Part shown: piece after piece, positions 1-64,000 of the stretch
Layout: every line of letters starts with the position of its first letter
Position numbering within the stretch: the stretch's first letter is position 1
DNA from: Paenibacillus sp. MMS20-IR301
GTDB lineage: Bacteria; Bacillota; Bacilli; Paenibacillales; Paenibacillaceae
NCBI RefSeq assembly: GCF_032302195.1
Contig: NZ_CP135275.1
Coordinates: forward strand, 5,666,001 to 5,730,000
Direction: 5' to 3'
Length of the DNA: 64,000 bases
The notes under the pieces: generated by a model
What the model was told of the DNA's origin: nothing
What the model saw: only the letters and a program-made list of their open reading frames with translations
Databases searched by the model: none
Made by a program: the position numbers and the translations under genes

Positions 1-146
1 CCACGTGCGAATGTAATAAAATCAGGTATTCGCATTAAAATAAGGCGTGCAATAGCACGCTTAAAAAAACTTCCGATTTTTAGTTGGAGAATAGCTTCGG
101 CAATTTTCATACTTTGTAAGGCATAGCGCATCTTATCTCTTTTCAT
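1..146 (-). CDS. Hypothetical protein, 3' end outside window
   Basis: An open frame starts with ATG at 146 and runs off the left edge, so only the first 48 residues are visible. It begins MKRDKMRYALQSMK and is rich in Lys, Arg and Leu, with a hydrophobic stretch near IARLILMRI. A GGAAG lies about 8 bases upstream of the ATG and AGGAG a little further. I do not recognise the family. It lies in the outer accessory segment beyond the integrase relic and is probably cargo of that element. Confidence 0.4.
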   Translation of the reverse strand, partial: MKRDKMRYALQSMKIAEAILQLKIGSFFKRAIARLILMRIPDFITFAR

Positions 147-182
147 TTCGCTACTTCCTGACTCCTTTTTTTGTTTCAGTAT

Positions 183-416
183 TTAAGCAGGGTTATGCTT
201 TTCAACTGACTCTTCCCAAAAATCTTGCTTGAGATCCCAGATTCTGCTTGACGAAATCTTCTTGTGATTTATTCTCACGCTTCTTCTGCCGGTGGAAGAA
301 AATTGTTTTGTAAAAAACAAAAACCCGAATCCGAAGACTCGAGCTTTTGTAGGTTCATTACAAACCTTAATTTTTACCTTACGATAGTCGCTCATTACGA
401 GCTTGAATGACATCAT
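183..416 (-). CDS. Hypothetical small basic protein
   Basis: A 77-residue frame. The open frame extends upstream to a TTG at 443, but ATG at 416 has AAGG about 5 bases ahead and is the better start. The protein is basic and aromatic (FGFGFLFFTKQF, then RRSVRINHKK) with no motif I recognise. It lies between the integrase relic and the partial gene at the window edge. It could be a minor accessory gene or a chance frame. Confidence 0.3.
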   Translation of the reverse strand: MMSFKLVMSDYRKVKIKVCNEPTKARVFGFGFLFFTKQFSSTGRRSVRINHKKISSSRIWDLKQDFWEESVEKHNPA

Positions 417-495
417 ATTACCTTCAAATCCTCTGTACGTCAACTCAAATTAGCAGTTGATACAATATCCTCGATCTATAAAACTAATCCCAGAG

Positions 496-1619
496 TTAAT
501 CCTTATCTCTCCCAAGTGCTGTACTCATCACATTGATTGTTTTCTCATGCGTTTTATCAAACCGGTGAGTATAGATCTTGTTTGTTGTAGCCAAATCAGA
601 ATGCCCTAACGCTTCCGAGATTGCCTTTAAGTCAACACCCGCTTCATAGAGAATACTTGCAAAAGTATGACGCAAATCATGAAGTCTAATTTTAGGCAAT
701 GCATTACGCTCTAAGAATAAGCCAAATTGCTCGGTCAGCGTATTCACACGATACGGCTTTCCATTGTCCTGGATATAAACATAGCCACTATCAATGTACT
801 CATCTCCCAGCATCTACTTGAACTCTTCTTGGCGCTCTCTGGCCTTGTTAAGGACCTCAAACAGTTCATCCGTCATATAAGCACACGCTTGCTCTGTTCC
901 GTCTTAGGGGCTTTTACGATCTCCTTACTGCCTGCGCTAGTACGAACCTCTGCTATCTGAATGCTTCTATCCTTGAAGTTAATGTACTTCCATTGAAGAC
1001 CTACAATCTCTTCACGTCTAAGTCCCAAATAACCGGCCAGATATACGGGTAATTCAAGCTTGGTGTCTTTTACTCTGTCTAACAGAATATTTAATTGATC
1101 CCGGGTATAAGACTGGCCTACAAACCGTTCTTTCTTAGGAAGAGTTACAGCGTCCGATACGTTACGATGCACAAATTGCTGCTTCAGGCCGTAATCCAAC
1201 GCTTTACGAATACAGGCATGATGTTTATGTACAGTATTTGGAGAAAGTAGCTTGTCATCCATTAGATATTTATAAGATTGTTGGATGTGTGCAGGTTGCA
1301 GCTTTTGTAACTCGAAGTTACCCAAAAAGGGGATAATATGCTTATAGATAATATTTCTGTAACCATAAATGGTTGTCTCTTCGCAGTTATACTTTACGTA
1401 GTTCTCTATCCAATGCTCAAGAAATTCGGAGAAGGTCATTTTTGTCGTCTGGACCAATAAATTACGTTGCTGATTATATTCAAATTCATTCAATAACTTC
1501 CTAGCATCGGCCTCAGAGGAAGCGGACGTATATTTCCTAATTCGTTTGCCTTTACTATCTGTACCAAAATCAAATGTAACCCGAAATTTGGTTCCAACCG
1601 TGGTGATGCTCCCTACCAT
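496..1619 (-). pseudogene. Tyrosine recombinase (phage/ICE-type integrase), disrupted
   Basis: The two halves of one integrase are in different frames. The N-terminal half (1619-873, ATG with AGGAGA upstream) has an arm-binding region, a SAM-like core-binding domain and the first catalytic Arg in GYLGLRREEI. The C-terminal half (813-496) has HDLRHTF, LGHSD and the Tyr nucleophile in NKIYTH, so every catalytic residue survives. Near 877-880 the frame shifts after SKRVL. The correct downstream frame (MTDELFEVLNKARE) then meets an in-frame TAG at 816-814 just before MLGDEY. Two independent lesions argue for decay rather than one sequencing error. The gene is oriented away from the adjacent ssrA end, as expected for an integrase targeting that site. 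Confidence 0.85.
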
Positions 1620-1710
1620 GCTATCATCTCCTAATTCACTTTGCCGTAGGGGATTCCTCTACCTACGGTTAGGATAGCATGCTGTAAGATATTTTGTTAA
1701 TAGATAGACC

Positions 1711-1782
1711 TGTAGCCAAATGGACTACAGCTACCCTCAAAAATCATGCAGTTAAAAGAGTGTTGGCTACAATTTGGCTACA
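1711..1782 (+). repeat. Putative integrase arm-type or Xis binding repeats
   Basis: The motif TTTGGCTACA appears three times between the integrase start and the ssrA fragment: inverted as TGTAGCCAAA at 1711-1720, as GTTGGCTACA at 1762-1771, and exactly at 1773-1782. The last two are direct repeats 11 bases apart, about one helical turn. Closely spaced repeats beside an attachment site are typical of integrase arm sites. The assignment to this integrase is inferred. Confidence 0.5.
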
Positions 1783-1800
1783 AATCAGACCTGTATAAGT

Positions 1801-1828
1801 AAAAAACCCGCTCTGGGAGCGGGTTTTA
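1801..1828 (-). terminator. Rho-independent terminator beyond the ssrA 3' copy
   Basis: A 9-bp stem AACCCGCTC/GAGCGGGTT with a 3-base loop is followed on the minus strand by six T. It lies immediately downstream of the duplicated ssrA end and may be the original ssrA terminator displaced by integration, or part of the outer element. Confidence 0.75.
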
Positions 1829-1831
1829 GGA

Positions 1832-1924
1832 TGGAGCCGAGGGGAGTCGAACCCCTGTCCGAAGATAACGGCACATAAGTTTCTACGAGTGTAGTCACGG
1901 ATTTGATGTCACCCTAGAAGCCCC
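1832..1924 (-). repeat. Duplicated 3' end of ssrA (attachment-site copy)
   Basis: This 93-base stretch matches the last 93 bases of the intact tmRNA gene (10224-10316) with four mismatches. The 49 bases nearest the 3' end are identical. It contains the T-arm and the 3' acceptor strand but none of the tag-coding region, so it is not a functional tmRNA. Such partial copies mark the far end of elements that integrate into ssrA and rebuild the gene. The clustered mismatches away from the end suggest this copy has a different origin or has been drifting. Confidence 0.85.
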
Positions 1925-1980
1925 TATTGATAAACATTAAGCATCATTTCTTCTCAATGCATCTATCTTCTATGCGGCAT

Positions 1981-2103
1981 CTACTTCCTACGCATAACTA
2001 ATCTTAAATATTCTAAATCGTACTCAAATGTCTTATGAAGCTCCGACAAGTCATATTGATTAAGATATGAGATTATGCTCTCTAACGTTGCAATTCGCAT
2101 CAT
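1981..2103 (-). CDS. Small protein, 40 aa, translationally coupled
   Basis: This short frame starts at ATG 2103, overlapping the TGA of the preceding 61-residue gene as ATGA; a second ATG follows directly. It encodes 40 residues, including ESIISYLNQYDL and ending MRRK before TAG. Charge and helix-forming residues suggest a small helical protein. No family is recognised. The stop/start overlap and the same orientation as four upstream small genes are the evidence that it is real. Confidence 0.4.
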   Translation of the reverse strand: MMRIATLESIISYLNQYDLSELHKTFEYDLEYLRLVMRRK

Positions 2104-2285
2104 ATAGGAAAGATCCCCATAGTATCAATATCAGCTAAGACCCTTCGCTGCTTTTCCAACTCCACCATCCTTTCAATAACTTCCTTAAAGCCTCTTAATG
2201 ATTTTTCATTTCTAAATTCGATTGGCCTTTCAATATCAACATACATTAACTCCTCTTTATATTCTTGAAGGGTTTTATATCGCAT
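2100..2285 (-). CDS. Small hypothetical protein, 61 aa
   Basis: Encodes 61 residues beginning MRYKTLQEYKEEL, highly charged and probably all alpha-helical, with KEVIERMVELEKQRR suggesting a short coiled coil. It starts 8 bases after the previous gene ends, and its stop overlaps the next start, so it belongs to a run of small co-directional genes. The ribosome binding site is weak, which fits translational coupling. Function unknown. Confidence 0.5.
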   Translation of the reverse strand: MRYKTLQEYKEELMYVDIERPIEFRNEKSLRGFKEVIERMVELEKQRRVLADIDTMGIFPI

Positions 2286-2293
2286 TTGCTCAG

Positions 2294-2491
2294 CTAAATC
2301 TGCTCTCCTTTGATCTGGGCCAAGACGAACTTAGTTCTCCAGGCAACGAATGTTTCTTTGGGTACTCCGAGTTCAGTTGAGCCGTCCCACTGATCCATGT
2401 GATGCTCTACAATAAGTTCATGCATAATATCCTTGAGTGACTTACCATATTTCTTTTCTATTTCTTCTTGGTATTCTTTATTTGTCTTCAT
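2294..2491 (-). CDS. Small protein with HTH-like helix pattern, 65 aa
   Basis: The start is ATG 2491, with GGTGAG a few bases upstream; a GTG at 2497 is an alternative. The sequence MKTNKEYQEEIEKKYGKSL continues into GSTELGVPKETFVAWRTKF. The latter resembles the turn and recognition helix of a helix-turn-helix, so a small DNA-binding protein is possible. The gene follows within a few bases of the 106-residue gene upstream. I cannot name a family. Confidence 0.5.
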   Translation of the reverse strand: MKTNKEYQEEIEKKYGKSLKDIMHELIVEHHMDQWDGSTELGVPKETFVAWRTKFVLAQIKGEQI

Positions 2492-2497
2492 GCACAC

Positions 2498-2818
2498 TCA
2501 CCCGTTAATGAGATTTCGTAATTCATTCAATGCTGACTTCGTGAAGTTAGCAACAAATGCTTCGACATCAGCTACTTCTTCTTTATTAAACTCCAATGTT
2601 TGTACTGCAACGACTGCTTTTCCATTTTGAATATCAGCTAGCTCAGTACTACCTTTCTTAATCCTATGATAATTGGTTCCACCATCTTCATAGAGCAGTA
2701 CTCGATGAACAAAGTCGCCTGGATAGTATGTAATACATTGATAGTACATCATTCGAATGTTGTCTTCTGTAATTGCACTTTCTAACGCTTTAATTGTCGC
2801 TGAAGTATAAAATCCCAT
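2498..2818 (-). CDS. Hypothetical protein, 106 aa
   Basis: Starts at ATG 2818 behind GGGAG. The 106-residue soluble protein has a mixed alpha/beta character, with a possible beta hairpin around GDFVHRVLLYEDGGTNYHRI and a helical C-terminus (EVADVEAFVANFTKSALNEL). No catalytic motif is visible and the family is not recognised. It lies in the chain of small genes downstream of the HTH protein at 2858-3592. Confidence 0.55.
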   Translation of the reverse strand: MGFYTSATIKALESAITEDNIRMMYYQCITYYPGDFVHRVLLYEDGGTNYHRIKKGSTELADIQNGKAVVAVQTLEFNKEEVADVEAFVANFTKSALNELRNLING

Positions 2819-2857
2819 CGAAGTTCTCCCTTAATCCATTCTCGATATTTAATTCAA

Positions 2858-3592
2858 TCAGAACTCCTCTACACTCACAGTACCACTGCTAATGAGCGCC
2901 AACTCCAGCTTTTCTCTATCCTTAGTAGATAAAACAATCTTCATTCTATTGCTTTGTCCTGGATAACCCAAGATACCCTCAAACTGATTTCTCACTTCCT
3001 TATTCTTGAAAATATAGATATAATCATATCCCTCAAGAAACGGGAACGAATCTGATAGCTCTACAGGAAGCCTCTCCCACTGGTAAGATGCCGCTCTAAA
3101 CCCTCTTGTAGGTTTAGGCGCGATGACTGGAATAAGCCAATCCCTTCCAACTTTTCTTGCTGTCCGTAGTTTGCCCCTACGAATCCATTGACGCACCGTA
3201 ATATCAGATACATCATTAAGCTTAGCAAATTGATCTACTGTAAAGTAATCACATTTGACACTTAGCAGGGTAAACTCCTCTGTGGATGTAGAGGACTCTA
3301 GCTCCCCGCCTTCATCAAGGTTAAATTCCTCACAATAATAAAGTCTTAGATCTATACCATCATTGGTCAGAGCGTAGTCGTAATACCACCAGTCATCTGT
3401 TAATATTGGGAGACTACAATTTTCAAGTGCTTGTTGAAACCTTATACATAAGTTATGCATTTGTTTATATAACTCTGATTTCAAATCTTCGGGGTCTGGT
3501 GCATATTGTTCCATGTACTTTTGGAAATCTCTTTGAACGTCCGCTTTGTTATGACAATACCATTTCTTAAACAATTCTAAGCTTCCTCTCAT
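2858..3592 (-). CDS. Excisionase/MerR-type HTH protein with unknown flanking regions
   Basis: A 244-residue protein starting at ATG 3592 behind GAGGTGAG. The N-terminal 110 residues are helical and acidic with no known motif. Residues about 116-155 (FTVDQFAKLNDVSDITVRQW, then IRRGKL and RKVGRDWLIP) match the winged-helix DNA-binding pattern of HTH_17/excisionase and MerR families, including the terminal W-hairpin. A further 90 residues of unknown fold follow. It could act as repressor of its own operon, since a 16-bp palindrome overlaps the promoter-like sequence just upstream, or as a recombination directionality factor. Confidence 0.6.
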   Translation of the reverse strand: MRGSLELFKKWYCHNKADVQRDFQKYMEQYAPDPEDLKSELYKQMHNLCIRFQQALENCSLPILTDDWWYYDYALTNDGIDLRLYYCEEFNLDEGGELESSTSTEEFTLLSVKCDYFTVDQFAKLNDVSDITVRQWIRRGKLRTARKVGRDWLIPVIAPKPTRGFRAASYQWERLPVELSDSFPFLEGYDYIYIFKNKEVRNQFEGILGYPGQSNRMKIVLSTKDREKLELALISSGTVSVEEF

Positions 3593-3642
3593 ACACTCAC
3601 CTCAAATTTGTATTTATGCAATACACTTTCACGCTTATTAAT

Positions 3643-3685
3643 AATGTATCGCATCAATACAATCTATTCAAGAGATACATCTCTT
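3643..3685 (-). promoter_or_regulatory. Candidate promoter with palindromic operator
   Basis: On the minus strand, TTGAAT (3671-3666) and TACATT (3648-3643) are separated by 17 bases. The perfect inverted repeat AAGAGAT-AC-ATCTCTT (3670-3685) overlaps the -35 element. This sits in the largest gap of the island gene set, upstream of the HTH gene, and would let the lower genes be transcribed separately and repressed. Confidence 0.4.
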
Positions 3686-3715
3686 AATAACACCTTCATA
3701 GATAAATAAAATGTA

Positions 3716-4135
3716 TTATATTGTTAGCCGAAGAGCATCTTCAACATGAATATCTACATACTTATTTCTTTTCTTCCCTTCCAGAGCTGCCCAAACAAAA
3801 CGGACTTCGTTCCCTTCCTCATCTACGCTCCACAGAGCATACGGGTCCTCAACAATTGCTCTAAGCCCAATTTTATCAGAGTAATCATGCAAAACGTTAT
3901 CCGAAGCATGCTTATGACCAATAGTTATCAAATCGCCCTTCTTCAGTTCACCATTTGTTTCATAGAGTAATTTATGTAGCCCTTCTAATAAGTTAACGAT
4001 CTCTTTCCTGTCTACAGAGCCGAAGTAAACCAAATCATTATTCGAAACATTTAATTTTATAGACATAATATTATTATCATCTGTGGTTGCAATCGATACT
4101 ATGTCATTATTATGCAAGGAAATACGTGCATCCAT
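3716..4135 (-). CDS. Hypothetical protein, 139 aa
   Basis: Starts at ATG 4135 behind GAAGGGATG. The acidic 139-residue protein is mostly beta-strand in character, for example NDIVSIATTDDNNIMSIKL near the N-terminus, then GDLITIGHKHASDN and RFVWAALEG. No motif or membrane segment is seen. It is the last gene of the set that begins with the ATPase-nuclease, 30 bases after the zinc-peptidase-like gene ends. Confidence 0.55.
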   Translation of the reverse strand: MDARISLHNNDIVSIATTDDNNIMSIKLNVSNNDLVYFGSVDRKEIVNLLEGLHKLLYETNGELKKGDLITIGHKHASDNVLHDYSDKIGLRAIVEDPYALWSVDEEGNEVRFVWAALEGKKRNKYVDIHVEDALRLTI

Positions 4136-4165
4136 TATTATTCATCCCTTCTACTTCCATCGCCT

Positions 4166-4642
4166 TCATCTTACTTTAGCGATGGATGAAAAGTAATCCC
4201 TAAGTAGAGCTTGATGCTCCTGTAAAAAGGTAGTACAGAAAGGATTCTTCTCTTCAAACGATGTTCCCTTCATAACTGCTACAGAAAAGCAATCTGCAAA
4301 AACTTCGGCTAACATTTCGTCTGAGCACGGCTTAAACGCTCCTCTTACGGCTTCCTTAAATGAGCTCGGTACAATTGTTAAGCCCTTCGTCATATGCACT
4401 TGAACTACATGTCCTAACTCATGCATGAAAATATATTCTGGGTTGGAGCTGCTATCAAGATCATTCTTATAAATGACCACTAAATGAATATGCGGGAAGT
4501 ATGCTGCGTTCATGCTTCTGTTCCCATACGGAACAAAATAGAAGCGAATAGGCACACCGTTAGTATTACGAGCAATAAATCGTCTTACCCCAAAACACTC
4601 GATTATTTGAAGTAAGTTTTGAGCAGCTGTCATTTTCAACAT
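4166..4642 (-). CDS. HExxH zinc-peptidase-like protein (ImmA/IrrE-like)
   Basis: A 158-residue soluble protein with the zincin signature MHELGHVVQ (HExxH at residues 74-78). The downstream EMLAEVFADCF, at about residues 109-119, can supply the third, acidic metal ligand. This arrangement and the small size recall ImmA/IrrE-type peptidases of mobile elements, which cleave repressors, but similarity beyond the motif is not evident. Its start overlaps the end of the preceding gene by 7 bases, so the two are probably translationally coupled. In this context it may process a regulator or effector of the ATPase-nuclease set. That role is inferred. Confidence 0.65.
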   Translation of the reverse strand: MLKMTAAQNLLQIIECFGVRRFIARNTNGVPIRFYFVPYGNRSMNAAYFPHIHLVVIYKNDLDSSSNPEYIFMHELGHVVQVHMTKGLTIVPSSFKEAVRGAFKPCSDEMLAEVFADCFSVAVMKGTSFEEKNPFCTTFLQEHQALLRDYFSSIAKVR

Positions 4643-4956
4643 TGCTCGTTAGATTCATGGAGTTCATCTAAATCTTGTAGTAAGTTTTTCAATAACTCAG
4701 TCTGCTTCTCATAATCAAAAACCGTTACATAAAAAAATAGAAATTCTGCAACAAAACAAGATAATCCCCTTTTAGGCCCTACCATCATAAATGGAGTAGC
4801 TACACTGACCTTTAATTCAATCAGGAATTGTTGAAATATACTATGATACGAGCTGTTACTCTGCTTACTCTCTGATCGATTAATAAGAAGTGAAATGAGT
4901 TCCCTCTGGGAGTATAGTGTACCCTGCATTAACAGCTCATAAATCTGGTTATCCAT
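4636..4956 (-). CDS. Hypothetical protein, 106 aa, upstream of peptidase gene
   Basis: The frame is open from 5043, but ATG 4956 is preceded by AGGGG at 7 bases and avoids overlap with the gene before it. The N-terminus MDNQIYELLMQGTLYSQREL is helical, and YSQRELISLLI could be part of an HTH. A hydrophobic patch FVAEFLFFYVTVF is followed by an acidic tail (LQDLDELHESNEQ). No family is recognised. It overlaps the peptidase gene by 7 bases and could be its partner or inhibitor. Confidence 0.5.
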   Translation of the reverse strand: MDNQIYELLMQGTLYSQRELISLLINRSESKQSNSSYHSIFQQFLIELKVSVATPFMMVGPKRGLSCFVAEFLFFYVTVFDYEKQTELLKNLLQDLDELHESNEQC

Positions 4957-4987
4957 CAAGACACCCCTGCTTATTTTTGATAATAAC

Positions 4988-5428
4988 TTAACTTTTCTGT
5001 GCTTGCTTTCTAGCCCATTCCATCCCTGGAATCGCTGCTTCAAGGACAGCCGCTACCCAAAGCAGTTCGCAAGTGTCCAATATGAGTCGAGCTAGAGGTA
5101 ATTTAGTAAACTGGCGCTGCCGCACAACTATCGCTTCCATTAAGTTTTTTTTATCAAGTTCACCTAACTCTGGTATCTTCGATAAGAACTTAGCAGCCAG
5201 TATACCATTAATCCTCTCAAGCTCCTCGTTTGCCTCTTCCAACGTTAAACGATATTGTTCCCAGTCGATATCTAGGCCTGAAATATAGAGTTGATCTGCC
5301 TCGCGCTTCGCTACCCATTGTTCTCCGTGTTCATTTTCAAAGTACCAGTAACTATGTTCCTGTTCTCCCAGTGCCCACGTTGGGGCGTTATCACGTTGTA
5401 ATCTGAGCTTTACATTTGTTGTTTTCAT
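4988..5428 (-). CDS. Hypothetical protein, 146 aa, partner of the ATPase-nuclease
   Basis: Starts at ATG 5428 behind GAGGAG, 36 bases after the ATPase-nuclease gene ends. The first 60 residues look beta-rich (HSYWYFENEHGEQWVAKREA), the remainder helical, with RLTLEEANEELERINGIL and a hydrophobic LARLILDTCELLWVAAVLEA. No catalytic motif is seen. The strong ribosome binding site and tight linkage suggest it is made together with the ATPase and may be an adaptor. Confidence 0.55.
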   Translation of the reverse strand: MKTTNVKLRLQRDNAPTWALGEQEHSYWYFENEHGEQWVAKREADQLYISGLDIDWEQYRLTLEEANEELERINGILAAKFLSKIPELGELDKKNLMEAIVVRQRQFTKLPLARLILDTCELLWVAAVLEAAIPGMEWARKQAQKS

Positions 5429-5464
5429 TTGTGCTCTCCTCTATTATAAAATCATTATTCCGTA

Positions 5465-7402
5465 CTACGCAGTTTCTGTATCTTCGAACAAAAGTTCCTG
5501 ATAGGGCTCATTCAGCACCTTTTGGACAATGGTCGAGTCAGTATATCCTTTATACCGATCATCTAGTTGCTCCTTGAGCCGCATTAACCGCTGATTAGCT
5601 GTACTTACCAGTTGTCCAAAAGTAGTCGCCTCAATGCGACCCCGCTCAGGATTATCACCAACTTTACGGATTCGGGTTATTTTGGAATCAATTTCATGAC
5701 CTACAACAAATGCGTTAATGAATGGTGTACCACTTAGATGACCCGAATTAAGAAGGTCCTCTACATAATGTCCCGCCTGATCCATCTCATTGCGCCCTAT
5801 AGCAAAGCCGCCTCGTTTCAATTCAATAATTAGTATTCGCTTCATCTTCAACAGAGGGCTGTCATCATCGAACTCTTCTGAACAAATAGCAGATAGCGTT
5901 GCATTTTCCACAATAATGATGTCAGGACGATTACGCGCATTGTAAAATGCATCCTTGCTTACTTTCCTTTGAAACAACTTACTCATGGCCGACGTGAGCG
6001 ACACATTGGACGTATAATGCGGAGAATCGAACTCTGGCCCAAATAACCATCGGGCTTGAAGAACCAGTGGATGTAATGTCTTCAGTTCATCTGTCGTGGG
6101 ATCTTCTGAAAATCTGCCTAGAGCTTCAATTACAAGCAAACGCTTATCAATTTCATCGAGAACAACCAGGGCATCTTTAACACTCCAATCATCTAAAAGC
6201 CGATTCAACCCTTCAACATCTTCTTCAGATAACATAGATAGCTTGTGAATCAAGTTAGCTCCACTTCTCGATTTTTCAAGCTGAATAACAGCTTGTACCG
6301 CTGCTGACAAATGCTCTTGATTGATCGTCGGCTGTTCTTCTGTCAATTGCTCGACAAAATGGGACACCTCGACCCTTCCAAGAGCATGTAATTGAGATAG
6401 TTCCGTTCGATGCTGGTACAGTACAGCGTGCTGCGTCTCTTGAATCCTGTCCTTCATTGAGTTCTTATAAATAGTCTCAATATTTGATGCCACAATTCGA
6501 TAGACCTCATCAATTAGCGGCCATTTCTTGAATGCCGACCAATCAGGCATAACTGCATCAAACAAATCATTCGTTTTGACAACAATGGTATGTCGTTTTG
6601 CGAAACTCGTTCTGCCGTCGATAGAATAATCACCCAGTGTCCAACTTGGTTCACCAACCAGTCTATTGCCAACCCAAAAAGCTACTCCGTGCTGACGGGC
6701 AGTCTTCGCCGTTTTGGATGAATCGATGATCACAAGTTCGAGAGTTACATTATCGTTAACAATAATTTGTCTTGAATCAATTAGTCCTCCATGCTGCATT
6801 AGCTCAATTGAGGCACCATTCACGGTCACTTGAAATCTTGGGTCTTGCATAAATCTCGCCGAAAGTAGATCACGAACCACTTTCGGATTAGGCAAATTCC
6901 GTTCCACTTTCGCCCTCAAAGTCGTGCCGTGGCCCACTGTTTGGATACGCTCCTCACGCAAAAGAGTAAACGGCTGCTGTCCACTCGTAACCGCAACAAC
7001 AAACCTTGAGCCTACTCCACTTTCATGAACAGTTTCAACAATATACTCATTTGAAAAACACAGCATACCATGTCTGCCGATACCATTCCTGCCAAATGCC
7101 CGACGATAGCCACTACCATTTTCTTCAGGGAACTTTACAATATCGCCTTGATGTTTCAGGCGATTGTAGCCAAGTGTCATCCATCGCAACTTGAAATCTT
7201 CTGGTTTAAGGCCTGCTCCATTATCTATCACTACAATTTCGTCGGAATATTCGTTTGGGATTGTAATACTAACCTGAGAAGCACCAGCATCCCATGCATT
7301 CGCCACCAGCTCTGTCAGTGCAATATCTGGTGAATTCGCAAGTGCTCCGAGGGTACGTAATAAATAATCCTCTTCAAAAAGCGATCCATGTAGATAGTCC
7401 AC
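5465..7402 (-). CDS. GHKL ATPase fused to PD-(D/E)XK-like nuclease
   Basis: A 645-residue protein starting at GTG 7402 behind GAGGTGG. The N-terminal third has all three marks of the GHKL (Hsp90/MutL/MORC) ATP-binding fold: the N box ELVANAWDAG at 31-40, DNGAG at 60-64 and the lid GRNGIGRHG at 104-112. A long helical linker (about 300-470) leads to RPDIIIV (Asp494) and IIELKRGG (Glu527, Lys529), spaced as in a PD-(D/E)XK nuclease site; a Shedu/DUF4263-like relationship is possible. GHKL ATPases joined to restriction-type nucleases are known from prokaryotic restriction-like operons related to MORC. I infer ATP-gated DNA cleavage in phage or plasmid defence. It heads a co-directional set on an ssrA island. 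Confidence 0.75.
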   Translation of the reverse strand: MDYLHGSLFEEDYLLRTLGALANSPDIALTELVANAWDAGASQVSITIPNEYSDEIVVIDNGAGLKPEDFKLRWMTLGYNRLKHQGDIVKFPEENGSGYRRAFGRNGIGRHGMLCFSNEYIVETVHESGVGSRFVVAVTSGQQPFTLLREERIQTVGHGTTLRAKVERNLPNPKVVRDLLSARFMQDPRFQVTVNGASIELMQHGGLIDSRQIIVNDNVTLELVIIDSSKTAKTARQHGVAFWVGNRLVGEPSWTLGDYSIDGRTSFAKRHTIVVKTNDLFDAVMPDWSAFKKWPLIDEVYRIVASNIETIYKNSMKDRIQETQHAVLYQHRTELSQLHALGRVEVSHFVEQLTEEQPTINQEHLSAAVQAVIQLEKSRSGANLIHKLSMLSEEDVEGLNRLLDDWSVKDALVVLDEIDKRLLVIEALGRFSEDPTTDELKTLHPLVLQARWLFGPEFDSPHYTSNVSLTSAMSKLFQRKVSKDAFYNARNRPDIIIVENATLSAICSEEFDDDSPLLKMKRILIIELKRGGFAIGRNEMDQAGHYVEDLLNSGHLSGTPFINAFVVGHEIDSKITRIRKVGDNPERGRIEATTFGQLVSTANQRLMRLKEQLDDRYKGYTDSTIVQKVLNEPYQELLFEDTETA

Positions 7403-7521
7403 GTCAACACCACCTCGCTCAAAATGTTAGTATATCCAAAAATACTTCAAAAGCCCTTATGAAAAACAACAATTCCTTTTTCGTTACATTTCGACTAAAT
7501 ACGTTTATTTCCTGCATATGG

Positions 7522-7548
7522 ATAAAAAGAAAAGCGCCGTAAGGCGCT
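7522..7548 (-). terminator. Terminator split by IS insertion (surviving copy)
   Basis: On the minus strand the stem AGCGCC-TTAC-GGCGCT is followed by TTTTCTTTTT, a standard intrinsic terminator. The stem-loop is also the 16-base target duplication of the adjacent IS. This copy keeps its T tract and should still work. It terminates transcription coming out of the IS before the ATPase-nuclease promoter region. Confidence 0.75.
7533..7548 (+). repeat. 16-bp target-site duplication, left copy
   Basis: AGCGCCGTAAGGCGCT is repeated in the same orientation at 9107-9122. Because the centre GTAA is not self-complementary, direct orientation can be told from inverted, so this is a target duplication and not part of the terminal inverted repeats. 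Confidence 0.85.
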
Positions 7549-7634
7549 CAGATTGTCGAGAAACCCAGGTCATTTAAAGACCCTGGGTTTCTTTTGTATT
7601 TCAAAGTCGAGCAGCCAATGGGAAGACGAGGGGG

Positions 7635-8995
7635 TTATCCCCGTTTTTCCCGGCGATCCAGGTGGATCGCCATCTTCTTCATGTTCTGCACGGCTGCCGT
7701 CATCAGTGCTTGTTCCCTGACATTTGGCAGTCCGCGCAACCGGCAATAGCGAAACCCATGGAGCTCTTTAGCATCCGCGAAGCTTCGCTCAATCGTTTCT
7801 TTTCGTTTGCGGTACAACTGCTTTCCCGACTTGCTGAGCCGGTTGTCTCGGACCCAATCCTTACTGTCCTCCCAGACATGCCGAGTTACCACTTTGCGGT
7901 GGTTTTTGGACTGCGTACACTGGTTTAAAAACGGGCAACTTTTGCATTGCTCTGGATCAGATGCATACTGCTGGTATCCTTTGCGGTCCGTTGTGCGGTA
8001 CTTCAGTTCTTGACCAGCCGGACAGACATACATCTCTTGCTCTGCGTTAAACGAAAACTTCCATTTTGGGAATAGTCCTTGCTTGGAATGGAATCTCCGG
8101 TGAGCAATAACGGCAAAAATCTTTCGGCTTTGCAGACCGCGGCAAATCGGTGTTGTTAAATATCCTGAATCTAGAGCAATGGCTTCCACTTGAAATCCAA
8201 AACGTTCTTGCTGCCGGTCTAGACGCGACAAATACGGCACGGAATCATGGACATTTCCGGGCGTAACATGGACATCCGTAATGAGATTGTATTTCATATC
8301 TACAGTCCGGTGGTCCAGATAAAAAAAGCCTTCCGGTTTACCATCGCGGATCATGTACCCGCTATCAGGATCGGTCTTGCTCACTTTAATTTCTTTTTCT
8401 TCGTTCACTTCCTCTCTAGGTTTTAGGGCTTTTTTCCATGGTTTTCCCGGTCTGCCTCTACCGCAGCATTGAGTTCATCTACATAATCCTTAGTATTTTG
8501 CAGCACCTGTTGTTTGGTGTATTGGTGTTTATTTGCATTGGCCTTGACGTGGGTGGAGTCCGAGACAAGAACTCGTCCGCCCACCATCCGGTGCGAAATC
8601 GCCTGAAGAACAATTTCGTCGAAAATATCCTGAAAAATGTTTGTGTCTTTAAATCGGGTACGCCGGTTCCAACTCAAGGTGGAGTGGTCTGGAACCTTGT
8701 CGGTTAATCCGAGTCCAAGAAACCAGCGGTAAGCTAAATTCGTTTGAACTTCACGTTCTAGCTGACGTTCGGAACGAACGCCGTAGAAATACCCTATGAA
8801 AAGCATTTTAAATAACACGACAGGATCAATCGCAGGGCGTCCGTTATCCGAGCAGTACAAGGGTCTAACCTTCTCATCGATAAACGAAAAATCAATATAT
8901 TTATCTACCTTGCGAAGCAAGTGGTCTTGAGGAACCAAATCTTCAATAGAAACAAATTCATAAGCTTGTTGTTTTTCTCGATTGGAGCGAAGCAT
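7635..8995 (-). CDS. IS1182-type transposase, expressed through a -1 frameshift
   Basis: Two overlapping frames (8995-8423 and 8408-7635) together give about 453 residues, a usual size for this family. The first part ends HGKKP-stop. The slippery heptamer A AAA AAG (minus strand, about 8424-8430) lies in the correct phase, and slipping back by one base continues ALKPREEVNEEK into the second frame. The DDE residues are visible in VLVSDSTHVKAN, IALDSGYLT and ERSFADAKE. A zinc-binding-like Cys cluster (CKSCPFLNQC) precedes the last. Because the site is a canonical programmed-frameshift motif, I treat the gene as possibly intact. The alternative is a simple indel in an A run. Confidence 0.8.
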
Positions 8996-9079
8996 ACTGA
9001 CACCATCCGTTCTATAAATAGTTACCTATATTATACAACATTAACGCGGTGTCGTATGAAATCAAAGTCACATAAAGAA

Positions 9080-9104
9080 GGCTGTCGAGACTTTCTCGAC
9101 AGCC
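9080..9104 (+). repeat. Subterminal perfect hairpin of the IS right end
   Basis: GGCTGTCGAGA and TCTCGACAGCC are exact reverse complements separated by CTT. The outer arm is part of the right terminal repeat, so the end can fold on itself. It may be a transposase-binding repeat or block inward transcription. Confidence 0.7.
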
Positions 9105-9106
9105 TG

Positions 9107-9122
9107 AGCGCCGTAAGGCGCT
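9107..9122 (+). repeat. 16-bp target-site duplication, right copy
   Basis: Identical to 7533-7548. On the minus strand this stem-loop is now followed by IS sequence in place of its T tract, so the right copy has lost terminator function. Confidence 0.85.
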
Positions 9123-9250
9123 ATTGTTGTCTTTTCATGGTTTCTGTATTGAAGTCCGATTCATTGGTCATTGTCTCTTTCCATTATCGCTTAGGTTCAA
9201 AGTAAACTGAGTCGCTCCAGCTTCCAACTCCACTTGAAGTTTGTAATAGC

Positions 9251-9285
9251 AAAAGGGAGCATCCGCTCATTGGACACTCCCTCAT
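9251..9285 (-). terminator. Terminator of the Rpn-type gene
   Basis: On the minus strand GGGAGTGTCC and GGATGCTCCC pair across a 7-base loop and are followed by TTTT, just after the stop of the gene at 9289-10104. Confidence 0.7.
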
Positions 9286-9288
9286 TCT

Positions 9289-10104
9289 TTATTTTCTCAA
9301 TGCATTGATCTCCTGTTCTGTTAATCCAGTAGCTTTTATAATCGTTGTTATGTCTAGATTTAAGTCAAGCATATTCCTCGCGACTTCCTTTATACCTGCC
9401 AATTTAGCACTTCCCAGCATGGAGGCCTCATCATGCAAATACTTCTGTCTAGCCTCATACAACCGTCTGGCCTCTGAATCCTGACTCAAATATTGCAAGG
9501 TATCCATGGCCTTCTCCAATCCTGGCTCATTCATCTTCAGCACCTCCCATTGTGATGTATCCGCACCTTTCAGGAACAACAGCCAATTGATCAACCCGCC
9601 TTCAGACGGAACGCTATGTTCATCCAGCTTCGGCAACTCCAAGAAATGAACCTCGATGTCATCAATCAAGGATATCCCTGTTCGGTCTTCCCGCAGATGA
9701 AATACGTTATGATATTGCTCATTCTTCAAGAATCCATAGTTTAAAATGTTAATCGTTACGCATTTCTTCAACTCTGGATACTTGTCCCCTTCACTCAGTT
9801 GACTCGCATACCGTTTGCTCCAATAAAAAAGCGTTCTTTTCTCTATGTCGTACTTATTAAATAACTGCATCTCTATATCAATTAGTTTACCTTCAGAGGT
9901 CTTGGCGTAAACATCAAAAATGGATTGTTTGTCGAGCGGATCGTCTTTATCCGTATAAGGATTCATCAGGATGATCTCGGTCAGCGGCGGCTCGCCAGCT
10001 TCTGTGAAAATACAGTTAAGGAACGCCAGCAGCACATCCTTATTGTTCTCGCTGCCAAATATCCGTTTGAACACAAAATCAACACGTGGGTCCAGTAAAT
10101 CCAT
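9289..10104 (-). CDS. Rpn-family recombination-promoting nuclease / PD-(D/E)XK transposase-like
   Basis: The frame opens at 10119, but ATG 10104 is preceded by GGAG at about 9 bases and gives the family's usual start, MDLLDPRVDFVFKRIFG. The 271-residue protein has the PDDEXK_2 core in SIFDVYAKTSEGKLIDIEMQ (Asp, then ExQ in the position of ExK) and the following YWSKRYASQLSEGDKY. C-terminal helices carry DLDITTIIKATGLT, an HTH-like segment common in this family. Rpn proteins are DNA nucleases that stimulate RecA-independent recombination and have been linked to phage defence. It lies inside the island beside ssrA. Confidence 0.8.
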   Translation of the reverse strand: MDLLDPRVDFVFKRIFGSENNKDVLLAFLNCIFTEAGEPPLTEIILMNPYTDKDDPLDKQSIFDVYAKTSEGKLIDIEMQLFNKYDIEKRTLFYWSKRYASQLSEGDKYPELKKCVTINILNYGFLKNEQYHNVFHLREDRTGISLIDDIEVHFLELPKLDEHSVPSEGGLINWLLFLKGADTSQWEVLKMNEPGLEKAMDTLQYLSQDSEARRLYEARQKYLHDEASMLGSAKLAGIKEVARNMLDLNLDITTIIKATGLTEQEINALRK

Positions 10105-10182
10105 CGGCATCAGCTCCATTCGTTAATATTTATTATATCATTTTTCATTTGGAATAGGCTTTGAAGGAAAATACCTAACACG

Positions 10183-10208
10183 AAAAAAGACACCAATTAA
10201 GGTGTCTT
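10183..10208 (-). terminator. Terminator of ssrA
   Basis: On the minus strand AAGACACC-TTAATT-GGTGTCTT is followed by TTTT, 16 bases beyond the tmRNA 3' end. If the island model is right, this terminator came with the island. Confidence 0.75.
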
Positions 10209-10223
10209 CACTGATACTCCATA

Positions 10224-10585
10224 TGGAGCCGAGGGGAGTCGAACCCCTGTCCGAAGATAACGGCACATAAGCTTCTACGAGTGTAGTTACAGTTTTGATG
10301 TCACCCTAGAAGCCCCCCGTAACCGGGTCCTCTTCGGGTCAGCCTGATTATCTTCTTCTGCTGACCCCAGGCGGAGACCAGACAGCGTATCCCACTACTT
10401 GTTAGCCCCTATCCCTGTCACATGGGCGATGCAGGGTAGAAGCACGCACACAGTTTCTTAGGCTGCGAAAGCGTAGTTGTTTTGTTGTTTGCCGTTTAAT
10501 AGGCTTTAGCGTTGATGAAGCGGACGCGTCCCCACTACTCGCTACTCATGCTCGAACTATCCCCGTCGAATCCAAGAACGGCCCC
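10224..10585 (-). ncRNA. ssrA: tmRNA (SsrA), 362 nt
   Basis: tmRNA rescues ribosomes stalled on broken messages together with SmpB. The 5' end GGGGCCG pairs with the 3' end CGGCTCC to form the acceptor stem, with discriminator A at 10224. The T-arm GGGTTCGACTCCC and the 5' motif TTGGATTCGACGGGGAT are present. The tag reading frame GGC AAA CAA ... GCC TAA encodes GKQQNNYAFAA, a hydrophobic proteolysis tag. The CCA end is not encoded. smpB lies upstream in the same orientation. The 3' end is the integration target of the neighbouring island. Confidence 0.95.
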
Positions 10586-10701
10586 TCATTAGAAAGGGCG
10601 CTTCGGATTAACGGATCAATTGAGCATAAATGCTGGCTGATCCCGTTCTCAGCAATCTTCAATTAAGAAGGCTGATCTGAAGCAATAAGATTTACTTACA
10701 C

Positions 10702-10729
10702 AGTATATCACATTTATCAATACTTTAAA
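10702..10729 (-). promoter_or_regulatory. Candidate ssrA promoter
   Basis: On the minus strand a good -10 TATACT (10707-10702) is preceded at 16 bases by a weak -35 TTTAAA (10729-10724). It would give a leader of about 110 bases that is processed off the mature tmRNA 5' end. Confidence 0.35.
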
Positions 10730-10790
10730 ACGTGGGTTACAGGAATTGCAGGTCGAATCTGGAACACTCCAGGTTACAGATGGATTACGG

Positions 10791-11270
10791 CTACCTGGCG
10801 ACCTTTTGCTTCTCGCGCAGTACACGCTGGATATCACGCTGAGCATCACGTTTCGCGGCAGAATCGCGTTTGTCATATTCCTTCTTCCCTTTACCAAGGC
10901 CGATCAGAAGCTTGGCGTAGCCATTACGCACGTACACCTTCAACGGTACAATCGTGAAGCCATCGCGCTTAGAGGAGCCGAGCAGCTTGTTGATCTGTTC
11001 CTTGTGCATAAGCAGCTTGCGCGTACGTGTCGGATCGCTAGGATTGGCGCGGTTCCCCTGTTCGAATGGGCTGATATGCATATTGTGGATATGAATCTCG
11101 CCGTTGCGGATGGTGGCAAACGCATCTCCGATATTTGCGCGGCCGTTACGCAGCGATTTGATCTCTGTTCCAGTCAGAACCAGGCCTGCCTCATACGTAT
11201 CCTCAATAAAATAATCATGGGAAGCCTTTTTGTTCTGGGCGAGCACTTTCCCGTCTGCTTTTTTACCCAT
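10791..11270 (-). CDS. smpB: SsrA-binding protein SmpB
   Basis: A 159-residue basic protein that binds the tRNA-like part of tmRNA and delivers it to stalled ribosomes. The start is ATG 11270, 8 bases after AAGGAG; an in-frame GTG at 11279 overlaps that site. The family core is clear: [20 protein letters not shown], then SLRNGRANI and [22 protein letters not shown]. The basic C-terminal tail [16 protein letters not shown] is needed in the family for trans-translation. It lies directly upstream of ssrA, as in many Firmicutes, with rnr further upstream. Confidence 0.95.
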
Positions 11271-11786
11271 GAGAGTCACTCCTTGAACCCGATTAGCGGC
11301 AGTCCGGTATGGACGCCAGATCTATATTGTATCAAATGGCCGGCTGGAAACGCAAGGAAGGCCGGTCTGTTCTGTAGCGTTCATTTTGACATATGTATGT
11401 CAGTAAGTTCGTGAAATGTGCCAAAAAAGCAACAAATCTGCCCCTATATAAGCTGAATTTATGATACGAGCTCCAAATCCTGCACCAAATACAATATTGG
11501 GCTCATCAAATCAGGCTTAATCAGAATTTGTTGTATAAAAGGTAGCAATCCCTCCTAATTGAACGGCTACATGGAAGAATTCATGTATTTCATACAACAT
11601 TCTTTACAAGCTGGCCCATATTCATGATTCCAAGTTGTACTGCGTACAACATTAGGTCTCACCTGCAGTAAGCAGGCTCAGTACTCCTACATTTCGAATG
11701 CTTGTTCAGTAATAGTCTTAATTGCATCCTACATAGCCTCAATCATCTTTACTAGAATGTTCACTGTCTCTGCATAATATCCCTCT
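11271..11786. other. Gene-free interval between smpB and rnr
   Basis: About 515 bases without a convincing gene on either strand. It is more AT-rich than the flanking rnr tail. It contains the perfect inverted repeat GACATA-TG-TATGTC at 11388-11401, about 120 bases upstream of the smpB start, which could be an operator. No known riboswitch or RNA family was recognised. Confidence 0.5.
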
Positions 11787-11825
11787 TAAAAAAGAGCACT
11801 GCCCCTTATAAGGAGCAGTACTCTT
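11787..11825 (-). terminator. Terminator of rnr
   Basis: On the minus strand an interrupted stem of about 11 pairs (AGAG..CTGC.CCTT against AAGG.GCAG..CTCT) is followed by six T, 12 bases after the rnr stop. Confidence 0.8.
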
Positions 11826-11836
11826 ATCCATTCCGC

Positions 11837-14800
11837 TTAAGCCTGCGGTTTCTTCTTGCGTTTCCTGCGGCTGCCCCCTTCGGGGCTGCCGCTCTTGTCA
11901 CTGCCGGCATCTGCGGATGCCGGGTTCGTGTTCTTCACGTTCCCCGGGGTCACGGAAGTGCCAATGAACACGCCGCCTTTGTTCTTCTTCTTGCGGCGGC
12001 CCTTACCCCCGGGCGCTGCGCTGCGGCCTTCGCCGCCGAAGCTGCCGCCCAGGTCCTCGCGGCTGCGCAGCCGCGTGTTCCCGTCCACGCCGCGCAGCTC
12101 ACCGCTGCTCTGCCCGCCACTGCCGCCGCTTGGCGCGCCGTAGCCGCCCTTGCCGGAGCCGAACCCGAAGGCAATGCCGCGTCCCGCGCCACTGCCTCCG
12201 GCGTCTCCGCCGCGGCCTCTGCCGCGCTCACCGCCTGCAGCGGAAGCAGCAGCTAATGCACGCTGCGCTGCTGCCTCCGGCCCGCGTCCGCGCTTGCGGC
12301 CCCCTGCTGCGCCCCCGCCTTCACCCGGCGCTACACCCGCGCCGCCGAATCCGTCCGCATTGCCATTACCTGCGTAGCCCTCGCCTTTACCCCAAGCGCC
12401 GGCTCCGCTATTGCCTTCGCCCTTGCCCCGGCTGCCGGATTCGCCCCCGGTATTGCCGCCTAGGCTCCAAGCACCGGCCCCGCTATCCTTCTTGCTTTTG
12501 CCGGCTGCGCCGAAGATACTTCCTTTCGCTTTACCGCCACTTTTAGCTTTACCTGCGGCGCTGCCGTTCTTGCCATTACCCGCACCGGCTGCGCTGCCGG
12601 GTTTGCCTTTCCCGCGGCCTTTACCGCCAGCTTTGCCTGCCAGTGGCTTGTTGAACCCACCGGCTCCCGGACGGCCGCCTTTGCCGCCGCGGCCACCGTA
12701 GCTCCGGTGTTCACCCGCTGCGCGGGGCTTCATGTCAACCAGTTCAAAGTCGATCGTATGGTCATCCATGTTGACTTTAGCCACACGGATCTTCACTTCA
12801 TCACCGATACGGAATACCTTGGAGGTCCGCCCGCCAATCAGCGCCATATGCGCTTCATCGAAGTGATAGTAATCGTCTGTCAGCGCGCTGAGACGAATCA
12901 GTCCTTCAACCGTGTTGTCCAGTTCAATGAACATCCCGAAGCTGGTAACACTGCTGACCATGGCGTCGAATTCTTCGCCGACCTTGTCCTGCATGTACTC
13001 GGCTTTCTTCAGCTGCTCTGTATCCCGTTCAGCCTCTACAGCTACACGCTCACGCTCCGAGGACTGCTGGGCGATATCCGGCATCCGTCCCGCCAGATAT
13101 TCATGCCGTTTCTCGGTCAGTGCTCCGCCATTCTCCAGGACTTCACGCATTACACGGTGAATAACGAGGTCAGGGTAGCGGCGGATCGGCGAAGTGAAGT
13201 GGGAGTAGAATTCTGCTGCCAGTCCGAAGTGTCCTGTGCTCTCAGCATCATATTTCGCCTGCTTCATCGACCGCAGCATCATTGTGCTGATGACGGTCTG
13301 CTCCTTGGTGCCTTGAATCTGCTCCAGCAGATCCTGCAGCGCACGCGGATGTACAGAGTTGCCTCGTCCCTTGACATGGTAGCCGAAGTTAGAAGCAAAA
13401 GCCATGAAATTCTGCAGCTTCTCCGGGTCCGGATCCTCATGAATCCGGTACAGGAACGGCACCTTCAGCCAGTGGAAATGCTCAGCCACCGTCTCATTGG
13501 CCGCAAGCATGAACTCTTCAATAATCTGCTCGGCCACGGAACGTTCCCGCTTCACAATATCGATCGCTTTACCGGCTTCATCCACAATGATTTTGCTCTC
13601 TTCGAAATCGAAATCAACCGCACCGCGCCGCATCCGCGCACCGCGCAGCTTCATGGCAAGCTCCTTCATCAGACGGAAATCACCGATCAGCGGGGCGTAA
13701 CGCTCCAGCAGCTCAGGATCTTCATCCTCGACGATTTTACGGACATCGGAATAGGTCATGCGCTCCTTGGTCCGGATTACGCTCGTGAAGACATCATGCT
13801 TCACAACCTTCATATGCTCATCAAATTCCATTTCGCAGGACATGGTCAGCCGGTCCACCTTAGGATTCAAGCTGCATATACCGTTTGACAGCCGGTGCGG
13901 CAGCATAGGAATTACCCGGTCCACCAGATAGACACTACAGCCGCGGTCATAAGCTTCCTTATCCAGCTCAGAGCCTTCACGCACATAATAACCAACATCG
14001 GCAATATGCACGCCCAGCTTGTAGTGCCCGTTCTCCAGACGTTCCACGTTAACCGCATCATCGAGGTCTTTGGCATCTGCGCCGTCAATGGTTACTATAT
14101 TTAATCCGCGTAAATCGCGGCGCCCCTGCTGAATAATCTCCTCATCGGTAATCGAATCGGGCGCCTGCTCCGCTTCCTTCATCACTTCAGCCGGGAAAGC
14201 CTCAGGCAGCTGATGTTTGCGGATAACCGATAGAATATCTACCCCCGGATCATCCTTATGGCCGAGAATCTCAATGATCTCTCCTTCAGCCGCTGCACGG
14301 CCTTCCGGATAACTTACGATGCGGACGACAACCTTTTCCCCATCAACAGCTCCTTTAAAACTCTGTTTGGGGATGAAAATATCACGGTTAATCCGCTTAT
14401 CATCCGGCAGCACAAAGCCATACGTCTCCAGGCTCTGGAATACGCCCACCGTCTGAGACACGCCTCTGATCAGAATCCGCTCCACTTCGCCTTCCATCCG
14501 TCCGCCGGACTGGCTTCTTGAGGTAATCCGGATCAGTACGATATCTCCGTTCATTGCCCCCTTCAAATCATTTGCGTGAATGTATACATCGGGATGATCG
14601 CGGTCATCGGGAATTAAGAAGGCAAAGCCTTTCGCATGAGCCTGCAGCCGCCCGCGCAGCAGATCCATCCGCTCCGGTACGCCGTAACGGTTATTCCGGG
14701 TCAGAATAATCCGGCCGTCCTTTTCCAGGTCAATCAGCAAGCGTTCAAAGGCTACAAAAGCCTCTCTATCCTCAATTGCGAAATGGCTCACCAGTTCATC

Positions 14801-14863
14801 ATAAGTTAATGGTTTATAAGCAGTCTCCCGCATAAAATCAAGCAGGTTATCCTGTGTTATCAT
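11837..14863 (-). CDS. rnr: Ribonuclease R with long Gly/Arg-rich tail
   Basis: A processive 3'-5' exoribonuclease of the RNB family that degrades structured RNA and acts with trans-translation. The start is ATG 14863 behind GAGGTGA; the frame opens 9 codons earlier. Order of parts: N-terminal winged helix (1-70), cold-shock OB folds (about 75-215), the catalytic RNB domain with the Asp cluster [11 protein letters not shown] near 263, and an S1 domain (about 628-710). The core ends near residue 710. About 300 further residues follow, made almost wholly of Gly, Ala, Ser, Lys and Arg with many GGRG/GKG repeats and an RRKRKKK end. B. subtilis RNase R is about 780 residues, so the tail is exceptional. 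It lies upstream of smpB-ssrA. Confidence 0.93.
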
Positions 14864-15038
14864 GTTCGTCACCTCGGCCCTCCGCAGCATTCACATGCCG
14901 CTGGCATATATGTATGTCTTGTCCTAACGTATAACCAATAATTCAAGTAAATTTTACCTTTATATACTTCATACCCTAGTATACACGAAATCAATCCGGG
15001 CCATCCCTGTTATGATGTTCGGTATATTAAATCTGCAC

Positions 15039-15084
15039 AAAAAAAGCCTCCGCCTATTCCATTCAGAACAGTGCGAAGGCTTCC
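15039..15084 (-). terminator. Terminator of secG
   Basis: On the minus strand AAGCCTTCGC and GCGGAGGCTT pair, followed by TTTTT. It separates secG from rnr. Confidence 0.7.
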
Positions 15085-15094
15085 TGTAGGCAAA

Positions 15095-15328
15095 CTAGTC
15101 AATAACGATAGCCACTACGATCGACATGATAAAGAATCCGGCAGCAAGTCCAACTGTTACACGCTGCAGCACGAGTTCCATACCGCGTGCCTTTGTTTTA
15201 CCGAAGAGATGCTCAGCACCGCCGGAGATGGCACCGGAAAGACCAGCACTTTTCCCTTTTTGCAGAAGAACGACCGCAATCAGACCCACGGCAAAAATCA
15301 GAAGCACCACTTTCAAAAAGATATCCAT
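15095..15328 (-). CDS. secG: Preprotein translocase subunit SecG
   Basis: A 77-residue membrane protein that assists SecYE during protein export. Two transmembrane segments ([19 protein letters not shown] and the C-terminal [17 protein letters not shown]) flank the conserved loop [25 protein letters not shown] 15328 is preceded by TAGGAGGTG. The secG-rnr-smpB-ssrA order is common in Firmicutes. Confidence 0.93.
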
Positions 15329-15471
15329 TCACTTCCACCTCCTACGTCCAAGCATCACTATCTATGCTAAATTTGACCTCACGATTTCATAAACAGCATT
15401 TTTATTTTATCATAGCCGTAGATTGAATACAACCTTACAAATCGCTATGAAGGCATATCCTGCTGAATTTA

Positions 15472-15735
15472 TCAGGTTTGTCTTCTATAGGATGCAAGAA
15501 CGAGTAATAGTAAACCTGAGATCAGGATTACGGGCACTGCAAAGAAAGCATATCCTATTCCCTCCCAGCCGCCAATTACCAGCAAGCTGCAAATTAGCAG
15601 AACAACGCCGCCGATAAACCCGGCGAATCCGGGATAATAGATAAAGCGGTTCCGCCTGCTGCTGCTTCGTGACAGTATCCAGCTGAGGATGATAAGTAAT
15701 ATTCCAACCCCTATCCCGGCAATAATGGCATTCAT
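15472..15735 (-). CDS. Small integral membrane protein, 87 aa
   Basis: The frame is open from 15885, but the upstream part overlaps the enolase terminator and looks non-coding. ATG 15735 has GGAAGGAG 7 bases ahead. The 87-residue product has three hydrophobic segments: AGIGVGILLIILSWIL, then GFIGGVVLLICSLLVIGG and FFAVPVILISGLLLLVL. A basic loop SRSSSRRNR follows the first. It may belong to the YesK-like small membrane proteins, but I am not sure. Function unknown. Confidence 0.6.
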   Translation of the reverse strand: MNAIIAGIGVGILLIILSWILSRSSSRRNRFIYYPGFAGFIGGVVLLICSLLVIGGWEGIGYAFFAVPVILISGLLLLVLASYRRQT

Positions 15736-15850
15736 CTTGTCACTCCTTCCAGATTCTACAAGTATAGAATACCTGCTGGATGCAAAAGATGCAAAGCCTA
15801 GGGACCCGTGAGGCTTATCTTGCGTATGAGCTTCTTCTTTAGTCCATAAC

Positions 15851-15881
15851 AAAAAGCCTGCCGGAGTCCGGCAGGCTTTTT
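15851..15881. terminator. Bidirectional terminator at the end of the glycolytic operon
   Basis: The perfect inverted repeat AAAAAGCCTGCCGGA/TCCGGCAGGCTTTTT lies 22 bases after the eno stop. Both strands end in T runs. Confidence 0.9.
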
Positions 15882-15903
15882 GCAAATATTAGCTCAAAAG
15901 CAA

Positions 15904-17196
<1,293 letters not shown>

Positions 17197-17246
17197 TTAA
17201 TCTCCTTTTAACTTTGTTTTGGTATAGCCGTATAGCTTCTTCTTGC

Positions 17247-18791
17247 TTATTTGCGGCTGGCAATCATGGATTGTCCGGTCATTTCCGCAGGCTGCGGAAG
17301 TCCCATCAAATCGAGAATGGTCGGAGCCACGTCTGCGAGAATACCCGATTCACGCAGCACAACATCTTCAGTCGTAACGATGAAAGGAACAGGGTTAGTG
17401 GTATGAGCTGTGAACGGGCGCCCGTTCTCATCAAATACCATATCCGCATTACCGTGGTCGGCAATGATGATCGCAACGCCGCCTTTGGCAACCACTGCAT
17501 CGACAACTTTACCTACGCATTCGTCCGTTACTTCAACCGCCTTGATGGTAGGCTCCAGCATGCCGGAGTGTCCAACCATATCAGGGTTAGCAAAGTTCAG
17601 GATAATGGCATCCTGTCTGTCCGCTTCGATCTCCGCTACGCAGGCCGCCGCCACTTCGTATGCGCTCATCTCAGGCTTAAGATCATAGGTTGCCACTTTC
17701 GGCGAGTTAATCAGGATACGTGTTTCGCCAGGAAGCTCTTCATCGCGTCCGCCGCTGAAGAAGAAGGTTACGTGCGGATACTTCTCAGTCTCCGCGATAC
17801 GCAGCTGCTTCTTGTTCTGCTGAACCAGTACTTCACCGAGGGTGTTGTCCAGGTTCTTCGGAGAATAGGCCACGTAGCCTTGAACCGTCTCGCTGAAGGT
17901 TGTCAGGCATACGAAGTGCAGGTTCTCAGGGAACTTAGGACCACGGTCGAAGCCGCGGAAATCGGAGTTCGTGAATACCTGCGACAGCTGGATGGCACGG
18001 TCAGGACGGAAGTTAAGGAAAATGACAGAATCGCCGCTCTCCACTGTCGCAACCGGGTTGTTCTGGCTGTCTACAATTACACTCGGCTCCACAAATTCAT
18101 CATACACAGAGTTCTGGTAAGATCCGGTGATGGCCTGAAGTGCATCGGTGTATTTAGGGCCTTCGCCATACACCATTGCACGATAAGCCTTCTCTACACG
18201 TTCCCAGCGTTTGTCACGGTCCATCGCGAAATAACGTCCGGATACTGTAGCAATCGTACCTACACCCACCTCTTCAATCTTGCCAACCAGATCCTGAATG
18301 AACTTCTGTCCACTGTCAGGCGCTACATCACGGCCGTCCATGAAGGCATGAATATACACTTCATGCAAATCTTCTTTTTTGGCCAGATCAAGCATCGCGA
18401 ACAGGTGGTTGATGTGACTGTGCACGCCACCGTCGGATACAAGGGCATAGAGATGAAGCTTTTTGCCGGCTGTCTTGGCGCTTCTCACCGCAGCAACCAG
18501 CGTTTCGTTCTCGAAGAATTCACCATCACGGATCGACTTATCGATGCGGGTCAGATCCTGGTATACGATCCGGCCTGCGCCGATATTAAGGTGTCCTACT
18601 TCAGAGTTACCCATTTGCCCTTCCGGCAGACCTACAGCTTCTCCGCAAGCGGTAAGCGTAGTGTTCGGATATTGCTTCAGGTAACGGTCGTAGTTCGGTT
18701 TATTGGCTTGGGCAACTGCGTTGCCTTCATCCGTATTACGCAAGCCGAATCCATCCATGATGATTAGAGCTACAGGTCTTGGTGCTGACAT
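17247..18791 (-). CDS. gpmI: Phosphoglycerate mutase, 2,3-bisphosphoglycerate-independent
   Basis: Interconverts 3- and 2-phosphoglycerate using two Mn ions. The 514-residue protein has the alkaline-phosphatase-type metal site: IIMDGFGL at the N-terminus, the Ser nucleophile in [16 protein letters not shown] (about residue 62), and the C-terminal [13 protein letters not shown] and [11 protein letters not shown]. The Mn requirement makes the family pH-sensitive in spore formers. It starts 2 bases after tpiA ends and lies 56 bases before eno. Confidence 0.97.
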
Positions 18792-18793
18792 GC

Positions 18794-19576
<783 letters not shown>

Positions 19577-20758
19577 TTACTTGTCGTTCAGTGCTTCTAC
19601 GCCTGGAAGTGCCTTACCTTCCATGAACTCGAGTGATGCGCCGCCGCCAGTGGAGATATGATCCATTTGGTCTGCGAGGTGGAATTTCTCAGCAGCTGCA
19701 GCAGAATCACCACCGCCAATGACAGTGTAGCCTTCAGTAGTTGCACAAGCCTGAGCTACGGCAATTGTACCTTCAGCAAAGATGTCAATTTCAAATACGC
19801 CCATAGGTCCGTTCCAAACAACCAGCTTGGAGTTTTTGATGATATCGGCATAGATTTCACGAGTCTTAGGACCGATGTCCAGACCTTCCCAGCCAGCAGG
19901 AATTTCAGTTACATCTACAATTTTGGTGTTGGCATCTGCACCGAATTTATCAGCAACAACTACGTCAACCGGAAGCACAAAGTTTTTGCCCAGTGCTTTG
20001 GCTTTTTCGATAAATCCAAGTGCCGCATCGATCTTGTCGTTATCTACCAGGGAATTTCCGATTTCGAAGCCTTGCGCTTTGGTGAAGGTGTAGGAAAGGC
20101 CGCCGCCAATCAGTACGTTGTCAGCCAGAGTCAGCAGGTTGTCGATTACGTCAATTTTGTCTTTAACCTTGGAACCGCCGATGATGGCAGTGAAAGGACG
20201 CTCAGGGTTCGAGAGAGCCTTGCCCAGTACGGACAATTCCTTCTCCATCAGAAGCCCGGATACTGCAGGCAGGAAGTGAGCGATACCTTCTGTCGATGCA
20301 TGTGCACGGTGAGCTGCGCCGAATGCGTCATTGACGAACAGGTCAGCCAGTTCAGCGAACTGTTTTGCCAGTTCAGGATCATTCTTCTCTTCACCTTTGT
20401 AGAAACGTACATTCTCAAGCACAAGCACATCACCGTTGTTCAGTTCAGCGATTTGCGCTTTCACTGCTTCACCAACAGCTTCATCAGCTTTCGCTACCGG
20501 TTTGCCGAGCAGCTCGGACAGACGCTCAGCAGCGGAAGTGAGACGCATGGAATCGACGAATTCACCTTTAGGACGGCCCATGTGGCTGGCCAGAATGACC
20601 TTTGCACCGTTCTCGATCAGGTATTTAATTGTAGGAAGAGTTTCGCGGATACGGGTATCATCGGTGATTTTACCGTCTTCCACTGGCACGTTGAAATCTA
20701 CGCGTACAAATACGCGCTTGCCTGTTACTTCTACATCACGGACGCTTTTTTTGTTCAT
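19577..20758 (-). CDS. pgk: Phosphoglycerate kinase
   Basis: Transfers phosphate from 1,3-bisphosphoglycerate to ADP. I place the start at ATG 20758 ([11 protein letters not shown]), which matches the family N-terminus; GGAGG lies 11 bases upstream, and earlier in-frame starts (20797, 20767) give atypical extensions. The protein is 393 residues. Substrate motifs RVDFNVP and SHMGRPKG and the C-terminal nucleotide loop GGGDSAAA are intact. A structured leader separates it from gap. Confidence 0.95.
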
Positions 20759-20828
20759 GATTAACATTTCCTCCACACCCAAAATTGGTTCATTCACGAA
20801 TCCATTTGATCAAGTAGAAACAGCTGTG

Positions 20829-20899
20829 CCGTCCTCCTAGGGACGGTACCGTTTCAGCGAGAAATAGAAGGATACTTTATAGCGACAAGGCTATAAAGT
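20829..20899 (-). promoter_or_regulatory. Two stem-loops in the pgk leader
   Basis: The perfect 10-bp inverted repeat ACTTTATAGC/GCTATAAAGT with a 6-base loop (20874-20899) and CCGTCC/GGACGG (20829-20846) lie in the 5' leader of pgk, after the gap terminator-like stem. No riboswitch family was recognised. Possible roles are mRNA stabilisation, processing or attenuation. Confidence 0.45.
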
Positions 20900-20914
20900 C
20901 TTATATTTTTAGAA

Positions 20915-20947
20915 AGAGCGGAAACAGGCTTTCATTGTTTCCGCTCT
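20915..20947 (-). terminator. Strong stem-loop between gap and pgk
   Basis: A perfect 12-bp stem AGAGCGGAAACA/TGTTTCCGCTCT with a 9-base loop lies 28 bases after the gap stop. On the minus strand it is followed by TTCTAAAAATAT, not by a real T tract, so it may be a partial terminator or an RNA end-protecting structure that sets gap apart from the distal genes. Confidence 0.6.
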
Positions 20948-20974
20948 ATGGTAATGCTTATATTAAATCCGGTA

Positions 20975-21985
20975 TTACTTAGCCAGCTTTGCGAAGTGCT
21001 CCAAAGTGCGAACGAGCTGTGCAGTGTAAGACATTTCATTGTCGTACCAAGCAACAGTTTTAACCAGTTGTTTGTCGCCAACAGTCAGGACTTTGGTTTG
21101 AGTTGCATCGTACAGGGAACCGAAAGTCATACCCTTGATGTCGGAAGATACGATTTCATCTTCAGTGTAGCCGTAAGTTTCCGGATCGGAAGCTTCTTTC
21201 ATGGCTGCGTTGATTTCTTCAACAGTAACATTCTTATCCAGAACAGTTACCAGCTCAGTCAGGGAACCAGTAGCAACAGGCACGCGTTGTGCTGCTCCGT
21301 CAAGTTTACCTTTCAGTTCTGGAATTACCAGGCCAATTGCTTTAGCAGCACCTGTAGTGTTAGGGATGATGTTCTCAGCAGCAGCGCGGGCGCGTCTGAA
21401 GTCGCCTTTAGCGTGTGGAGCATCAAGAGTGTTCTGGTCGCCAGTGTAAGCGTGGATTGTAGTCATCAGGCCTTCTACGATACCGAACTTGTCGTTCAGA
21501 ACTTTTGCCATTGGAGCCAGGCAGTTAGTTGTGCAAGAAGCGCCGGAGATTACAGTTTCGGAACCATCAAGGATGTCATGGTTAACGTTGTAAACAACAG
21601 TCTTCATGTCGCCGGTAGCTGGAGCGGAAATAACCACTTTCTTAGCTCCGCCTTTCAGGTGCTTCTCAGCTGCTTCTTTAGTTGTGAAGAAACCTGTGCA
21701 CTCCAGAACGATGTCTACGCCAAGCTCGCCCCAAGGAAGTTCTTCAGGGTTGCGGTTAGCCAGAACCTTAACTTCTTTACCGTTTACTTTGAAGAATCCG
21801 TCATGAACTTCAACGTCTCCCTGGAATTTACCTTGAGTTGTATCATATTTAAGCAAATGAGCAAGCATCTTAGCGTCAGTCAAGTCGTTGATTGCTACCA
21901 CTTCGATACCTTCTACATTTTGAATACGGCGGAATGCAAGGCGTCCAATACGTCCAAAACCGTTAATACCAACTTTTACACTCAT
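20975..21985 (-). CDS. gap: Glyceraldehyde-3-phosphate dehydrogenase, glycolytic (GapA-type)
   Basis: Oxidises glyceraldehyde 3-phosphate with NAD to 1,3-bisphosphoglycerate. The 336-residue protein has the NAD-binding [14 protein letters not shown], the catalytic Cys in [12 protein letters not shown], and WYDNEMSYT near the end. Asp in AINDLTD after the Rossmann strand points to NAD preference. Start ATG 21985 follows AGGAGGAAC. It lies directly after cggR, as in the CggR-controlled operon of Bacillus. Confidence 0.97.
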
Positions 21986-22101
21986 TGAATAGTTCCTCCT
22001 AGATTTCGTTTTATTTATTCAAGACAGGCCGTGAGGCTCGTCAAGACAACAATGTTAAGTATAATGCAAAATACCTTCGCGTGCTCCCCATTAATTGGGA
22101 A

Positions 22102-23154
22102 CTATAGCACTTGCTGCAACTGTTTGTCGATTTCTTTGCCGATTTCGACCGCAGCCGCTTCATCCGTCACCAGAATATCCTCTTGCCCGAACCGCAGCAT
22201 CGCATGAATAGCCTTAGCCTTGCGTTTGCCTCCGGCAATACCGATAACAACCTCTGTCCGGAGAATGTCTTCCAGGCGAAGTCCCATGGTCAGCATGGTA
22301 TGAACCACTTCGCCGTTCTCATTGAAGTAATAGCCGAACGATTCGGCTACGGCCCCTTCGCCCTGAATCTCGGAGATAGTCTCCTCATCCAGCCTGCGGC
22401 GGTGGGTCATTTCAATGGCATCGCCAATTCCATGCACAATAATACGTGATCTGCGGATAATCTGCACAATCTCTCCGATATTGGAGTCCAGTGCAAGCGA
22501 CTGATAAGCATCCCCGCTAAGCAGATCCGGCACATGCAGCAGGCGGTAGTTAGCGCCAAGCCGCTTGGCCATGGTTGATGCAATGGTGTTGGCCTGTATC
22601 TCCATGCTCTCTCCCAGTCCCCCGCGCGCCGGAACGACCCAGGCGTTCTTATAGGAAAGGGATAACGGAGGGGTCAGCTGGTCGGCCATTTCTGCCAGGG
22701 TTGATCCTCCCGTAACGGCAATCGTATCATCGCCGTGCATGAAGCTGAGCAGTGCCTTGGAGCCGGCCCGCCCCAGTTCACGTTTGGTGAACAGCGATGT
22801 CTCACAGTCGCCAGGTACCACTACTACTTTGGTGAGACCGTACGTTGAACGAATTTTCTCTTCCAGATCATCCAGGCCGAAGAGGCTCTTGGCGATCGGC
22901 TCCAGCAGGTCAAGCAGTCTGCGACCGGCATCGCTAATGCGCATACCGACGCTCTCGATCTCAATGAGCCCTTGCGATTTCAGAAGATCCGTCTCGGCGC
23001 GCAGCACCCGCTCGGTCATATCAAGCGACGCGGCCAGCGTTCTGCGCCCAATAATATCGGACAGCATGATCTGATGTAGAATCGTATACCGTCTCTTAAG
23101 GGTTTCCATGAGATCAGGCAGAAGCTGCTTTTGGATTTCCAATAGATTACGCAT
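22102..23154 (-). CDS. cggR: Central glycolytic genes regulator CggR
   Basis: A SorC-family repressor that blocks the glycolytic operon and is released by fructose 1,6-bisphosphate. The 350-residue protein has an N-terminal winged HTH (about 30-75: LSDIIGRRTLAASLDMTERV) and a phosphosugar-binding domain (GDCETSLFTKRELG, then VTGGSTLAEMA and GIAGGKRKAKAI). Start ATG 23154 behind AGGAGTG. It heads the operon and has its own operator 45-80 bases upstream, so it is autoregulated by inference. Confidence 0.95.
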   Translation of the reverse strand: MRNLLEIQKQLLPDLMETLKRRYTILHQIMLSDIIGRRTLAASLDMTERVLRAETDLLKSQGLIEIESVGMRISDAGRRLLDLLEPIAKSLFGLDDLEEKIRSTYGLTKVVVVPGDCETSLFTKRELGRAGSKALLSFMHGDDTIAVTGGSTLAEMADQLTPPLSLSYKNAWVVPARGGLGESMEIQANTIASTMAKRLGANYRLLHVPDLLSGDAYQSLALDSNIGEIVQIIRRSRIIVHGIGDAIEMTHRRRLDEETISEIQGEGAVAESFGYYFNENGEVVHTMLTMGLRLEDILRTEVVIGIAGGKRKAKAIHAMLRFGQEDILVTDEAAAVEIGKEIDKQLQQVL

Positions 23155-23198
23155 ACTTTCACTCCTGCAACTTCGTCTTTCTCTTTCCCCTTGTTCGT

Positions 23199-23269
23199 GG
23201 TCTTAAAATGTCCCGGGTTAACTTTTTAAGTCCCACCCATATTCTACCCAAAACTGACGCGGAGTGCAA
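23199..23269 (-). promoter_or_regulatory. cggR promoter and CggR operator
   Basis: On the minus strand -35 TTGCAC (23269-23264), 17 bases, -10 TAGAAT (23246-23241). Immediately downstream, GGGAC (23234-23230), 15 bases, GGGAC (23214-23210) and then ATTTTAAGACC match the tandem CggR site of Bacillus, where the same 15-base spacing separates the two GGGAC boxes. Binding would block promoter clearance of the glycolytic operon. Confidence 0.8.
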
Positions 23270-23444
23270 GTGTTCCGAGAGTATAATTCTCAGGCCGGTT
23301 TATTCTTATACATCCGTCGGTCCTTGAGAGGGCCGTCCGGACCAAAACTGCGCCGGAAAACACTCTTAGGCCTGCTTGTCCGGCTGCAGGCTTTCCTGAA
23401 ATATTAGCTTTCAAAACTATTTTTGATCAGCTTAGCTTAAGGCA
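23270..23444. other. Gene-free stretch between cggR promoter and tRNA-Arg promoter
   Basis: About 175 bases with no open frame or RNA family recognised. It contains GC-rich, weakly palindromic segments (around GGGCCGTCCGGACC) whose role is unknown. Confidence 0.4.
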
Positions 23445-23473
23445 TTGCTTTTATCTGATAAGTATATTATAAT
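23445..23473 (+). promoter_or_regulatory. Promoter of tRNA-Arg
   Basis: -35 TTGCTT (23445-23450), 17 bases, -10 TATAAT (23468-23473), ending 10 bases before the tRNA. Confidence 0.75.
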
Positions 23474-23483
23474 AATTTCTGTT

Positions 23484-23558
23484 GCGCCCGTGGTCCAATG
23501 GATATGACGTAGGCCTCCGAAGCCTGAGATCCAAGTTCGATTCTTGGCGGGCGCGCCA
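23484..23558 (+). tRNA. tRNA-Arg (anticodon CCG)
   Basis: A 75-base cloverleaf: acceptor GCGCCCG/CGGGCGC, discriminator G, encoded CCA, anticodon loop CTCCGAA, T-arm with GTTCGATTC. It reads CGG codons. The gene is isolated on the plus strand, with its own promoter and terminator. Confidence 0.93.
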
Positions 23559-23589
23559 TCATTTACAACTTAACCAAATAAATATATTT

Positions 23590-23625
23590 GACCCGCAAAT
23601 TGGTAATTTACTTTGCGGGTCTTTT
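23590..23625 (+). terminator. Terminator of tRNA-Arg
   Basis: Perfect 10-bp stem GACCCGCAAA/TTTGCGGGTC with a 12-base loop, followed by TTTT. Confidence 0.85.
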
Positions 23626-23659
23626 CATGCTGCAGAAATTTTTGACCGCACAGAACTTA

Positions 23660-23703
23660 ATGCAGGATGGCCGCGTTCAAGCACAACAGTTCCCATCCTG
23701 CAT
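23660..23703 (-). repeat. Inverted repeat after the secreted protein gene
   Basis: ATGCAGGATGG and CCATCCTGCAT pair perfectly over a 22-base loop, 35 bases past the stop of the secreted repeat protein gene. There is no T tract, so this is more likely an RNA end-stabilising structure than an intrinsic terminator. Confidence 0.5.
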
Positions 23704-23737
23704 CACCTTACGTTATTAATAATCTTCGCCGAATTAA

Positions 23738-25714
23738 TTAAGGTTTATATGTCAGATACGTCCCCTTGTTTCCCACAACAATGTATTGCTGCCCGTCCCA
23801 GATAATTCCCGTCAAGTACTCTGATGTCCCCGACTTCATCTTGGTCCAGGTCTTGCCGTCGGCAGAGCGCAGGATTAACCCGCCGGCCCCCACTGCCATG
23901 AACTCTCCGTTGCCGTAAATTACGGAACTGAGCCGGTCTTCCTTCTTCGAATTATGATCAACCCAGATGAAATAATACTTCTCATAGGCTGTATAAGCCG
24001 GAAATGCTGCCTTAATCCACTTGCCGTTCTCCAGGTAGTAGAGCAGCGTTCCTTCTTTCTCCGAATATTGATACTTAACGGTGCGGTTATTGCCCGAAAC
24101 GGTAACCGGTTCATTGTCTATGCTCTGCTTCTTAGCCGGAGAGACATCGATCCAATTTTCTTTGTTTGTGTCATAGTTATAAACTTTGCCAAAGCGTGTA
24201 CGTCCGGTAAACTTCTGGCCGTCCCATTTGACATCAACCCCGTTGTCGAGTTCATAGAAAACACTGCCTTTGGAAGTACCTTCGCTGCTTATTCTGGTGA
24301 AGGTATAGGTGTTCGCCAACACCCTCCAATGCCAGTCCTCCTGGCTCAGCAGAAATGCGAAATCGCCTGCAGGATTAGTATCAGCACTGTCCACATTAAA
24401 CGTTCTGTCGAAGGCATACGGGCTATCCCACTGGACTCTGTCTGTTGATGTCAGAAATCTGCCATTGGAACCGTACAAGTAATAGCTGCCAGACTGATAG
24501 CCGATTCCGTAAATATCGAACCCAAACGAGGATTTCGCTTCCTGAACCGTGTGCTTCGTGAAGCTTACCAGGTCCGGGGAGGTGTAGATGCCTCCGAACG
24601 AGGTAACGGCTATGTATTGTCTGCCATCCCAGATGGTCTTGTAGAAATTGATCCGGTCCGGATTAATTTGTGAGATAGTATTCAGGCCAGGGTCTCCTTT
24701 GTCCACTTCCTCTGATAGGCCCGTATTCTCGAAGATATTAACACTCGTCCAGCTTACCCCATCGGCCGAACTGGCCAGATAACCGCCATTCAGGTTCATC
24801 ACATAACGGCCATTCATATAGTCGACCGTATCAGGCGCAGAGGATTGCGTCCAGTCCAGCAGCTTCTTGTTCGCGGCGTTGAACAGCTTGCTGCCCCAGC
24901 TGTCTGCAACAGCTGCGCCAGGCTGCGGACGTGCCGAATCATAGATGACTTTGGCCGCAACATAACCTTTGGAGCCGTAAGTTAAATCTTCTGCCTTATA
25001 ATCGTTAACGGTCCAGTTTACCAGATTTTTGCTGGAGAGCACATTTCTTTCCGTCAATATAAAATAGGCACCGTTAATGTATTTAATTCTGGCAGCTTGA
25101 TACTGGTACTGCGCCGCTTGCACAGTCTTCCAGGATTTTCCGTCCTTTGAACTGGAGACATACACATAACCGGTTCTGGATGAATTCTCGCGCTTAGCTT
25201 CACAACCCTTTGACGGCTCCGAAGGAAAGCAGAACGCATCCATCTGCGTTAACACGACAAACTGCTTACCGTCCCAGATTACACTAGTATTAGTGACACT
25301 CCGCTGTTTCGAGAAATCACCTGTCTCTGCTTCCTTCATTGTGGGCACCTGGCTTTTGGTCAAAACGATAGCCTGTCTGCTCCATTTCAGGCCATCTGCC
25401 GAAGTCAGCAGGACGTTCTGCTCCCCTACCGCAGTAAAGACACCATTGCCGTACGCTACAGAGAGCAGATTAGTACTGATGCCTGTCTGTACGACATGCC
25501 AATTCTCCCCGTCCTCCGATCTCACAATGGCTCCAGCACCGCCGGCTGCAACATAAATTCCTTTGCCGTTGGTAACGTCATACAGATCACTGCCAAAGAA
25601 CACTGAGGACTTTGCAAATGAATACACGGGCTGAGCCGCAGCAAATACCCCTCCGGCCGGAAGCAGCAGCAGGCAGAGCATAATCAATAGCGGATTTATT
25701 ATTTTTTTGGACAA
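23738..25714 (-). CDS. Secreted protein with Asp-box-like repeats (beta-propeller)
   Basis: A 658-residue protein. I choose TTG 25714 as start because AAGGAGGA lies 7 bases upstream; the longer frame from a TTG at 25750 has no such site. A Sec signal peptide (KKIINPLLIMLCLLLLPAGG ... FAAAQ) is clear. The body repeats S-x-D-G-x-x-W motifs (SEDGENW, SADGLKW, SSKDGKSW, SADGVSW, SADGKTW), each preceded by a YGNGxFxAVG-type strand, as in BNR/sialidase-like or photosystem-assembly-type beta-propellers. No catalytic residues can be assigned. It is probably an extracellular binding or structural protein, and it is monocistronic. Confidence 0.75.
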   Translation of the reverse strand: MSKKIINPLLIMLCLLLLPAGGVFAAAQPVYSFAKSSVFFGSDLYDVTNGKGIYVAAGGAGAIVRSEDGENWHVVQTGISTNLLSVAYGNGVFTAVGEQNVLLTSADGLKWSRQAIVLTKSQVPTMKEAETGDFSKQRSVTNTSVIWDGKQFVVLTQMDAFCFPSEPSKGCEAKRENSSRTGYVYVSSSKDGKSWKTVQAAQYQYQAARIKYINGAYFILTERNVLSSKNLVNWTVNDYKAEDLTYGSKGYVAAKVIYDSARPQPGAAVADSWGSKLFNAANKKLLDWTQSSAPDTVDYMNGRYVMNLNGGYLASSADGVSWTSVNIFENTGLSEEVDKGDPGLNTISQINPDRINFYKTIWDGRQYIAVTSFGGIYTSPDLVSFTKHTVQEAKSSFGFDIYGIGYQSGSYYLYGSNGRFLTSTDRVQWDSPYAFDRTFNVDSADTNPAGDFAFLLSQEDWHWRVLANTYTFTRISSEGTSKGSVFYELDNGVDVKWDGQKFTGRTRFGKVYNYDTNKENWIDVSPAKKQSIDNEPVTVSGNNRTVKYQYSEKEGTLLYYLENGKWIKAAFPAYTAYEKYYFIWVDHNSKKEDRLSSVIYGNGEFMAVGAGGLILRSADGKTWTKMKSGTSEYLTGIIWDGQQYIVVGNKGTYLTYKP

Positions 25715-25900
25715 CTGTGTCTCCTCCTTAAGATTAAAAAAATATTTCAATGTATAATTTTAGTATAGTAGTTAACTATTTAGTGGGAAGTGACTTATTT
25801 ACACTTTCAAAATTATTCCGGAAATATGACTAAATACCCGGATAGGGAGAAGAAGATTTCCGCAAAAGCCACCGGGCCGGAAATCTTTTTAGAAAGCGGG

Positions 25901-25940
25901 TTTGACTTTCTTTGACTTTTTGTTTGAATTTGTTTATCAT
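25901..25940 (+). promoter_or_regulatory. clpP promoter with CtsR operator
   Basis: The tandem heptads TTTGACT-TTC-TTTGACT (25901-25917) are the reverse complement of the CtsR consensus RGTCAAA-NAN-RGTCAAA. The second heptad doubles as the -35 TTGACT (25912-25917), 17 bases before -10 TATCAT (25935-25940). CtsR would repress clpP until heat or protein stress. Confidence 0.85.
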
Positions 25941-26007
25941 GTGGTTATTACGGTAACAGTAAGAAATGAATAACATTCGAAGCACCAATTTCAAGGAGGT
26001 TTTCCAC

Positions 26008-26604
26008 GTGAGTTATATTCCTATGGTAGTAGAACAGAGCAACCGCGGTGAGCGCGCTTATGACATCTATTCCCGCCTGCTGAAGGACCGCATCATTTTC
26101 CTTGGAACGGAGGTTAATGACGTGGTAGCCAACTCCATCATCGCCCAAATGCTCTTCCTGGCTGCCGAGGACCCGGATAAGGATATTCACCTGTATGTGA
26201 ACAGCCCCGGCGGTTCCATTACAGCGGGTATGGCTATATTTGATACAATGCAGTACATTAAGCCGGATGTATCCACCATCTGCGTAGGGATGGCTGCTTC
26301 CATGGGAGCATTCCTGCTGAATGCCGGCGCCAAGGGCAAACGCTTTGCTTTGCCGAACAGCGAAATCATGATTCACCAGCCGCTGGGCGGCGCACAGGGC
26401 CAGGCTTCCGATATCGAGATCCGCGCCCGCCGCATCATCAAGCTGCGTGAGAAGCTGAACCGCATTCTGTCTGAACGTACCGGCCAGCCGCTGGAGAAGA
26501 TCGAGAAGGATACTGACCGCGATTACTTCATGAGCGCTGCTGATGCTGCTGAGTATGGTATCGTTGATAAAGTTATTGAGAAGACTTTGCCGACAGGCGT
26601 ATAA
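26008..26604 (+). CDS. clpP: ATP-dependent Clp protease proteolytic subunit ClpP
   Basis: A serine protease that forms the barrel of the Clp machines. The start is GTG 26008 behind AAGGAGGT; the open frame extends 14 codons upstream to an ATG in the leader. The 198-residue product matches the family length. The catalytic triad is visible: Ser in GMAASMGAF (about 98), His in [10 protein letters not shown] (about 123) and Asp in DTDRDYFM (about 172). Monocistronic, under CtsR-type control, with a strong terminator. Confidence 0.97.
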
Positions 26605-26609
26605 TCGTC

Positions 26610-26663
26610 CACACTAAAAAGGCTGCCAGAACCCGTAAGGGTTCCGGCAGCCTTTTTAGTGTG
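26610..26663. terminator. Bidirectional terminator between clpP and GDSL gene
   Basis: A long hairpin with CACTAAAAAGGCTGCC paired to GGCAGCCTTTTTAGTG and an inner GAACC/GGTTC extension. The T runs on both strands serve the two convergent genes. Confidence 0.9.
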
Positions 26664-26714
26664 CTTAAGCAAGTGCGGCGTGCATCAGCCATCCCGGGAC
26701 ACAAAGCCCTCCCA

Positions 26715-27353
26715 TCAGCCCAGGCGCCCATATCCCAGGTTATCCAGCTTCCCGGCGATGACGCGGTAGCCTCTGCCGTTAGGATGAATGTGGTCAATGA
26801 ACAGCAAACCGCGTTCATTGCCGGCAAATTCATTGTAAATGGAAGCAAATCCGCATACCCTGCTGCTGTATCCTGCAGTATATCTGTTAAACTGCCTCAC
26901 CCAATCCGTAGCTTCATCTATTTGCGGATAGGGGTTATATAAACCGACAATCCGGATGAGATAAGGCCCCGGCATTCCGGCCTTCAGCTGTGACAGCGTA
27001 CTCATGATATCGCTGATATTCCGTTTGCAGTTGCGCAGCGCCTTCTGCAGCAGCGGCGGCAGATCACCAGGGCGCGTACCGGCAGCTTTGGCCGCTTTGA
27101 TTAGGTCATTACCACCAATCGAGATCGTAATCAGATCGGCATCCTGAATGGCCCGCCGGAAGTTGTAATCCGTCTTCAGCCGCTGCTCCAGCCCCTCGGT
27201 AGTCAAACCGTTAACGCCCAGATTGGTCAGATGGACCGGGGCACGCAGTCTGGCCTCCGCCATCCTGCGGTAGACCGGCACGAAGCCGTTACCGGGCAGC
27301 GCTCCGAACCCCGTCGTCAAAGAATCGCCGATTGCTGTATACTGATAGCTCAT
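26715..27353 (-). CDS. SGNH/GDSL-type esterase or lipase
   Basis: A 212-residue hydrolase with the four family blocks: GDSLTTGFG with the Ser nucleophile near residue 10, the Gly in NLGVNGLTTEG, the Asn in ISIGGNDL, and the catalytic Asp/His in FIDHIHPNGRGY near the C-terminus. No signal peptide is seen, so it is probably cytoplasmic. Likely substrates are acyl or acetyl esters. It starts at ATG 27353 behind GGGGGTGG and converges on clpP. Confidence 0.85.
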   Translation of the reverse strand: MSYQYTAIGDSLTTGFGALPGNGFVPVYRRMAEARLRAPVHLTNLGVNGLTTEGLEQRLKTDYNFRRAIQDADLITISIGGNDLIKAAKAAGTRPGDLPPLLQKALRNCKRNISDIMSTLSQLKAGMPGPYLIRIVGLYNPYPQIDEATDWVRQFNRYTAGYSSRVCGFASIYNEFAGNERGLLFIDHIHPNGRGYRVIAGKLDNLGYGRLG

Positions 27354-27441
27354 CTGTATCCACCCCCGTTCATTAAGCCAGCTTCTTTCTTTAGCTTATG
27401 AAGCGGCGGTGCAGCCGGGAACGGCGAGATGTCCATAATAA

Positions 27442-27478
27442 TAAGAGGCAGGCTGAGTAGTGATCAGCCTGCCTCTTA
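27442..27478 (-). terminator. Terminator of the DUF3298-type gene
   Basis: Perfect 14-bp stem TAAGAGGCAGGCTG/CAGCCTGCCTCTTA with a 9-base loop, followed on the minus strand by a T-rich tract. Confidence 0.75.
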
Positions 27479-27486
27479 CATGATTC

Positions 27487-28590
27487 TTATTTCAGCCCTG
27501 CGAACGGACTGCTTCCATCAGGCAGCAGCTCCTTGAAGCTGAAGCTAAACTCAGGGAAGCCTGTAGCATATGCTGTATAATCGTACACCTGGAAGAAGAG
27601 CACGGCCTTGCCGTCTTTCAGGTAGAAGTACTTCTCTGTATTCAGCCCCGTAAAGCCTCCCAGATACCCTCCATTTGCTTTGAGCTCGGTGGTCAGTCGG
27701 GCATTAAGCTGTTTCTTGTAATTCGGATTGGCGCCGAACAGATCACCCAGCAGCAGGCGTTTGCCGTCTTTAAGCGAGAAGGTAAACGCGTTGCGGAGAG
27801 TCAGGCCATGGGCACCTCCGGTGTATCCGTACTGGTTCGTAATCAGACTCAGCACGCCGTCCTGATTATAAGTAACCACATAACCGCCTTCGAATTCATA
27901 AGGACGGTCGTCTTCCCATTTATTCTTCACCTGCTCTTCAGCCTCAGCCGCATACTTAAGAATAGTCTGCTTGATGGTATCGTTGATCGCCTTCTCGGCT
28001 TCTGCGCTCTTCAGACCGCTGACTTGCGGGTAATCCAGCTTAATCGGCGCATCCTTATAGTCCTTGGTGTAGCTCTCTGTCGTTATAGTTACAGCGTTCT
28101 GTGTGCGCTTCATAACATTCAGCCGTCCTGTTGCAGCACTCCAGTCCCCTTTATAGCCCAAATAGTCACTCAGCAGATCAAACGGAACATAGAGACGGTT
28201 ATTGAGATTTTTCACTCCATATTCACCAATGTAATAATTGTTCACTCTGACCGCAGTATCACCATATTCCGTGTTCGTCAGCGTCAATTTCGTTGAACCT
28301 TTACCGGCCGTATAAGTTTTCTCGTCTTTATCATAAGAGAGCGGCAGTCCCAGCCCGTCACGCAGGAACGTTACCGGAACCCACACCTGACCTTCCCGGA
28401 ATAGACCTGTCTGCGTTGTAATTTTACCGTTTACCTTAAGTACTACTGCAGATGAGGCAGCTTTGATCTGCGGGGTGGCAGCAGCGGCCCCGGCATATCC
28501 GGCCGGAAATACATTTCCACTCAGCAGCATTCCTGCTGCAATAACTCCTGCTCCCCATTTACGGGTAAATTTCTTGGTATTCTTCTTCAT
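27487..28590 (-). CDS. Exported protein: copper-amine-oxidase-like N domain plus DUF3298
   Basis: The frame opens at 28695; ATG 28590 (MKKNTKKFTRKWG) gives a clean signal peptide (AGVIAAGMLLSGN ... AGAAAA) and follows AAGGGG. The 367-residue protein has a stalk-type copper amine oxidase N-terminal domain (about 45-155: VNGKITTQTGLFREGQVWVP, then LYVPFDLLSDYLGY). The C-terminal domain is of DUF4163/DUF3298 type (YTGGAHGLT, then FSLKDGKRLLLGDLFG and the aromatic end) as in the B. subtilis RsiV family of lysozyme-binding anti-sigma factors. There is no membrane-spanning helix after the signal, so it is secreted or lipoprotein-like, not an anti-sigma factor. Confidence 0.75.
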   Translation of the reverse strand: MKKNTKKFTRKWGAGVIAAGMLLSGNVFPAGYAGAAAATPQIKAASSAVVLKVNGKITTQTGLFREGQVWVPVTFLRDGLGLPLSYDKDEKTYTAGKGSTKLTLTNTEYGDTAVRVNNYYIGEYGVKNLNNRLYVPFDLLSDYLGYKGDWSAATGRLNVMKRTQNAVTITTESYTKDYKDAPIKLDYPQVSGLKSAEAEKAINDTIKQTILKYAAEAEEQVKNKWEDDRPYEFEGGYVVTYNQDGVLSLITNQYGYTGGAHGLTLRNAFTFSLKDGKRLLLGDLFGANPNYKKQLNARLTTELKANGGYLGGFTGLNTEKYFYLKDGKAVLFFQVYDYTAYATGFPEFSFSFKELLPDGSSPFAGLK

Positions 28591-28774
28591 TGTCCTTATT
28601 CCCCTTCCGCTGGTGCGATGATGAACTTGATGTGTACTCTCAGCTTCACTCCTCCTATTATAGGGAAACCAGGAGCGGTGAATGTTACAATGCACTTTAC
28701 AGTTTCTTAAGGTTTGACCGCACTTTCATCAGACCATATGACATTTACTTAAACAAGTTGAGAACTTTAGAATA

Positions 28775-28818
28775 AATAAAGACGCCTGCCCCGGCTGTAA
28801 CCAGCAGAGCAAGCGCCT
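28775..28818 (-). terminator. Terminator of the SIMPL-domain gene
   Basis: On the minus strand GGCGCTTGC pairs with GCAGGCGTC (two G-T pairs), followed by TTTATTTATT. Confidence 0.6.
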
Positions 28819-28831
28819 CTTCAGGATCACT

Positions 28832-29590
28832 TTATTTCAGTTCATACGTTACGCTCAGCTGAGTGCTGACTTTGACTTCTCCCGGTTCAACGGAGCTTGA
28901 TCCGGCCATGTCCGCTGTAGCATTAAGCATTTTTGCACCTTCAGCATACGCTACCGGATAATTTCCGGTGTCATTCTGAATTACAGTTACCACCAGGCCA
29001 AGTCCGCGCTTAGCTGCTTTAGCAATGGCTGCCGCTTTTACATCCGCATTCTGCATAGCCTTCTCGATAACCTGTGCTTCAAAAGCGGACGGGTCCTCAA
29101 TGGCAAACTGTGCGTTGCCGATATTGTTCGCTCCTGCAGCCGATGCAGCATCAAGCAGCTGTCCGACCTTAGTCAGGTCACGGTAGGCAACCTGCAGGGT
29201 ATGCTGGGCGTTGTAGCCTTTCACCTGCTGGCCATCCTTCTCGCTGTATACATAATTCGGCTGCACGTAGAACTGGGTGCTCTGAATATCCTTGTCTGCG
29301 ATTCCCCAAGTCGTCTTCAGCAGTGCAGTCAGCTTCGTAATCTTCGCTGCAGTCCCCTTCTGCGCCTCTTGCGCCGTATCGGCAGTAGTATTCACCCCGA
29401 TGGAGAGATAGACGATATCCGGCTTGATGGAGAGCTCACCTTTACCAATTACACTCACAATATTCTTCTGTGACTCGTCGGCGGCGTAAGCCTTTTCAGG
29501 ACCTTTAAACACTCCGCTCAGCCCCATTCCTCCAATAATCAAGCTTCCTGCCAGCAGTATTGCTCCAAGTGATTTACCCCATTGTTTCAT
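28832..29590 (-). CDS. Exported SIMPL-domain (DUF541) protein
   Basis: 252 residues with a Sec signal peptide (GKSLGAILLAGSLIIGG ... AYAADE). The remaining 210 residues follow the SIMPL/DUF541 pattern: VIGKGELSIKPDIVYLSIGV, a helical region with many Ala/Lys, IQSTQFYVQPNYVY, and the closing strand VSTQLSVTYEL. Members occur in periplasm or cell envelope; BP26 of Brucella forms ring-like channels. No enzymatic role is known. It is a single gene with a terminator downstream. Confidence 0.85.
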   Translation of the reverse strand: MKQWGKSLGAILLAGSLIIGGMGLSGVFKGPEKAYAADESQKNIVSVIGKGELSIKPDIVYLSIGVNTTADTAQEAQKGTAAKITKLTALLKTTWGIADKDIQSTQFYVQPNYVYSEKDGQQVKGYNAQHTLQVAYRDLTKVGQLLDAASAAGANNIGNAQFAIEDPSAFEAQVIEKAMQNADVKAAAIAKAAKRGLGLVVTVIQNDTGNYPVAYAEGAKMLNATADMAGSSSVEPGEVKVSTQLSVTYELK

Positions 29591-29813
29591 TGCTTGCCAT
29601 CCCCTTTCAATTCTCTTAAGTGTTGGTATCCTCTAGACGGGCCAGCTTAGTAAATGTTGCATAATTCTATGTAAGATAATTAATATTTTATTTCAGCTTA
29701 ACAAGGATAATCATCTGCCGTTCTCTATCCAGAACCGCCGGATAACATTTCCGTCTGCCTCAGTGTATTCCTCATCCTCCAGACCGCCATTCCAATACCC
29801 TTAGAATGGTATG

Positions 29814-29836
29814 AAAAAAAGCCCCTGAGGGCTTTC
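29814..29836 (-). terminator. Terminator after the HPr-like gene
   Basis: AAAGCCC-TCAG-GGGCTTT followed on the minus strand by further T residues, about 45 bases past the gene's stop. Confidence 0.75.
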
Positions 29837-29883
29837 GATCAATGTACGATGACATATGGTGCTTAGTTAAGAGCATGCAGAAC

Positions 29884-30153
29884 TTATTGGTTCTCAAGCT
29901 CTTCCTTGCTTACAAGACTTGTCAAAGCGGTTACAGCTTGTTCCGCATCCGCGCCGTCAGCGCTGATATAAATCTCCGTACCGGAACTGATCGCAAGGCT
30001 CATAATGCCCATGATGCTCTTGGCGTTAACTTTTTTATCGTCTTTTTCCACGAAAATCTCCGACGAAAACTTATTAGCTTCCTGCACAAACAATGCTGCC
30101 GGCCGAGCATGGAGCCCCGTCTTCAACCGGACAACTACCGGGTGCTTTGTCAT
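29884..30153 (-). CDS. HPr-family phosphocarrier at the crh locus
   Basis: Encodes 89 residues from ATG 30153, with AGGGGG 10 bases upstream. In B. subtilis the gene after whiA is crh, whose product lacks the PTS His (Gln15) and serves only catabolite repression. Here both sites are present: His15 in KTGLHARPAA and Ser46 in NAKSIMGIMSLA. The protein could therefore be phosphorylated by PTS enzyme I and by HprK, whose gene lies in this window. I call it an HPr-like protein at the crh position; whether it is the main HPr of the cell cannot be seen here. Confidence 0.85.
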   Translation of the reverse strand: MTKHPVVVRLKTGLHARPAALFVQEANKFSSEIFVEKDDKKVNAKSIMGIMSLAISSGTEIYISADGADAEQAVTALTSLVSKEELENQ

Positions 30154-30250
30154 GAAACCCTTACCCCCTATTTGAGATCTGCCCAAAAATTTCACATTAA
30201 TTTTATAATATTATATCATTATAACGCCTACCGCACTAGAAAAAAAATAA

Positions 30251-31180
30251 TCAGCCGCCCCGCACTTTGTCTGCCAGCTCATCAATTTTACGCAACCGGT
30301 GGTTTACGCCTGATTTACTGACAGTCCCGCCCAGCATATCCCCGACTTCCTTCAGGTTGATATCGGGATGGGCCAGTCTGATTTCCGCAACCTCACGGAG
30401 TTTGTCCGGCAGGCTCTCCAGTCCCACCTCGCGCTGCAGCAGCTTGATGTTCTCAATCTGCCGGACCGCAGCACCGATCGTCTTGTTCAGGTTGGCGGTT
30501 TCGCAGTTGACGATCCGGTTGACGGAGTTGCGCATATCACGCATAATCCGCACATCCTCGAATTTGAACAGCGCCTGGTGGGCTCCGATCAAGCTGAGAA
30601 ACTCAATAATCTTCTCGCCTTCCTTGATGTATAGGATGAAGCCTTTTTTGCGTTCTATGCAGCGGGCATTCAGGTGAAATTCACCAGCCAGCGCAACAAG
30701 CGCCTTGCAGTGCTCCTCGTACATCGAAGCGATCTCCAGGTGATAAGAGGAACCCTCCGGATTATTGACTGAACCGCCAGCCATGAAGGCCCCGCGCAGA
30801 TAAGCGCGTTTGCAGCAGTTCTTCCCGACAATTTCTTCATCAATCCCGTCGGTAAAGATGAAGCCTTCCGAAACAATCCGCAGATCCTTCAGAATCTCCT
30901 GGACCTGGTTAGGGATTCTTACGATATAGACATTATTCTTCTTCAAACGCATTTTTTTACGCACGAGCAGCTCGATATGGACCTGGTAATATTTCTTAAG
31001 CAAAGAATATACCCGCCTTGCAATCGCGGCGTTCTCCGTCGAAATGTCGAGGACCACCTTTTTGCTTGAAAGCTGCACCGAACCGTTCATGCGGATCAGC
31101 GCCGACATTTCGGCTTTCTCACAGCAGGGCTGGCTCTCCACCATCGTCAGCTCTTTCTTGGTAAGGGCCGCAAAAGACAA
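30251..31180 (-). CDS. whiA: DNA-binding protein WhiA
   Basis: A 309-residue protein linked to sporulation and division in Gram-positives. TTG 31180 is the best start: GAGGTG lies 6 bases upstream and the product begins with the usual [10 protein letters not shown]. An earlier TTG at 31198 overlaps the glmR stop. The N-terminal part is a degenerate LAGLIDADG homing-endonuclease fold ([20 protein letters not shown]), and the C-terminal HTH reads [20 protein letters not shown]. It is part of the rapZ-glmR-whiA-HPr cluster. Confidence 0.93.
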
Positions 31181-31194
31181 GGGGCTCACCTCTT

Positions 31195-32172
31195 TCAAAT
31201 TCTGTTAATCCAATCCTGTACAAGCTGGTAAATATGATGACTTAGTTTATCTGTATCATGCCTCAAATAGGTTTTGAATAATACCAGCTTGTCGGCAATC
31301 ACCTTATACCCGTTGCCGTCAATGGCATCACGGTCAAGCTGTACCGGACGCGCACCCTTCTCGGCATATTTCAGCTGAACCTGCTCCGGGATTTCTCCAT
31401 CGTTTACAATCACATAATCGAACAGATGCAGCCCGATATGGTCATATACCGCCTGAAGATGATCACTGACTGTATAATTATCGGTCTCCCCGGGCTGGGT
31501 CATTACATTACATACAAAGATCTTAATGGCATTCGAAGCCACAACCGCCTCCGCCAGCTTCGGCACCAGCAGATTCGGCAGGATACTGGTATAGAGGCTG
31601 CCCGGACCTAGCAGGATGGCATCGGCATGCTTTATGGCCTCCAGCGCCTCCGGCAGCGGTTCTACATCGGCAGGCTCCAGGAACACGCGTTTGATGACTT
31701 TGCCGGCTTCGGGAATTTTGGATTCCCCGGTTACCAGTGTGCCATCCGCCATCTCCGCATGCAGCACAACAGCTTCGCCTGCAGCGGGCAGGACCCGGCC
31801 GCGGACGGCAAAGAGCCGGCTCAGCTCTCTGACAGCGGTAACGAAGTCTCCGGAAATGTCTGTCAGCGCTGCCAAAATGAGATTGCCGAGACTATGCCCG
31901 GCAAGGCCCTCTCCGGTACTGAAGCGGTACTTCATAATCTGCGCCATCAGCGGCTCGACATCGGCCATAGCTGTCAGCACGTTGCGGATATCGCCTGGAG
32001 GCGGCATCTGCAGCTCACTGCGCAGAATTCCGGAGCTGCCTCCGTCATCGGCGACAGTTACAATTGCCGTAATATCAAGCGGCTTCTCTTTCAATCCCCG
32101 AAGCATAACAGACAGCCCGGTGCCGCCGCCCATAACGACGATCTTCGGACGCTGTCCTTTTTCTTCAGCCAC
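31195..32172 (-). CDS. glmR: Gluconeogenesis factor GlmR (YvcK/CofD-like)
   Basis: A 325-residue UDP-GlcNAc-binding regulator which in B. subtilis promotes GlmS activity and growth on gluconeogenic carbon. The nucleotide-binding start [26 protein letters not shown] and PPPGDIRN, then [12 protein letters not shown] and [10 protein letters not shown], are the CofD/YvcK signatures. It lies 18 bases after rapZ and just ahead of whiA, the conserved order. Confidence 0.93.
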
Positions 32173-32190
32173 TACTCATCCCTTCTCTCG

Positions 32191-33090
32191 TCAATGCCGG
32201 TCACGTTCGGAATCCCGATGGCTGACTGCTACCGATTCCGTCTCGCTCACCCCAAGCATTTTGCCCAGATACTCAGCAATGGCCACAGAGCGGTGTTTGC
32301 CGCCGGTACAGCCAATGCCGATAATGATCTGGGACTTGCCTTCTTTACGGTACTGCGGAATAAGAAATTGAAGCATGTCTAGCAGCTTGGTCAGGAACGT
32401 CTGCGTCTCAGGCCATTTCATCACATAGTCGTACACATCGTTGTCTTGGCCTGTCTTAGGCCGCAGCTGATCCACATAATGCGGATTAGGCAGGAAGCGG
32501 ACATCGAACACCAGGTCAGCATCAATCGGAATCCCATACTTGAATCCGAATGAGGTGATGTTCACAGAGAGGGTGCTTTTTCCCAGATGGGAAAAGCGGG
32601 TTACGATCTTTTCTTTCAGCTGCGCCGGTTTCATACTGCTGGTATCCAGGCACAGGGTAGCCGAGTTCTTCAGCTCCTCCAGCATCTGGCGCTCCATCCG
32701 GATTCCGTCAAGCGGCATGCCCTGAGGGGCAAGCGGATGATGCCGGCGGCTCTCCTTGTAGCGCTGCACCAGCACTGAATCGGTGGCATCGAGGAAAAGA
32801 ATCTCACAGCGGGTGGCGGACTCGTCCTTGATGTAGGTCAGCGATTCCGACAGCGCGGTGAAGAATTCACGTCCGCGCAGATCAATGACGAGCGCCACCT
32901 TGGCGATTTTACCTTTGGACTGCTCAATCAGTTCAGCGAACTTCGGGATAAGCACAGGCGGAAGATTATCGACGCAGAAGAACCCGAGATCCTCCAGGCT
33001 CTGCACGGCAATGGTCTTGCCTGCACCCGACATGCCGGTAATGATAATCAGGGTGGCATGGCCGGGCGATGACTGCTCAACTTCGGTCAT
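32191..33090 (-). CDS. rapZ: RNase adapter / nucleotide-binding protein RapZ (YvcJ)
   Basis: A 299-residue P-loop protein. Walker [11 protein letters not shown] is at about 17-26. The C-terminal [19 protein letters not shown] carries the conserved Cys/His pocket thought to bind GlcN6P in the E. coli homologue. In Bacillus, YvcJ is a GTPase affecting competence. It is the first gene of the rapZ-glmR-whiA-HPr cluster. Both RapZ and GlmR act in amino-sugar control, consistent with their linkage. Confidence 0.93.
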
Positions 33091-33135
33091 TACAGCATCC
33101 CTCCCTAAGATTAGTATATGAATAAATCCTGCTTC

Positions 33136-34086
33136 TTAAGAACGAAGCAACAGGCCTGCTGCACCAATAATACCGGCATCATTACCAAGCTCTGCAGGAA
33201 CAATGGTTACTCCTGTCTGCAGCGGTGCTGGTGTCAGCTTAGCGAATACGCGGCGGACTTCATCAAACAGAATATCGCCGGCTTTGGAGACGCCTCCACC
33301 TACAATAAACACTTCAGGGTTCAGTACTGCAGCTACGGAAGCCATGGATTTGCCGAGATAGAAGGCCGCACGGTTCACAATGCGCAGCGCCACTTCATCT
33401 CCTGCCTTAGCCGCATCAAATACTTCCTTGGCAGCAATCTTCTCAACTGTAGACAGGGAGGTACGGTCACCGCGGGCTACTGCATCGTTTGCCATGCGGA
33501 TAATGCCTGTCGCAGAGGAAACGGTTTCCAAACAGCCCATGTTCCCGCAGCCGCACTGGATCGCTTCCAGATCGGGCACTACCGAGATATGGCCAAGCTC
33601 TCCGGCCAGGCCGGCGAAGCCTTGGTACACCTTGCCGTTAATAATAATTCCGCCGCCTACACCGGTTCCCAGCGTATAGCAGACACAGTTCTCAATTCCG
33701 CGTCCCGCACCGCTCCAAGCCTCGCCCAGCGCAGCCACATTGGCGTCATTGTCTATTTTGACAGGCTTGTTCAAACGACCTTCCAGAATGGAACGGATCG
33801 GCACATCTCTAAATCCTATGTTAGGCGCAAGGATGATGATACCTTCACGAATATTCGTAAACCCGGCAAGTCCCGCTCCCACACCGGCAAGCTGTTCCCA
33901 GGAGTACGGAGAGTCTTCCACAATCTGACGCACATACTTCTCGATATTATCGATGACAGCATCGACGCCGTCTGCGGTCCCTGTTGGACCTTCGTAAGTG
34001 TGCAGCAGGCTTCCCTCGGCATTGCAGATTCCAACCTTAATCGTGGTTCCACCTAAATCCACGCCAACGTAGATATGTTCAGACAT
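33136..34086 (-). CDS. glcK: Glucokinase, ROK family
   Basis: Phosphorylates free glucose with ATP. The start is ATG 34086, 8 bases after AAGGTGG; a GTG 4 codons earlier overlaps that site. The 316-residue protein has the ATP-binding GVDLGGTTIKVG at the N-terminus, catalytic Asp in VKIDNDANVAALGEA, and the ROK zinc motif CGCGNMGCLE after GELGH. It lies upstream of rapZ, 45 bases apart, possibly co-transcribed. Confidence 0.93.
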   Translation of the reverse strand: MSEHIYVGVDLGGTTIKVGICNAEGSLLHTYEGPTGTADGVDAVIDNIEKYVRQIVEDSPYSWEQLAGVGAGLAGFTNIREGIIILAPNIGFRDVPIRSILEGRLNKPVKIDNDANVAALGEAWSGAGRGIENCVCYTLGTGVGGGIIINGKVYQGFAGLAGELGHISVVPDLEAIQCGCGNMGCLETVSSATGIIRMANDAVARGDRTSLSTVEKIAAKEVFDAAKAGDEVALRIVNRAAFYLGKSMASVAAVLNPEVFIVGGGVSKAGDILFDEVRRVFAKLTPAPLQTGVTIVPAELGNDAGIIGAAGLLLRS

Positions 34087-34216
34087 GTTACAAGCCACCT
34101 TTTTCTATGCTAAAATAGTTAATCCTACGTACCCACTATAATAGAAGGCTTCCCCGCGGTCAAGGAAAGGCGATACACCCGGGTTAATCATTTCCGGATG
34201 ATCTGTTTCGCTGTTA

Positions 34217-34252
34217 ACAAAAAGACTCTCTTACCCGGCAGGCAAGAAAGTC
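34217..34252 (-). terminator. Terminator of the DUF1858-DUF438 pair
   Basis: On the minus strand AGACTTTCTTGCC pairs imperfectly with GGGTAAGAGAGTCT, followed by TTTTT, 50 bases after the stop at 34303. Confidence 0.75.
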
Positions 34253-34302
34253 TGATTGAAATCCGCTGGAGTCCGGCGCTTGCCGGCCCAGTATATATGC
34301 CG

Positions 34303-35562
34303 CTATTCCGACAAAATACGCTTCTGGCCCTCGAGTGCACGGATCGGAGCGATATTCTGGGTGAATTCAAGTGTACCCATATAACGGCCGTTCTCATCAC
34401 GTACGGCAAAGTAGCGGATATAGATAAATTTGTCTTTGATGTTAATCCAGAAATCCTCGGCATCCTTAACGCCGGCCTTGAAATCCTCGAGCAGCTTCTC
34501 CACCACATGCACGCTTTGCGGCGGATGGCAGTTCTGTACAGTGCGGCCGATGACAGCCTTGGTCCGGGCGAAGATCCGTTCCTTCCCGTGTGAGAAATAA
34601 CGGACTACATCATTCTCATCAATAAAGGTCAGGTCAACCGGCAGGTGGTTCATCAAGGTCTCCAGCTGATGAAGCGACAGCAGCCCGGTCTCGAAGCGGA
34701 TGAAGCCCTGCGGCGAAGCACCTTCATCTTCAGCCTTAATATCGGCACCTTCCGGTTCAGCGGCACGCGCTGGCACCCATTCCCGTTCCGGAGCTGCCAG
34801 GCAGAAGCCGATCTCCTCGCTTTCGCGGGCGATTTTGACCCATTCATCTTCAGTCAGCTTATCCAGCGCCATCGGCAGCAGAATATTCTCTTCCTTAAAG
34901 ATCATCTCGTTAACTTCCTTAATAATCTCGCTGAGCGAAGCTGCAATATGTTCAGCATCCCCGTTATAGTCACTAAGCGCCTTCTTCGCTTCCTTGATCA
35001 TATTGCGGATACCGTCATCCACGCCCCACATTACTTTGGTAGGACCGTAGATGCCGTAACGCTCCAGATAAGGGAACAGCAGGTTCTCCTTGCGGCTGTA
35101 ATGCTTGTCGAGATCCAGCAGCAGACTCAGATCCTCCAGCAGCTTGAAGATGATTTCCTCGCTCTGGGTTTTCTTGAATTTATCTGCGTGCAGCTCCAGT
35201 CGGAAGTTAACCAGCCGCTCAATTTCGCGGTTCTCCAGCTTGAAGGTATGCACAGGATGGCCCGGCTGCTCTTCCGGCTGTGCCGAACGGTGAATCTGCT
35301 CAATAGAGCCTTTGAAGATCGCTGTGTGCACAGAGCATAGACGCTGCACTTCCTCGACCGGAATCCCCTCTTCAGTCATTAGGGAGTGCTCCATGGCTGA
35401 AATCTCCGCTACGGTTACATCACCGACCGCTTCAGCAAAACGCGCCTTAACCTCCTCTACACTTTTCCCAGCATGCAGCTCCTTAATGATCTCCTTCAGC
35501 ATCGCCTGGCGGCGTGTCTGCTCAGGAACATCTACTTCACGGTTGTTGATTAATTCACTCAT
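34303..35562 (-). CDS. DUF438 - hemerythrin-like - PAS protein
   Basis: A 419-residue cytoplasmic protein. The N-terminal DUF438 domain (about 15-95) is followed by a hemerythrin-type helical region with His/Glu ligands (LHADKF, then DLDKHYSRKENLLFPYLE and MIFKEENILLPMAL). A PAS domain closes it (about 300-410: LMNHLPVDLTFIDENDVVRY, then IKDKFIYIRYFAVRDENG). Relatives are found with anaerobic and NO-stress genes and may sense or handle O2, NO or iron. It follows a DUF1858 gene by 13 bases behind an Fnr-like box, which supports expression at low oxygen. Exact reaction unknown. Confidence 0.85.
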   Translation of the reverse strand: MSELINNREVDVPEQTRRQAMLKEIIKELHAGKSVEEVKARFAEAVGDVTVAEISAMEHSLMTEEGIPVEEVQRLCSVHTAIFKGSIEQIHRSAQPEEQPGHPVHTFKLENREIERLVNFRLELHADKFKKTQSEEIIFKLLEDLSLLLDLDKHYSRKENLLFPYLERYGIYGPTKVMWGVDDGIRNMIKEAKKALSDYNGDAEHIAASLSEIIKEVNEMIFKEENILLPMALDKLTEDEWVKIARESEEIGFCLAAPEREWVPARAAEPEGADIKAEDEGASPQGFIRFETGLLSLHQLETLMNHLPVDLTFIDENDVVRYFSHGKERIFARTKAVIGRTVQNCHPPQSVHVVEKLLEDFKAGVKDAEDFWINIKDKFIYIRYFAVRDENGRYMGTLEFTQNIAPIRALEGQKRILSE

Positions 35563-35575
35563 GTTAATCTCTCCT

Positions 35576-35803
35576 CTATTCTATAATCTTGAAACCCTGC
35601 TGCTCAAAGGCCAGCCGTACGGTTTCGAGCTCTATTTTCTTCAGCTTCATACCCTTGGATAACGTCATGAACCTGCCTGCCGTCTGCAGCATTCCCGGCT
35701 TCGCAATATCGCGGAACCCGAGCTCAACCATAATCTCAATGACTTCCGGATGCCTGCCTACCAGATCAAATATAGTCTCATCAAGCCTTAGCAATTTGTC
35801 CAT
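35576..35803 (-). CDS. DUF1858-domain protein
   Basis: 75 residues from ATG 35803, with GAGGTG 10 bases upstream; the GTG at 35821 overlaps that region. The sequence LDETIFDLVGRHPEVIEIM then ELGFRDIAKPGMLQT is the DUF1858 signature, the domain also found at the N-terminus of the iron-sulfur repair protein ScdA/Ric. It probably works with the DUF438-hemerythrin protein encoded 13 bases downstream. The Fnr-like site lies about 70 bases upstream of the start. Confidence 0.8.
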   Translation of the reverse strand: MDKLLRLDETIFDLVGRHPEVIEIMVELGFRDIAKPGMLQTAGRFMTLSKGMKLKKIELETVRLAFEQQGFKIIE

Positions 35804-35849
35804 TAATCGTGTACACCTCACAAATGAGAATTCTTCTCAGCAACAGCTT

Positions 35850-35887
35850 AGCATAGGGTGCAAGCACGAATTGTGATTGGAATCACT
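35850..35887 (-). promoter_or_regulatory. Fnr-like box and -10 element
   Basis: TGTGA-TTGGAA-TCACT (35872-35887) matches the B. subtilis Fnr consensus TGTGA-N6-TCACA at 9 of 10 positions. The inner arms GTGATT/AATCAC are perfect. On the minus strand a -10 TATGCT (35855-35850), or the overlapping TAAGCT, places the box centre about 36-41 bases upstream of the start of transcription, an activating position. Confidence 0.6.
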
Positions 35888-35917
35888 AACTTCAAAAAGA
35901 TTACGGATATTTACAGC

Positions 35918-35959
35918 AAAAAGCTGCCCTTATACGCCTGCTCTGCATAAGGACAGCTA
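35918..35959 (-). terminator. Terminator of the methyltransferase gene
   Basis: On the minus strand AGCTGTCCTTAT and ATAAGGGCAGCT pair, followed by TTTTT. It ends 7 bases before the gene's stop codon at 35966. Confidence 0.75.
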
Positions 35960-35965
35960 TGTATG

Positions 35966-36772
35966 TTATAAAGGGGATGTGCCGAGGGCTTCCGCTATAA
36001 ACAGCGTGCATATATAATTCCTTTGCAGCACACCGCCATTTGAGCTGATTAGTGCATGCAACCTGGAGCCCAGCTCCTGCTGCTTCACTTCCGGAAGCCC
36101 GATGAATCCGTTGCTGGTCCGGAGAAAATTAATGAAGCTCTCCGCATTATCGCGGCTGCTCCAGGGATAGCAGTAAATCTCCGGCGCTTTGAATACTCCG
36201 CTGTCGCCAAGCTCTGCCGCAGTCATCTCTACCCGCCGCTCTATTTCGTCTATGGTATTAAACCAGAAGACCTCATATTCTGCGCAGACTGCAGCGATTT
36301 CCTGCTCAAGCCCGCTGTCCCCCTGCTGATAAAAGTTCCAGAAAAGCGCCAGCTTGCCGCCCGCTTTCAGCAAATGCCCGCATTTATTATAACCTTCCGG
36401 CTGCGGCACCCAATGAAAGGCCTGAGCGGAAAAAATCAGATCGAAATCACACTCCGGACCGTCCCAGTGCTCAAATCTCACAACATCAAACCGTACCCGC
36501 TTCTCCTTGTGCTTCTGCCTTCCCAGCTCAGCGAGCTGCGGCCCCGGCTCAATGCAGAGCAGCCTGTATCCGCGGTCCAGGAACAGCTCGGAGGCCTTCC
36601 CGCTCCCTGCACCGATCTCCAGGATGTCCGACCCGGCAGTCAGCGTGGCAGCTTCTATAATCTGGTCAATCAATGCGGCAGGATAGCTGGGGCGGTACAA
36701 ATCATATATTGCAGCTGCTTCATTGAACCGTTCACTTTCCTTATGCCAGTCCTTGTTCTCCACCGGATCCAC
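35966..36772 (-). CDS. Class I SAM-dependent methyltransferase
   Basis: A 268-residue enzyme with the Rossmann-type motif I ILEIGAGSGKASELFL (about 50-65), acidic motif II LLCIEPGPQL, and LIFSAQAFHWVP as motif IV. The N-terminal RFNEAAAIYDLYRPSYP and the FHWV segment resemble the trans-aconitate/UbiE-like Methyltransf_11 group. The substrate cannot be told. It stands alone with its own terminator. Confidence 0.85.
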   Translation of the reverse strand: MDPVENKDWHKESERFNEAAAIYDLYRPSYPAALIDQIIEAATLTAGSDILEIGAGSGKASELFLDRGYRLLCIEPGPQLAELGRQKHKEKRVRFDVVRFEHWDGPECDFDLIFSAQAFHWVPQPEGYNKCGHLLKAGGKLALFWNFYQQGDSGLEQEIAAVCAEYEVFWFNTIDEIERRVEMTAAELGDSGVFKAPEIYCYPWSSRDNAESFINFLRTSNGFIGLPEVKQQELGSRLHALISSNGGVLQRNYICTLFIAEALGTSPL

Positions 36773-36831
36773 TCCTTATAGCTTGGATACAGATGTGTAC
36801 GCCGCTTCATGTGCAAAGTTTCACACAAGAA

Positions 36832-36868
36832 ACAAAAATAACCGCCAGTCCCTAATCGGACTGACGGC
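36832..36868 (-). terminator. Terminator of trxB
   Basis: On the minus strand CCGTCAGTCC-GATTAG-GGACTGGCGG, followed by a T-rich tract, 49 bases past the trxB stop. Confidence 0.8.
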
Positions 36869-36916
36869 TGATTAACCCCATTCACGTTTATCCGCCTGCT
36901 CTAAGACAGACAGGAA

Positions 36917-37870
36917 TTATTTATCCAGCGACTCGCTCCAGTCATGCACCATGGTGCCCTCCAGGAACTTCTCGGCATCCATTGCCGCCATACAGCCGGT
37001 TCCCGCAGCCGAAATCGCCTGGCGGTAACGGGTATCCTGCACATCGCCACAAGCGAATACGCCGGGAATATTCGTCTCCGTGGTTCCCGGATTAACGACG
37101 ATATAGCCGTTGGCATCGGTGGTAATTTGTCCGCCTAAGAAGGCTGTGTTCGGCGTGTGGCCGATCGCCACAAATACACCATCCGCTTCCACCAGCTCCT
37201 GAAGTCCTGTCTCGTTATTGAGCACGGTAAGACCCTTGACTCCCGTATCCCCTATTGTAACCTCAACAGGTGTACGGTTAAGCGCCCAGGATACCTTGCT
37301 GTTGTCACGCGCACGGTCCTGCATGATCTTCGAAGCCCGCAGCTCCGGACGGCGGTGGACCAGCGTAACGCTGGAAGCGAAGCGGGTCAGGAAGCTGGCT
37401 TCCTCCATCGCGGAATCACCGCCACCGACCACAACAATCTTCTTGTTCCGGAAGAAGAAGCCGTCACAGGTTGCACACGTGCTGACCCCGCGGCCCACAT
37501 TCTCCTGCTCTCCGGGAATGCCCAGGTACCGGGCAGAGGCGCCGGTTGAGATGATGACCGACTCGGCCTCTAATACGCCCAGACCATCTACAGTCACTTT
37601 GAACGGACGCCGGGAGAAATCAACGGATTCCACCCAGCCGTTCTTGAACTCGGCGCCGAAGCGTTCCGCCTGCTTCCGCATGTTATCCATCAGATCAGGG
37701 CCCATAATGCCTTCAGGGAAGCCTGGAAAGTTCTCTACTTCTGTCGTCGTTGTCAGCTGTCCTCCCGGCTGCAAGCCTTCAATGACCAGCGGGCTGAGAT
37801 TGGCACGCGCCAAATAAATCGCGGCAGTCAGCCCGGCCGGGCCGGTTCCGATTACAATCGTTTTGTACAT
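36917..37870 (-). CDS. trxB: Thioredoxin reductase
   Basis: An NADPH-dependent flavoenzyme that reduces thioredoxin. The frame opens at 37990, but ATG 37870 ([13 protein letters not shown]) has GGAGG 8 bases upstream and gives the usual 317 residues. The FAD-binding [12 protein letters not shown], redox pair CATC followed by DGFF, NADPH motif [10 protein letters not shown] and C-terminal FACGDVQD are all present. It is downstream of the TPR protein, as trxB follows yvcD in Bacillus. Confidence 0.96.
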
Positions 37871-37904
37871 TACATTGGCCTCCTCACAAGCAGATTCAGT
37901 TCCT

Positions 37905-39653
37905 CTAAATATTGTTGGTGGACGGCGACAGGCTGCCCGTTCCCGGCAGCATATCCTGGATGTCACATTCGCTGTCAATCCGCCGGGCATACCGGCTTAC
38001 CATAGAGACAGAGACCCCGTAACGCTGTGCAGCCTCACGGAACGTAACCGGGTGCCCGTGCAGCTTCGCCGTAAGATAGTCCAGGGCTGCACACCAGCCT
38101 CCGTCATTGCGGAATAACGGCACATCGGGATATAGCCTGGCGATGAACTGCTTCCAGATGTACTCTGCATCCTGCTTCATGGCAGCCTCCCCTCTGCGGT
38201 CCATCATGGCTGCCGTATGGTCGATAATCCGCTGCCAGTCCTCACGCCATTCGGGCGGACCCTTGAATCCGGCAGCCGCCGGCTCCTGCTCTCCACCGGG
38301 GCCGGCCGGTTCATCCAGGCCATCCCCGATCAGCCGCTGCAGGCTCAGCAGTGCTGCTTCCTGCAGCCGGTCCTCCTGCAGCGGCTCCTGCTCCAGAATA
38401 CCGCGCAGGACTCCGGATATCTCCTCATCCTCAATCCAGCGGAGCGCCTCGGTCACCTGCAGCTTCGTGGAGGCATCCCCGTAACGCAGCGCCCAGAAGA
38501 AGGAGGCCCGCAGAAGCGGGTTGCTCCGCACCTCTTCAGTGAACCGGGCCGGGTTGCCCTTCCACTGCTTAAGCTGCTCCTGAAAGGGCAGCTGATAGTT
38601 GTAGCTGACTGCCGGCATCGCTTTGTCCTCACTGCGTGCCTGCTGGAGCTGGGAGAGGAAGAAGGCCGGGACTGCAGAAGCCGGATCCAGCTTAGCCGCC
38701 TGCCGCCAGCAGCGGAGCGCCTCAGTGTAGAGCCCGCTATTGCTGGCTGCTGCTGCACAGTAATGATACAGCCCGGCATCACCGGCCACCTCCTCATCCT
38801 TCAGCAGACGCCGGAAGTGGCTGTAAGCCGCGGTGTGTCTGCCCAGGATGCCCATCGTAGTCGCCATTTTGAACACATGCTCCTGATGGAAGGGCACAGT
38901 CGCCTCCAGCATCCCCAGCAAATGTTCAAGCTGCACTTTGTCTCCTGCATACTGCAGGAAAATCGCCATATTGCAGAGCGCATGCAGATTGCCGGGGTCC
39001 TGTCTCAGCACTTCGTCCAGACAATCCTTTGCTTTGGCAAACCGGCCCATATAGAAGTAGGCAAGCGCCAGATTGTTGTGCGCAGCGAGAAAGTCCGGGG
39101 TGTTCGCAATAATCTCCTCCAGCAGCTGAACCGCCTGCGGAAACTTGCCTTCCTCAAGCATGCTGCGGGCCCGGTCATGCTCGACCACGCCTTCACGGCT
39201 GCGGATCCGCACAAGCGGGGCAGGACGGTTCAGCTCATACTGCAGCAGCTCCATCAGTTCTTCAGACTCTGCCATGAACTCGCCGCTCGCGTCCTCCTCC
39301 AGATAAGTAATCAGCGAACGCTCCGCCTCTTCAAAGCTTTCCATATTGGCGAAGTTATTAGCCATGTAGAAATGGCATTCCGTCATTGCCGGATCAATCT
39401 TCTCCAGGACATGGGTCAGAATCTCGTTGGATGCGGTGTAATTCCCCATCTCAGATAATATACCCGCCATATTACAATGATTCACCGGATTGTCCGGTTC
39501 ATATTCAACAGCTTTGCGAAAATTCTTTAATGCCTTATCATATTGAAAGCGGTCCAGCGACCGTACGGCTCTTTCAAAGAAAAAATTGGCATCCAGAGTT
39601 ACCGGAATTACATTATTGTCCTCCGCGGCATTCTCTGAAGTTCTCTCAATCAT
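37905..39653 (-). CDS. TPR-repeat protein with C-terminal HTH-like end
   Basis: A 582-residue soluble protein. TPR units are visible from about residue 30 ([20 protein letters not shown], then [20 protein letters not shown] and [18 protein letters not shown]). A low-complexity Pro/Gly/Glu linker (about 455-485) precedes a C-terminal domain with [20 protein letters not shown], a convincing helix-turn-helix of the sigma-like/Psq type. B. subtilis YvcD, also a TPR protein next to trxB, is the positional counterpart. A scaffold or regulator role is inferred. The start is ATG 39653; the gene ends 34 bases before trxB. Confidence 0.8.
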
Positions 39654-39879
39654 GGAAGCAAGGCACCTCCCTTTATAAGCTTCCTGGCCTCACGAAAAAT
39701 AGGAGAGCAGCGTCAAAAATAAACCTGTACTCCCTGCTTTAAGTGTTCTTATCATTTCCATTTATGGTTTCTGCTATCTTCTTCACACAGTATACCACAT
39801 GTGGAAGGCAGATTCTCAAGTCTAAGGGGAGAGTAATAAGCAGGTAAAAGCTTGAAGGATGCCGTCATTAGCGATAAGC

Positions 39880-39914
39880 AAAAAGAAACGCAGGGATTAA
39901 ATCCCCGCGTCTCT
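39880..39914 (-). terminator. Terminator of the his operon, overlapping the prs stop codon
   Basis: AGAGACGCGGGGA pairs with TCCCTGCGTTTCT on the minus strand, followed by TTTT. The prs TAA (39899-39897) lies in the loop, so the final codons form the stem. Confidence 0.8.
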
Positions 39915-40844
39915 GAATAAATTGTCTATGGAACCGCCTTCGATAATAATGCGTGTGGCTTCTGCCAGCATCGGCGCTACCGAAAGCACCGTGAACCTGC
40001 TGGAATGATCATCCGGCAGTGCAATGGAATCGGTGATAATAATTTCATCAATATTAGGATGATCCATACGCTGAAGCGCATCCCCGGAGAACAGCCCGTG
40101 CGTGGCACAGATGATGCTGTTCCTGGCCCCCCGCTCCTTCAGCCCTTCCACTACATTGACAATGGTAGTCCCCGTATCAATGAGGTCCTCGATAATGATC
40201 GGCGTCTTGCCCTCCACATCTCCGATGACATGGGTGATGACCGATTCATTATGGGCCGGACGTTTCTTAATCATGATGGCAAACGGCGAATCCAGCCGGC
40301 TGGCCAGCTTCTCGGCCATGGAGGCGCGTCCTGCATCCGGTGAGACAACAACCAGATCGGACAAGCCCTTCACCTTCAAGTAACCGCTGATTAGATCAAG
40401 TGCTGTCAGGTGATCGACCGGGATATTGAAGAACCCCTGGATGGCGGCGGCATGCAGATCAATGGTAATCACGCGGGTTGCACCGGCAGTAGTCAGCACA
40501 TCTGCGACCATCTTGGCCGAGATCGGCTCACGCGGTGCAGATTTACGTTCCTGCCGGGCATAGCCGTAATAGGGAACAATGATATTCACGGTTCTTGCCG
40601 ATGCGCGTTTGGCTGCATCAATCATAACCAGCAATTCTACAAACAGTTCGTTAATCGGATGAGCCAGGGATTGCACCAAAAAAACGTCGCAGTTCCGGAT
40701 ACTCTCTTCATAATGCACATAAATCTCGCCGCTCTTGAAACGTGTCAGCTTAATCTGGCCCAGCGGTGCACCAAGACGCGCCGCAACATCAGCGGCCAGC
40801 TTCGGATTCGACGAACCGGAAAAAATACGTAATTGATGATGCAT
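39897..40844 (-). CDS. prs: Ribose-phosphate pyrophosphokinase, his-operon linked
   Basis: Makes PRPP from ribose 5-phosphate and ATP. The 315-residue protein has the conserved FSGSSNPKLA start, FKSGEIYVHYEES, PYYGYARQERK, the divalent-metal DLHAAAIQGFF and the PRPP loop IIIEDLIDTGTT. It is the last gene of the histidine operon, 22 bases after hisJ, where it would supply the PRPP used by HisG. Most Firmicutes keep prs with glmU, so this is probably a second copy dedicated to, or co-induced with, histidine synthesis. Confidence 0.92.
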   Translation of the reverse strand: MHHQLRIFSGSSNPKLAADVAARLGAPLGQIKLTRFKSGEIYVHYEESIRNCDVFLVQSLAHPINELFVELLVMIDAAKRASARTVNIIVPYYGYARQERKSAPREPISAKMVADVLTTAGATRVITIDLHAAAIQGFFNIPVDHLTALDLISGYLKVKGLSDLVVVSPDAGRASMAEKLASRLDSPFAIMIKKRPAHNESVITHVIGDVEGKTPIIIEDLIDTGTTIVNVVEGLKERGARNSIICATHGLFSGDALQRMDHPNIDEIIITDSIALPDDHSSRFTVLSVAPMLAEATRIIIEGGSIDNLFRDAGI

Positions 40845-40866
40845 GGCACCCTCCTGGGATTATAAT

Positions 40867-41694
40867 TTACACTTCATACGGGACGGATGTACGGCGGCGT
40901 CCTGCAAATACAGACAGCTCACGGAAGCCTGTACGCCAGAGCATTTCCCGCGCCTCCTGCAGGCCGTCTCCCAGCTTCAGCGGATCATGGGCATCCGAGC
41001 CTACCGTAAGCGGAATCCCCAGCCGGAATGCCTGCTGAAGCACATGCTCTGCCGGAAACATCTCGGCACACGGTTTCGTAAGCCCGGAAGCATTCAGTTC
41101 CATCGCGATTCCGCTGCGGGCAATCACCTTAAGCGTATCAAGCTCCAGCGCCCGCGCGGCAGCCTGGTCTTCCGGTGCCTGCGGCCCGTAGCCGAACCGT
41201 TTAATCACGTCCATATGTCCTATAATATCATATAATCCCGATAACGCCGACTTCTGAACAGCATCATAATAACGGCGGTATACGGCCATTACATCCTGCC
41301 CTTCCCAGCCGTGGGTCTGCCGGTGATCCGTAATATCCCATTCCCCGAGAAAATGCACGGACCCGATCAGGTAGTCCCATGGATATGGCGATAAAAGCTC
41401 ACGGATCTGTTCCTCATACCCTTCGATATAATCCGCTTCCAGCCCTACCCGCAGCTCAATCTGCCCGCGGTAGCGCTCCTTCAGATTAAGGCATTCCTCT
41501 ACATAACGCGGAAGCTCCGCGAGCGGCATGGCCATCTCCGGGTAGTAATTGTCCGGGTCCACATGAATCAGCGGCAGATGATCCGACAACCCCAGCTGCT
41601 CCAGTCCAAGCGCAATACCGCGCTGTACATACTCTTCAAGCTTTCCTACGGCATGGCCGCAGCGCTCATGATGGGTATGGTAATCGATACGCAT
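40867..41694 (-). CDS. hisJ: Histidinol-phosphatase, PHP type
   Basis: Removes phosphate from histidinol phosphate, the penultimate stage of histidine synthesis. The 275-residue PHP-fold enzyme has DYHTHHERCGHA at the N-terminus, GLEADYIEGYE and GSVHFLGEWDITD in the middle and GSDAHDP near the end, all metal ligands of the family. It lies 13 bases after hisIE. Confidence 0.92.
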   Translation of the reverse strand: MRIDYHTHHERCGHAVGKLEEYVQRGIALGLEQLGLSDHLPLIHVDPDNYYPEMAMPLAELPRYVEECLNLKERYRGQIELRVGLEADYIEGYEEQIRELLSPYPWDYLIGSVHFLGEWDITDHRQTHGWEGQDVMAVYRRYYDAVQKSALSGLYDIIGHMDVIKRFGYGPQAPEDQAAARALELDTLKVIARSGIAMELNASGLTKPCAEMFPAEHVLQQAFRLGIPLTVGSDAHDPLKLGDGLQEAREMLWRTGFRELSVFAGRRRTSVPYEV

Positions 41695-41707
41695 GCCCGG
41701 AATCCCC

Positions 41708-42406
41708 CTAATCGCGGCGCGGCCGTTCGTGGCGGGCGCTCAGCTCTTCCAGAATCTCATCCAGCGGCAGCTTGCGTTCCTGCAGCAGCACAAGCAGGTG
41801 ATAGATCAGATCGCTGACCTCAAGGCGCAGCTCGGCATTATCTTTGTTTTTGGCAGCGATGATCGTTTCGGACGCTTCTTCACCGACCTTCTTCAGAATC
41901 TTGTCTACACCCTTATCGAACAGATAAGTTGTATACGCTCCCTCCGGACGGTTCACTTCACGCTCAGCAATGACGCGCTCCAGCTCAGCCAGCACGGCAA
42001 AGCGGCCGTCCTCTCCTGCCGGGGAGAGAACAGCCGCTGCCGGAGCTTCCAGAGGAATCTCGCGGTAGAAGCAGCTGTTCTCTCCGGTATGGCAGGCCGG
42101 GCCTTCCGGCACTACCTTCACCAGAAGCGTGTCGCTGTCACAATCATAATGAATGGAGGAGATGGCCTGGGTGTTGCCCGAGGTTCCGCCTTTATGCCAC
42201 AATTCACTTCTTGAACGGCTCCAGAACCAGGTCTGGCCGCTTGCAAGGGAGCGCTGCAGCGACTCCTGATTCATATAAGCGAACATTAACACCTCAAGGG
42301 TCCGTGCATCCTGCACTACAGCCGGCAGCAGTCCGGATTCATTCCAGCGGATGCCCGCTACAGCCTCTTGCTGAAGCTGCTTCGTATTGTTCTGTTCCTC
42401 GCTCAT
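41708..42406 (-). CDS. hisI: Bifunctional PR-AMP cyclohydrolase / PR-ATP pyrophosphatase
   Basis: Catalyses the second and third steps of histidine synthesis. The N-terminal HisI half (1-125) has [17 protein letters not shown] and the zinc/metal motif [20 protein letters not shown]. The C-terminal HisE half (about 130-215) has the MazG-like [16 protein letters not shown] and the Glu/Asp ladder [13 protein letters not shown]. The fused form, 232 residues, is usual in Firmicutes. The start overlaps the hisF stop as ATGA. Confidence 0.95.
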
Positions 42407-43161
42407 CGGATCTCTACCCCTCTTTGCTTCAGATCAGCCTTCAGATCATGAATAGCAATCTCTTTATAATGAAAAATCGTTGCCGCAAGTCCGGCATCAG
42501 CTTTGCCTTCCGTAAATACATCATAGAAATGGTCAATCCGCCCGGCACCGCCGGAAGCAATTACCGGAATGCTCAGGGAATCGCAGACTGCCGCCGTCAG
42601 CTTCAGATCGAAGCCGTCCTTCGTGCCGTCCGCATCCATGCTTGTAAGCAGAATTTCACCGGCTCCCAGCCGCTCGGCTTCCTTGGCCCAGGCCAGCGCC
42701 CGGATGCCGGCAGGCTTACGCCCGCCGTGCGTATAGACCTCCCACTCGCCCCAAGCCTCGTTATATTTGGCATCCATCGCCACTACGATACACTGGGAGC
42801 CGAAGCGGCGGGCCCCTTCGAGAATCAGCTGCGGGTTATTGACCGCCGCAGTATTGATGCCGATTTTGTCCGCACCGGCGCGCAGAATCCGCTTCATATC
42901 CTCAGGGGTCGAGATGCCTCCGCCCACCGTGAACGGAATGGCAATCTCGCCGGCGGTCTGCCGCACCACCTCAATCATCGTCGCCCGGCCTTCTACCGAA
43001 GCAGAAATATCAAGGAATACCAGCTCATCCGCACCTTCACGGTCGTACAGCGCCGCCAGCTCCACCGGATCTCCGGCATCACGCAGATTGACGAAGTTAA
43101 CACCTTTTACTACCCGTCCGTCCTTAACATCCAGGCAGGGGATAATCCGTTTGGCCAGCAT
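42403..43161 (-). CDS. hisF: Imidazole glycerol phosphate synthase, cyclase subunit
   Basis: Uses ammonia from HisH to form imidazole glycerol phosphate and AICAR. The 252-residue barrel has the catalytic Asp residues in [15 protein letters not shown] (Asp11) and CIVVAMDAK (about 130), with phosphate sites VGGGIS and ASGGAG. It is adjacent to hisA, with no gap, and overlaps hisI. Confidence 0.96.
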
Positions 43162-43920
43162 TTAGAGACCTCCCCGTGACCCGGAAGGCTGGCCCAGCGC
43201 CTGAAGCGCCGACGTCAGATCAATATTCCCGGTATACAGCGCCTTGCCGACAATCGCCCCGCCGATTCCGCTGCCGCTATGTACGTTCAGGCGCAGCAGA
43301 TCATCCAGGCTGGTCACGCCGCCGGAGGCAATTACCGTTTTGCCGCTTGCTGCCGCCATAGACAGAATTCCCTCTACGTTCGGCCCCTGCATCATGCCGT
43401 CACGGGAGATATCCGTGTAGATGAAGGTTTCTGCGCCTTTCGCCGCCAGCTCCCTGGCCAGATCCTCAGCACGCACCTCGGAGGTATTCAGCCAGCCGTG
43501 TGTCGCAACGTAGCCGCCCCGCGCATCAATGCCGATTGCTACTTTATCACCATATCTGGCAAGCACCGCTTCTGTAAAAGCATGATCATTAATCGCTGCC
43601 GTCCCGATAATAACCCGGCTGACGCCAAGGCCCAGCAGCTTCTCCACATCAGCCAGAGTGCGGAGACCGCCGCCGACCTGAACGGGAACGTTGGCATTCT
43701 TCGCTATAGCTCCGATAATGCTGTCGTTGACAGGATGACCAGCCTTCGCCCCGTCCAGATCCACAAGATGGATAAACTGCCCGCCCTGCTCTTCCCATGA
43801 CTTGGCTACAGTCACCGGACTATCGTTGTAGATCGTTTCCTGGCTGTAATCCCCCTGCTGCAGCCGGACGCATTTGCCGTCCCGGATATCAATTGCCGGG
43901 TATACGATAAAAGAAGACAT
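43162..43920 (-). CDS. hisA: ProFAR isomerase HisA
   Basis: Isomerises ProFAR to PRFAR in the histidine pathway. The 252-residue half-barrel repeat protein is homologous to HisF, with the general base in [14 protein letters not shown] (Asp8-region) and the acid in [14 protein letters not shown], plus phosphate loops VGGGLR and ASGGVT. ATG 43920 follows GGGGAGTG. An 88-base gap separates it from hisH upstream, the widest in the operon's distal part. Confidence 0.96.
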
Positions 43921-44008
43921 GAAGCACTCCCCGCTTTCGTTGCAGTTATTTTATTCGTACTGTATGAGGCTCGTATTGATCTATGATTATAAACTGCCTG
44001 TTAGTTAA

Positions 44009-44632
44009 TTAAGCCTGTTCTCTTCGCAGCCGCAGGAAATTACCCAGCAGCCTGATGCCAAGCTCCCCGCTCTTCTCGGGATGGAACTGCATCCCGTACA
44101 CATGATTCCGGCCCACCACCGCCGTTACCGGATGCCCGTAATCCGTAACGGCAAGCAAATCGCTGTCCGAGCCGGTCAGCACATGATAGGAATGGACGAA
44201 GTAGACATGGCCTTCCGTCAGGCCGCTCAGCAGCGGACTCTCAGGCTGGAGGAAGCTAAGCTTGTTCCAGCCCATATGCGGCACCTTGAAGCCATCGCGC
44301 GGCGCGAAACGTACTACAGAGCCAGGCAGAATATCCAGCCCGGTATGCTTGCCATGCTCTTCGCTGCCGCTGAAGAGCAGCTGCATCCCGAGGCAGATGC
44401 CGAGCAGCGGCTGCCCGGCAGCGGCTGCCGCCTGAACTACCACATCCATTCCGCTCGCCCGCAAATGCTCCATTGCATCGCCGAAGGCACCGACCCCGGG
44501 CAGGATTACGCTATCCGCCCCCAGAATCTCCTTGGGGTCCGCCGTCACAAGGCTTGTATACCCCAGGCGTTCTACCGCCTTGCTGACACTGTGCAGATTG
44601 CCCATGCCGTAATCGACGATTGCTACAGTCAT
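44009..44632 (-). CDS. hisH: Imidazole glycerol phosphate synthase, glutaminase subunit
   Basis: Class I glutamine amidotransferase that feeds ammonia to HisF. The 207-residue protein shows the oxyanion strand VILPGVGAFGDAM, nucleophile Cys in LLGICLGMQLL (about 80) and the His-Glu pair in GMQFHPEKSG (about 185). It starts 1 base after hisB. Confidence 0.96.
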   Translation of the reverse strand: MTVAIVDYGMGNLHSVSKAVERLGYTSLVTADPKEILGADSVILPGVGAFGDAMEHLRASGMDVVVQAAAAAGQPLLGICLGMQLLFSGSEEHGKHTGLDILPGSVVRFAPRDGFKVPHMGWNKLSFLQPESPLLSGLTEGHVYFVHSYHVLTGSDSDLLAVTDYGHPVTAVVGRNHVYGMQFHPEKSGELGIRLLGNFLRLRREQA

Positions 44633-44633
44633 G

Positions 44634-45245
44634 CTACAGCACTCCCTTCGTCGAAGGCACGCCCTTCACGCGGGGATCTACTTGCGTTGCTTCATCCAGT
44701 GCCCGGCCCAGCGCCTTGAAGACGGCCTCAATCATGTGATGGGTATTGGAGCCGTAATGCACGATAACATGCAGTGTAATTCTCGCCTCCAGCGCGAATT
44801 TCCAGAGGAACTCGTGAACCAGCTCCGTCGAGAAGCTGCCCACCTGCTGGGAAGGATAGCTTGCCCGGTATTCGAAATGCGGACGGTTGCTGATATCAAT
44901 CACGACCTGGGCCAGCGCCTCATCCATCGGAACGAAGACACTTGCGTAACGCTTGATGCCTTTTTTGTCGCCCAGCGCCTCACGCAGTGCCTGTCCGAGA
45001 CAGATGCCGATATCCTCCACCGTGTGGTGGTCGTCAATATCGATATCGCCCCGTGCCTGGACGGAGAGGTCGAACTGCCCGTGCTTCGTGAACAAGTCCA
45101 GCATATGATTCAGGAAAGGCACATCTGTCTCAAGCTCCGATACCCCGCTGCCGTCCACCGCAAAGTTCAAGGTAATATCTGTTTCGTTCGTTGTACGGCT
45201 GAGTCCGGCCCTGCGCAGGACCTGTTCGTTATTATTGTTCTCCAT
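44634..45245 (-). CDS. hisB: Imidazoleglycerol-phosphate dehydratase
   Basis: Dehydrates imidazole glycerol phosphate with Mn. I choose ATG 45245 ([17 protein letters not shown]), with GGAG 6 bases upstream; the longer frame from 45299 lies inside hisD. The 203-residue protein has the two metal-binding blocks [13 protein letters not shown] and [13 protein letters not shown]. It overlaps hisD by 14 bases. No phosphatase domain is fused, in keeping with the separate hisJ. Confidence 0.95.
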
Positions 45246-46542
45246 TTCCGTCTCCACCTTTCGCTTCATTCTCCAGCCGGATTTCAATCGCACGGGCATG
45301 GCCTTCCAGCCCCTCGCGCCGGGCGAGCTCTATAATAGCTGCCCCGTCCCGCAGCAGCGCTTCCTTACTATAATAAATCAGGCTTGATTTCTTAATGAAA
45401 TCATCCACATCCACCGGCGAGGAGAACCGCGCCGTGCCGTTGGTCGGTATAATATGATTCGGTCCGGCGAAGTAATCGCCGACCGGCTCTGAGCTGTAAG
45501 GACCCAGGAAGATGGCCCCGGCGTTCTCGATTGCGCCAGTCAGTCCCATCGGGTCCTTCACTACAATCTCCAGATGCTCCGGCGCCAGCCGGTTGACTAC
45601 GGAGATGCCCTCCTCAAGCGAGTCCACGACGATAATCGCGCCGTAGTTCTCCACCGAGGCCCGCGCGATTGTCTCGCGCGGCAACGCCTGCAGCTGCCGC
45701 TCCACCTCGGCAGCCACCGCCTCCGCGAGACGCTGCGACGGCGTCACGAGGATCGCCGAGGCCATCTCGTCGTGCTCGGCCTGCGAGAGCAGGTCGGCCG
45801 CGACGTAGGCGGCCTCGGCGGTATCGTCGGCGAGCACGACGATTTCGCTCGGTCCGGCAATGCTGTCGATATCGACAGCGCCGTAGACCTCGCGTTTGGC
45901 CAGGGCCACGTAGATGTTCCCCGGCCCGCAGATCTTATCGACCGGCACGATGGACTCCGTGCCGAACGCCAGGGCGGCGATCGCCTGCGCGCCGCCGATG
46001 CGGTAGATCTCGTGTACGCCCGCTTCAGCGGCGGCCACGAGAATATAGGGATCTATGCCGCCGGAGCCGCCTGTCGAAGGCGGGGTCACCATCACGATCT
46101 CCGGCACGCCGGCGATCTGTGCCGGAATGACGTTCATCAGCACCGAGGACGGATAGGCCGCCTTGCCGCCGGGAACATAGACGCCCACGCGCTTCAGCGG
46201 GCGGATAATCTGTCCGAGGATCGTGCCGTCCGGCTGCAGATCCATCCAGGAATTACGTTTCTGCCGCGCATGGAACGCGCGGATATTAACGGCTGCCGCG
46301 CGGATTGCAGTCACGAAGGACTCCTCTACCCGGCCATAGGCGGCCTCAAGCTCCTCCGGTGTGACCCGCAGCTGCCCGGGCGTCAGCACAGCGCCGTCAA
46401 AGCGCTCCGTATAGCGGAGCAGCGCTGCGTCGCCCTCCTGTTTGATATCCTTCACGATAGCCCGGACGGCCTCATTCTGCTCAGGCGTGCCGTATTCCAC
46501 TTCACGCTGCAGCTTGAACTCCTTGCTGGACTGAATCTTCAC
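45232..46542 (-). CDS. hisD: Histidinol dehydrogenase
   Basis: Oxidises L-histidinol to histidine in two NAD-linked steps; zinc enzyme. The 436-residue protein has the long conserved block [35 protein letters not shown], the [11 protein letters not shown] segment and the [15 protein letters not shown] metal region. A very GC-rich stretch (about 45660-46100) marks the middle of the gene. It follows hisG by 33 bases. Confidence 0.96.
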
Positions 46543-46575
46543 CGCTGCTTCCCCCTTGAATCCGTATTTTCACAG

Positions 46576-47223
46576 CTATTTCAACTGCAGGCCCGGCTTA
46601 GCAATGACTCCCTGCAGACGGTCGCACAGCTGCTGAATTTCCTCATTCTTCATCCGGTAACTTACCCGGTTAGCCACCAGCCGGCTTGTGATTTCGAAGA
46701 TGCTAGTCATCTCAACCAGCCCGTTATCCTTCAGCGTCTGGCCGGTCTCCACCATATCAACGATCCGGTCAGCCAGGCCGATCAGCGGAGCAAGCTCGAT
46801 GGAGCCGTTCAGCTTTACTACCTCGACCTGCTGGCCTTGCTCGCGGAAATAGCGCGAAGCCACATTCGGATATTTGGTTGCTACCCGCTGCTGAATGCCC
46901 GGCTGCCAGCCCGGAAGTCCGATAATCGACATCCGGCAGCGGGCGATACCCAGATCCAGCAGCTCATACACATCGCGGTTCTCTTCGAGCAATACGTCTT
47001 TGCCGACAATCCCGATATCCGCCACCCCGTACTCTACATAAGTAGGCACATCGACCGGCTTAGCCAGAATGAACTCCATCCCCGCTTCCGGCAGGGAAAT
47101 CACGAGCTTCCGTGATTCTTCCCCGTCCGGGGGAATTGCCAGCCCCGCCTGGCGGAACAGCTCTGCCGCTTTATTGTAAATCCGGCCTTTCGGCATGGCT
47201 ACCTTAAGAATCTGTGCCATCAT
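46576..47223 (-). CDS. hisG: ATP phosphoribosyltransferase catalytic subunit, short form
   Basis: Condenses ATP and PRPP, the first committed step of histidine synthesis. The 215-residue short form ([17 protein letters not shown] start, then [22 protein letters not shown] and the PRPP loop [15 protein letters not shown]) lacks the regulatory C-terminal domain and needs HisZ, whose gene is directly upstream. Two consecutive ATG codons are possible starts at 47223 and 47220. Confidence 0.95.
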
Positions 47224-47296
47224 TATCAGCCTCCGTTTCCATTTCCGCTTCTATAGCCACACTATATCGTTGAGCAAATTCATCATACCGCGCTGC

Positions 47297-48520
47297 TCAT
47301 CCATGCTCGCTGACGAACGATACGAATGTATAGATCTCTCCATACCGCTCACCTGCTGCTTCTATCGTATCGGCATCCAGCCGTTTCACCGTCTTCAGAT
47401 CGTCCGGACCCGCAGCCAGCCGTGTTACTACGGCATGGCCTTCATTCCGCAGCCGTGCGGCCTCTTCCAGGCCCTCCTGGCGCCGCAAAGCATCGTATTG
47501 CACCAGTACGGGCAACTCTTCCTCTTCAGGCTCACCCGGTACACCGTCCAGAATCCGGTTTGTCTTCAGTGAGAAGCCTGTGGCTGGAATCGGCCGTCCA
47601 AACTGCTGAAGCAGATTGTTATAGCGCCCGCCGCTGCATACCGGGAAGCCCAGATCTGCTGCATACCCCTCAAAGGTCATGCCGGTATAATAGGAGAAGT
47701 CCCCGATCATGGTCAGATCGATCAGCACATGCCGGGAAACGCCATAAGCAGCCAGCACTTCCCATACCTTGCACAGATGTTCAATGGAGGTGCGGGCCAG
47801 CGGATGGCTGCTCAGCTCCAGCGCCTGGCCGCAGATTTCCTTGCCGCCGCGCAGCCGCAGCAGCCCGTCCAGCTCCTGCTTCTGGGCTTCCGGCAGCTCG
47901 AGGCGCTGCAGTGCCTCACGGAAGGCAACATAATCGCGGCCCAGCAGATGGCTCTTCAATTCCTCCTGGGCGTCCGGGAGGCCTGAAACGGCTTCCTGGA
48001 ACAATCCGTCAAGAAAACCGACATGCCCGAGCGCAATTTTGAAAGACTTCACACCTGCCGCCTGCAGCGAAGCAATGGCCAGCGCAACCACTTCGGCATC
48101 GGCCTCCGGTGAATCATCACCGACCAGCTCAACACCGGTCTGGAAGAATTCAGCCTCCCGGCCGGCCTCCTCTTCAATTGCCCGGAAGACATTCGCATGA
48201 TAAGACAGGCGGAGCGGCAACGGTTCATCTTTGAGTAAGGAGGCGACCACACGGGCTACTGGCGCTGTCATTTCCGAGCGCAGTACTAGTGCCTGGCCGC
48301 GGTTGTTAAGTAATTTGTACAGCTTCTGGTCTGATGTGGAGCTGGCCACACCGACCGTATCGTAATACTCAAGCGTAGGAGTAATCATTTGGCTGTAGCC
48401 CCAGCGGCTCATGCAGTGCAGCACATCATTCTCAATCTTGCGCAGCTTCGTTACCGCACGCGGCAGATAATCGCGCACACCGGCGGGCTTTTCGAATCCT
48501 TTGGGTTTACTCATATTCAT
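47297..48520 (-). CDS. hisZ: ATP phosphoribosyltransferase regulatory subunit HisZ
   Basis: A class II histidyl-tRNA-synthetase-like protein without aminoacylation, which forms an octamer with short HisG and gives it histidine feedback. The 407-residue sequence has GVRDYLPRAVTKLRKIE, motif-2-like LRSEMTAPVARVVAS, and FEGYAADLGFPVCSGGRYNNLLQQFG. It is the first gene of the operon. GAGGTGA precedes ATG 48520; ATG 48514 is an alternative. Confidence 0.94.
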   Translation of the reverse strand: MNMSKPKGFEKPAGVRDYLPRAVTKLRKIENDVLHCMSRWGYSQMITPTLEYYDTVGVASSTSDQKLYKLLNNRGQALVLRSEMTAPVARVVASLLKDEPLPLRLSYHANVFRAIEEEAGREAEFFQTGVELVGDDSPEADAEVVALAIASLQAAGVKSFKIALGHVGFLDGLFQEAVSGLPDAQEELKSHLLGRDYVAFREALQRLELPEAQKQELDGLLRLRGGKEICGQALELSSHPLARTSIEHLCKVWEVLAAYGVSRHVLIDLTMIGDFSYYTGMTFEGYAADLGFPVCSGGRYNNLLQQFGRPIPATGFSLKTNRILDGVPGEPEEEELPVLVQYDALRRQEGLEEAARLRNEGHAVVTRLAAGPDDLKTVKRLDADTIEAAGERYGEIYTFVSFVSEHG

Positions 48521-48871
48521 GGGTCACCTCGTCAGTTGACATATAATAGTTCTAGCATTCACTATTGTACTGGAAATTTATAATTGCTTTACTATGGTAA
48601 AGTGGTAGCAAATTAAAGCGTCCTTGATATGGTATCATGGACTGCTCTTTTCCGTCAATTGAACCCTTTGTATAAGAATAAATATACCTCTCCCCTTGTC
48701 CGCCGTACAGTGCATGCTTACAAACATGGAGCTTCGGCAGTATTAGAATATTTCCGGCCTATGCATTGCAAGTATTACTTTACAAATGAGGAATGACCGG
48801 AGTAGAATACAGACAAAGTTGTATACAAGTATACAGGTAAATTGATAAAAACTGCTGAGGAGTGAAGAACA
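48521..48871. other. Divergent regulatory interval between his operon and gnd
   Basis: About 350 bases between two divergent operons, AT-rich. It contains the perfect inverted repeat CTTTAC-TATG-GTAAAG (48587-48602) near candidate -10 sequences (TACAAT on the minus strand) for hisZ. I found no T-box signature (no AGGGTGG-type antiterminator) and no terminator in the leader, so histidine control by a T-box is unlikely here. On the gnd side TATACAAGTATA is another palindrome. Confidence 0.5.
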
Positions 48872-49789
48872 ATGAAGCTGGGCCTGATCGGACTGGGCAA
48901 AATGGGCTATAACCTGGCACTGAATCTGCTGAACCATAAGCATGAGCTTGTAGTCAGCGACATTAATCCGCAAGTGGGCGAGCAATTAGCAGGGTATGGC
49001 GCTGCTCCGGCTGCCTCTTTGGAGGAATTGGTCGCTATGCTTGCGCCTCCCCGGGTGATTTGGGTAATGGTGCCTGCCGGTGAGGTTGTGGAAGGGGTAA
49101 TTACTACCCTTGCCGGACTGCTGGAGCCGGGTGACATTCTGATTGACGGCGGCAACTCTCACTACCGTGAATCCGCCGCCCGGGCGGAGCTGCTGCTGCA
49201 GCGCGGGATATACTTCTTCGATTCCGGCACCTCCGGCGGAACCGAAGGTGCTGCACACGGGGCATGCTTCATGGTTGGCGGTGATGCGGCCGTATTCCGC
49301 ACCATTGAACCGTTATTCCGCGATCTGGCTGTAGATCAGGGCTATCTGTATGCAGGGGAAAGCGGAAGCGGGCATTTCCTGAAGATGATTCATAACGGCA
49401 TCGAATACGGCATGATGCAATCCATTGCTGAGGGCTTCGAGCTGCTTGAGCGCAGCAGCTTCAGCTTCAACTATGAGGATGTCGCCCGGCTGTGGTCCAG
49501 CGGCTCCGTCATCCGCGGCTGGCTGATGGAGCTGGCTCAGCAGGCTTTTGCCAAAGACCCTAAACTCTCCGGCATCCGCGGTGTGATGCAGAGCTCAGGT
49601 GAGGGCAAATGGACGGTGCAGACCGCCCTCGAGCTGGAGGCCAGCACTCCGGTTATAGCCCTGTCACTCCTGATGCGCTACCGCTCTCTGCAGGAGGATA
49701 CGTTCCACGGGAAGGTGGTCGCTGCCCTGCGGAATGAATTTGGCGGCCACGCCGTCCTGCCGGGTAACGGAGCGTTTAGCTGCTGCTAA
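48872..49789 (+). CDS. gnd: 6-phosphogluconate dehydrogenase, decarboxylating, short form
   Basis: Converts 6-phosphogluconate to ribulose 5-phosphate. At 305 residues it is the short, usually NAD-linked form (B. subtilis YqeC-like), not the 470-residue pentose-pathway enzyme. It has GLIGLGKMGYNLA for the dinucleotide, IDGGNSHYRES for substrate, and the catalytic Lys in GHFLKMIHNGIEYG. The start is ATG 48872 behind GAGGAGTG. With the adjacent gntR and gntK it forms a gluconate catabolic set. Confidence 0.9.
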   Translation: MKLGLIGLGKMGYNLALNLLNHKHELVVSDINPQVGEQLAGYGAAPAASLEELVAMLAPPRVIWVMVPAGEVVEGVITTLAGLLEPGDILIDGGNSHYRESAARAELLLQRGIYFFDSGTSGGTEGAAHGACFMVGGDAAVFRTIEPLFRDLAVDQGYLYAGESGSGHFLKMIHNGIEYGMMQSIAEGFELLERSSFSFNYEDVARLWSSGSVIRGWLMELAQQAFAKDPKLSGIRGVMQSSGEGKWTVQTALELEASTPVIALSLLMRYRSLQEDTFHGKVVAALRNEFGGHAVLPGNGAFSCC

Positions 49790-49880
49790 AGCGTTGGTGA
49801 CGTGAGGACATTGTATGTTAAAATCGACTAGAGAGTCTGATTCTGGCCTATACAATAATCACATAGAGGAGTCGTTTCAC

Positions 49881-50552
49881 ATGCAATATCCCGTCACCTG
49901 GCTGAAAGGGGCTTCGCTTGGAGAATCTATCGCCTGTGAACTCAGGCTGCAAATTATAAATGAGCAGATCAAACCGGGCGAGGTGCTCTCCGAGAACCGG
50001 ATTGCTGCAGATTTCAATACCAGCCGCTCCCCTGTCCGCGAAGCGTTCAAGGCTTTATCGGGCGAGGGATTAATCCGTCTGGAACGGATGGGAGCCGTGG
50101 TGGTGGGCCTGAGTCTCCAGGATGTGAAAGAGCTGTATGATGTGCGGTATCTTATCGAGAGCTTTGCCCTGCAAAGGCTCGCCGCAGCCAGCCAGGACGG
50201 GCTGATTCTGCGGCTTGAGCAGCTGATTGACCAGATGAAGCTGGCGGTTAAATATAATAATTCCGTTGAGTTTGCACAGCAGGACTTTGCTTTTCACGAG
50301 ACGATTGTCACTGAAGCAAGCCATACCCGGATTCTGCACTTGTGGAACAGCATCCGTCATATTGTTATGACCGTCATTCTGATTACCACTGAACAGGTCT
50401 TCTCCCTGGGGGAAGAGCGGATGAACTGGGTGGCTGAGAAGCACCGCACACTGGTGGAAGCTCTGCGCTCCGGCAACCCGGATACGCTACACAGGGTAGT
50501 TCAGGACTATTTCGAAGATTCCGGAAAGACCTTGACCCGCAGCCTGTCTTAA
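49881..50552 (+). CDS. GntR/FadR-type transcriptional regulator
   Basis: A 223-residue regulator. The frame opens at 49815, but ATG 49881 is preceded by GAGGAG at 9 bases. The N-terminal winged helix (LGESIACELRLQIINEQIKP, then RIAADFNTSRSPVREAFKAL) is of GntR type, and the C-terminal all-helical FCD domain (DFAFHETIVTEASH and WVAEKHRTLVEAL) supplies Asp/His metal ligands for an acid ligand. Between gnd and gntK, it is probably the gluconate-responsive repressor. Confidence 0.88.
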   Translation: MQYPVTWLKGASLGESIACELRLQIINEQIKPGEVLSENRIAADFNTSRSPVREAFKALSGEGLIRLERMGAVVVGLSLQDVKELYDVRYLIESFALQRLAAASQDGLILRLEQLIDQMKLAVKYNNSVEFAQQDFAFHETIVTEASHTRILHLWNSIRHIVMTVILITTEQVFSLGEERMNWVAEKHRTLVEALRSGNPDTLHRVVQDYFEDSGKTLTRSLS

Positions 50553-50654
50553 TAACTGATTAACTGAGAACGTTCTGTCTGCTTATCCTAGGCTGATTTG
50601 TAGCTCTGCGGCTGCCGGATGACAGAGGAATTCGCGGAAAGAAGGTCTGAACCG

Positions 50655-52205
50655 TTGAGTACATCCTCATCCTATATGATCGGTGTAGATATCGGCACCA
50701 CCAGCACCAAGGCTGTCCTCTTTGAGGAGAACGGCCGTATCGTTACCCAGAGCAGCCAGGGTTACCCGCTGCACCAGCCTTCCTCTTCTGTCGCTGAGCA
50801 GGACCCGGAACAGATCCTGCAGGCCGTAATGGATACCCTGGCTACAGTCATGCAAGCCAGTCAGCTGCCGCCGGAACAGATTCTGCTTGTCTCCTTCAGC
50901 TCGGCTATGCATAGCGTTATTGCGGCAGATGCTTCAGGCAAGCCGCTGACCGCCTGTATCACCTGGGCCGACAACCGGAGCAGCAGCTACGCCCGGAAGC
51001 TGAAGGACGAGCTGAACGGACATGAGTTGTATAGACGGACCGGAACACCGGTTCACCCTATGTCCCCTATTACCAAGCTGATGTGGCTCTGCAGCGAGCA
51101 GCCGGAGCTGTTCCGGCAGACCCGTAAGTTCATCTCGATCAAAGAATACATCTTCTTCAAGCTGTTTGGTGAATATGTAATCGACTATTCCATCGCTTCA
51201 TCTACAGGAATGTTTAATCTGGAACAGCTGGACTGGGATGCTGAGGCGCTGGAGATTGCCGGCATTACCGCGGAGCATCTCTCCACACCCGTGCCTACCA
51301 CACATATCATGAAGGAGCTGCTGCCCGAAATGGCGGAGGCGCTTGGACTGCTGCCTTCCACGCCCTTCATCGTCGGAGCCAGTGATGGTGTCCTCTCTAA
51401 CCTCGGGGTTGGTGCGATCAAGCCGGGAGTTATCGCTGCTACAATTGGAACCAGCGGGGCCATCCGCACTGTCGTTGACCGCCCGCTGACCGATCCCAAA
51501 GGGCGGACCTTCTGTTATGCGCTTACCGCCAGGCACTGGGTCATTGGCGGGCCCGTGAATAACGGCGGCATGCTGTTCCGCTGGGTACGGGATGAGTTTG
51601 CTGCCTCTGAGGTTGAGACTGCCAAACGCCTTGGGATAGATCCCTATGAGGTACTGACACGGATCGCCGGGCAGGTACCCCCGGGCAGTAACGGCCTGCT
51701 CTTTCATCCCTACCTGACGGGAGAACGGGCGCCCCTGTGGAATCCCGATGCCCGCGGCTCCTTCTTCGGGCTGAGCATGAATCATCATAAGGAGCATATG
51801 ATCCGCGCAGTGCTGGAGGGGGTAATCTTCAATATGTACACCGTTCTGCTTGCCATGGAGGAGATCATCGGGCGTCCGGGCACCATCCTGGCTACCGGCG
51901 GGTTCGCCCGCTCTGCACTCTGGAGACAGATGATGGCCGATATTTTTGACCAGGAGGTAATCATTCCCGAGAGCTTTGAAAGCTCGTGCCTTGGAGCAGC
52001 TGTACTGGGATTATATGCCATAGGCCGCGTCGATTCACTGGATGCTGTATACCCGATGATCGGCTCTACCCACCGGCACGAACCTGTGCCCGAACATGCC
52101 AAAGTCTATAAACAGCTCCTGCCCATCTATATATCCGTATACCGCAGCCTGGAAAGCCAATATGAGGCGATTGCCGAGTTCCAGCGCGGTCAGGCCGGGG
52201 AATGA
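50655..52205 (+). CDS. gntK: Gluconokinase, FGGY family
   Basis: Phosphorylates gluconate to 6-phosphogluconate, the substrate of the adjacent gnd. I place the start at TTG 50655, which has AGAAGG 9 bases upstream; ATG 50619 lacks a ribosome binding site. The 516-residue protein has the FGGY ATP/Mg blocks YMIGVDIGTTSTKAVLF, the Trp/Asp in CITWADNRS, GPVNNGGMLFRW, and ATGGFARSALW near the C-terminus. No gluconate permease gene is nearby. Confidence 0.9.
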   Translation: MSTSSSYMIGVDIGTTSTKAVLFEENGRIVTQSSQGYPLHQPSSSVAEQDPEQILQAVMDTLATVMQASQLPPEQILLVSFSSAMHSVIAADASGKPLTACITWADNRSSSYARKLKDELNGHELYRRTGTPVHPMSPITKLMWLCSEQPELFRQTRKFISIKEYIFFKLFGEYVIDYSIASSTGMFNLEQLDWDAEALEIAGITAEHLSTPVPTTHIMKELLPEMAEALGLLPSTPFIVGASDGVLSNLGVGAIKPGVIAATIGTSGAIRTVVDRPLTDPKGRTFCYALTARHWVIGGPVNNGGMLFRWVRDEFAASEVETAKRLGIDPYEVLTRIAGQVPPGSNGLLFHPYLTGERAPLWNPDARGSFFGLSMNHHKEHMIRAVLEGVIFNMYTVLLAMEEIIGRPGTILATGGFARSALWRQMMADIFDQEVIIPESFESSCLGAAVLGLYAIGRVDSLDAVYPMIGSTHRHEPVPEHAKVYKQLLPIYISVYRSLESQYEAIAEFQRGQAGE

Positions 52206-52243
52206 CGCAGCAGCAGCATATCAAGTATATCCCCGGTTAAACC

Positions 52244-52290
52244 AAAAGCGCCGTCCGGCCCGCATCTGCGGCCAGTCGGCGCTTTGTTTA
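52244..52290. terminator. Terminator between gntK and acyltransferase gene
   Basis: AAAGCGCCG and CGGCGCTTT flank an inner GGCC/GGCC pairing region, 40 bases after gntK. T-rich flanks on both sides allow use by the convergent gene. Confidence 0.7.
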
Positions 52291-52314
52291 TAAAAAGTTG
52301 CTTAGCTTATGCAG

Positions 52315-53472
52315 CTACACCGCTTTGCCCGGTGCTGATTTCACCTGCTGCGGAGCCGAGCCGAATACAATCCAGGCCGGCTTCACGTAACGGAAGGCGA
52401 ACGACACTACCATCCATGAGCCTAACATCGCTACCAGCCAGCCGCCGGCAATCGCCGCGGTGTAAGCAAGCGAGCCGCCATGAAACGGCAGTTTCCGGTA
52501 GAAGAAGAGCAGGGCGGGATGCAGCAGATAGATCCCGAAGGAGCAGGCTCCGGCTGAGAGCAGCAGCCGGGTCAGCAGGCTGCGTCCTGCCCCGTATAGC
52601 AGAAATGACAGCTGCAGCAGCACCAGACAGGAGAGCAGCGCATGTAGATTGGAGAAGCCCTCGTACCACAAGCTGTTAATGACTGTTTTCTTCGTATAAT
52701 TGTTAAACCACAGCTCGACATGAACAGCACCTGCTGCTATCCACATCACCCATAGCACCACCCAGCCAGCCCCTTTACCGGACCGCCAGCCTTCACGTGA
52801 AGGGATCAGCCACTTTTTGAGCGGGCTGTAATATACGGCAACGGCCGCACCCAGCAGGAAATAAGAGAAATACGTAATGGCCAGGCTGCCCTTGGACAGC
52901 TGCCAGTACCCGTGATTCGTCATATATTTGTTGAGCAGCACGAATCCCCATTGCAGGGCAAGGCCGATGAGCGGAGCCCAGGCGGCCATACGTCTGACCT
53001 TCTGCAGACACCAGAGTATCAGCGGAAACAGCACGTAGAACTGGATGATAATAATAATATAGTAGAGATGCGTATACGCTGTGCCAGTCCAGAGGTACTT
53101 GCCGAATTTGGCAGCCAGCTCCTGCACCGGCAGGCCCCAGGTATGCCCGGCTGTCATTTTCAGCATAAAGTACAGCACTGAAAAGACAAGATAAGGCACA
53201 ATAATATAGATCAGCCTGCGGCTATAGAACTTTGCAAGCGTCTTCCCGCCAAGCGGACGGTCAATATAGTTGTAGAACAGCACAAATCCGCTCAGGAATA
53301 CAAACGAAGGCACTGCGAACTGGCTGAACTTATTAATGAACAGAAACGGATGAAACATGGATGTACCTAGCGTTTCCGCCAGTGTCCGTGAAGTGGCATG
53401 GATCGCAATTACCGCAATAATCGCAATCGCCCGGAAGATATCAAGCTGGGGTATTCTTTCTTTTTGAGCCAT
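52315..53472 (-). CDS. Membrane acyltransferase (acyltransferase 3 family), copy 1
   Basis: A 385-residue integral membrane protein with about ten hydrophobic segments. It begins with the family signature RIPQLDIFRAIAIIAVIAIHATS, where the membrane His is catalytic, and contains FSQFAVPSFVFLSGFVLFYN and KFYSRRLIYIIVPYLVFSVLY. Such enzymes O-acylate cell-surface polysaccharides or peptidoglycan. It is clearly paralogous to the gene upstream (53503-54702) and is separated from it by 30 bases. AGGAGG precedes ATG 53472. Confidence 0.88.
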   Translation of the reverse strand: MAQKERIPQLDIFRAIAIIAVIAIHATSRTLAETLGTSMFHPFLFINKFSQFAVPSFVFLSGFVLFYNYIDRPLGGKTLAKFYSRRLIYIIVPYLVFSVLYFMLKMTAGHTWGLPVQELAAKFGKYLWTGTAYTHLYYIIIIIQFYVLFPLILWCLQKVRRMAAWAPLIGLALQWGFVLLNKYMTNHGYWQLSKGSLAITYFSYFLLGAAVAVYYSPLKKWLIPSREGWRSGKGAGWVVLWVMWIAAGAVHVELWFNNYTKKTVINSLWYEGFSNLHALLSCLVLLQLSFLLYGAGRSLLTRLLLSAGACSFGIYLLHPALLFFYRKLPFHGGSLAYTAAIAGGWLVAMLGSWMVVSFAFRYVKPAWIVFGSAPQQVKSAPGKAV

Positions 53473-53502
53473 TGTCTTTCCTCCTGCTGTTAACCTGTTA
53501 TG

Positions 53503-54702
53503 TTATGATTTGCTGATTTCTTTCCCTGCAGACATCCTTCCGCTGCCGCCTGCCACAGACCCGTTCACAAGTGAACGCGGTACATTACCGAGGGCAACCC
53601 ATGAAATACGGATACGGCGGAAAGCGAATTGCACAATGATCCAGCTGCCGGCCAGCGCCGCAAACAAACCGCCATAAACGTATAATACATACACAAGTGA
53701 GTCTGTAGGGATGCTCTGGCCGAATCTGCGGTAGACGGCAAGGAGCAGCGGATGAATCAGGTATACCGCGAACGAGAGCTCACCCAGCCGGGTTAACCAA
53801 GCAGTAATTGCCGCTGGTGCCTTGCGGTAGATTACAAAGGTGGTGTAGAGCAGCATTAAAGCTGATAGCATCGTATGTATATTCCATAACAGCTCGTACC
53901 AGAGCGAGTCGGTCCAGATCCCGTAATGGCGCGCTCTGTACCACAGCTGTACATGTATAAAGGCGGCTGCCAGCCACATGACCGTAAGCAGTACTGTCCG
54001 TACTTTATATCTGACTTCCAGTTCACGCCAGGGCCTCATCAGCCACAGCTTCATCTGCTCAAATCGGATAGCCATGTACGCCCCGAGCATATAGTAAGCC
54101 AGGTAGGAGATGGACAAGCTTCCCTTCTCCACAATATGCAGCTGATATTTGTTCCAGAAGATGAACCCCCACTGCAGCGCCAGACCGAGCGGGAACGCCC
54201 AGCGTACCCAGAACTGTGAGCTTTGCAGCAGCTTCAGCAGCAGCGGGAACAGCAGGTAGAACTGGATGCTGATAAATACGAAATATAAATGGGCATACGC
54301 CGAACCTGTGAACAATGCCGCAAGGAAACTTGTAATACTCTTCGCCGGATGCTGTGTCAGTATTCCGTTTACGTACAGGGTCAGCCCGTAATAAGCGGCC
54401 GATGCCAGCAGATACGGCAGGAGAATGAACTTAAGCCTCCTCCGGTAAAAGCTCCCGATCAGGCTGCGGTTGACCGGACGTCCATAATAATTATAGAACA
54501 ATACAAAGCTGCTAAGAAAAATAAATGACGGTGTACCGAATTTGAAGAAAATGTTGATCCAGTTCAGCCAGTAATAATAAGGCGACTGAAGTGCCAGCTC
54601 CCCGGCGGCAAATGATGATGAGTGAACATGTAATACGCCAAGGATGGCTAAAGCACGGAAAATATCAAGCTGGGGCAGTCGTTCCTGTTTGGCAGCATTC
54701 AC
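53503..54702 (-). CDS. Membrane acyltransferase (acyltransferase 3 family), copy 2
   Basis: A 399-residue membrane protein with the same topology and signature blocks as its neighbour: RLPQLDIFRALAILGVLHVHSS, FKFGTPSFIFLSSFVLFYN and YRRRLKFILLPYLLASAAYY. The start is GTG 54702, 7 bases after GAGGAG. The parallel layout and shared motifs (LDIFRA, FVLFYNY, RxHP-type loops) mark a tandem duplication. The C-terminus is longer and basic. The acceptor is probably a surface glycopolymer. Confidence 0.88.
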   Translation of the reverse strand: MNAAKQERLPQLDIFRALAILGVLHVHSSSFAAGELALQSPYYYWLNWINIFFKFGTPSFIFLSSFVLFYNYYGRPVNRSLIGSFYRRRLKFILLPYLLASAAYYGLTLYVNGILTQHPAKSITSFLAALFTGSAYAHLYFVFISIQFYLLFPLLLKLLQSSQFWVRWAFPLGLALQWGFIFWNKYQLHIVEKGSLSISYLAYYMLGAYMAIRFEQMKLWLMRPWRELEVRYKVRTVLLTVMWLAAAFIHVQLWYRARHYGIWTDSLWYELLWNIHTMLSALMLLYTTFVIYRKAPAAITAWLTRLGELSFAVYLIHPLLLAVYRRFGQSIPTDSLVYVLYVYGGLFAALAGSWIIVQFAFRRIRISWVALGNVPRSLVNGSVAGGSGRMSAGKEISKS

Positions 54703-55017
54703 TATAAGACTCCTCTTCTCTGCTAATGATCGCTGATGACCGGCGCCTAGCGGAAGTAATAGCTATCAGGAAGTCTGCCCCTGCTGATTGTTCATTCTGA
54801 TAAGTGCTGTGCGCCTATCCGCGGTAAGATCCGCTTCTGCACTACAAGTATATCTTGAGTATATACCCGCCGAACACTTAAAGGTTGCTGAAGATTAGTA
54901 TTTTTAAGGAAAAGCTGTTTCTGCTTGTTGAATTATGCAAATTACGCAAGAAACCCTGCAGCTCCTGCGCAACTACACGCAATATGAAACTGCAGGGTTA
55001 ATAACCTGGCTTATACT
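54703..55017. other. Intergenic interval before the acyltransferase pair
   Basis: About 315 bases with no supported gene. Near 54949-54999 AACCCTGCAG and CTGCAGGGTT can pair over a 31-base loop just past the stop of the gene at 55018, probably its transcript end. The remainder should hold the promoter of the acyltransferase pair, but I see no clear -35/-10. Confidence 0.4.
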
Positions 55018-55548
55018 CTATTCTTCTGCGAAGCGCTCTTCAGCAAGGCCTGCAGGATGCTCTGTGGAAGCAGGACGCAGCTCGCGCAGCGGATTGCCCC
55101 CGACGAACGTGCCGGCGGCCACATTTTTATGCACAACAGAACCCGCCGCAACGACGGCCCCATCCCCGATGGTGACACCAGGCAGAATTGTGGTATTTGC
55201 TCCAATCAGCACATTTTCGCCAATGACGACCTCACCGAGACGATACTCTTTAATGAGATATTCATGGGCAAGAATCGTTGTGTTATAGCCTATTACCGAG
55301 TTCTCTCCAACTGTAATCATTTCCGGAAAAAACACATCGACCATCGCCATCAGTCCAAACGCTGTATGCTTGCCTACCTTCATACCGAGTACCCGGCGGT
55401 AGATCCAGTTCTTGAGCGGCAGAATCGGACAATACCGGGCAATCTGGATAAAGATAAAATTGCGCACACCCTTCCATGGACTGACTGTGCGGTAAATATA
55501 CCAGAGTGAATTATGCCCCTCTACCGGATAGCGGGTTATCTTTCTCAC
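55018..55548 (-). CDS. Hexapeptide-repeat acyltransferase (YvoF-like)
   Basis: A 176-residue left-handed beta-helix transferase with hexad repeats from about residue 60 to 150: VGENSVIGYNTTILA, then LGEVVIGENVLIGANTTILP and VTIGDGAVVAAGSVVHKNV. It ends GTFVGGNPLRELR, typical of NodL/LacA-type O-acetyltransferases; His in ILAHEY could be catalytic. It starts 2 bases after ppaX and matches yvoF of the B. subtilis hprK-lgt-yvoD-ppaX-yvoF cluster. Confidence 0.85.
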   Translation of the reverse strand: MRKITRYPVEGHNSLWYIYRTVSPWKGVRNFIFIQIARYCPILPLKNWIYRRVLGMKVGKHTAFGLMAMVDVFFPEMITVGENSVIGYNTTILAHEYLIKEYRLGEVVIGENVLIGANTTILPGVTIGDGAVVAAGSVVHKNVAAGTFVGGNPLRELRPASTEHPAGLAEERFAEE

Positions 55549-55550
55549 GG

Positions 55551-56195
55551 CTATCGCTCCTGCTCCACAATCGTATAGAGGTCCCTCATATCGTGGATGA
55601 TATAATCCGGTTCGTACTTGCGCAGAGTATCCTCACCCTTAAGCGACCAGGCTACTGCTGCTGCCCTTACACCCGCAGCCTTGGCAGATAGAATATCCAC
55701 CGCACTGTCGCCCACCATCAAGGTTTTACCGGGATCTACGCCAAGATTAGCCACTGCCGTAAGCACAGGCTCCGGATGAGGCTTCGGATGAGTGATCTCA
55801 TTTACCGTTACAATCGTATCCATGTATTTCAGCAGATCGAACATTTCCAGTGCTTTGAGTGTCGTAGGGCGTATCTTCGTAGTTACAATGCCAAGCTTGA
55901 TCCCGCGGCTTAACAAGCCTTCCATCGTCTCATTCACATGCGGGAATGAATCAATCAGCTCATCATGATGCGCATAATTGTATGAACGGTAGGACTGCTC
56001 CAGCGCAGCTGTATCCACCTGGCCGGAAAAAGCAGTTATCTGCTGCTGCAGCGTAGTACCCATATGAGGAATAATCTCCTCCCGGGTCAGGGCGGGCAGA
56101 TTATTCTCCTCCAGTGCATGCATAAACGAGCGGATAATCAGCTCATTGGTATTCACAATCGTGCCGTCCAGATCAAACAATACGCATTCTATCAT
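55551..56195 (-). CDS. ppaX: Pyrophosphatase PpaX (HAD superfamily)
   Basis: Hydrolyses the pyrophosphate released when HprK dephosphorylates HPr. The 214-residue protein has the HAD motifs LFDLDGTIVNT (nucleophile Asp near residue 8), GIVTTKIRP with the Thr, and VGDSAVDILSA with the metal Asp. It lies 8 bases after lgt in the hprK operon, which supports the name over a generic phosphoglycolate phosphatase. Confidence 0.88.
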   Translation of the reverse strand: MIECVLFDLDGTIVNTNELIIRSFMHALEENNLPALTREEIIPHMGTTLQQQITAFSGQVDTAALEQSYRSYNYAHHDELIDSFPHVNETMEGLLSRGIKLGIVTTKIRPTTLKALEMFDLLKYMDTIVTVNEITHPKPHPEPVLTAVANLGVDPGKTLMVGDSAVDILSAKAAGVRAAAVAWSLKGEDTLRKYEPDYIIHDMRDLYTIVEQER

Positions 56196-56203
56196 TAGCC
56201 CAA

Positions 56204-57232
56204 TTACTCCTTATTTTCCTTATCTTCCGCTGGCTCTGCCGGCTGAACCGGCGGGGTAACCTTCTGCGGTGTATTGACAGCACTCTCAGGCACTACAGCA
56301 TCCGCTGCTGACGCCTTCGTGCTGACAATAGGATCTGAATAATGCGGCTTAGGCTGCCCAGTCACACGCCGTACGATAATCAGTACGATTGCAGCAACAA
56401 TAATCAGCAGCGCCAGCAGCTGCGAGATCCGCACGTTGCCGTAAGCCGGGTCGAAATAACCCTGTTCGAATCCAAGCCATTTCATTGGGCTCCAGAGTCC
56501 GTTAATGAACGATGCCAGACCGCTGCTGCCGTTAAATCCGAGACTGTCCGTACGCAAAGCTTCAATAAAGAAGCGGCCGATGGAGTACCAGATGAAATAA
56601 GACATGAAGATTTCCCCGGCACGTACAAACTTCTGGCGGCGCAGCACCATAAGCAGCAGAATGCCAAGCAGACTCCAAAGTGATTCATACAGGAAGGTCG
56701 GATGGTGGAAGGCATCGCCTATGTACATTTGATTGACAATAAAATCCGGCAGATGCAGCTTATCACGCAGGAAGGATTCCTCCGCAACACCGCCATAAGC
56801 TTCCTGGTTAATAAAGTTGCCCCAGCGTCCGATCATTTGTCCGGCAAGCAGGCCCGGTGCACAAATATCGACGATCCGCCAGAACGGATAACCTTTGTAG
56901 CGGAAATAGATAATCCCGCAGATAATCGCTCCGATCAGTGCGCCATAGATGGCAATACCGCCATTCCAGACTTTGAATACATCCAACAGATTGTTCTTAT
57001 AGTCGTCCCACTTGAACGCTACGAAATAAATCCGTGCACCAACAATCGCCGAGGGTACCCCCAGCAGCAGCAGATCCATGAAGAACTCCTGCGGAATATT
57101 GAAGCGTTTGCCCTCCTGTATGGCCAGGAAAAGTCCAGCCAGTGCACCAAGGCCAAGAATCAGACCATACCAGTGAACCGGCAGCGATCCAATTTTAAAG
57201 ACAATCGGATTAATCGCTAAAGTTAAAAACAT
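56204..57232 (-). CDS. lgt: Prolipoprotein diacylglyceryl transferase
   Basis: An integral membrane enzyme that attaches diacylglycerol to the lipobox Cys of prolipoproteins. The 342-residue protein has seven or so hydrophobic segments, the Lgt signature GRWGNFINQEAYGG, and HPTFLYESLWSLLG. The C-terminal 50 residues after the last helix are acidic and Pro-rich (PPVQPAEPAEDKENKE), longer than in B. subtilis Lgt (269 residues). It lies 12 bases after hprK. Confidence 0.94.
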   Translation of the reverse strand: MFLTLAINPIVFKIGSLPVHWYGLILGLGALAGLFLAIQEGKRFNIPQEFFMDLLLLGVPSAIVGARIYFVAFKWDDYKNNLLDVFKVWNGGIAIYGALIGAIICGIIYFRYKGYPFWRIVDICAPGLLAGQMIGRWGNFINQEAYGGVAEESFLRDKLHLPDFIVNQMYIGDAFHHPTFLYESLWSLLGILLLMVLRRQKFVRAGEIFMSYFIWYSIGRFFIEALRTDSLGFNGSSGLASFINGLWSPMKWLGFEQGYFDPAYGNVRISQLLALLIIVAAIVLIIVRRVTGQPKPHYSDPIVSTKASAADAVVPESAVNTPQKVTPPVQPAEPAEDKENKE

Positions 57233-57244
57233 GCTCTCACACTC

Positions 57245-58183
57245 CTAGTCCAGATCATCCATGTCTTCAGAGATGGTGGCTGTTAGTTTGTTAGTAAATT
57301 GCAGGGCTGCATTGAAGCCCATTTGCTTCAACCGGTAGTTCATTGCGGCAACCTCAATAATTACAGCAAGGTTACGGCCCGGACGAACGGGGATCGTTAC
57401 GAGCGGCACATCAGTATCAATAATCCGGGTGGTTTCTTCATCCAGCCCAAGCCGGTCATACTGCTTGTCTTGCTGCCAGGCTTCCATTCTTACTACCAGA
57501 GTGATCCGCTTATGATTTCGGATTGCGCCTGCACCGAAGAGCGTCATTACGTTAATAATCCCTACGCCGCGAATCTCCAGCAGGTGACGGATCAGCTCAG
57601 GAGCTGTACCATGCAGCTGATTATCAGATGTCTGGCGGATTTCTACAGCATCATCGGCAATCAGGCGGTGACCGCGTTTAACCAGTTCAAGCGCTGTTTC
57701 GCTCTTACCTATACCGCTGCTGCCGGTAATCAGCATCCCTACACCATACACGTCACACAGAACACCGTGAATTGTTGCTGTGGGTGCGAGCTTACCTTCC
57801 AGGAAGCTTGTCAATCTGCTCGAGAAAATCGTGGTTGCCATCGAGCTGCGCAGCACCGGAAGTCCCTTCTCGTTACTGATATCAATCAGCTCCTGAGGCA
57901 CATCAAGCGCACGCGTAATCACGATACAAGGCGTGTTATCGTTACAAATTCCGCGAATCCGGCTCTTACGTTCTTCTTCCGGAAGCATGGAGAAGAAAGC
58001 CAGCTCTGTTTTGCCCAGCAGCTGAACACGTTCTTCCGGATAATATTCGAAATAACCGGCCATTTCCAGTCCAGGACGATTAAGATCATCCACTGTAATC
58101 GGTCTTTTCAGACCCTCTTGCCCGGAAACTACCTCTAATTGAAAATGCTGCACTAACTCCGATACTTTTACCTTCTTAGCCAT
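57245..58183 (-). CDS. hprK: HPr kinase/phosphorylase
   Basis: Phosphorylates Ser46 of HPr in response to fructose bisphosphate and removes the phosphate when phosphate is high, setting catabolite repression. The start is ATG 58183, 9 bases after AAGGA; the frame opens 15 codons earlier. The 312-residue protein has an N-terminal MurF-like domain, Walker [21 protein letters not shown] (about 150-170), the HPrK signature [11 protein letters not shown], and K/R residues near the C-terminus. It heads the hprK-lgt-ppaX-yvoF operon. Confidence 0.95.
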
Positions 58184-58205
58184 GTATGTCCGTCCTTTCG
58201 TCACC

Positions 58206-58219
58206 TGCGGTATACCGCA
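58206..58219 (-). promoter_or_regulatory. Perfect palindrome in the hprK leader
   Basis: TGCGGTATACCGCA, a perfect 14-bp palindrome, lies 23-36 bases upstream of the hprK start. It could be an operator or a short RNA hairpin near the ribosome binding site. Confidence 0.35.
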
Positions 58220-58337
58220 TCCCCGCATTCTGGTTCACAACTTTTCCCATTCCAGCTACAGGTAATTCTCCTGCTATCTTAATTGATAACGCCTATGAAT
58301 GCAATCTTAATGCCTGATCCTTCCTCGGGCCGGATAT

Positions 58338-60435
58338 GTAGGGTAAGACGAGGGATTACTCCCTCGGACTCCCCGTCAAACCGTGCATGCGGATTTCCCG
58401 CACACGGCTTTCCTTCGTCAGTTCCCCATCTTCAGGAGTGAGTTTCCTTCATCCGTCGCCGGATTGCCTATTTCACTCCTGAATTAGGAACGTGTGGTGA
58501 GTAAGCTTGTTAGAAATACCATTCCCGCTGAATCCAGTACCTTGTTTGGAATCAGCCGGTTTGACACCGTAGATTTCTTTTGGCGCATAAAGGCTCGCAC
58601 CCTCATTCGCGTCCATTCATCCAGACGTTGAAACTTTTTCTTCACATTCCCTATACCAAAATAATTTCCAAATCCTCGGATGATTTCGTTTAGTGTCTTG
58701 AGCATTTCGTTCAGATTGTTCCCTTGCTGCCTACGCGTTGCGTTTCGGATTTTATCCTTATATTTCTTCACTTTCGCGTCCGGCAAGGTCACATACTCTT
58801 TCCGATAGTCGAATCCCAGAAAACGAAATCCTTCTTCGAAATCTACTACTTTTGTTTTCTCCGGATGCATCCGCAGCCCTAGGTCCTCTTCCAGGATCTT
58901 CTTTGCTGTCAAGTACGCTTCTTTTGCCTGTTCCTTGCTCTTGCATAGGATCACGGCATCGTCCGCGTACCTGACTACAGCGAATCCCTGCTCCTTCATT
59001 TCCCAGTCAAACGTATTCAGATAGATGTTCGCCAAGAGCGGCGAGATCACTCCGCCCTGAGGAGACCCGATTTCTGTTTCATGGAACTGATCATCTTCCA
59101 TGATTCCCGCCGTTAGCCATCCGCGGATGAGCGTCAGCACTTTTCCGTCGGTGATTCTCCCTCGCACCTTCTCCATGAGTCCTTCGTGTGGAATTTCATC
59201 GAAGAAAGATACAATATCCAGGTCTACCACATGTTCATATCCGTTTCGTTTGGCTCTCCGAATGGCCCGTATGGCTTGATGCGCCGAGTATCCTGCCCGA
59301 AAACCAAAGCTATAATAGTAAAAATCCTCTTCGAAGATAGGCTCAATGATTTGACGGACGGCTTGCTGACAGATTCGATCCCTGACCGTGGGAATGCCTA
59401 GCGGTCTTAATTTCCCATTTTCCTTCTCGATATAACGTCTGCGCACCGGATTGGGTACGTAACGACCCTGCTGCAATAACCTCTGGAGTTCCCTTAGGTT
59501 TATGTGCAGATTCTTTTCGTACATTTCAATGCTTACGCCGTCCACACCGCCGCTTCCTTGATTCTTCTTCACCGATAGCCACGCTTCGTGCAGATTGTTC
59601 ATTTGGTATACCTTATCGATTAAGGAGTAGTAACGTCTTTTCGGTTTCATTGGTGTTTCACCACCTTTATCGTTACTCACCAAGCTGGTCTTGTTTTCGC
59701 TACAGAGCATCGATTCCTTGCTCGTTCCATCCCGGCAACTGCGTGTTAGAAAAAAAAAACCTTCAATCGCTCCTGCTGCCTTTGGATGTACTCAGGTCGT
59801 CAGTTTGCCTCATCCCCAAGCGTTCTTTCGCTCTCGGCGGGACGTACCCTCTCGGTCAAACCCTCGCTGGTTTAAGACGTTTACGATCTCCACTCACGAA
59901 CACTCACGAGCTTTGACGAAGCACGTTCCCTTCGCCTCTGTCTCTCCTCTTTTGGAGTGAGAGCAGGGTATGCGACACCACTTTTTTTCCTCTGGCTACT
60001 TGCCGCTAAAAAAAAAAAAAATTGGGCACATACTCATCCGGGTTTTCTCCTCCAGTCTGTTACCAGCTTTCATTGGCCCGAATTTACTCACTACTACGGA
60101 ACGATCCGCCATCTCGCAGCCCTTCGGCTTGGCTTTCCCTCTCGGTTATACCGCCCCTACCTTATCCGCGTTTGCGCCAAGGAGACTACGAGACTTCCCT
60201 CAGTTATCTGCACCTTCTGTTCCATCCATCCTGACCCTAAACACGTCGATGAGTCCTACAGGTCATGTCCCTTTGGTTGTTTTCCTGTAAGATATACGAT
60301 TTTGTATAGGTTTCCCCGTTTTCTTGGCGGGTCACCCAGCATCGCCGCCACTCTGGTTCACTGCATTCCGGGCTGGACTTTGCCTGCAGGCCCTTCGGAT
60401 TCTTCCTCACGGAAGACACCCTGCCAATCCCGCAC
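58338..60435 (-). mobile_element. Group II intron, about 2.1 kb
   Basis: The minus-strand 5' end is GTGCGGGATTGG (60435), matching the GUGYG consensus. Domain V is seen as AGCCGTGTGCGGGAAATCCG followed by CATGCACGG (about 58373-58415). A short domain VI hairpin (GAGGGA/TCCCTC) leads to CTTACCCTAC at 58338. The intron encodes its own reverse transcriptase, with about 725 bases of 5' RNA domains before it. It sits between msmX and hprK, co-directional with hprK. The exact 3' splice junction is uncertain by a base or two. Confidence 0.85.
58484..59650 (-). CDS. ltrA: Group II intron reverse transcriptase/maturase
   Basis: 388 residues from ATG 59650 (MKPKRRYYSLIDKVYQ); the frame opens 20 codons upstream, but GGTGG about 10 bases before this ATG favours it. 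RT blocks are complete: QGSGGVDGVSIE, LRPLGIPTVRDRICQQA, FGFRAGYSAHQAI, SPQGGVISPLLANIYL, and the catalytic VVRYADDAVILC. A maturase X domain follows (about 300-388, with RRRQQ-like and WTRMRVRAFMRQKK). There is no HNH endonuclease domain, so movement would rely on single-stranded or replication-associated targets. Confidence 0.9.
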   Translation of the reverse strand: MKPKRRYYSLIDKVYQMNNLHEAWLSVKKNQGSGGVDGVSIEMYEKNLHINLRELQRLLQQGRYVPNPVRRRYIEKENGKLRPLGIPTVRDRICQQAVRQIIEPIFEEDFYYYSFGFRAGYSAHQAIRAIRRAKRNGYEHVVDLDIVSFFDEIPHEGLMEKVRGRITDGKVLTLIRGWLTAGIMEDDQFHETEIGSPQGGVISPLLANIYLNTFDWEMKEQGFAVVRYADDAVILCKSKEQAKEAYLTAKKILEEDLGLRMHPEKTKVVDFEEGFRFLGFDYRKEYVTLPDAKVKKYKDKIRNATRRQQGNNLNEMLKTLNEIIRGFGNYFGIGNVKKKFQRLDEWTRMRVRAFMRQKKSTVSNRLIPNKVLDSAGMVFLTSLLTTRS

Positions 60436-60480
60436 GTGAGTGCCGGATTTCTACTTCGGCTACAGCACTTTAAAGGGTAA

Positions 60481-60530
60481 AGTTACCGGGTGGATTTGAA
60501 CCACCTAGATGATGCGACTGTGAGGCGCAC
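60481..60530 (-). pseudogene. 3' half of a tRNA-like sequence
   Basis: On the minus strand there is an anticodon-arm-like TGCGCCTCACAGTCGCA (loop CTCACAG, U33 and purine 37, anticodon CAC), then TCATCTA as variable loop, then a perfect T-arm GGTGG-TTCAAAT-CCACC, then CGGTAAC where the 3' acceptor strand should be. No D-arm or matching 5' acceptor (GTTACCG) lies upstream, where the msmX terminator begins instead. I read it as a broken tRNA gene, possibly tRNA-Val-like, or an old attachment remnant. Confidence 0.45.
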
Positions 60531-60532
60531 AA

Positions 60533-60560
60533 GAAAAAGCCGCCCTTTCAGGCGGCTTCC
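60533..60560 (-). terminator. Terminator of msmX
   Basis: On the minus strand AAGCCGCC-TGAAAG-GGCGGCTT followed by TTTC, 35 bases after the msmX stop. Confidence 0.85.
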
Positions 60561-60594
60561 TTCAATATGAACTATATTCAAGCTGTACTTTGAC

Positions 60595-61716
60595 TTAGCC
60601 CAGCAGAACGTTAAGTTCGGATTCTTTATCAAAGATGTGGATTTTGTTCATGTCGATTGCCAATTTAGGCTTGCTGCCTTCACGGGTAGTGGAACGTCCA
60701 TCTACACGGGCAATTACAGTGTTGGAACCAAGGCCGCTCAAGTAGAGGAGCATTTCATGACCAAGGTTTTCAGTAACATCAACCATCGAAGTGAAGATTG
60801 TGTTAGGGGAAGCTTCCAGGAATACTGGCTCTTCATGGATATCTTCTGGACGAACGCCCATGATTACATCTTTACCGATGAAACCTTTGTTACGCAGGAT
60901 TGTAGCTTTGCCGCCTGGAACTTCAACATCAAGATTCTCAGCACGGAAGCGAACAGAACCGTTAACTTCGGAAAGAGTACCATTGATAAAGTTCATTGTA
61001 GGGGATCCGATAAATCCGGCTACGAACAGGTTCTTAGGCTCATTGTACAGCTCTTCAGGAGAAGCAGCCTGCTGGATGATACCATCGTACATAACTACGA
61101 TACGGTCACCCATCGTCATAGCTTCTGTCTGGTCATGCGTTACATAGATACAAGTGGTTTCAAGGCGTTTAACCAGCTTAGTGATTTCCGCACGCATTTG
61201 ACCACGAAGTTTCGCATCCAAGTTGGAAAGAGGCTCATCCATCAGGAAGACTTGCGGATCACGCACGATAGCGCGGCCCAAAGCGACACGTTGACGTTGA
61301 CCACCGGACAATGCCTTAGGTTTGCGTTCCAGCAAATGCTCGATATCGAGGATTTTGGCTGCTTCGCGTACTTTCTTGTCGATTTCTTCTTTCTTCACTT
61401 TGCGCAGTTTCAAACCGAAAGCCATGTTCTGGTACACGCTCATGTGCGGGTACAGGGCGTAGGATTGGAATACCATCGCGATATCGCGGTCTTTAGGAGC
61501 CACGTCATTTACTACACGGTCACCAATATACATCTTACCTTCGGAGATTTCTTCCAGACCTGCGATCATACGCAGTGTTGTGGATTTACCGCAACCGGAA
61601 GGACCAACCAGTACGAGGAATTCCTTATCTTTAATATCAAGATTGATATCGATTACTGTTGCTTTATCAGAACCCGGGTATTTTTTGAAAATATGCTCTA
61701 AACGTACGCCTGCCAT
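60595..61716 (-). CDS. msmX: Multi-sugar ABC transporter ATPase MsmX/UgpC
   Basis: A 373-residue ATPase that energises several carbohydrate ABC importers lacking their own ATPase. Walker A GPSGCGKST (about 38-46), Q-loop FQSYALYPHM, signature LSGGQRQRVALGRA, Walker B VFLMDEPLSNLD and the H-loop YVTHDQTEAMTMGDR are intact. The C-terminal TOBE-type domain (about 240-373: GSPTMNFINGTL, VIMGVRPEDI) fits the MalK group. No permease genes are next to it, in line with a shared ATPase. It starts at ATG 61716 behind GAGGGGG. Confidence 0.93.
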   Translation of the reverse strand: MAGVRLEHIFKKYPGSDKATVIDINLDIKDKEFLVLVGPSGCGKSTTLRMIAGLEEISEGKMYIGDRVVNDVAPKDRDIAMVFQSYALYPHMSVYQNMAFGLKLRKVKKEEIDKKVREAAKILDIEHLLERKPKALSGGQRQRVALGRAIVRDPQVFLMDEPLSNLDAKLRGQMRAEITKLVKRLETTCIYVTHDQTEAMTMGDRIVVMYDGIIQQAASPEELYNEPKNLFVAGFIGSPTMNFINGTLSEVNGSVRFRAENLDVEVPGGKATILRNKGFIGKDVIMGVRPEDIHEEPVFLEASPNTIFTSMVDVTENLGHEMLLYLSGLGSNTVIARVDGRSTTREGSKPKLAIDMNKIHIFDKESELNVLLG

Positions 61717-61826
61717 TGTATTTCCCCCTCGAGTTAATTAATTGGATTAGAAAATAAATCGCTTTCTTGTACACTTATCTTACCCCAGACACGGGCCGAT
61801 GGCTATTTGCAAGGTTCACAAAAATC

Positions 61827-62924
61827 CTATTTTCTTTTCGTCACTTTATACAATAACATGGCTAACTTCACAATAGCGGCATCGCCGAAGCTGCGTACAT
61901 CTGCCCCGGTTTCCTGTTTGATCTTATCCAGCCTGTACAGCAGCGTGTTCCGGTGGATGTACAGCTTCTTAGCCGTCTCACTGACATTACAGTCCATCTC
62001 AAAAAAGGTTTCCAGCGTCAGCAGCATTTCCTTATCCGCCAGCACTGACGTGTAATCGCCGATCTGTCCCAGCAGCTGTCTGCGGCGGTCGTCAGGAATA
62101 CTGTTCACCAGCCGCTCCATGTGAAGCTCCCACGGCAGATGAATATAATCCCCCACCTGAAAAATCCGTCCGAGCACAATCGTCTCCCGCAGCAGAGTAG
62201 CGGCACCGGTCAAGCCTTTAACCGGAATAATCGCTGGTGCCACCGCGAGATGGAATACACCTACCCACTCACTGGCAATCAGCTCATGCAGCCCCATTGA
62301 GGTCTGAGACAGCAGGTCCTCTGCACTCTCTTCCTCATCTTCCTTATCATCCCCGCCGGTGAGCAGTTCCTTCCGGGCTAAAATAATCCATTCCTTTTCC
62401 TGCAGCGGAATAAGCAGCACTTCATTCTCGAAGTAACTGCGCAGCAGCTTCATTAAGGATCGGTAAGTCATCTGCGGATTATGGACATTCTCACTGACCA
62501 GCATAAAAGGAATCATATCCCCAAACAGCCGGCCCTTCAGCGTAATCTCATCAGGAATCTCAGTATCATCCTTCTCTTGTTCGAGCTGTGCATTCAACCA
62601 GCTGCTTAACTGGCGTGCCTCCACCTCGCCCTCTTCCTTAATGCCTGTGGCTTTAAGGGCTATTGCAAAATTTCGTCCGGCATAATTAGCCAGCTGGAGC
62701 TCCAGCGGAGACAGCCCTTCTGTCTCCACCCATACTGCGGTTATTCTGGCATCATTCTCATACAGGGGAATCCACAGATAACCCTCATGGAATACAGGCT
62801 GATCTTGGTCCTTATCAGAACCCGCACCAAAGAGAGAAGCTGAATGCTGCCTCCCAAGCTGCTTGATTCCGGTTTTCTTTCCCGTGAGCTGCTCCAGTTT
62901 TTGACGCAAAGCCTCACTATCCAT
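61827..62924 (-). CDS. PucR/CdaR-type transcriptional regulator
   Basis: 365 residues from ATG 62924, with GGAG 10 bases upstream; ATG 62933 is an alternative. A variable sensory part (1-285) without a clear known ligand motif is followed by the PucR C-terminal HTH (about 300-355): LETFFEMDCNVSETAKKLYI, then HRNTLLYRLDKIKQETG. It lies 110 bases upstream of msmX in the same orientation and may control that gene, as related regulators do for carbohydrate or acid catabolism genes. The link is inferred from position. Confidence 0.8.
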   Translation of the reverse strand: MDSEALRQKLEQLTGKKTGIKQLGRQHSASLFGAGSDKDQDQPVFHEGYLWIPLYENDARITAVWVETEGLSPLELQLANYAGRNFAIALKATGIKEEGEVEARQLSSWLNAQLEQEKDDTEIPDEITLKGRLFGDMIPFMLVSENVHNPQMTYRSLMKLLRSYFENEVLLIPLQEKEWIILARKELLTGGDDKEDEEESAEDLLSQTSMGLHELIASEWVGVFHLAVAPAIIPVKGLTGAATLLRETIVLGRIFQVGDYIHLPWELHMERLVNSIPDDRRRQLLGQIGDYTSVLADKEMLLTLETFFEMDCNVSETAKKLYIHRNTLLYRLDKIKQETGADVRSFGDAAIVKLAMLLYKVTKRK

Positions 62925-63060
62925 CGTCACCATTCTCCACCACTTTTGCTCTTTTCGCCTATTTTATCATATTTTGCTACAACATGCGGAATCGCTCTTC
63001 TGGACATTAACGAACATACAAAAAAGCCATCACATTTAAGTGATGACTTCTTAATTGGGA

Positions 63061-63133
63061 TGAGCCATGAAGGACTCGAACCTTCGACACCCTGATTAAA
63101 AGTCAGGTGCTCTACCAACTGAGCTAATGGCTC
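63061..63133 (-). tRNA. tRNA-Lys (anticodon TTT)
   Basis: Acceptor GAGCCAT/ATGGCTC, discriminator A, anticodon loop CTTTTAA, T-arm GGTTCGAGTCC. CCA is not encoded. Last tRNA of the rrn-linked cluster. Confidence 0.95.
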
Positions 63134-63142
63134 AAAAAGCAA

Positions 63143-63225
63143 TGGAGGCTGATGGATTCGAACCACCGAACACGTACGTGAGCAGATTTACAGTCTGATG
63201 CGTTTGGCCACTTCGCTAAGCCTCC
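63143..63225 (-). tRNA. tRNA-Tyr (anticodon GTA)
   Basis: Acceptor GGAGGCT/AGCCTCC, anticodon loop CTGTAAA, long variable arm as expected for bacterial tRNA-Tyr. CCA not encoded. Confidence 0.95.
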
Positions 63226-63228
63226 ATA

Positions 63229-63304
63229 TGGTGGCGCGGGAGGGAATCGAACCCCCGACACAAGGATTTTCAGTCCTTTGCTCTACCGACTGAGCTACCG
63301 AGCC
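63229..63304 (-). tRNA. tRNA-Phe (anticodon GAA)
   Basis: Acceptor GGCTCGG against CCGCGCC with one T-C mismatch, anticodon loop CTGAAAA, CCA encoded. Confidence 0.94.
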
Positions 63305-63330
63305 TTAAAACAAGCCTTAAAACAAAAAAA

Positions 63331-63408
63331 TGGCGGAACCGACGGGATTCGAACCCGCGATCTCCTGCGTGACAGGCAGGCATGTTAGGCCAACTACACC
63401 ACGGTTCC
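63331..63408 (-). tRNA. tRNA-Asp (anticodon GTC)
   Basis: Acceptor GGAACCG/CGGTTCC, discriminator G, anticodon loop CTGTCAC, CCA encoded. Confidence 0.95.
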
Positions 63409-63425
63409 ACAATTTGTTGTAAAAA

Positions 63426-63501
<76 letters not shown>

Positions 63502-63531
63502 ACGGTGTAAGGTGGATCTAAAATTTGAAAA

Positions 63532-63607
63532 TGGTGGAGGCTGAGGGGTTCGAACCCCCGACCCTCTGCTTGTAAGGCAGATGCTCTCCCAGCTGAGCTA
63601 AGCCTCC
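63532..63607 (-). tRNA. tRNA-Val (anticodon TAC)
   Basis: Acceptor GGAGGCT/AGCCTCC, anticodon loop CTTACAA, CCA encoded. Confidence 0.95.
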
Positions 63608-63616
63608 GGGTATGTA

Positions 63617-63693
63617 TGGTAGCGGCAGAGGGGATCGAACCCCCGACCTCACGGGTATGAACCGTACGCTCTAGCCAGCTGAGCTACGCCGCC
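63617..63693 (-). tRNA. tRNA-Met, elongator type (anticodon CAT)
   Basis: Acceptor GGCGGCG against TGCCGCT with G-T ends, anticodon loop TTCATAC, CCA encoded. A paired first base rules out initiator tRNA. Ile-lysidine identity is unlikely because the body follows the usual Firmicute elongator Met sequence. Confidence 0.9.
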
Positions 63694-63718
63694 ACACTAC
63701 AAAGTATTGGATTTATAA

Positions 63719-63810
63719 TGGCGGAGAGAGAGGGATTCGAACCCTCGCACCGCTTACGCAGTCTAACCCCTTAGCAGAGGGTCCCCTTATAGCCACTTGG
63801 GTATCTCTCC
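63719..63810 (-). tRNA. tRNA-Ser (anticodon GCT)
   Basis: A 92-base class II tRNA with a long variable arm: acceptor GGAGAGA/TCTCTCC, anticodon loop CTGCTAA, CCA encoded. It is the first tRNA after the 23S gene. Confidence 0.95.
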
Positions 63811-63896
63811 AAATTAATGGTAGCCATGTAAATCCGTACAGGAAATTAATTCCTGAAAACTGAATCCGAAACGAATCTGCGAATTAATTCTTTGGA

Positions 63897-64000
63897 TAAG
63901 CCCTCGACCGATTAGTATTGGTCAGCTCCATGCATTGCTGCACTTCCACCTCCAACCTATCTACCTCGTCGTCTTCAAGGGGTCTTACGTATTGGGAAAT
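63897..64000 (-). rRNA. 23S ribosomal RNA, 3' end only
   Basis: The minus strand shows the conserved 23S 3' end: GTAAGACCCCTTGAAGACGA, then GGTAGATAGGTTGGAGGTGG, AAGTGCAGCAATGCATGGAG and CTGACCAATACTAATCGGTCG. The gene continues past the right edge. The 3' boundary near 63897 is estimated. No 5S gene lies in the 86 bases before tRNA-Ser. Confidence 0.93.

Follow-up and report, generated by a model that had tools for sequence, protein, structure and literature searches.

The locus consists of five consecutive minus-strand genes, here termed A to E (Table 1), which are separated by 36 nt (A-B), 31 nt (B-C) and 30 nt (D-E) and overlap by 7 nt between C and D. This arrangement of short gaps and overlaps had been described in the initial annotation, and all five open reading frames were recovered in place. 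The genes lie inside a low-GC segment (0.34-0.44 for genes A-I vs. 0.50 for the window, i.e. the whole 64,000-nt stretch of DNA that was analysed) delimited by a 49-bp sequence that repeats the 3' end of ssrA exactly. This repeat identifies the A-E block as an integrated segment, in agreement with the island that had been proposed. A tyrosine integrase sits immediately outside the distal ssrA copy; it is distributed over two frames and is probably inactive. An insertion sequence is located between the Rpn gene and gene A, 125 nt upstream of the latter. Neither this element nor the ssrA-end repeat nor the continuation of the co-directional run beyond E (genes F, G, H and I) had been noted in the initial annotation.

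Table 1. Features of the ssrA-bounded segment and its borders.
Feature	Position	Strand	Description
Tyrosine integrase	496..1619	-	two ORFs in different frames: 873-1619 (Pfam), 496-813 (by eye)
Distal att-like copy of ssrA 3' end	1831..1879	-	exact, 49 bp
Genes H and I	2100..2497	-	67 aa and 61 aa; same ORF in G288
Gene G	2498..2818	-	106 aa; same segment
Gene F	2858..3592	-	244 aa; HTH_17/excisionase-type DNA-binding domain; same segment
Gene E	3716..4135	-	139 aa; no family
Gene D	4166..4642	-	158 aa; HExxH (MHELGH), AEVFAD further on; zinc-peptidase-like; no significant family
Gene C	4636..4956	-	106 aa; no family
Gene B	4988..5428	-	146 aa; orphan family 'ENEHGEQWVAK..ISGLDIDW'
Gene A	5465..7402	-	645 aa; GHKL ATPase N-terminus, middle and helical region, PD-(D/E)XK-like nuclease about 435-620
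Insertion sequence	7527..9128	-	DUF772 and DDE_Tnp_1_6 ORFs in different frames; 37-nt inverted repeats
Rpn-family nuclease/transposase gene	9289..10119	-	within bounded segment
Proximal copy (3' end of ssrA)	10223..10271	-	tmRNA 10224-10585

Gene A starts with GTG, preceded by an AGGTGG ribosome site (by eye). The N box, DNGAG and GRNGIGRHG motifs reported in the initial annotation are present, and the Pfam domain HATPase_c_3 was matched at residues 25-135 with an E-value of 1.8e-15. In an alignment of seven sequences the ATP-binding residues E30, N34, D59, G61, G63 and G103-R-N-G106 are invariant, with the start residue uncounted. The candidate nuclease site is formed by E439/D494/E527-x-K529, for which the earlier numbering of Asp494, Glu527 and Lys529 proved right. 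E439, D494 and K529 are invariant in all seven sequences of this one alignment, and Glu527 is replaced by Asp in a single sequence (L048). The REase_II model of PADLOC also matches the N-terminal part (1.2e-12). Judged from its sequence, gene A is an intact open reading frame with conserved catalytic-type residues.

In the AlphaFold2 model the strands bearing D494 and E527-x-K529 are followed by a helix and strands (by eye), and this strand-helix-strand order gives the predicted C-terminus a likeness to restriction-type nucleases. Modelled alone, the C-terminal domain exhibits a pLDDT of 59.5, which corresponds to low confidence. The top five matches of a PDB fold search with the modelled C-terminus were McrBC and BbvCI at non-significant E-values (0.09-0.27), with Ras-type GTPases occupying many of the ranks just below. 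When the C-terminal alignment was run as a sequence profile against the PDB, no restriction nuclease came up (best match LSm3, 0.024), and a Pfam search with the C-terminal piece gave zero matches. For the PD-(D/E)XK fold suggested in the initial annotation, motif, family homology and secondary structure are thus in favour, whereas the fold search was not significant. Hsp90, TRAP1 and MORC2 chains could further be aligned to the gene A model, with 365-441 columns, E-values of 1e-13 to 1e-11 and TM-scores of only about 0.25; these alignments, whose residue ranges are not shown, bear on a possible S5-like domain following the GHKL domain. In a viral fold library, RIIA, HSP90 and topoisomerase-like GHKL proteins were among the matches listed.

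Family placement was obtained from both ends of the protein. Gene A matches phrog_6203 (5.9e-39) in two stretches, so that both ends are assigned to one full-length family, and the C-terminal 216 aa alone match positions 470-634 of it (3.6e-10). With the BbrUII/HgiDII model (NCBIfam NF050001) an E-value of 1.7e-25 was found, the 89.6 bits being far below the curated cut-off of 550 bits. As a control, a phage protein annotated as ParaMORC3 (L003) passed this model over its whole length with 751.4 bits, and its C-terminal 235 aa match phrog_6203 (3e-95); a dcm gene adjoins its gene. The N-terminus of gene A matches NF050001 itself, and its C-terminus is tied to the NF050001 family via phrog_6203 and a further relative (L046). 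By these matches gene A belongs to the paraMORC3 / BbrUII-HgiDII kind, of which it appears as an intact, divergent Gram-positive branch.

Type II restriction enzymes usually have a cognate DNA methyltransferase nearby. Among the scanned proteins of the bounded segment no methyltransferase was found, and a type II restriction-modification pair was rejected for gene A on this ground.

Full-length gene A occurs in two of the 295 family genomes (its own and G143). A class-wide profile search at E 1e-10 returned six of 398 genomes, five of which, besides its own, match N-terminally only. Relatives were found on plasmids and phage contigs; a single-protein query against viral sequences gave nothing. 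Neighbour genes vary between the loci, and even copies with 84-89% identity sit in differing surroundings. Within 3 kb of the relatives, Shedu, HsdR-HsdM-HsdS, HsdM-HsdS, MmeI, HepT-like or AbiEii genes are encountered.

Genes B to E show a different distribution. Gene B is present in eight of the 295 family genomes, gene E in two (its own and G288, the sole relative found) and gene D in two plus one weak match, a 267-aa ORF in G206 with an HELAH motif that looks M48-like by eye. The peptidase-like HExxH protein named in the initial annotation is gene D with its MHELGH motif; family searches gave PADLOC CapP (0.0087), Pfam Pellino_RING (0.014) and M48 (0.33), no PDB match was found below E 0.1, and a class-wide profile detected its own genome only (1 of 215). 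We leave gene D as zinc-peptidase-like, as far as its motif suggests. Gene B gave no PDB match below E 0.2. Among 50,697 phage and 72,556 plasmid records there were no matches to genes D and E; the plasmid records likewise gave none to gene C and two partial ones to gene B, which had no match in the phage records. Viral contigs contain three gene B relatives, two of them partial, and no relatives of gene D.

The initial annotation had regarded B to E as dedicated small partners and a protease of gene A. No credible copy of any of them was found at the 12 examined loci with full-length gene A relatives, those with 84%, 89% and 49% identity included. Conversely, when 295 genomes were searched for B, D and E, a single further genome (G288) proved to carry C-D-E and a B remnant at ssrA with gene A absent. 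The order C-D-E-H-I is kept there, and C and D are fused in one 284-aa ORF. Relatives of gene B lie near ssrA without A or C-E, and six other B-bearing regions contained no C, D, E or A. Across the 295 family genomes, searched for A, B, D and E, gene A occurs together with any of B-E in its own genome alone. Because no shared neighbourhood was found elsewhere, a five-gene system fails within the reach of these genome collections. From their distribution, genes B to E seem to be carried separately on the same mobile island and not to serve A as dedicated partners. In the bacterial family concerned, ssrA proves to be a place where small cargo genes, B and C-D-E being examples, turn up repeatedly. 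The 36-nt gap between A and B fits co-transcription, which leaves room for a partnership in this one strain. Among the titles and abstract openings listed in literature searches there is none on this gene set, although such work may exist.

Starting from the GHKL domain, the nuclease-type residues, the homology to restriction families at both ends, the B-E-free relatives and the mobile-island setting, we consider it likely that gene A encodes a stand-alone ATP-gated nuclease of the paraMORC3 / BbrUII-HgiDII kind which restricts invading DNA, with B to E as separate cargo. By analogy with other GHKL proteins, ATP would make a dimer of N-terminal domains shut like a clamp on DNA. Engagement with a foreign DNA feature would then allow the E-D-ExK nuclease at the C-terminus to cut this DNA, so that phages or mobile DNA entering the cell would be restricted. 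For this copy, the clamp mechanism, the DNA target, the nuclease activity and a role in defence are what we infer; it is probably used against foreign DNA. Genes B to E may have joined A by accretion in the ssrA-integrated segment and would be dispensable for its function.

The closest relatives of gene A lie near type I restriction genes, which we treat as a lead. HsdR, HsdM and HsdS are located directly downstream of one relative (L009); a second locus (L008) contains HsdM and HsdS, with HsdM at 2.4 kb, and in a third (L046) a 1035-aa type I R-like ORF, named by eye, precedes the relative by about 1 kb. In its own genome HsdM and HsdS lie some 19-21 kb from gene A, HsdM at about 21 kb being the nearest methyltransferase found. 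Gene A might accordingly be an accessory nuclease guided by the methylation of a nearby type I system, cutting DNA in which this mark is missing or incomplete. We regard this as unlikely: the incomplete gene tables of five annotated alphaproteobacterial plasmid regions show no HsdR, HsdM or HsdS, the proximity counts carry no baseline for the frequency of type I genes near island genes, and in its own genome some 20 kb and an integrase separate gene A from the type I genes. Rather unlikely, too, is the extension to the whole Gram-positive GHKL nuclease branch as a functional add-on to type I restriction-modification, whose members would move together with HsdM/HsdS loci and tell self from non-self by type I methylation. 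If true, a type I system would gain a second nuclease arm, one without a helicase, in the form of a MORC-like clamp.

Gene A could instead play no part in defence and be a type II restriction enzyme that has decayed or moonlights, or else a repair factor of the MutL type. Compatible with this are the lack of a methyltransferase among the scanned segment proteins and the match of MutL models to the N-terminal ATP-binding motifs (residues 24-73, 5.3e-9). Such a function is quite improbable, as the reading frame is intact with conserved catalytic-type residues, 84-89% identical copies sit in different surroundings, and relatives occur on plasmids and phage contigs. It is very improbable that A-B-C-D-E form one undescribed defence system, with the HExxH protein and the small partners serving to control the nuclease or to deliver it: single direction, short gaps, the C-D overlap and the preserved C-D-E-H-I block with its C-D fusion speak for it, but it was rejected on the neighbourhoods, given B-E in none of the 12 gene A loci, a G288 block without A and six further B regions without the remaining genes.

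With the stand-alone nuclease as the preferred reading, known systems offer close counterparts. According to the 2008 report by Iyer, Abhiman and Aravind (PMC2292703), where paraMORC3 was described, these proteins are prevalent among proteobacteria and Bacteroidetes. Similar to gene A, they combine an N-terminal GHKL domain and a C-terminal restriction-endonuclease-type domain with E-D-ExK in one protein, a subset is stand-alone, without conserved neighbours, and the distribution is patchy. Gene A differs as a Gram-positive branch, with 30-33% identity to four alphaproteobacterial paraMORC3 proteins. The BbrUII/HgiDII enzymes are of similar length. No methyltransferase gene lies beside gene A, in contrast to phage PhiR44_1 with its dcm gene.

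Shedu (PF14082) membership by sequence was rejected. SduA_C gave no match up to E 1 with the whole protein or E 10 with the C-terminus, and among seven gene A relatives one matched (E 0.07). The best profile-profile alignment pairs ExK and the downstream Q..Y motif at a probability of 0.9%. SduA_C is absent from the genome itself in a search that matched 8 of 200 genomes, and in the neighbourhood of the gene A relative at one locus (L079) Shedu occurs as a gene of its own.

Another close counterpart is VcSduA, the GHKL-Shedu protein of Vibrio cholerae, for which PMC12137116 reports a single-gene anti-phage system in 2025, abolished by E27A or K557A. Compared by description rather than sequence, both proteins unite a GHKL ATPase and a C-terminal PD-(D/E)XK(-like) domain in a single gene; VcSduA has DUF4263/SduA_C according to its authors, whereas gene A does not match SduA_C. 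Together with the phrog_6203, ParaMORC3 and NF050001 matches, paraMORC3 (2008) and VcSduA (2025) show that the kind to which gene A belongs is known, gene A being a divergent representative. The description as an ATPase-nuclease of restriction or defence type thereby holds as a prediction, while the word undescribed has to be dropped, since the kind is known and one protein of this architecture, VcSduA, has, by that account, been shown to be anti-phage. Instead of a false new five-gene system there is a lead gene whose kind includes one member shown by experiment to act against phages, and its Gram-positive branch, with highly similar copies in varied settings, offers material for studying how a GHKL clamp is coupled to a nuclease.

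The five open reading frames and motifs that the initial annotation had claimed for genes A to E were confirmed at the positions listed below. Gaps along A-B-C-D-E amount to 36, 31, −7 and 30 nt, and beyond E the same-direction run goes on with F, then G, H and I. F encodes 244 aa with an excisionase-type HTH (HTH_17, 2.6e-7; TIGR01764, 2.8e-6, slightly below the model cut-off).

Features of the ssrA island and its surroundings (window coordinates)
Feature	Position	Remark
Tyrosine integrase	496-1619	two ORFs in different frames; just outside the segment, past the distal ssrA-end copy
ssrA 3'-end repeat	1831-1879 and 10223-10271	49 bp, exact; bounds a low-GC segment of 8.4 kb
H and I	2100-2497 (-)	
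G	2498-2818 (-)	
F	2858-3592 (-)	
E	3716-4135 (-)	
D	4166-4642 (-)	158 aa, HExxH
C	4636-4956 (-)	
B	4988-5428 (-)	
A	5465-7402 (-)	645 aa
Insertion sequence	7527-9128	split DUF772/DDE transposase; 125 nt upstream of A
ssrA	10224-10585	
Ribonuclease R-like protein	11837-14890	1017 aa, assigned by eye; its long C-terminal tail is rich in Gly, Ser and Lys

From one ssrA-end copy to the other, the segment contains an Rpn gene, the insertion sequence, whose 37-nt inverted repeats contain the palindrome AGCGCC-GTAA-GGCGCT, and A to I. The GC content of A to I is 0.34-0.44, compared with 0.50 for the window, 0.52 for smpB and 0.58 for rnr. A same-strand search of the 30 kb to the left with a 21-nt core, allowing 6 mismatches, found no third ssrA-end copy. 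The segment looks like an ssrA-integrated mobile segment adjoining a second element. Left of the window (L061, 1854-9496), a second defence-like cluster lies next to the ssrA island; it comprises HsdM, two ORFs of the HsdS type and a helicase of the SNF2 type.

Within the host's family, gene B matches eight of 295 genomes, its own included, and in two of them (G226, G288) by fragments only. Six of the seven other B regions fetched have smpB and ssrA, with ssrA less than 5 kb from B, and L042 does not. Serine recombinase domains (Pfam) were present in all four regions scanned (L038, L039, L040 and L042, the scan leaving aside L041, L043 and L044). In L038-L042 and L044 the B family (ENEHGEQW, ISGLDI) stands without A or C-E, often by ssrA and serine recombinases; it is also seen in viral contigs (L063-L065).

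D was found in three of the 295 genomes, namely its own, G288 (71% identity) and G206 (weak, 7.5e-4), and E in its own and G288; for C, the comparison was limited to the fetched loci. At ssrA of G288, remnants of B are followed by C, D, E, H and I in that order, without A. An imperfect ssrA-end copy, mismatched at 3 of 18 positions (equalled by 1 in 100 mononucleotide shuffles), terminates this block. Fusion of C and D in one ORF of 284 aa (L043, 7623-8477) suggests that C and the HExxH protein D work together. From the scarcity of D and E and from the G288 block we conclude that C-D-E is a rare cargo module from which A is separable.

Full-length A was found in two of the 295 family genomes (own and G143). 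A match of any kind was obtained in 201; apart from these two, the matches listed were short, confined to the N-terminus and probably represent MutL and its kin. In the class sample (E 1e-10), 6 of 398 genomes matched, at full length only the own genome. A search of genome contigs gave two A loci, 89% and 84% identical, both named Paenibacillus; the former is probably the same genome as the G143 copy, identity being equal. Matches were further found in 26 of 72,556 plasmid records (coverage of at least 80% in 13), in one of 50,697 phage records, for the N-terminal part only, and at nine viral-contig loci, four of them full length.

Twelve loci with full-length relatives of A (L004-L009, L046-L049, L079, L080) were compared with flanks of 6-8 kb, except that one flank of L049 spanned only about 2.2 kb. 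They include six of the 13 high-coverage plasmid records, leaving out H5 and H6 (score equal to H4) and H10-H14 (22-23% identical). Within the flanks as fetched, no credible B-E was found at any of the 12 loci (tblastn, E ≤1); the sole match, to 33 residues of B in L047 (E 0.36), was discounted. As far as these collections reach, the proposed five-gene defence system with conserved co-occurrence is thus not supported, either by these loci or by the A-less block of G288.

The relatives of A favour defence islands, with no fixed partner gene. HsdR-HsdM-HsdS lie immediately downstream in L009, HsdM-HsdS and a DUF433/DUF5615 pair nearby in L008, and on a Rhizobium plasmid (L079, 5980-9385) only 10 bp separate the relative from a gene for a Shedu nuclease downstream of it (SduA_C, 3.4e-20). 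Other neighbours are AbiEii (L004, L005), HepT-like (L006) and MmeI (L007). Type I genes lie about 20 kb from the own A and near A in L008, L009 and, by eye, L046; this raw co-occurrence is a lead for what A recognises.

The N-terminus of A matches HATPase_c_3 (1.8e-15). Whole A matches the BbrUII/HgiDII model NF050001 at 1.7e-25 (89.6 bits, cut-off 550; best stretch residues 28-205) and phrog_6203 at 5.9e-39 in two stretches. By themselves, the C-terminal 216 residues matched phrog_6203 positions 470-634 (E 3.6e-10) and nothing in NCBIfam; the 49% relative L046 matched NF050001 weakly (0.0014). A phage protein annotated ParaMORC3 (PV340563.1), whose gene adjoins a dcm gene, clears the NF050001 cut-off with 751 bits, and its C-terminal 235 residues match phrog_6203 at 3e-95. 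Judged by these profile matches, A is homologous to this family at both its N- and C-terminal ends.

E439, D494 and K529 are invariant in the seven C-terminal sequences aligned; E527 is Asp in one (L048). The AlphaFold2 model of A (7-sequence input; pLDDT 75, pTM 0.43) retrieved from the PDB, among the matches listed, GHKL proteins with low TM-scores, mostly Hsp90 and TRAP1, with MORC2 at rank 33. Modelled by itself, the C-terminal piece was poor (pLDDT 59.5; blocks across residues 91-170 mostly 69-90). Its best five PDB matches were McrBC and BbvCI entries at non-significant E 0.09-0.27, followed at many ranks by Ras-type GTPases. No restriction nuclease turned up when PDB sequences were searched with the C-terminal profile, the best match being LSm3 at 0.024. 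Pfam gave nothing on this piece of A and, across seven relatives, matched single members only (HSDR_N 0.015, Peptidase_C13 0.036, SduA_C 0.07, HSDR_N_2 0.18). The predicted PD-(D/E)XK fold was therefore only partly borne out: the assignment stays putative, based on motif conservation, restriction-enzyme-family homology and secondary structure, with a non-significant fold match.

By analogy with GHKL proteins and VcSduA, A would likely act as an ATP-gated clamp that closes on DNA, followed by cleavage. The initial annotation was right about the kind of protein, but this kind is not undescribed. The available text of PMC2292703 defines paraMORC3 as GHKL plus S5 with a C-terminal RE-type domain carrying E-D-ExK, including a stand-alone subset. 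According to that of PMC12137116, VcSduA combines GHKL and DUF4263 in one protein, belongs to a kind formerly annotated paraMORC3, and requires both ATPase and nuclease residues for phage protection. A shares the GHKL and C-terminal nuclease-type parts of this architecture and may carry an S5-like domain, its model aligning with Hsp90, TRAP1 and MORC2 at low TM-scores, but the SduA_C domain of Shedu is not detectable in it; on this sequence comparison, A is filed under paraMORC3, not under Shedu.
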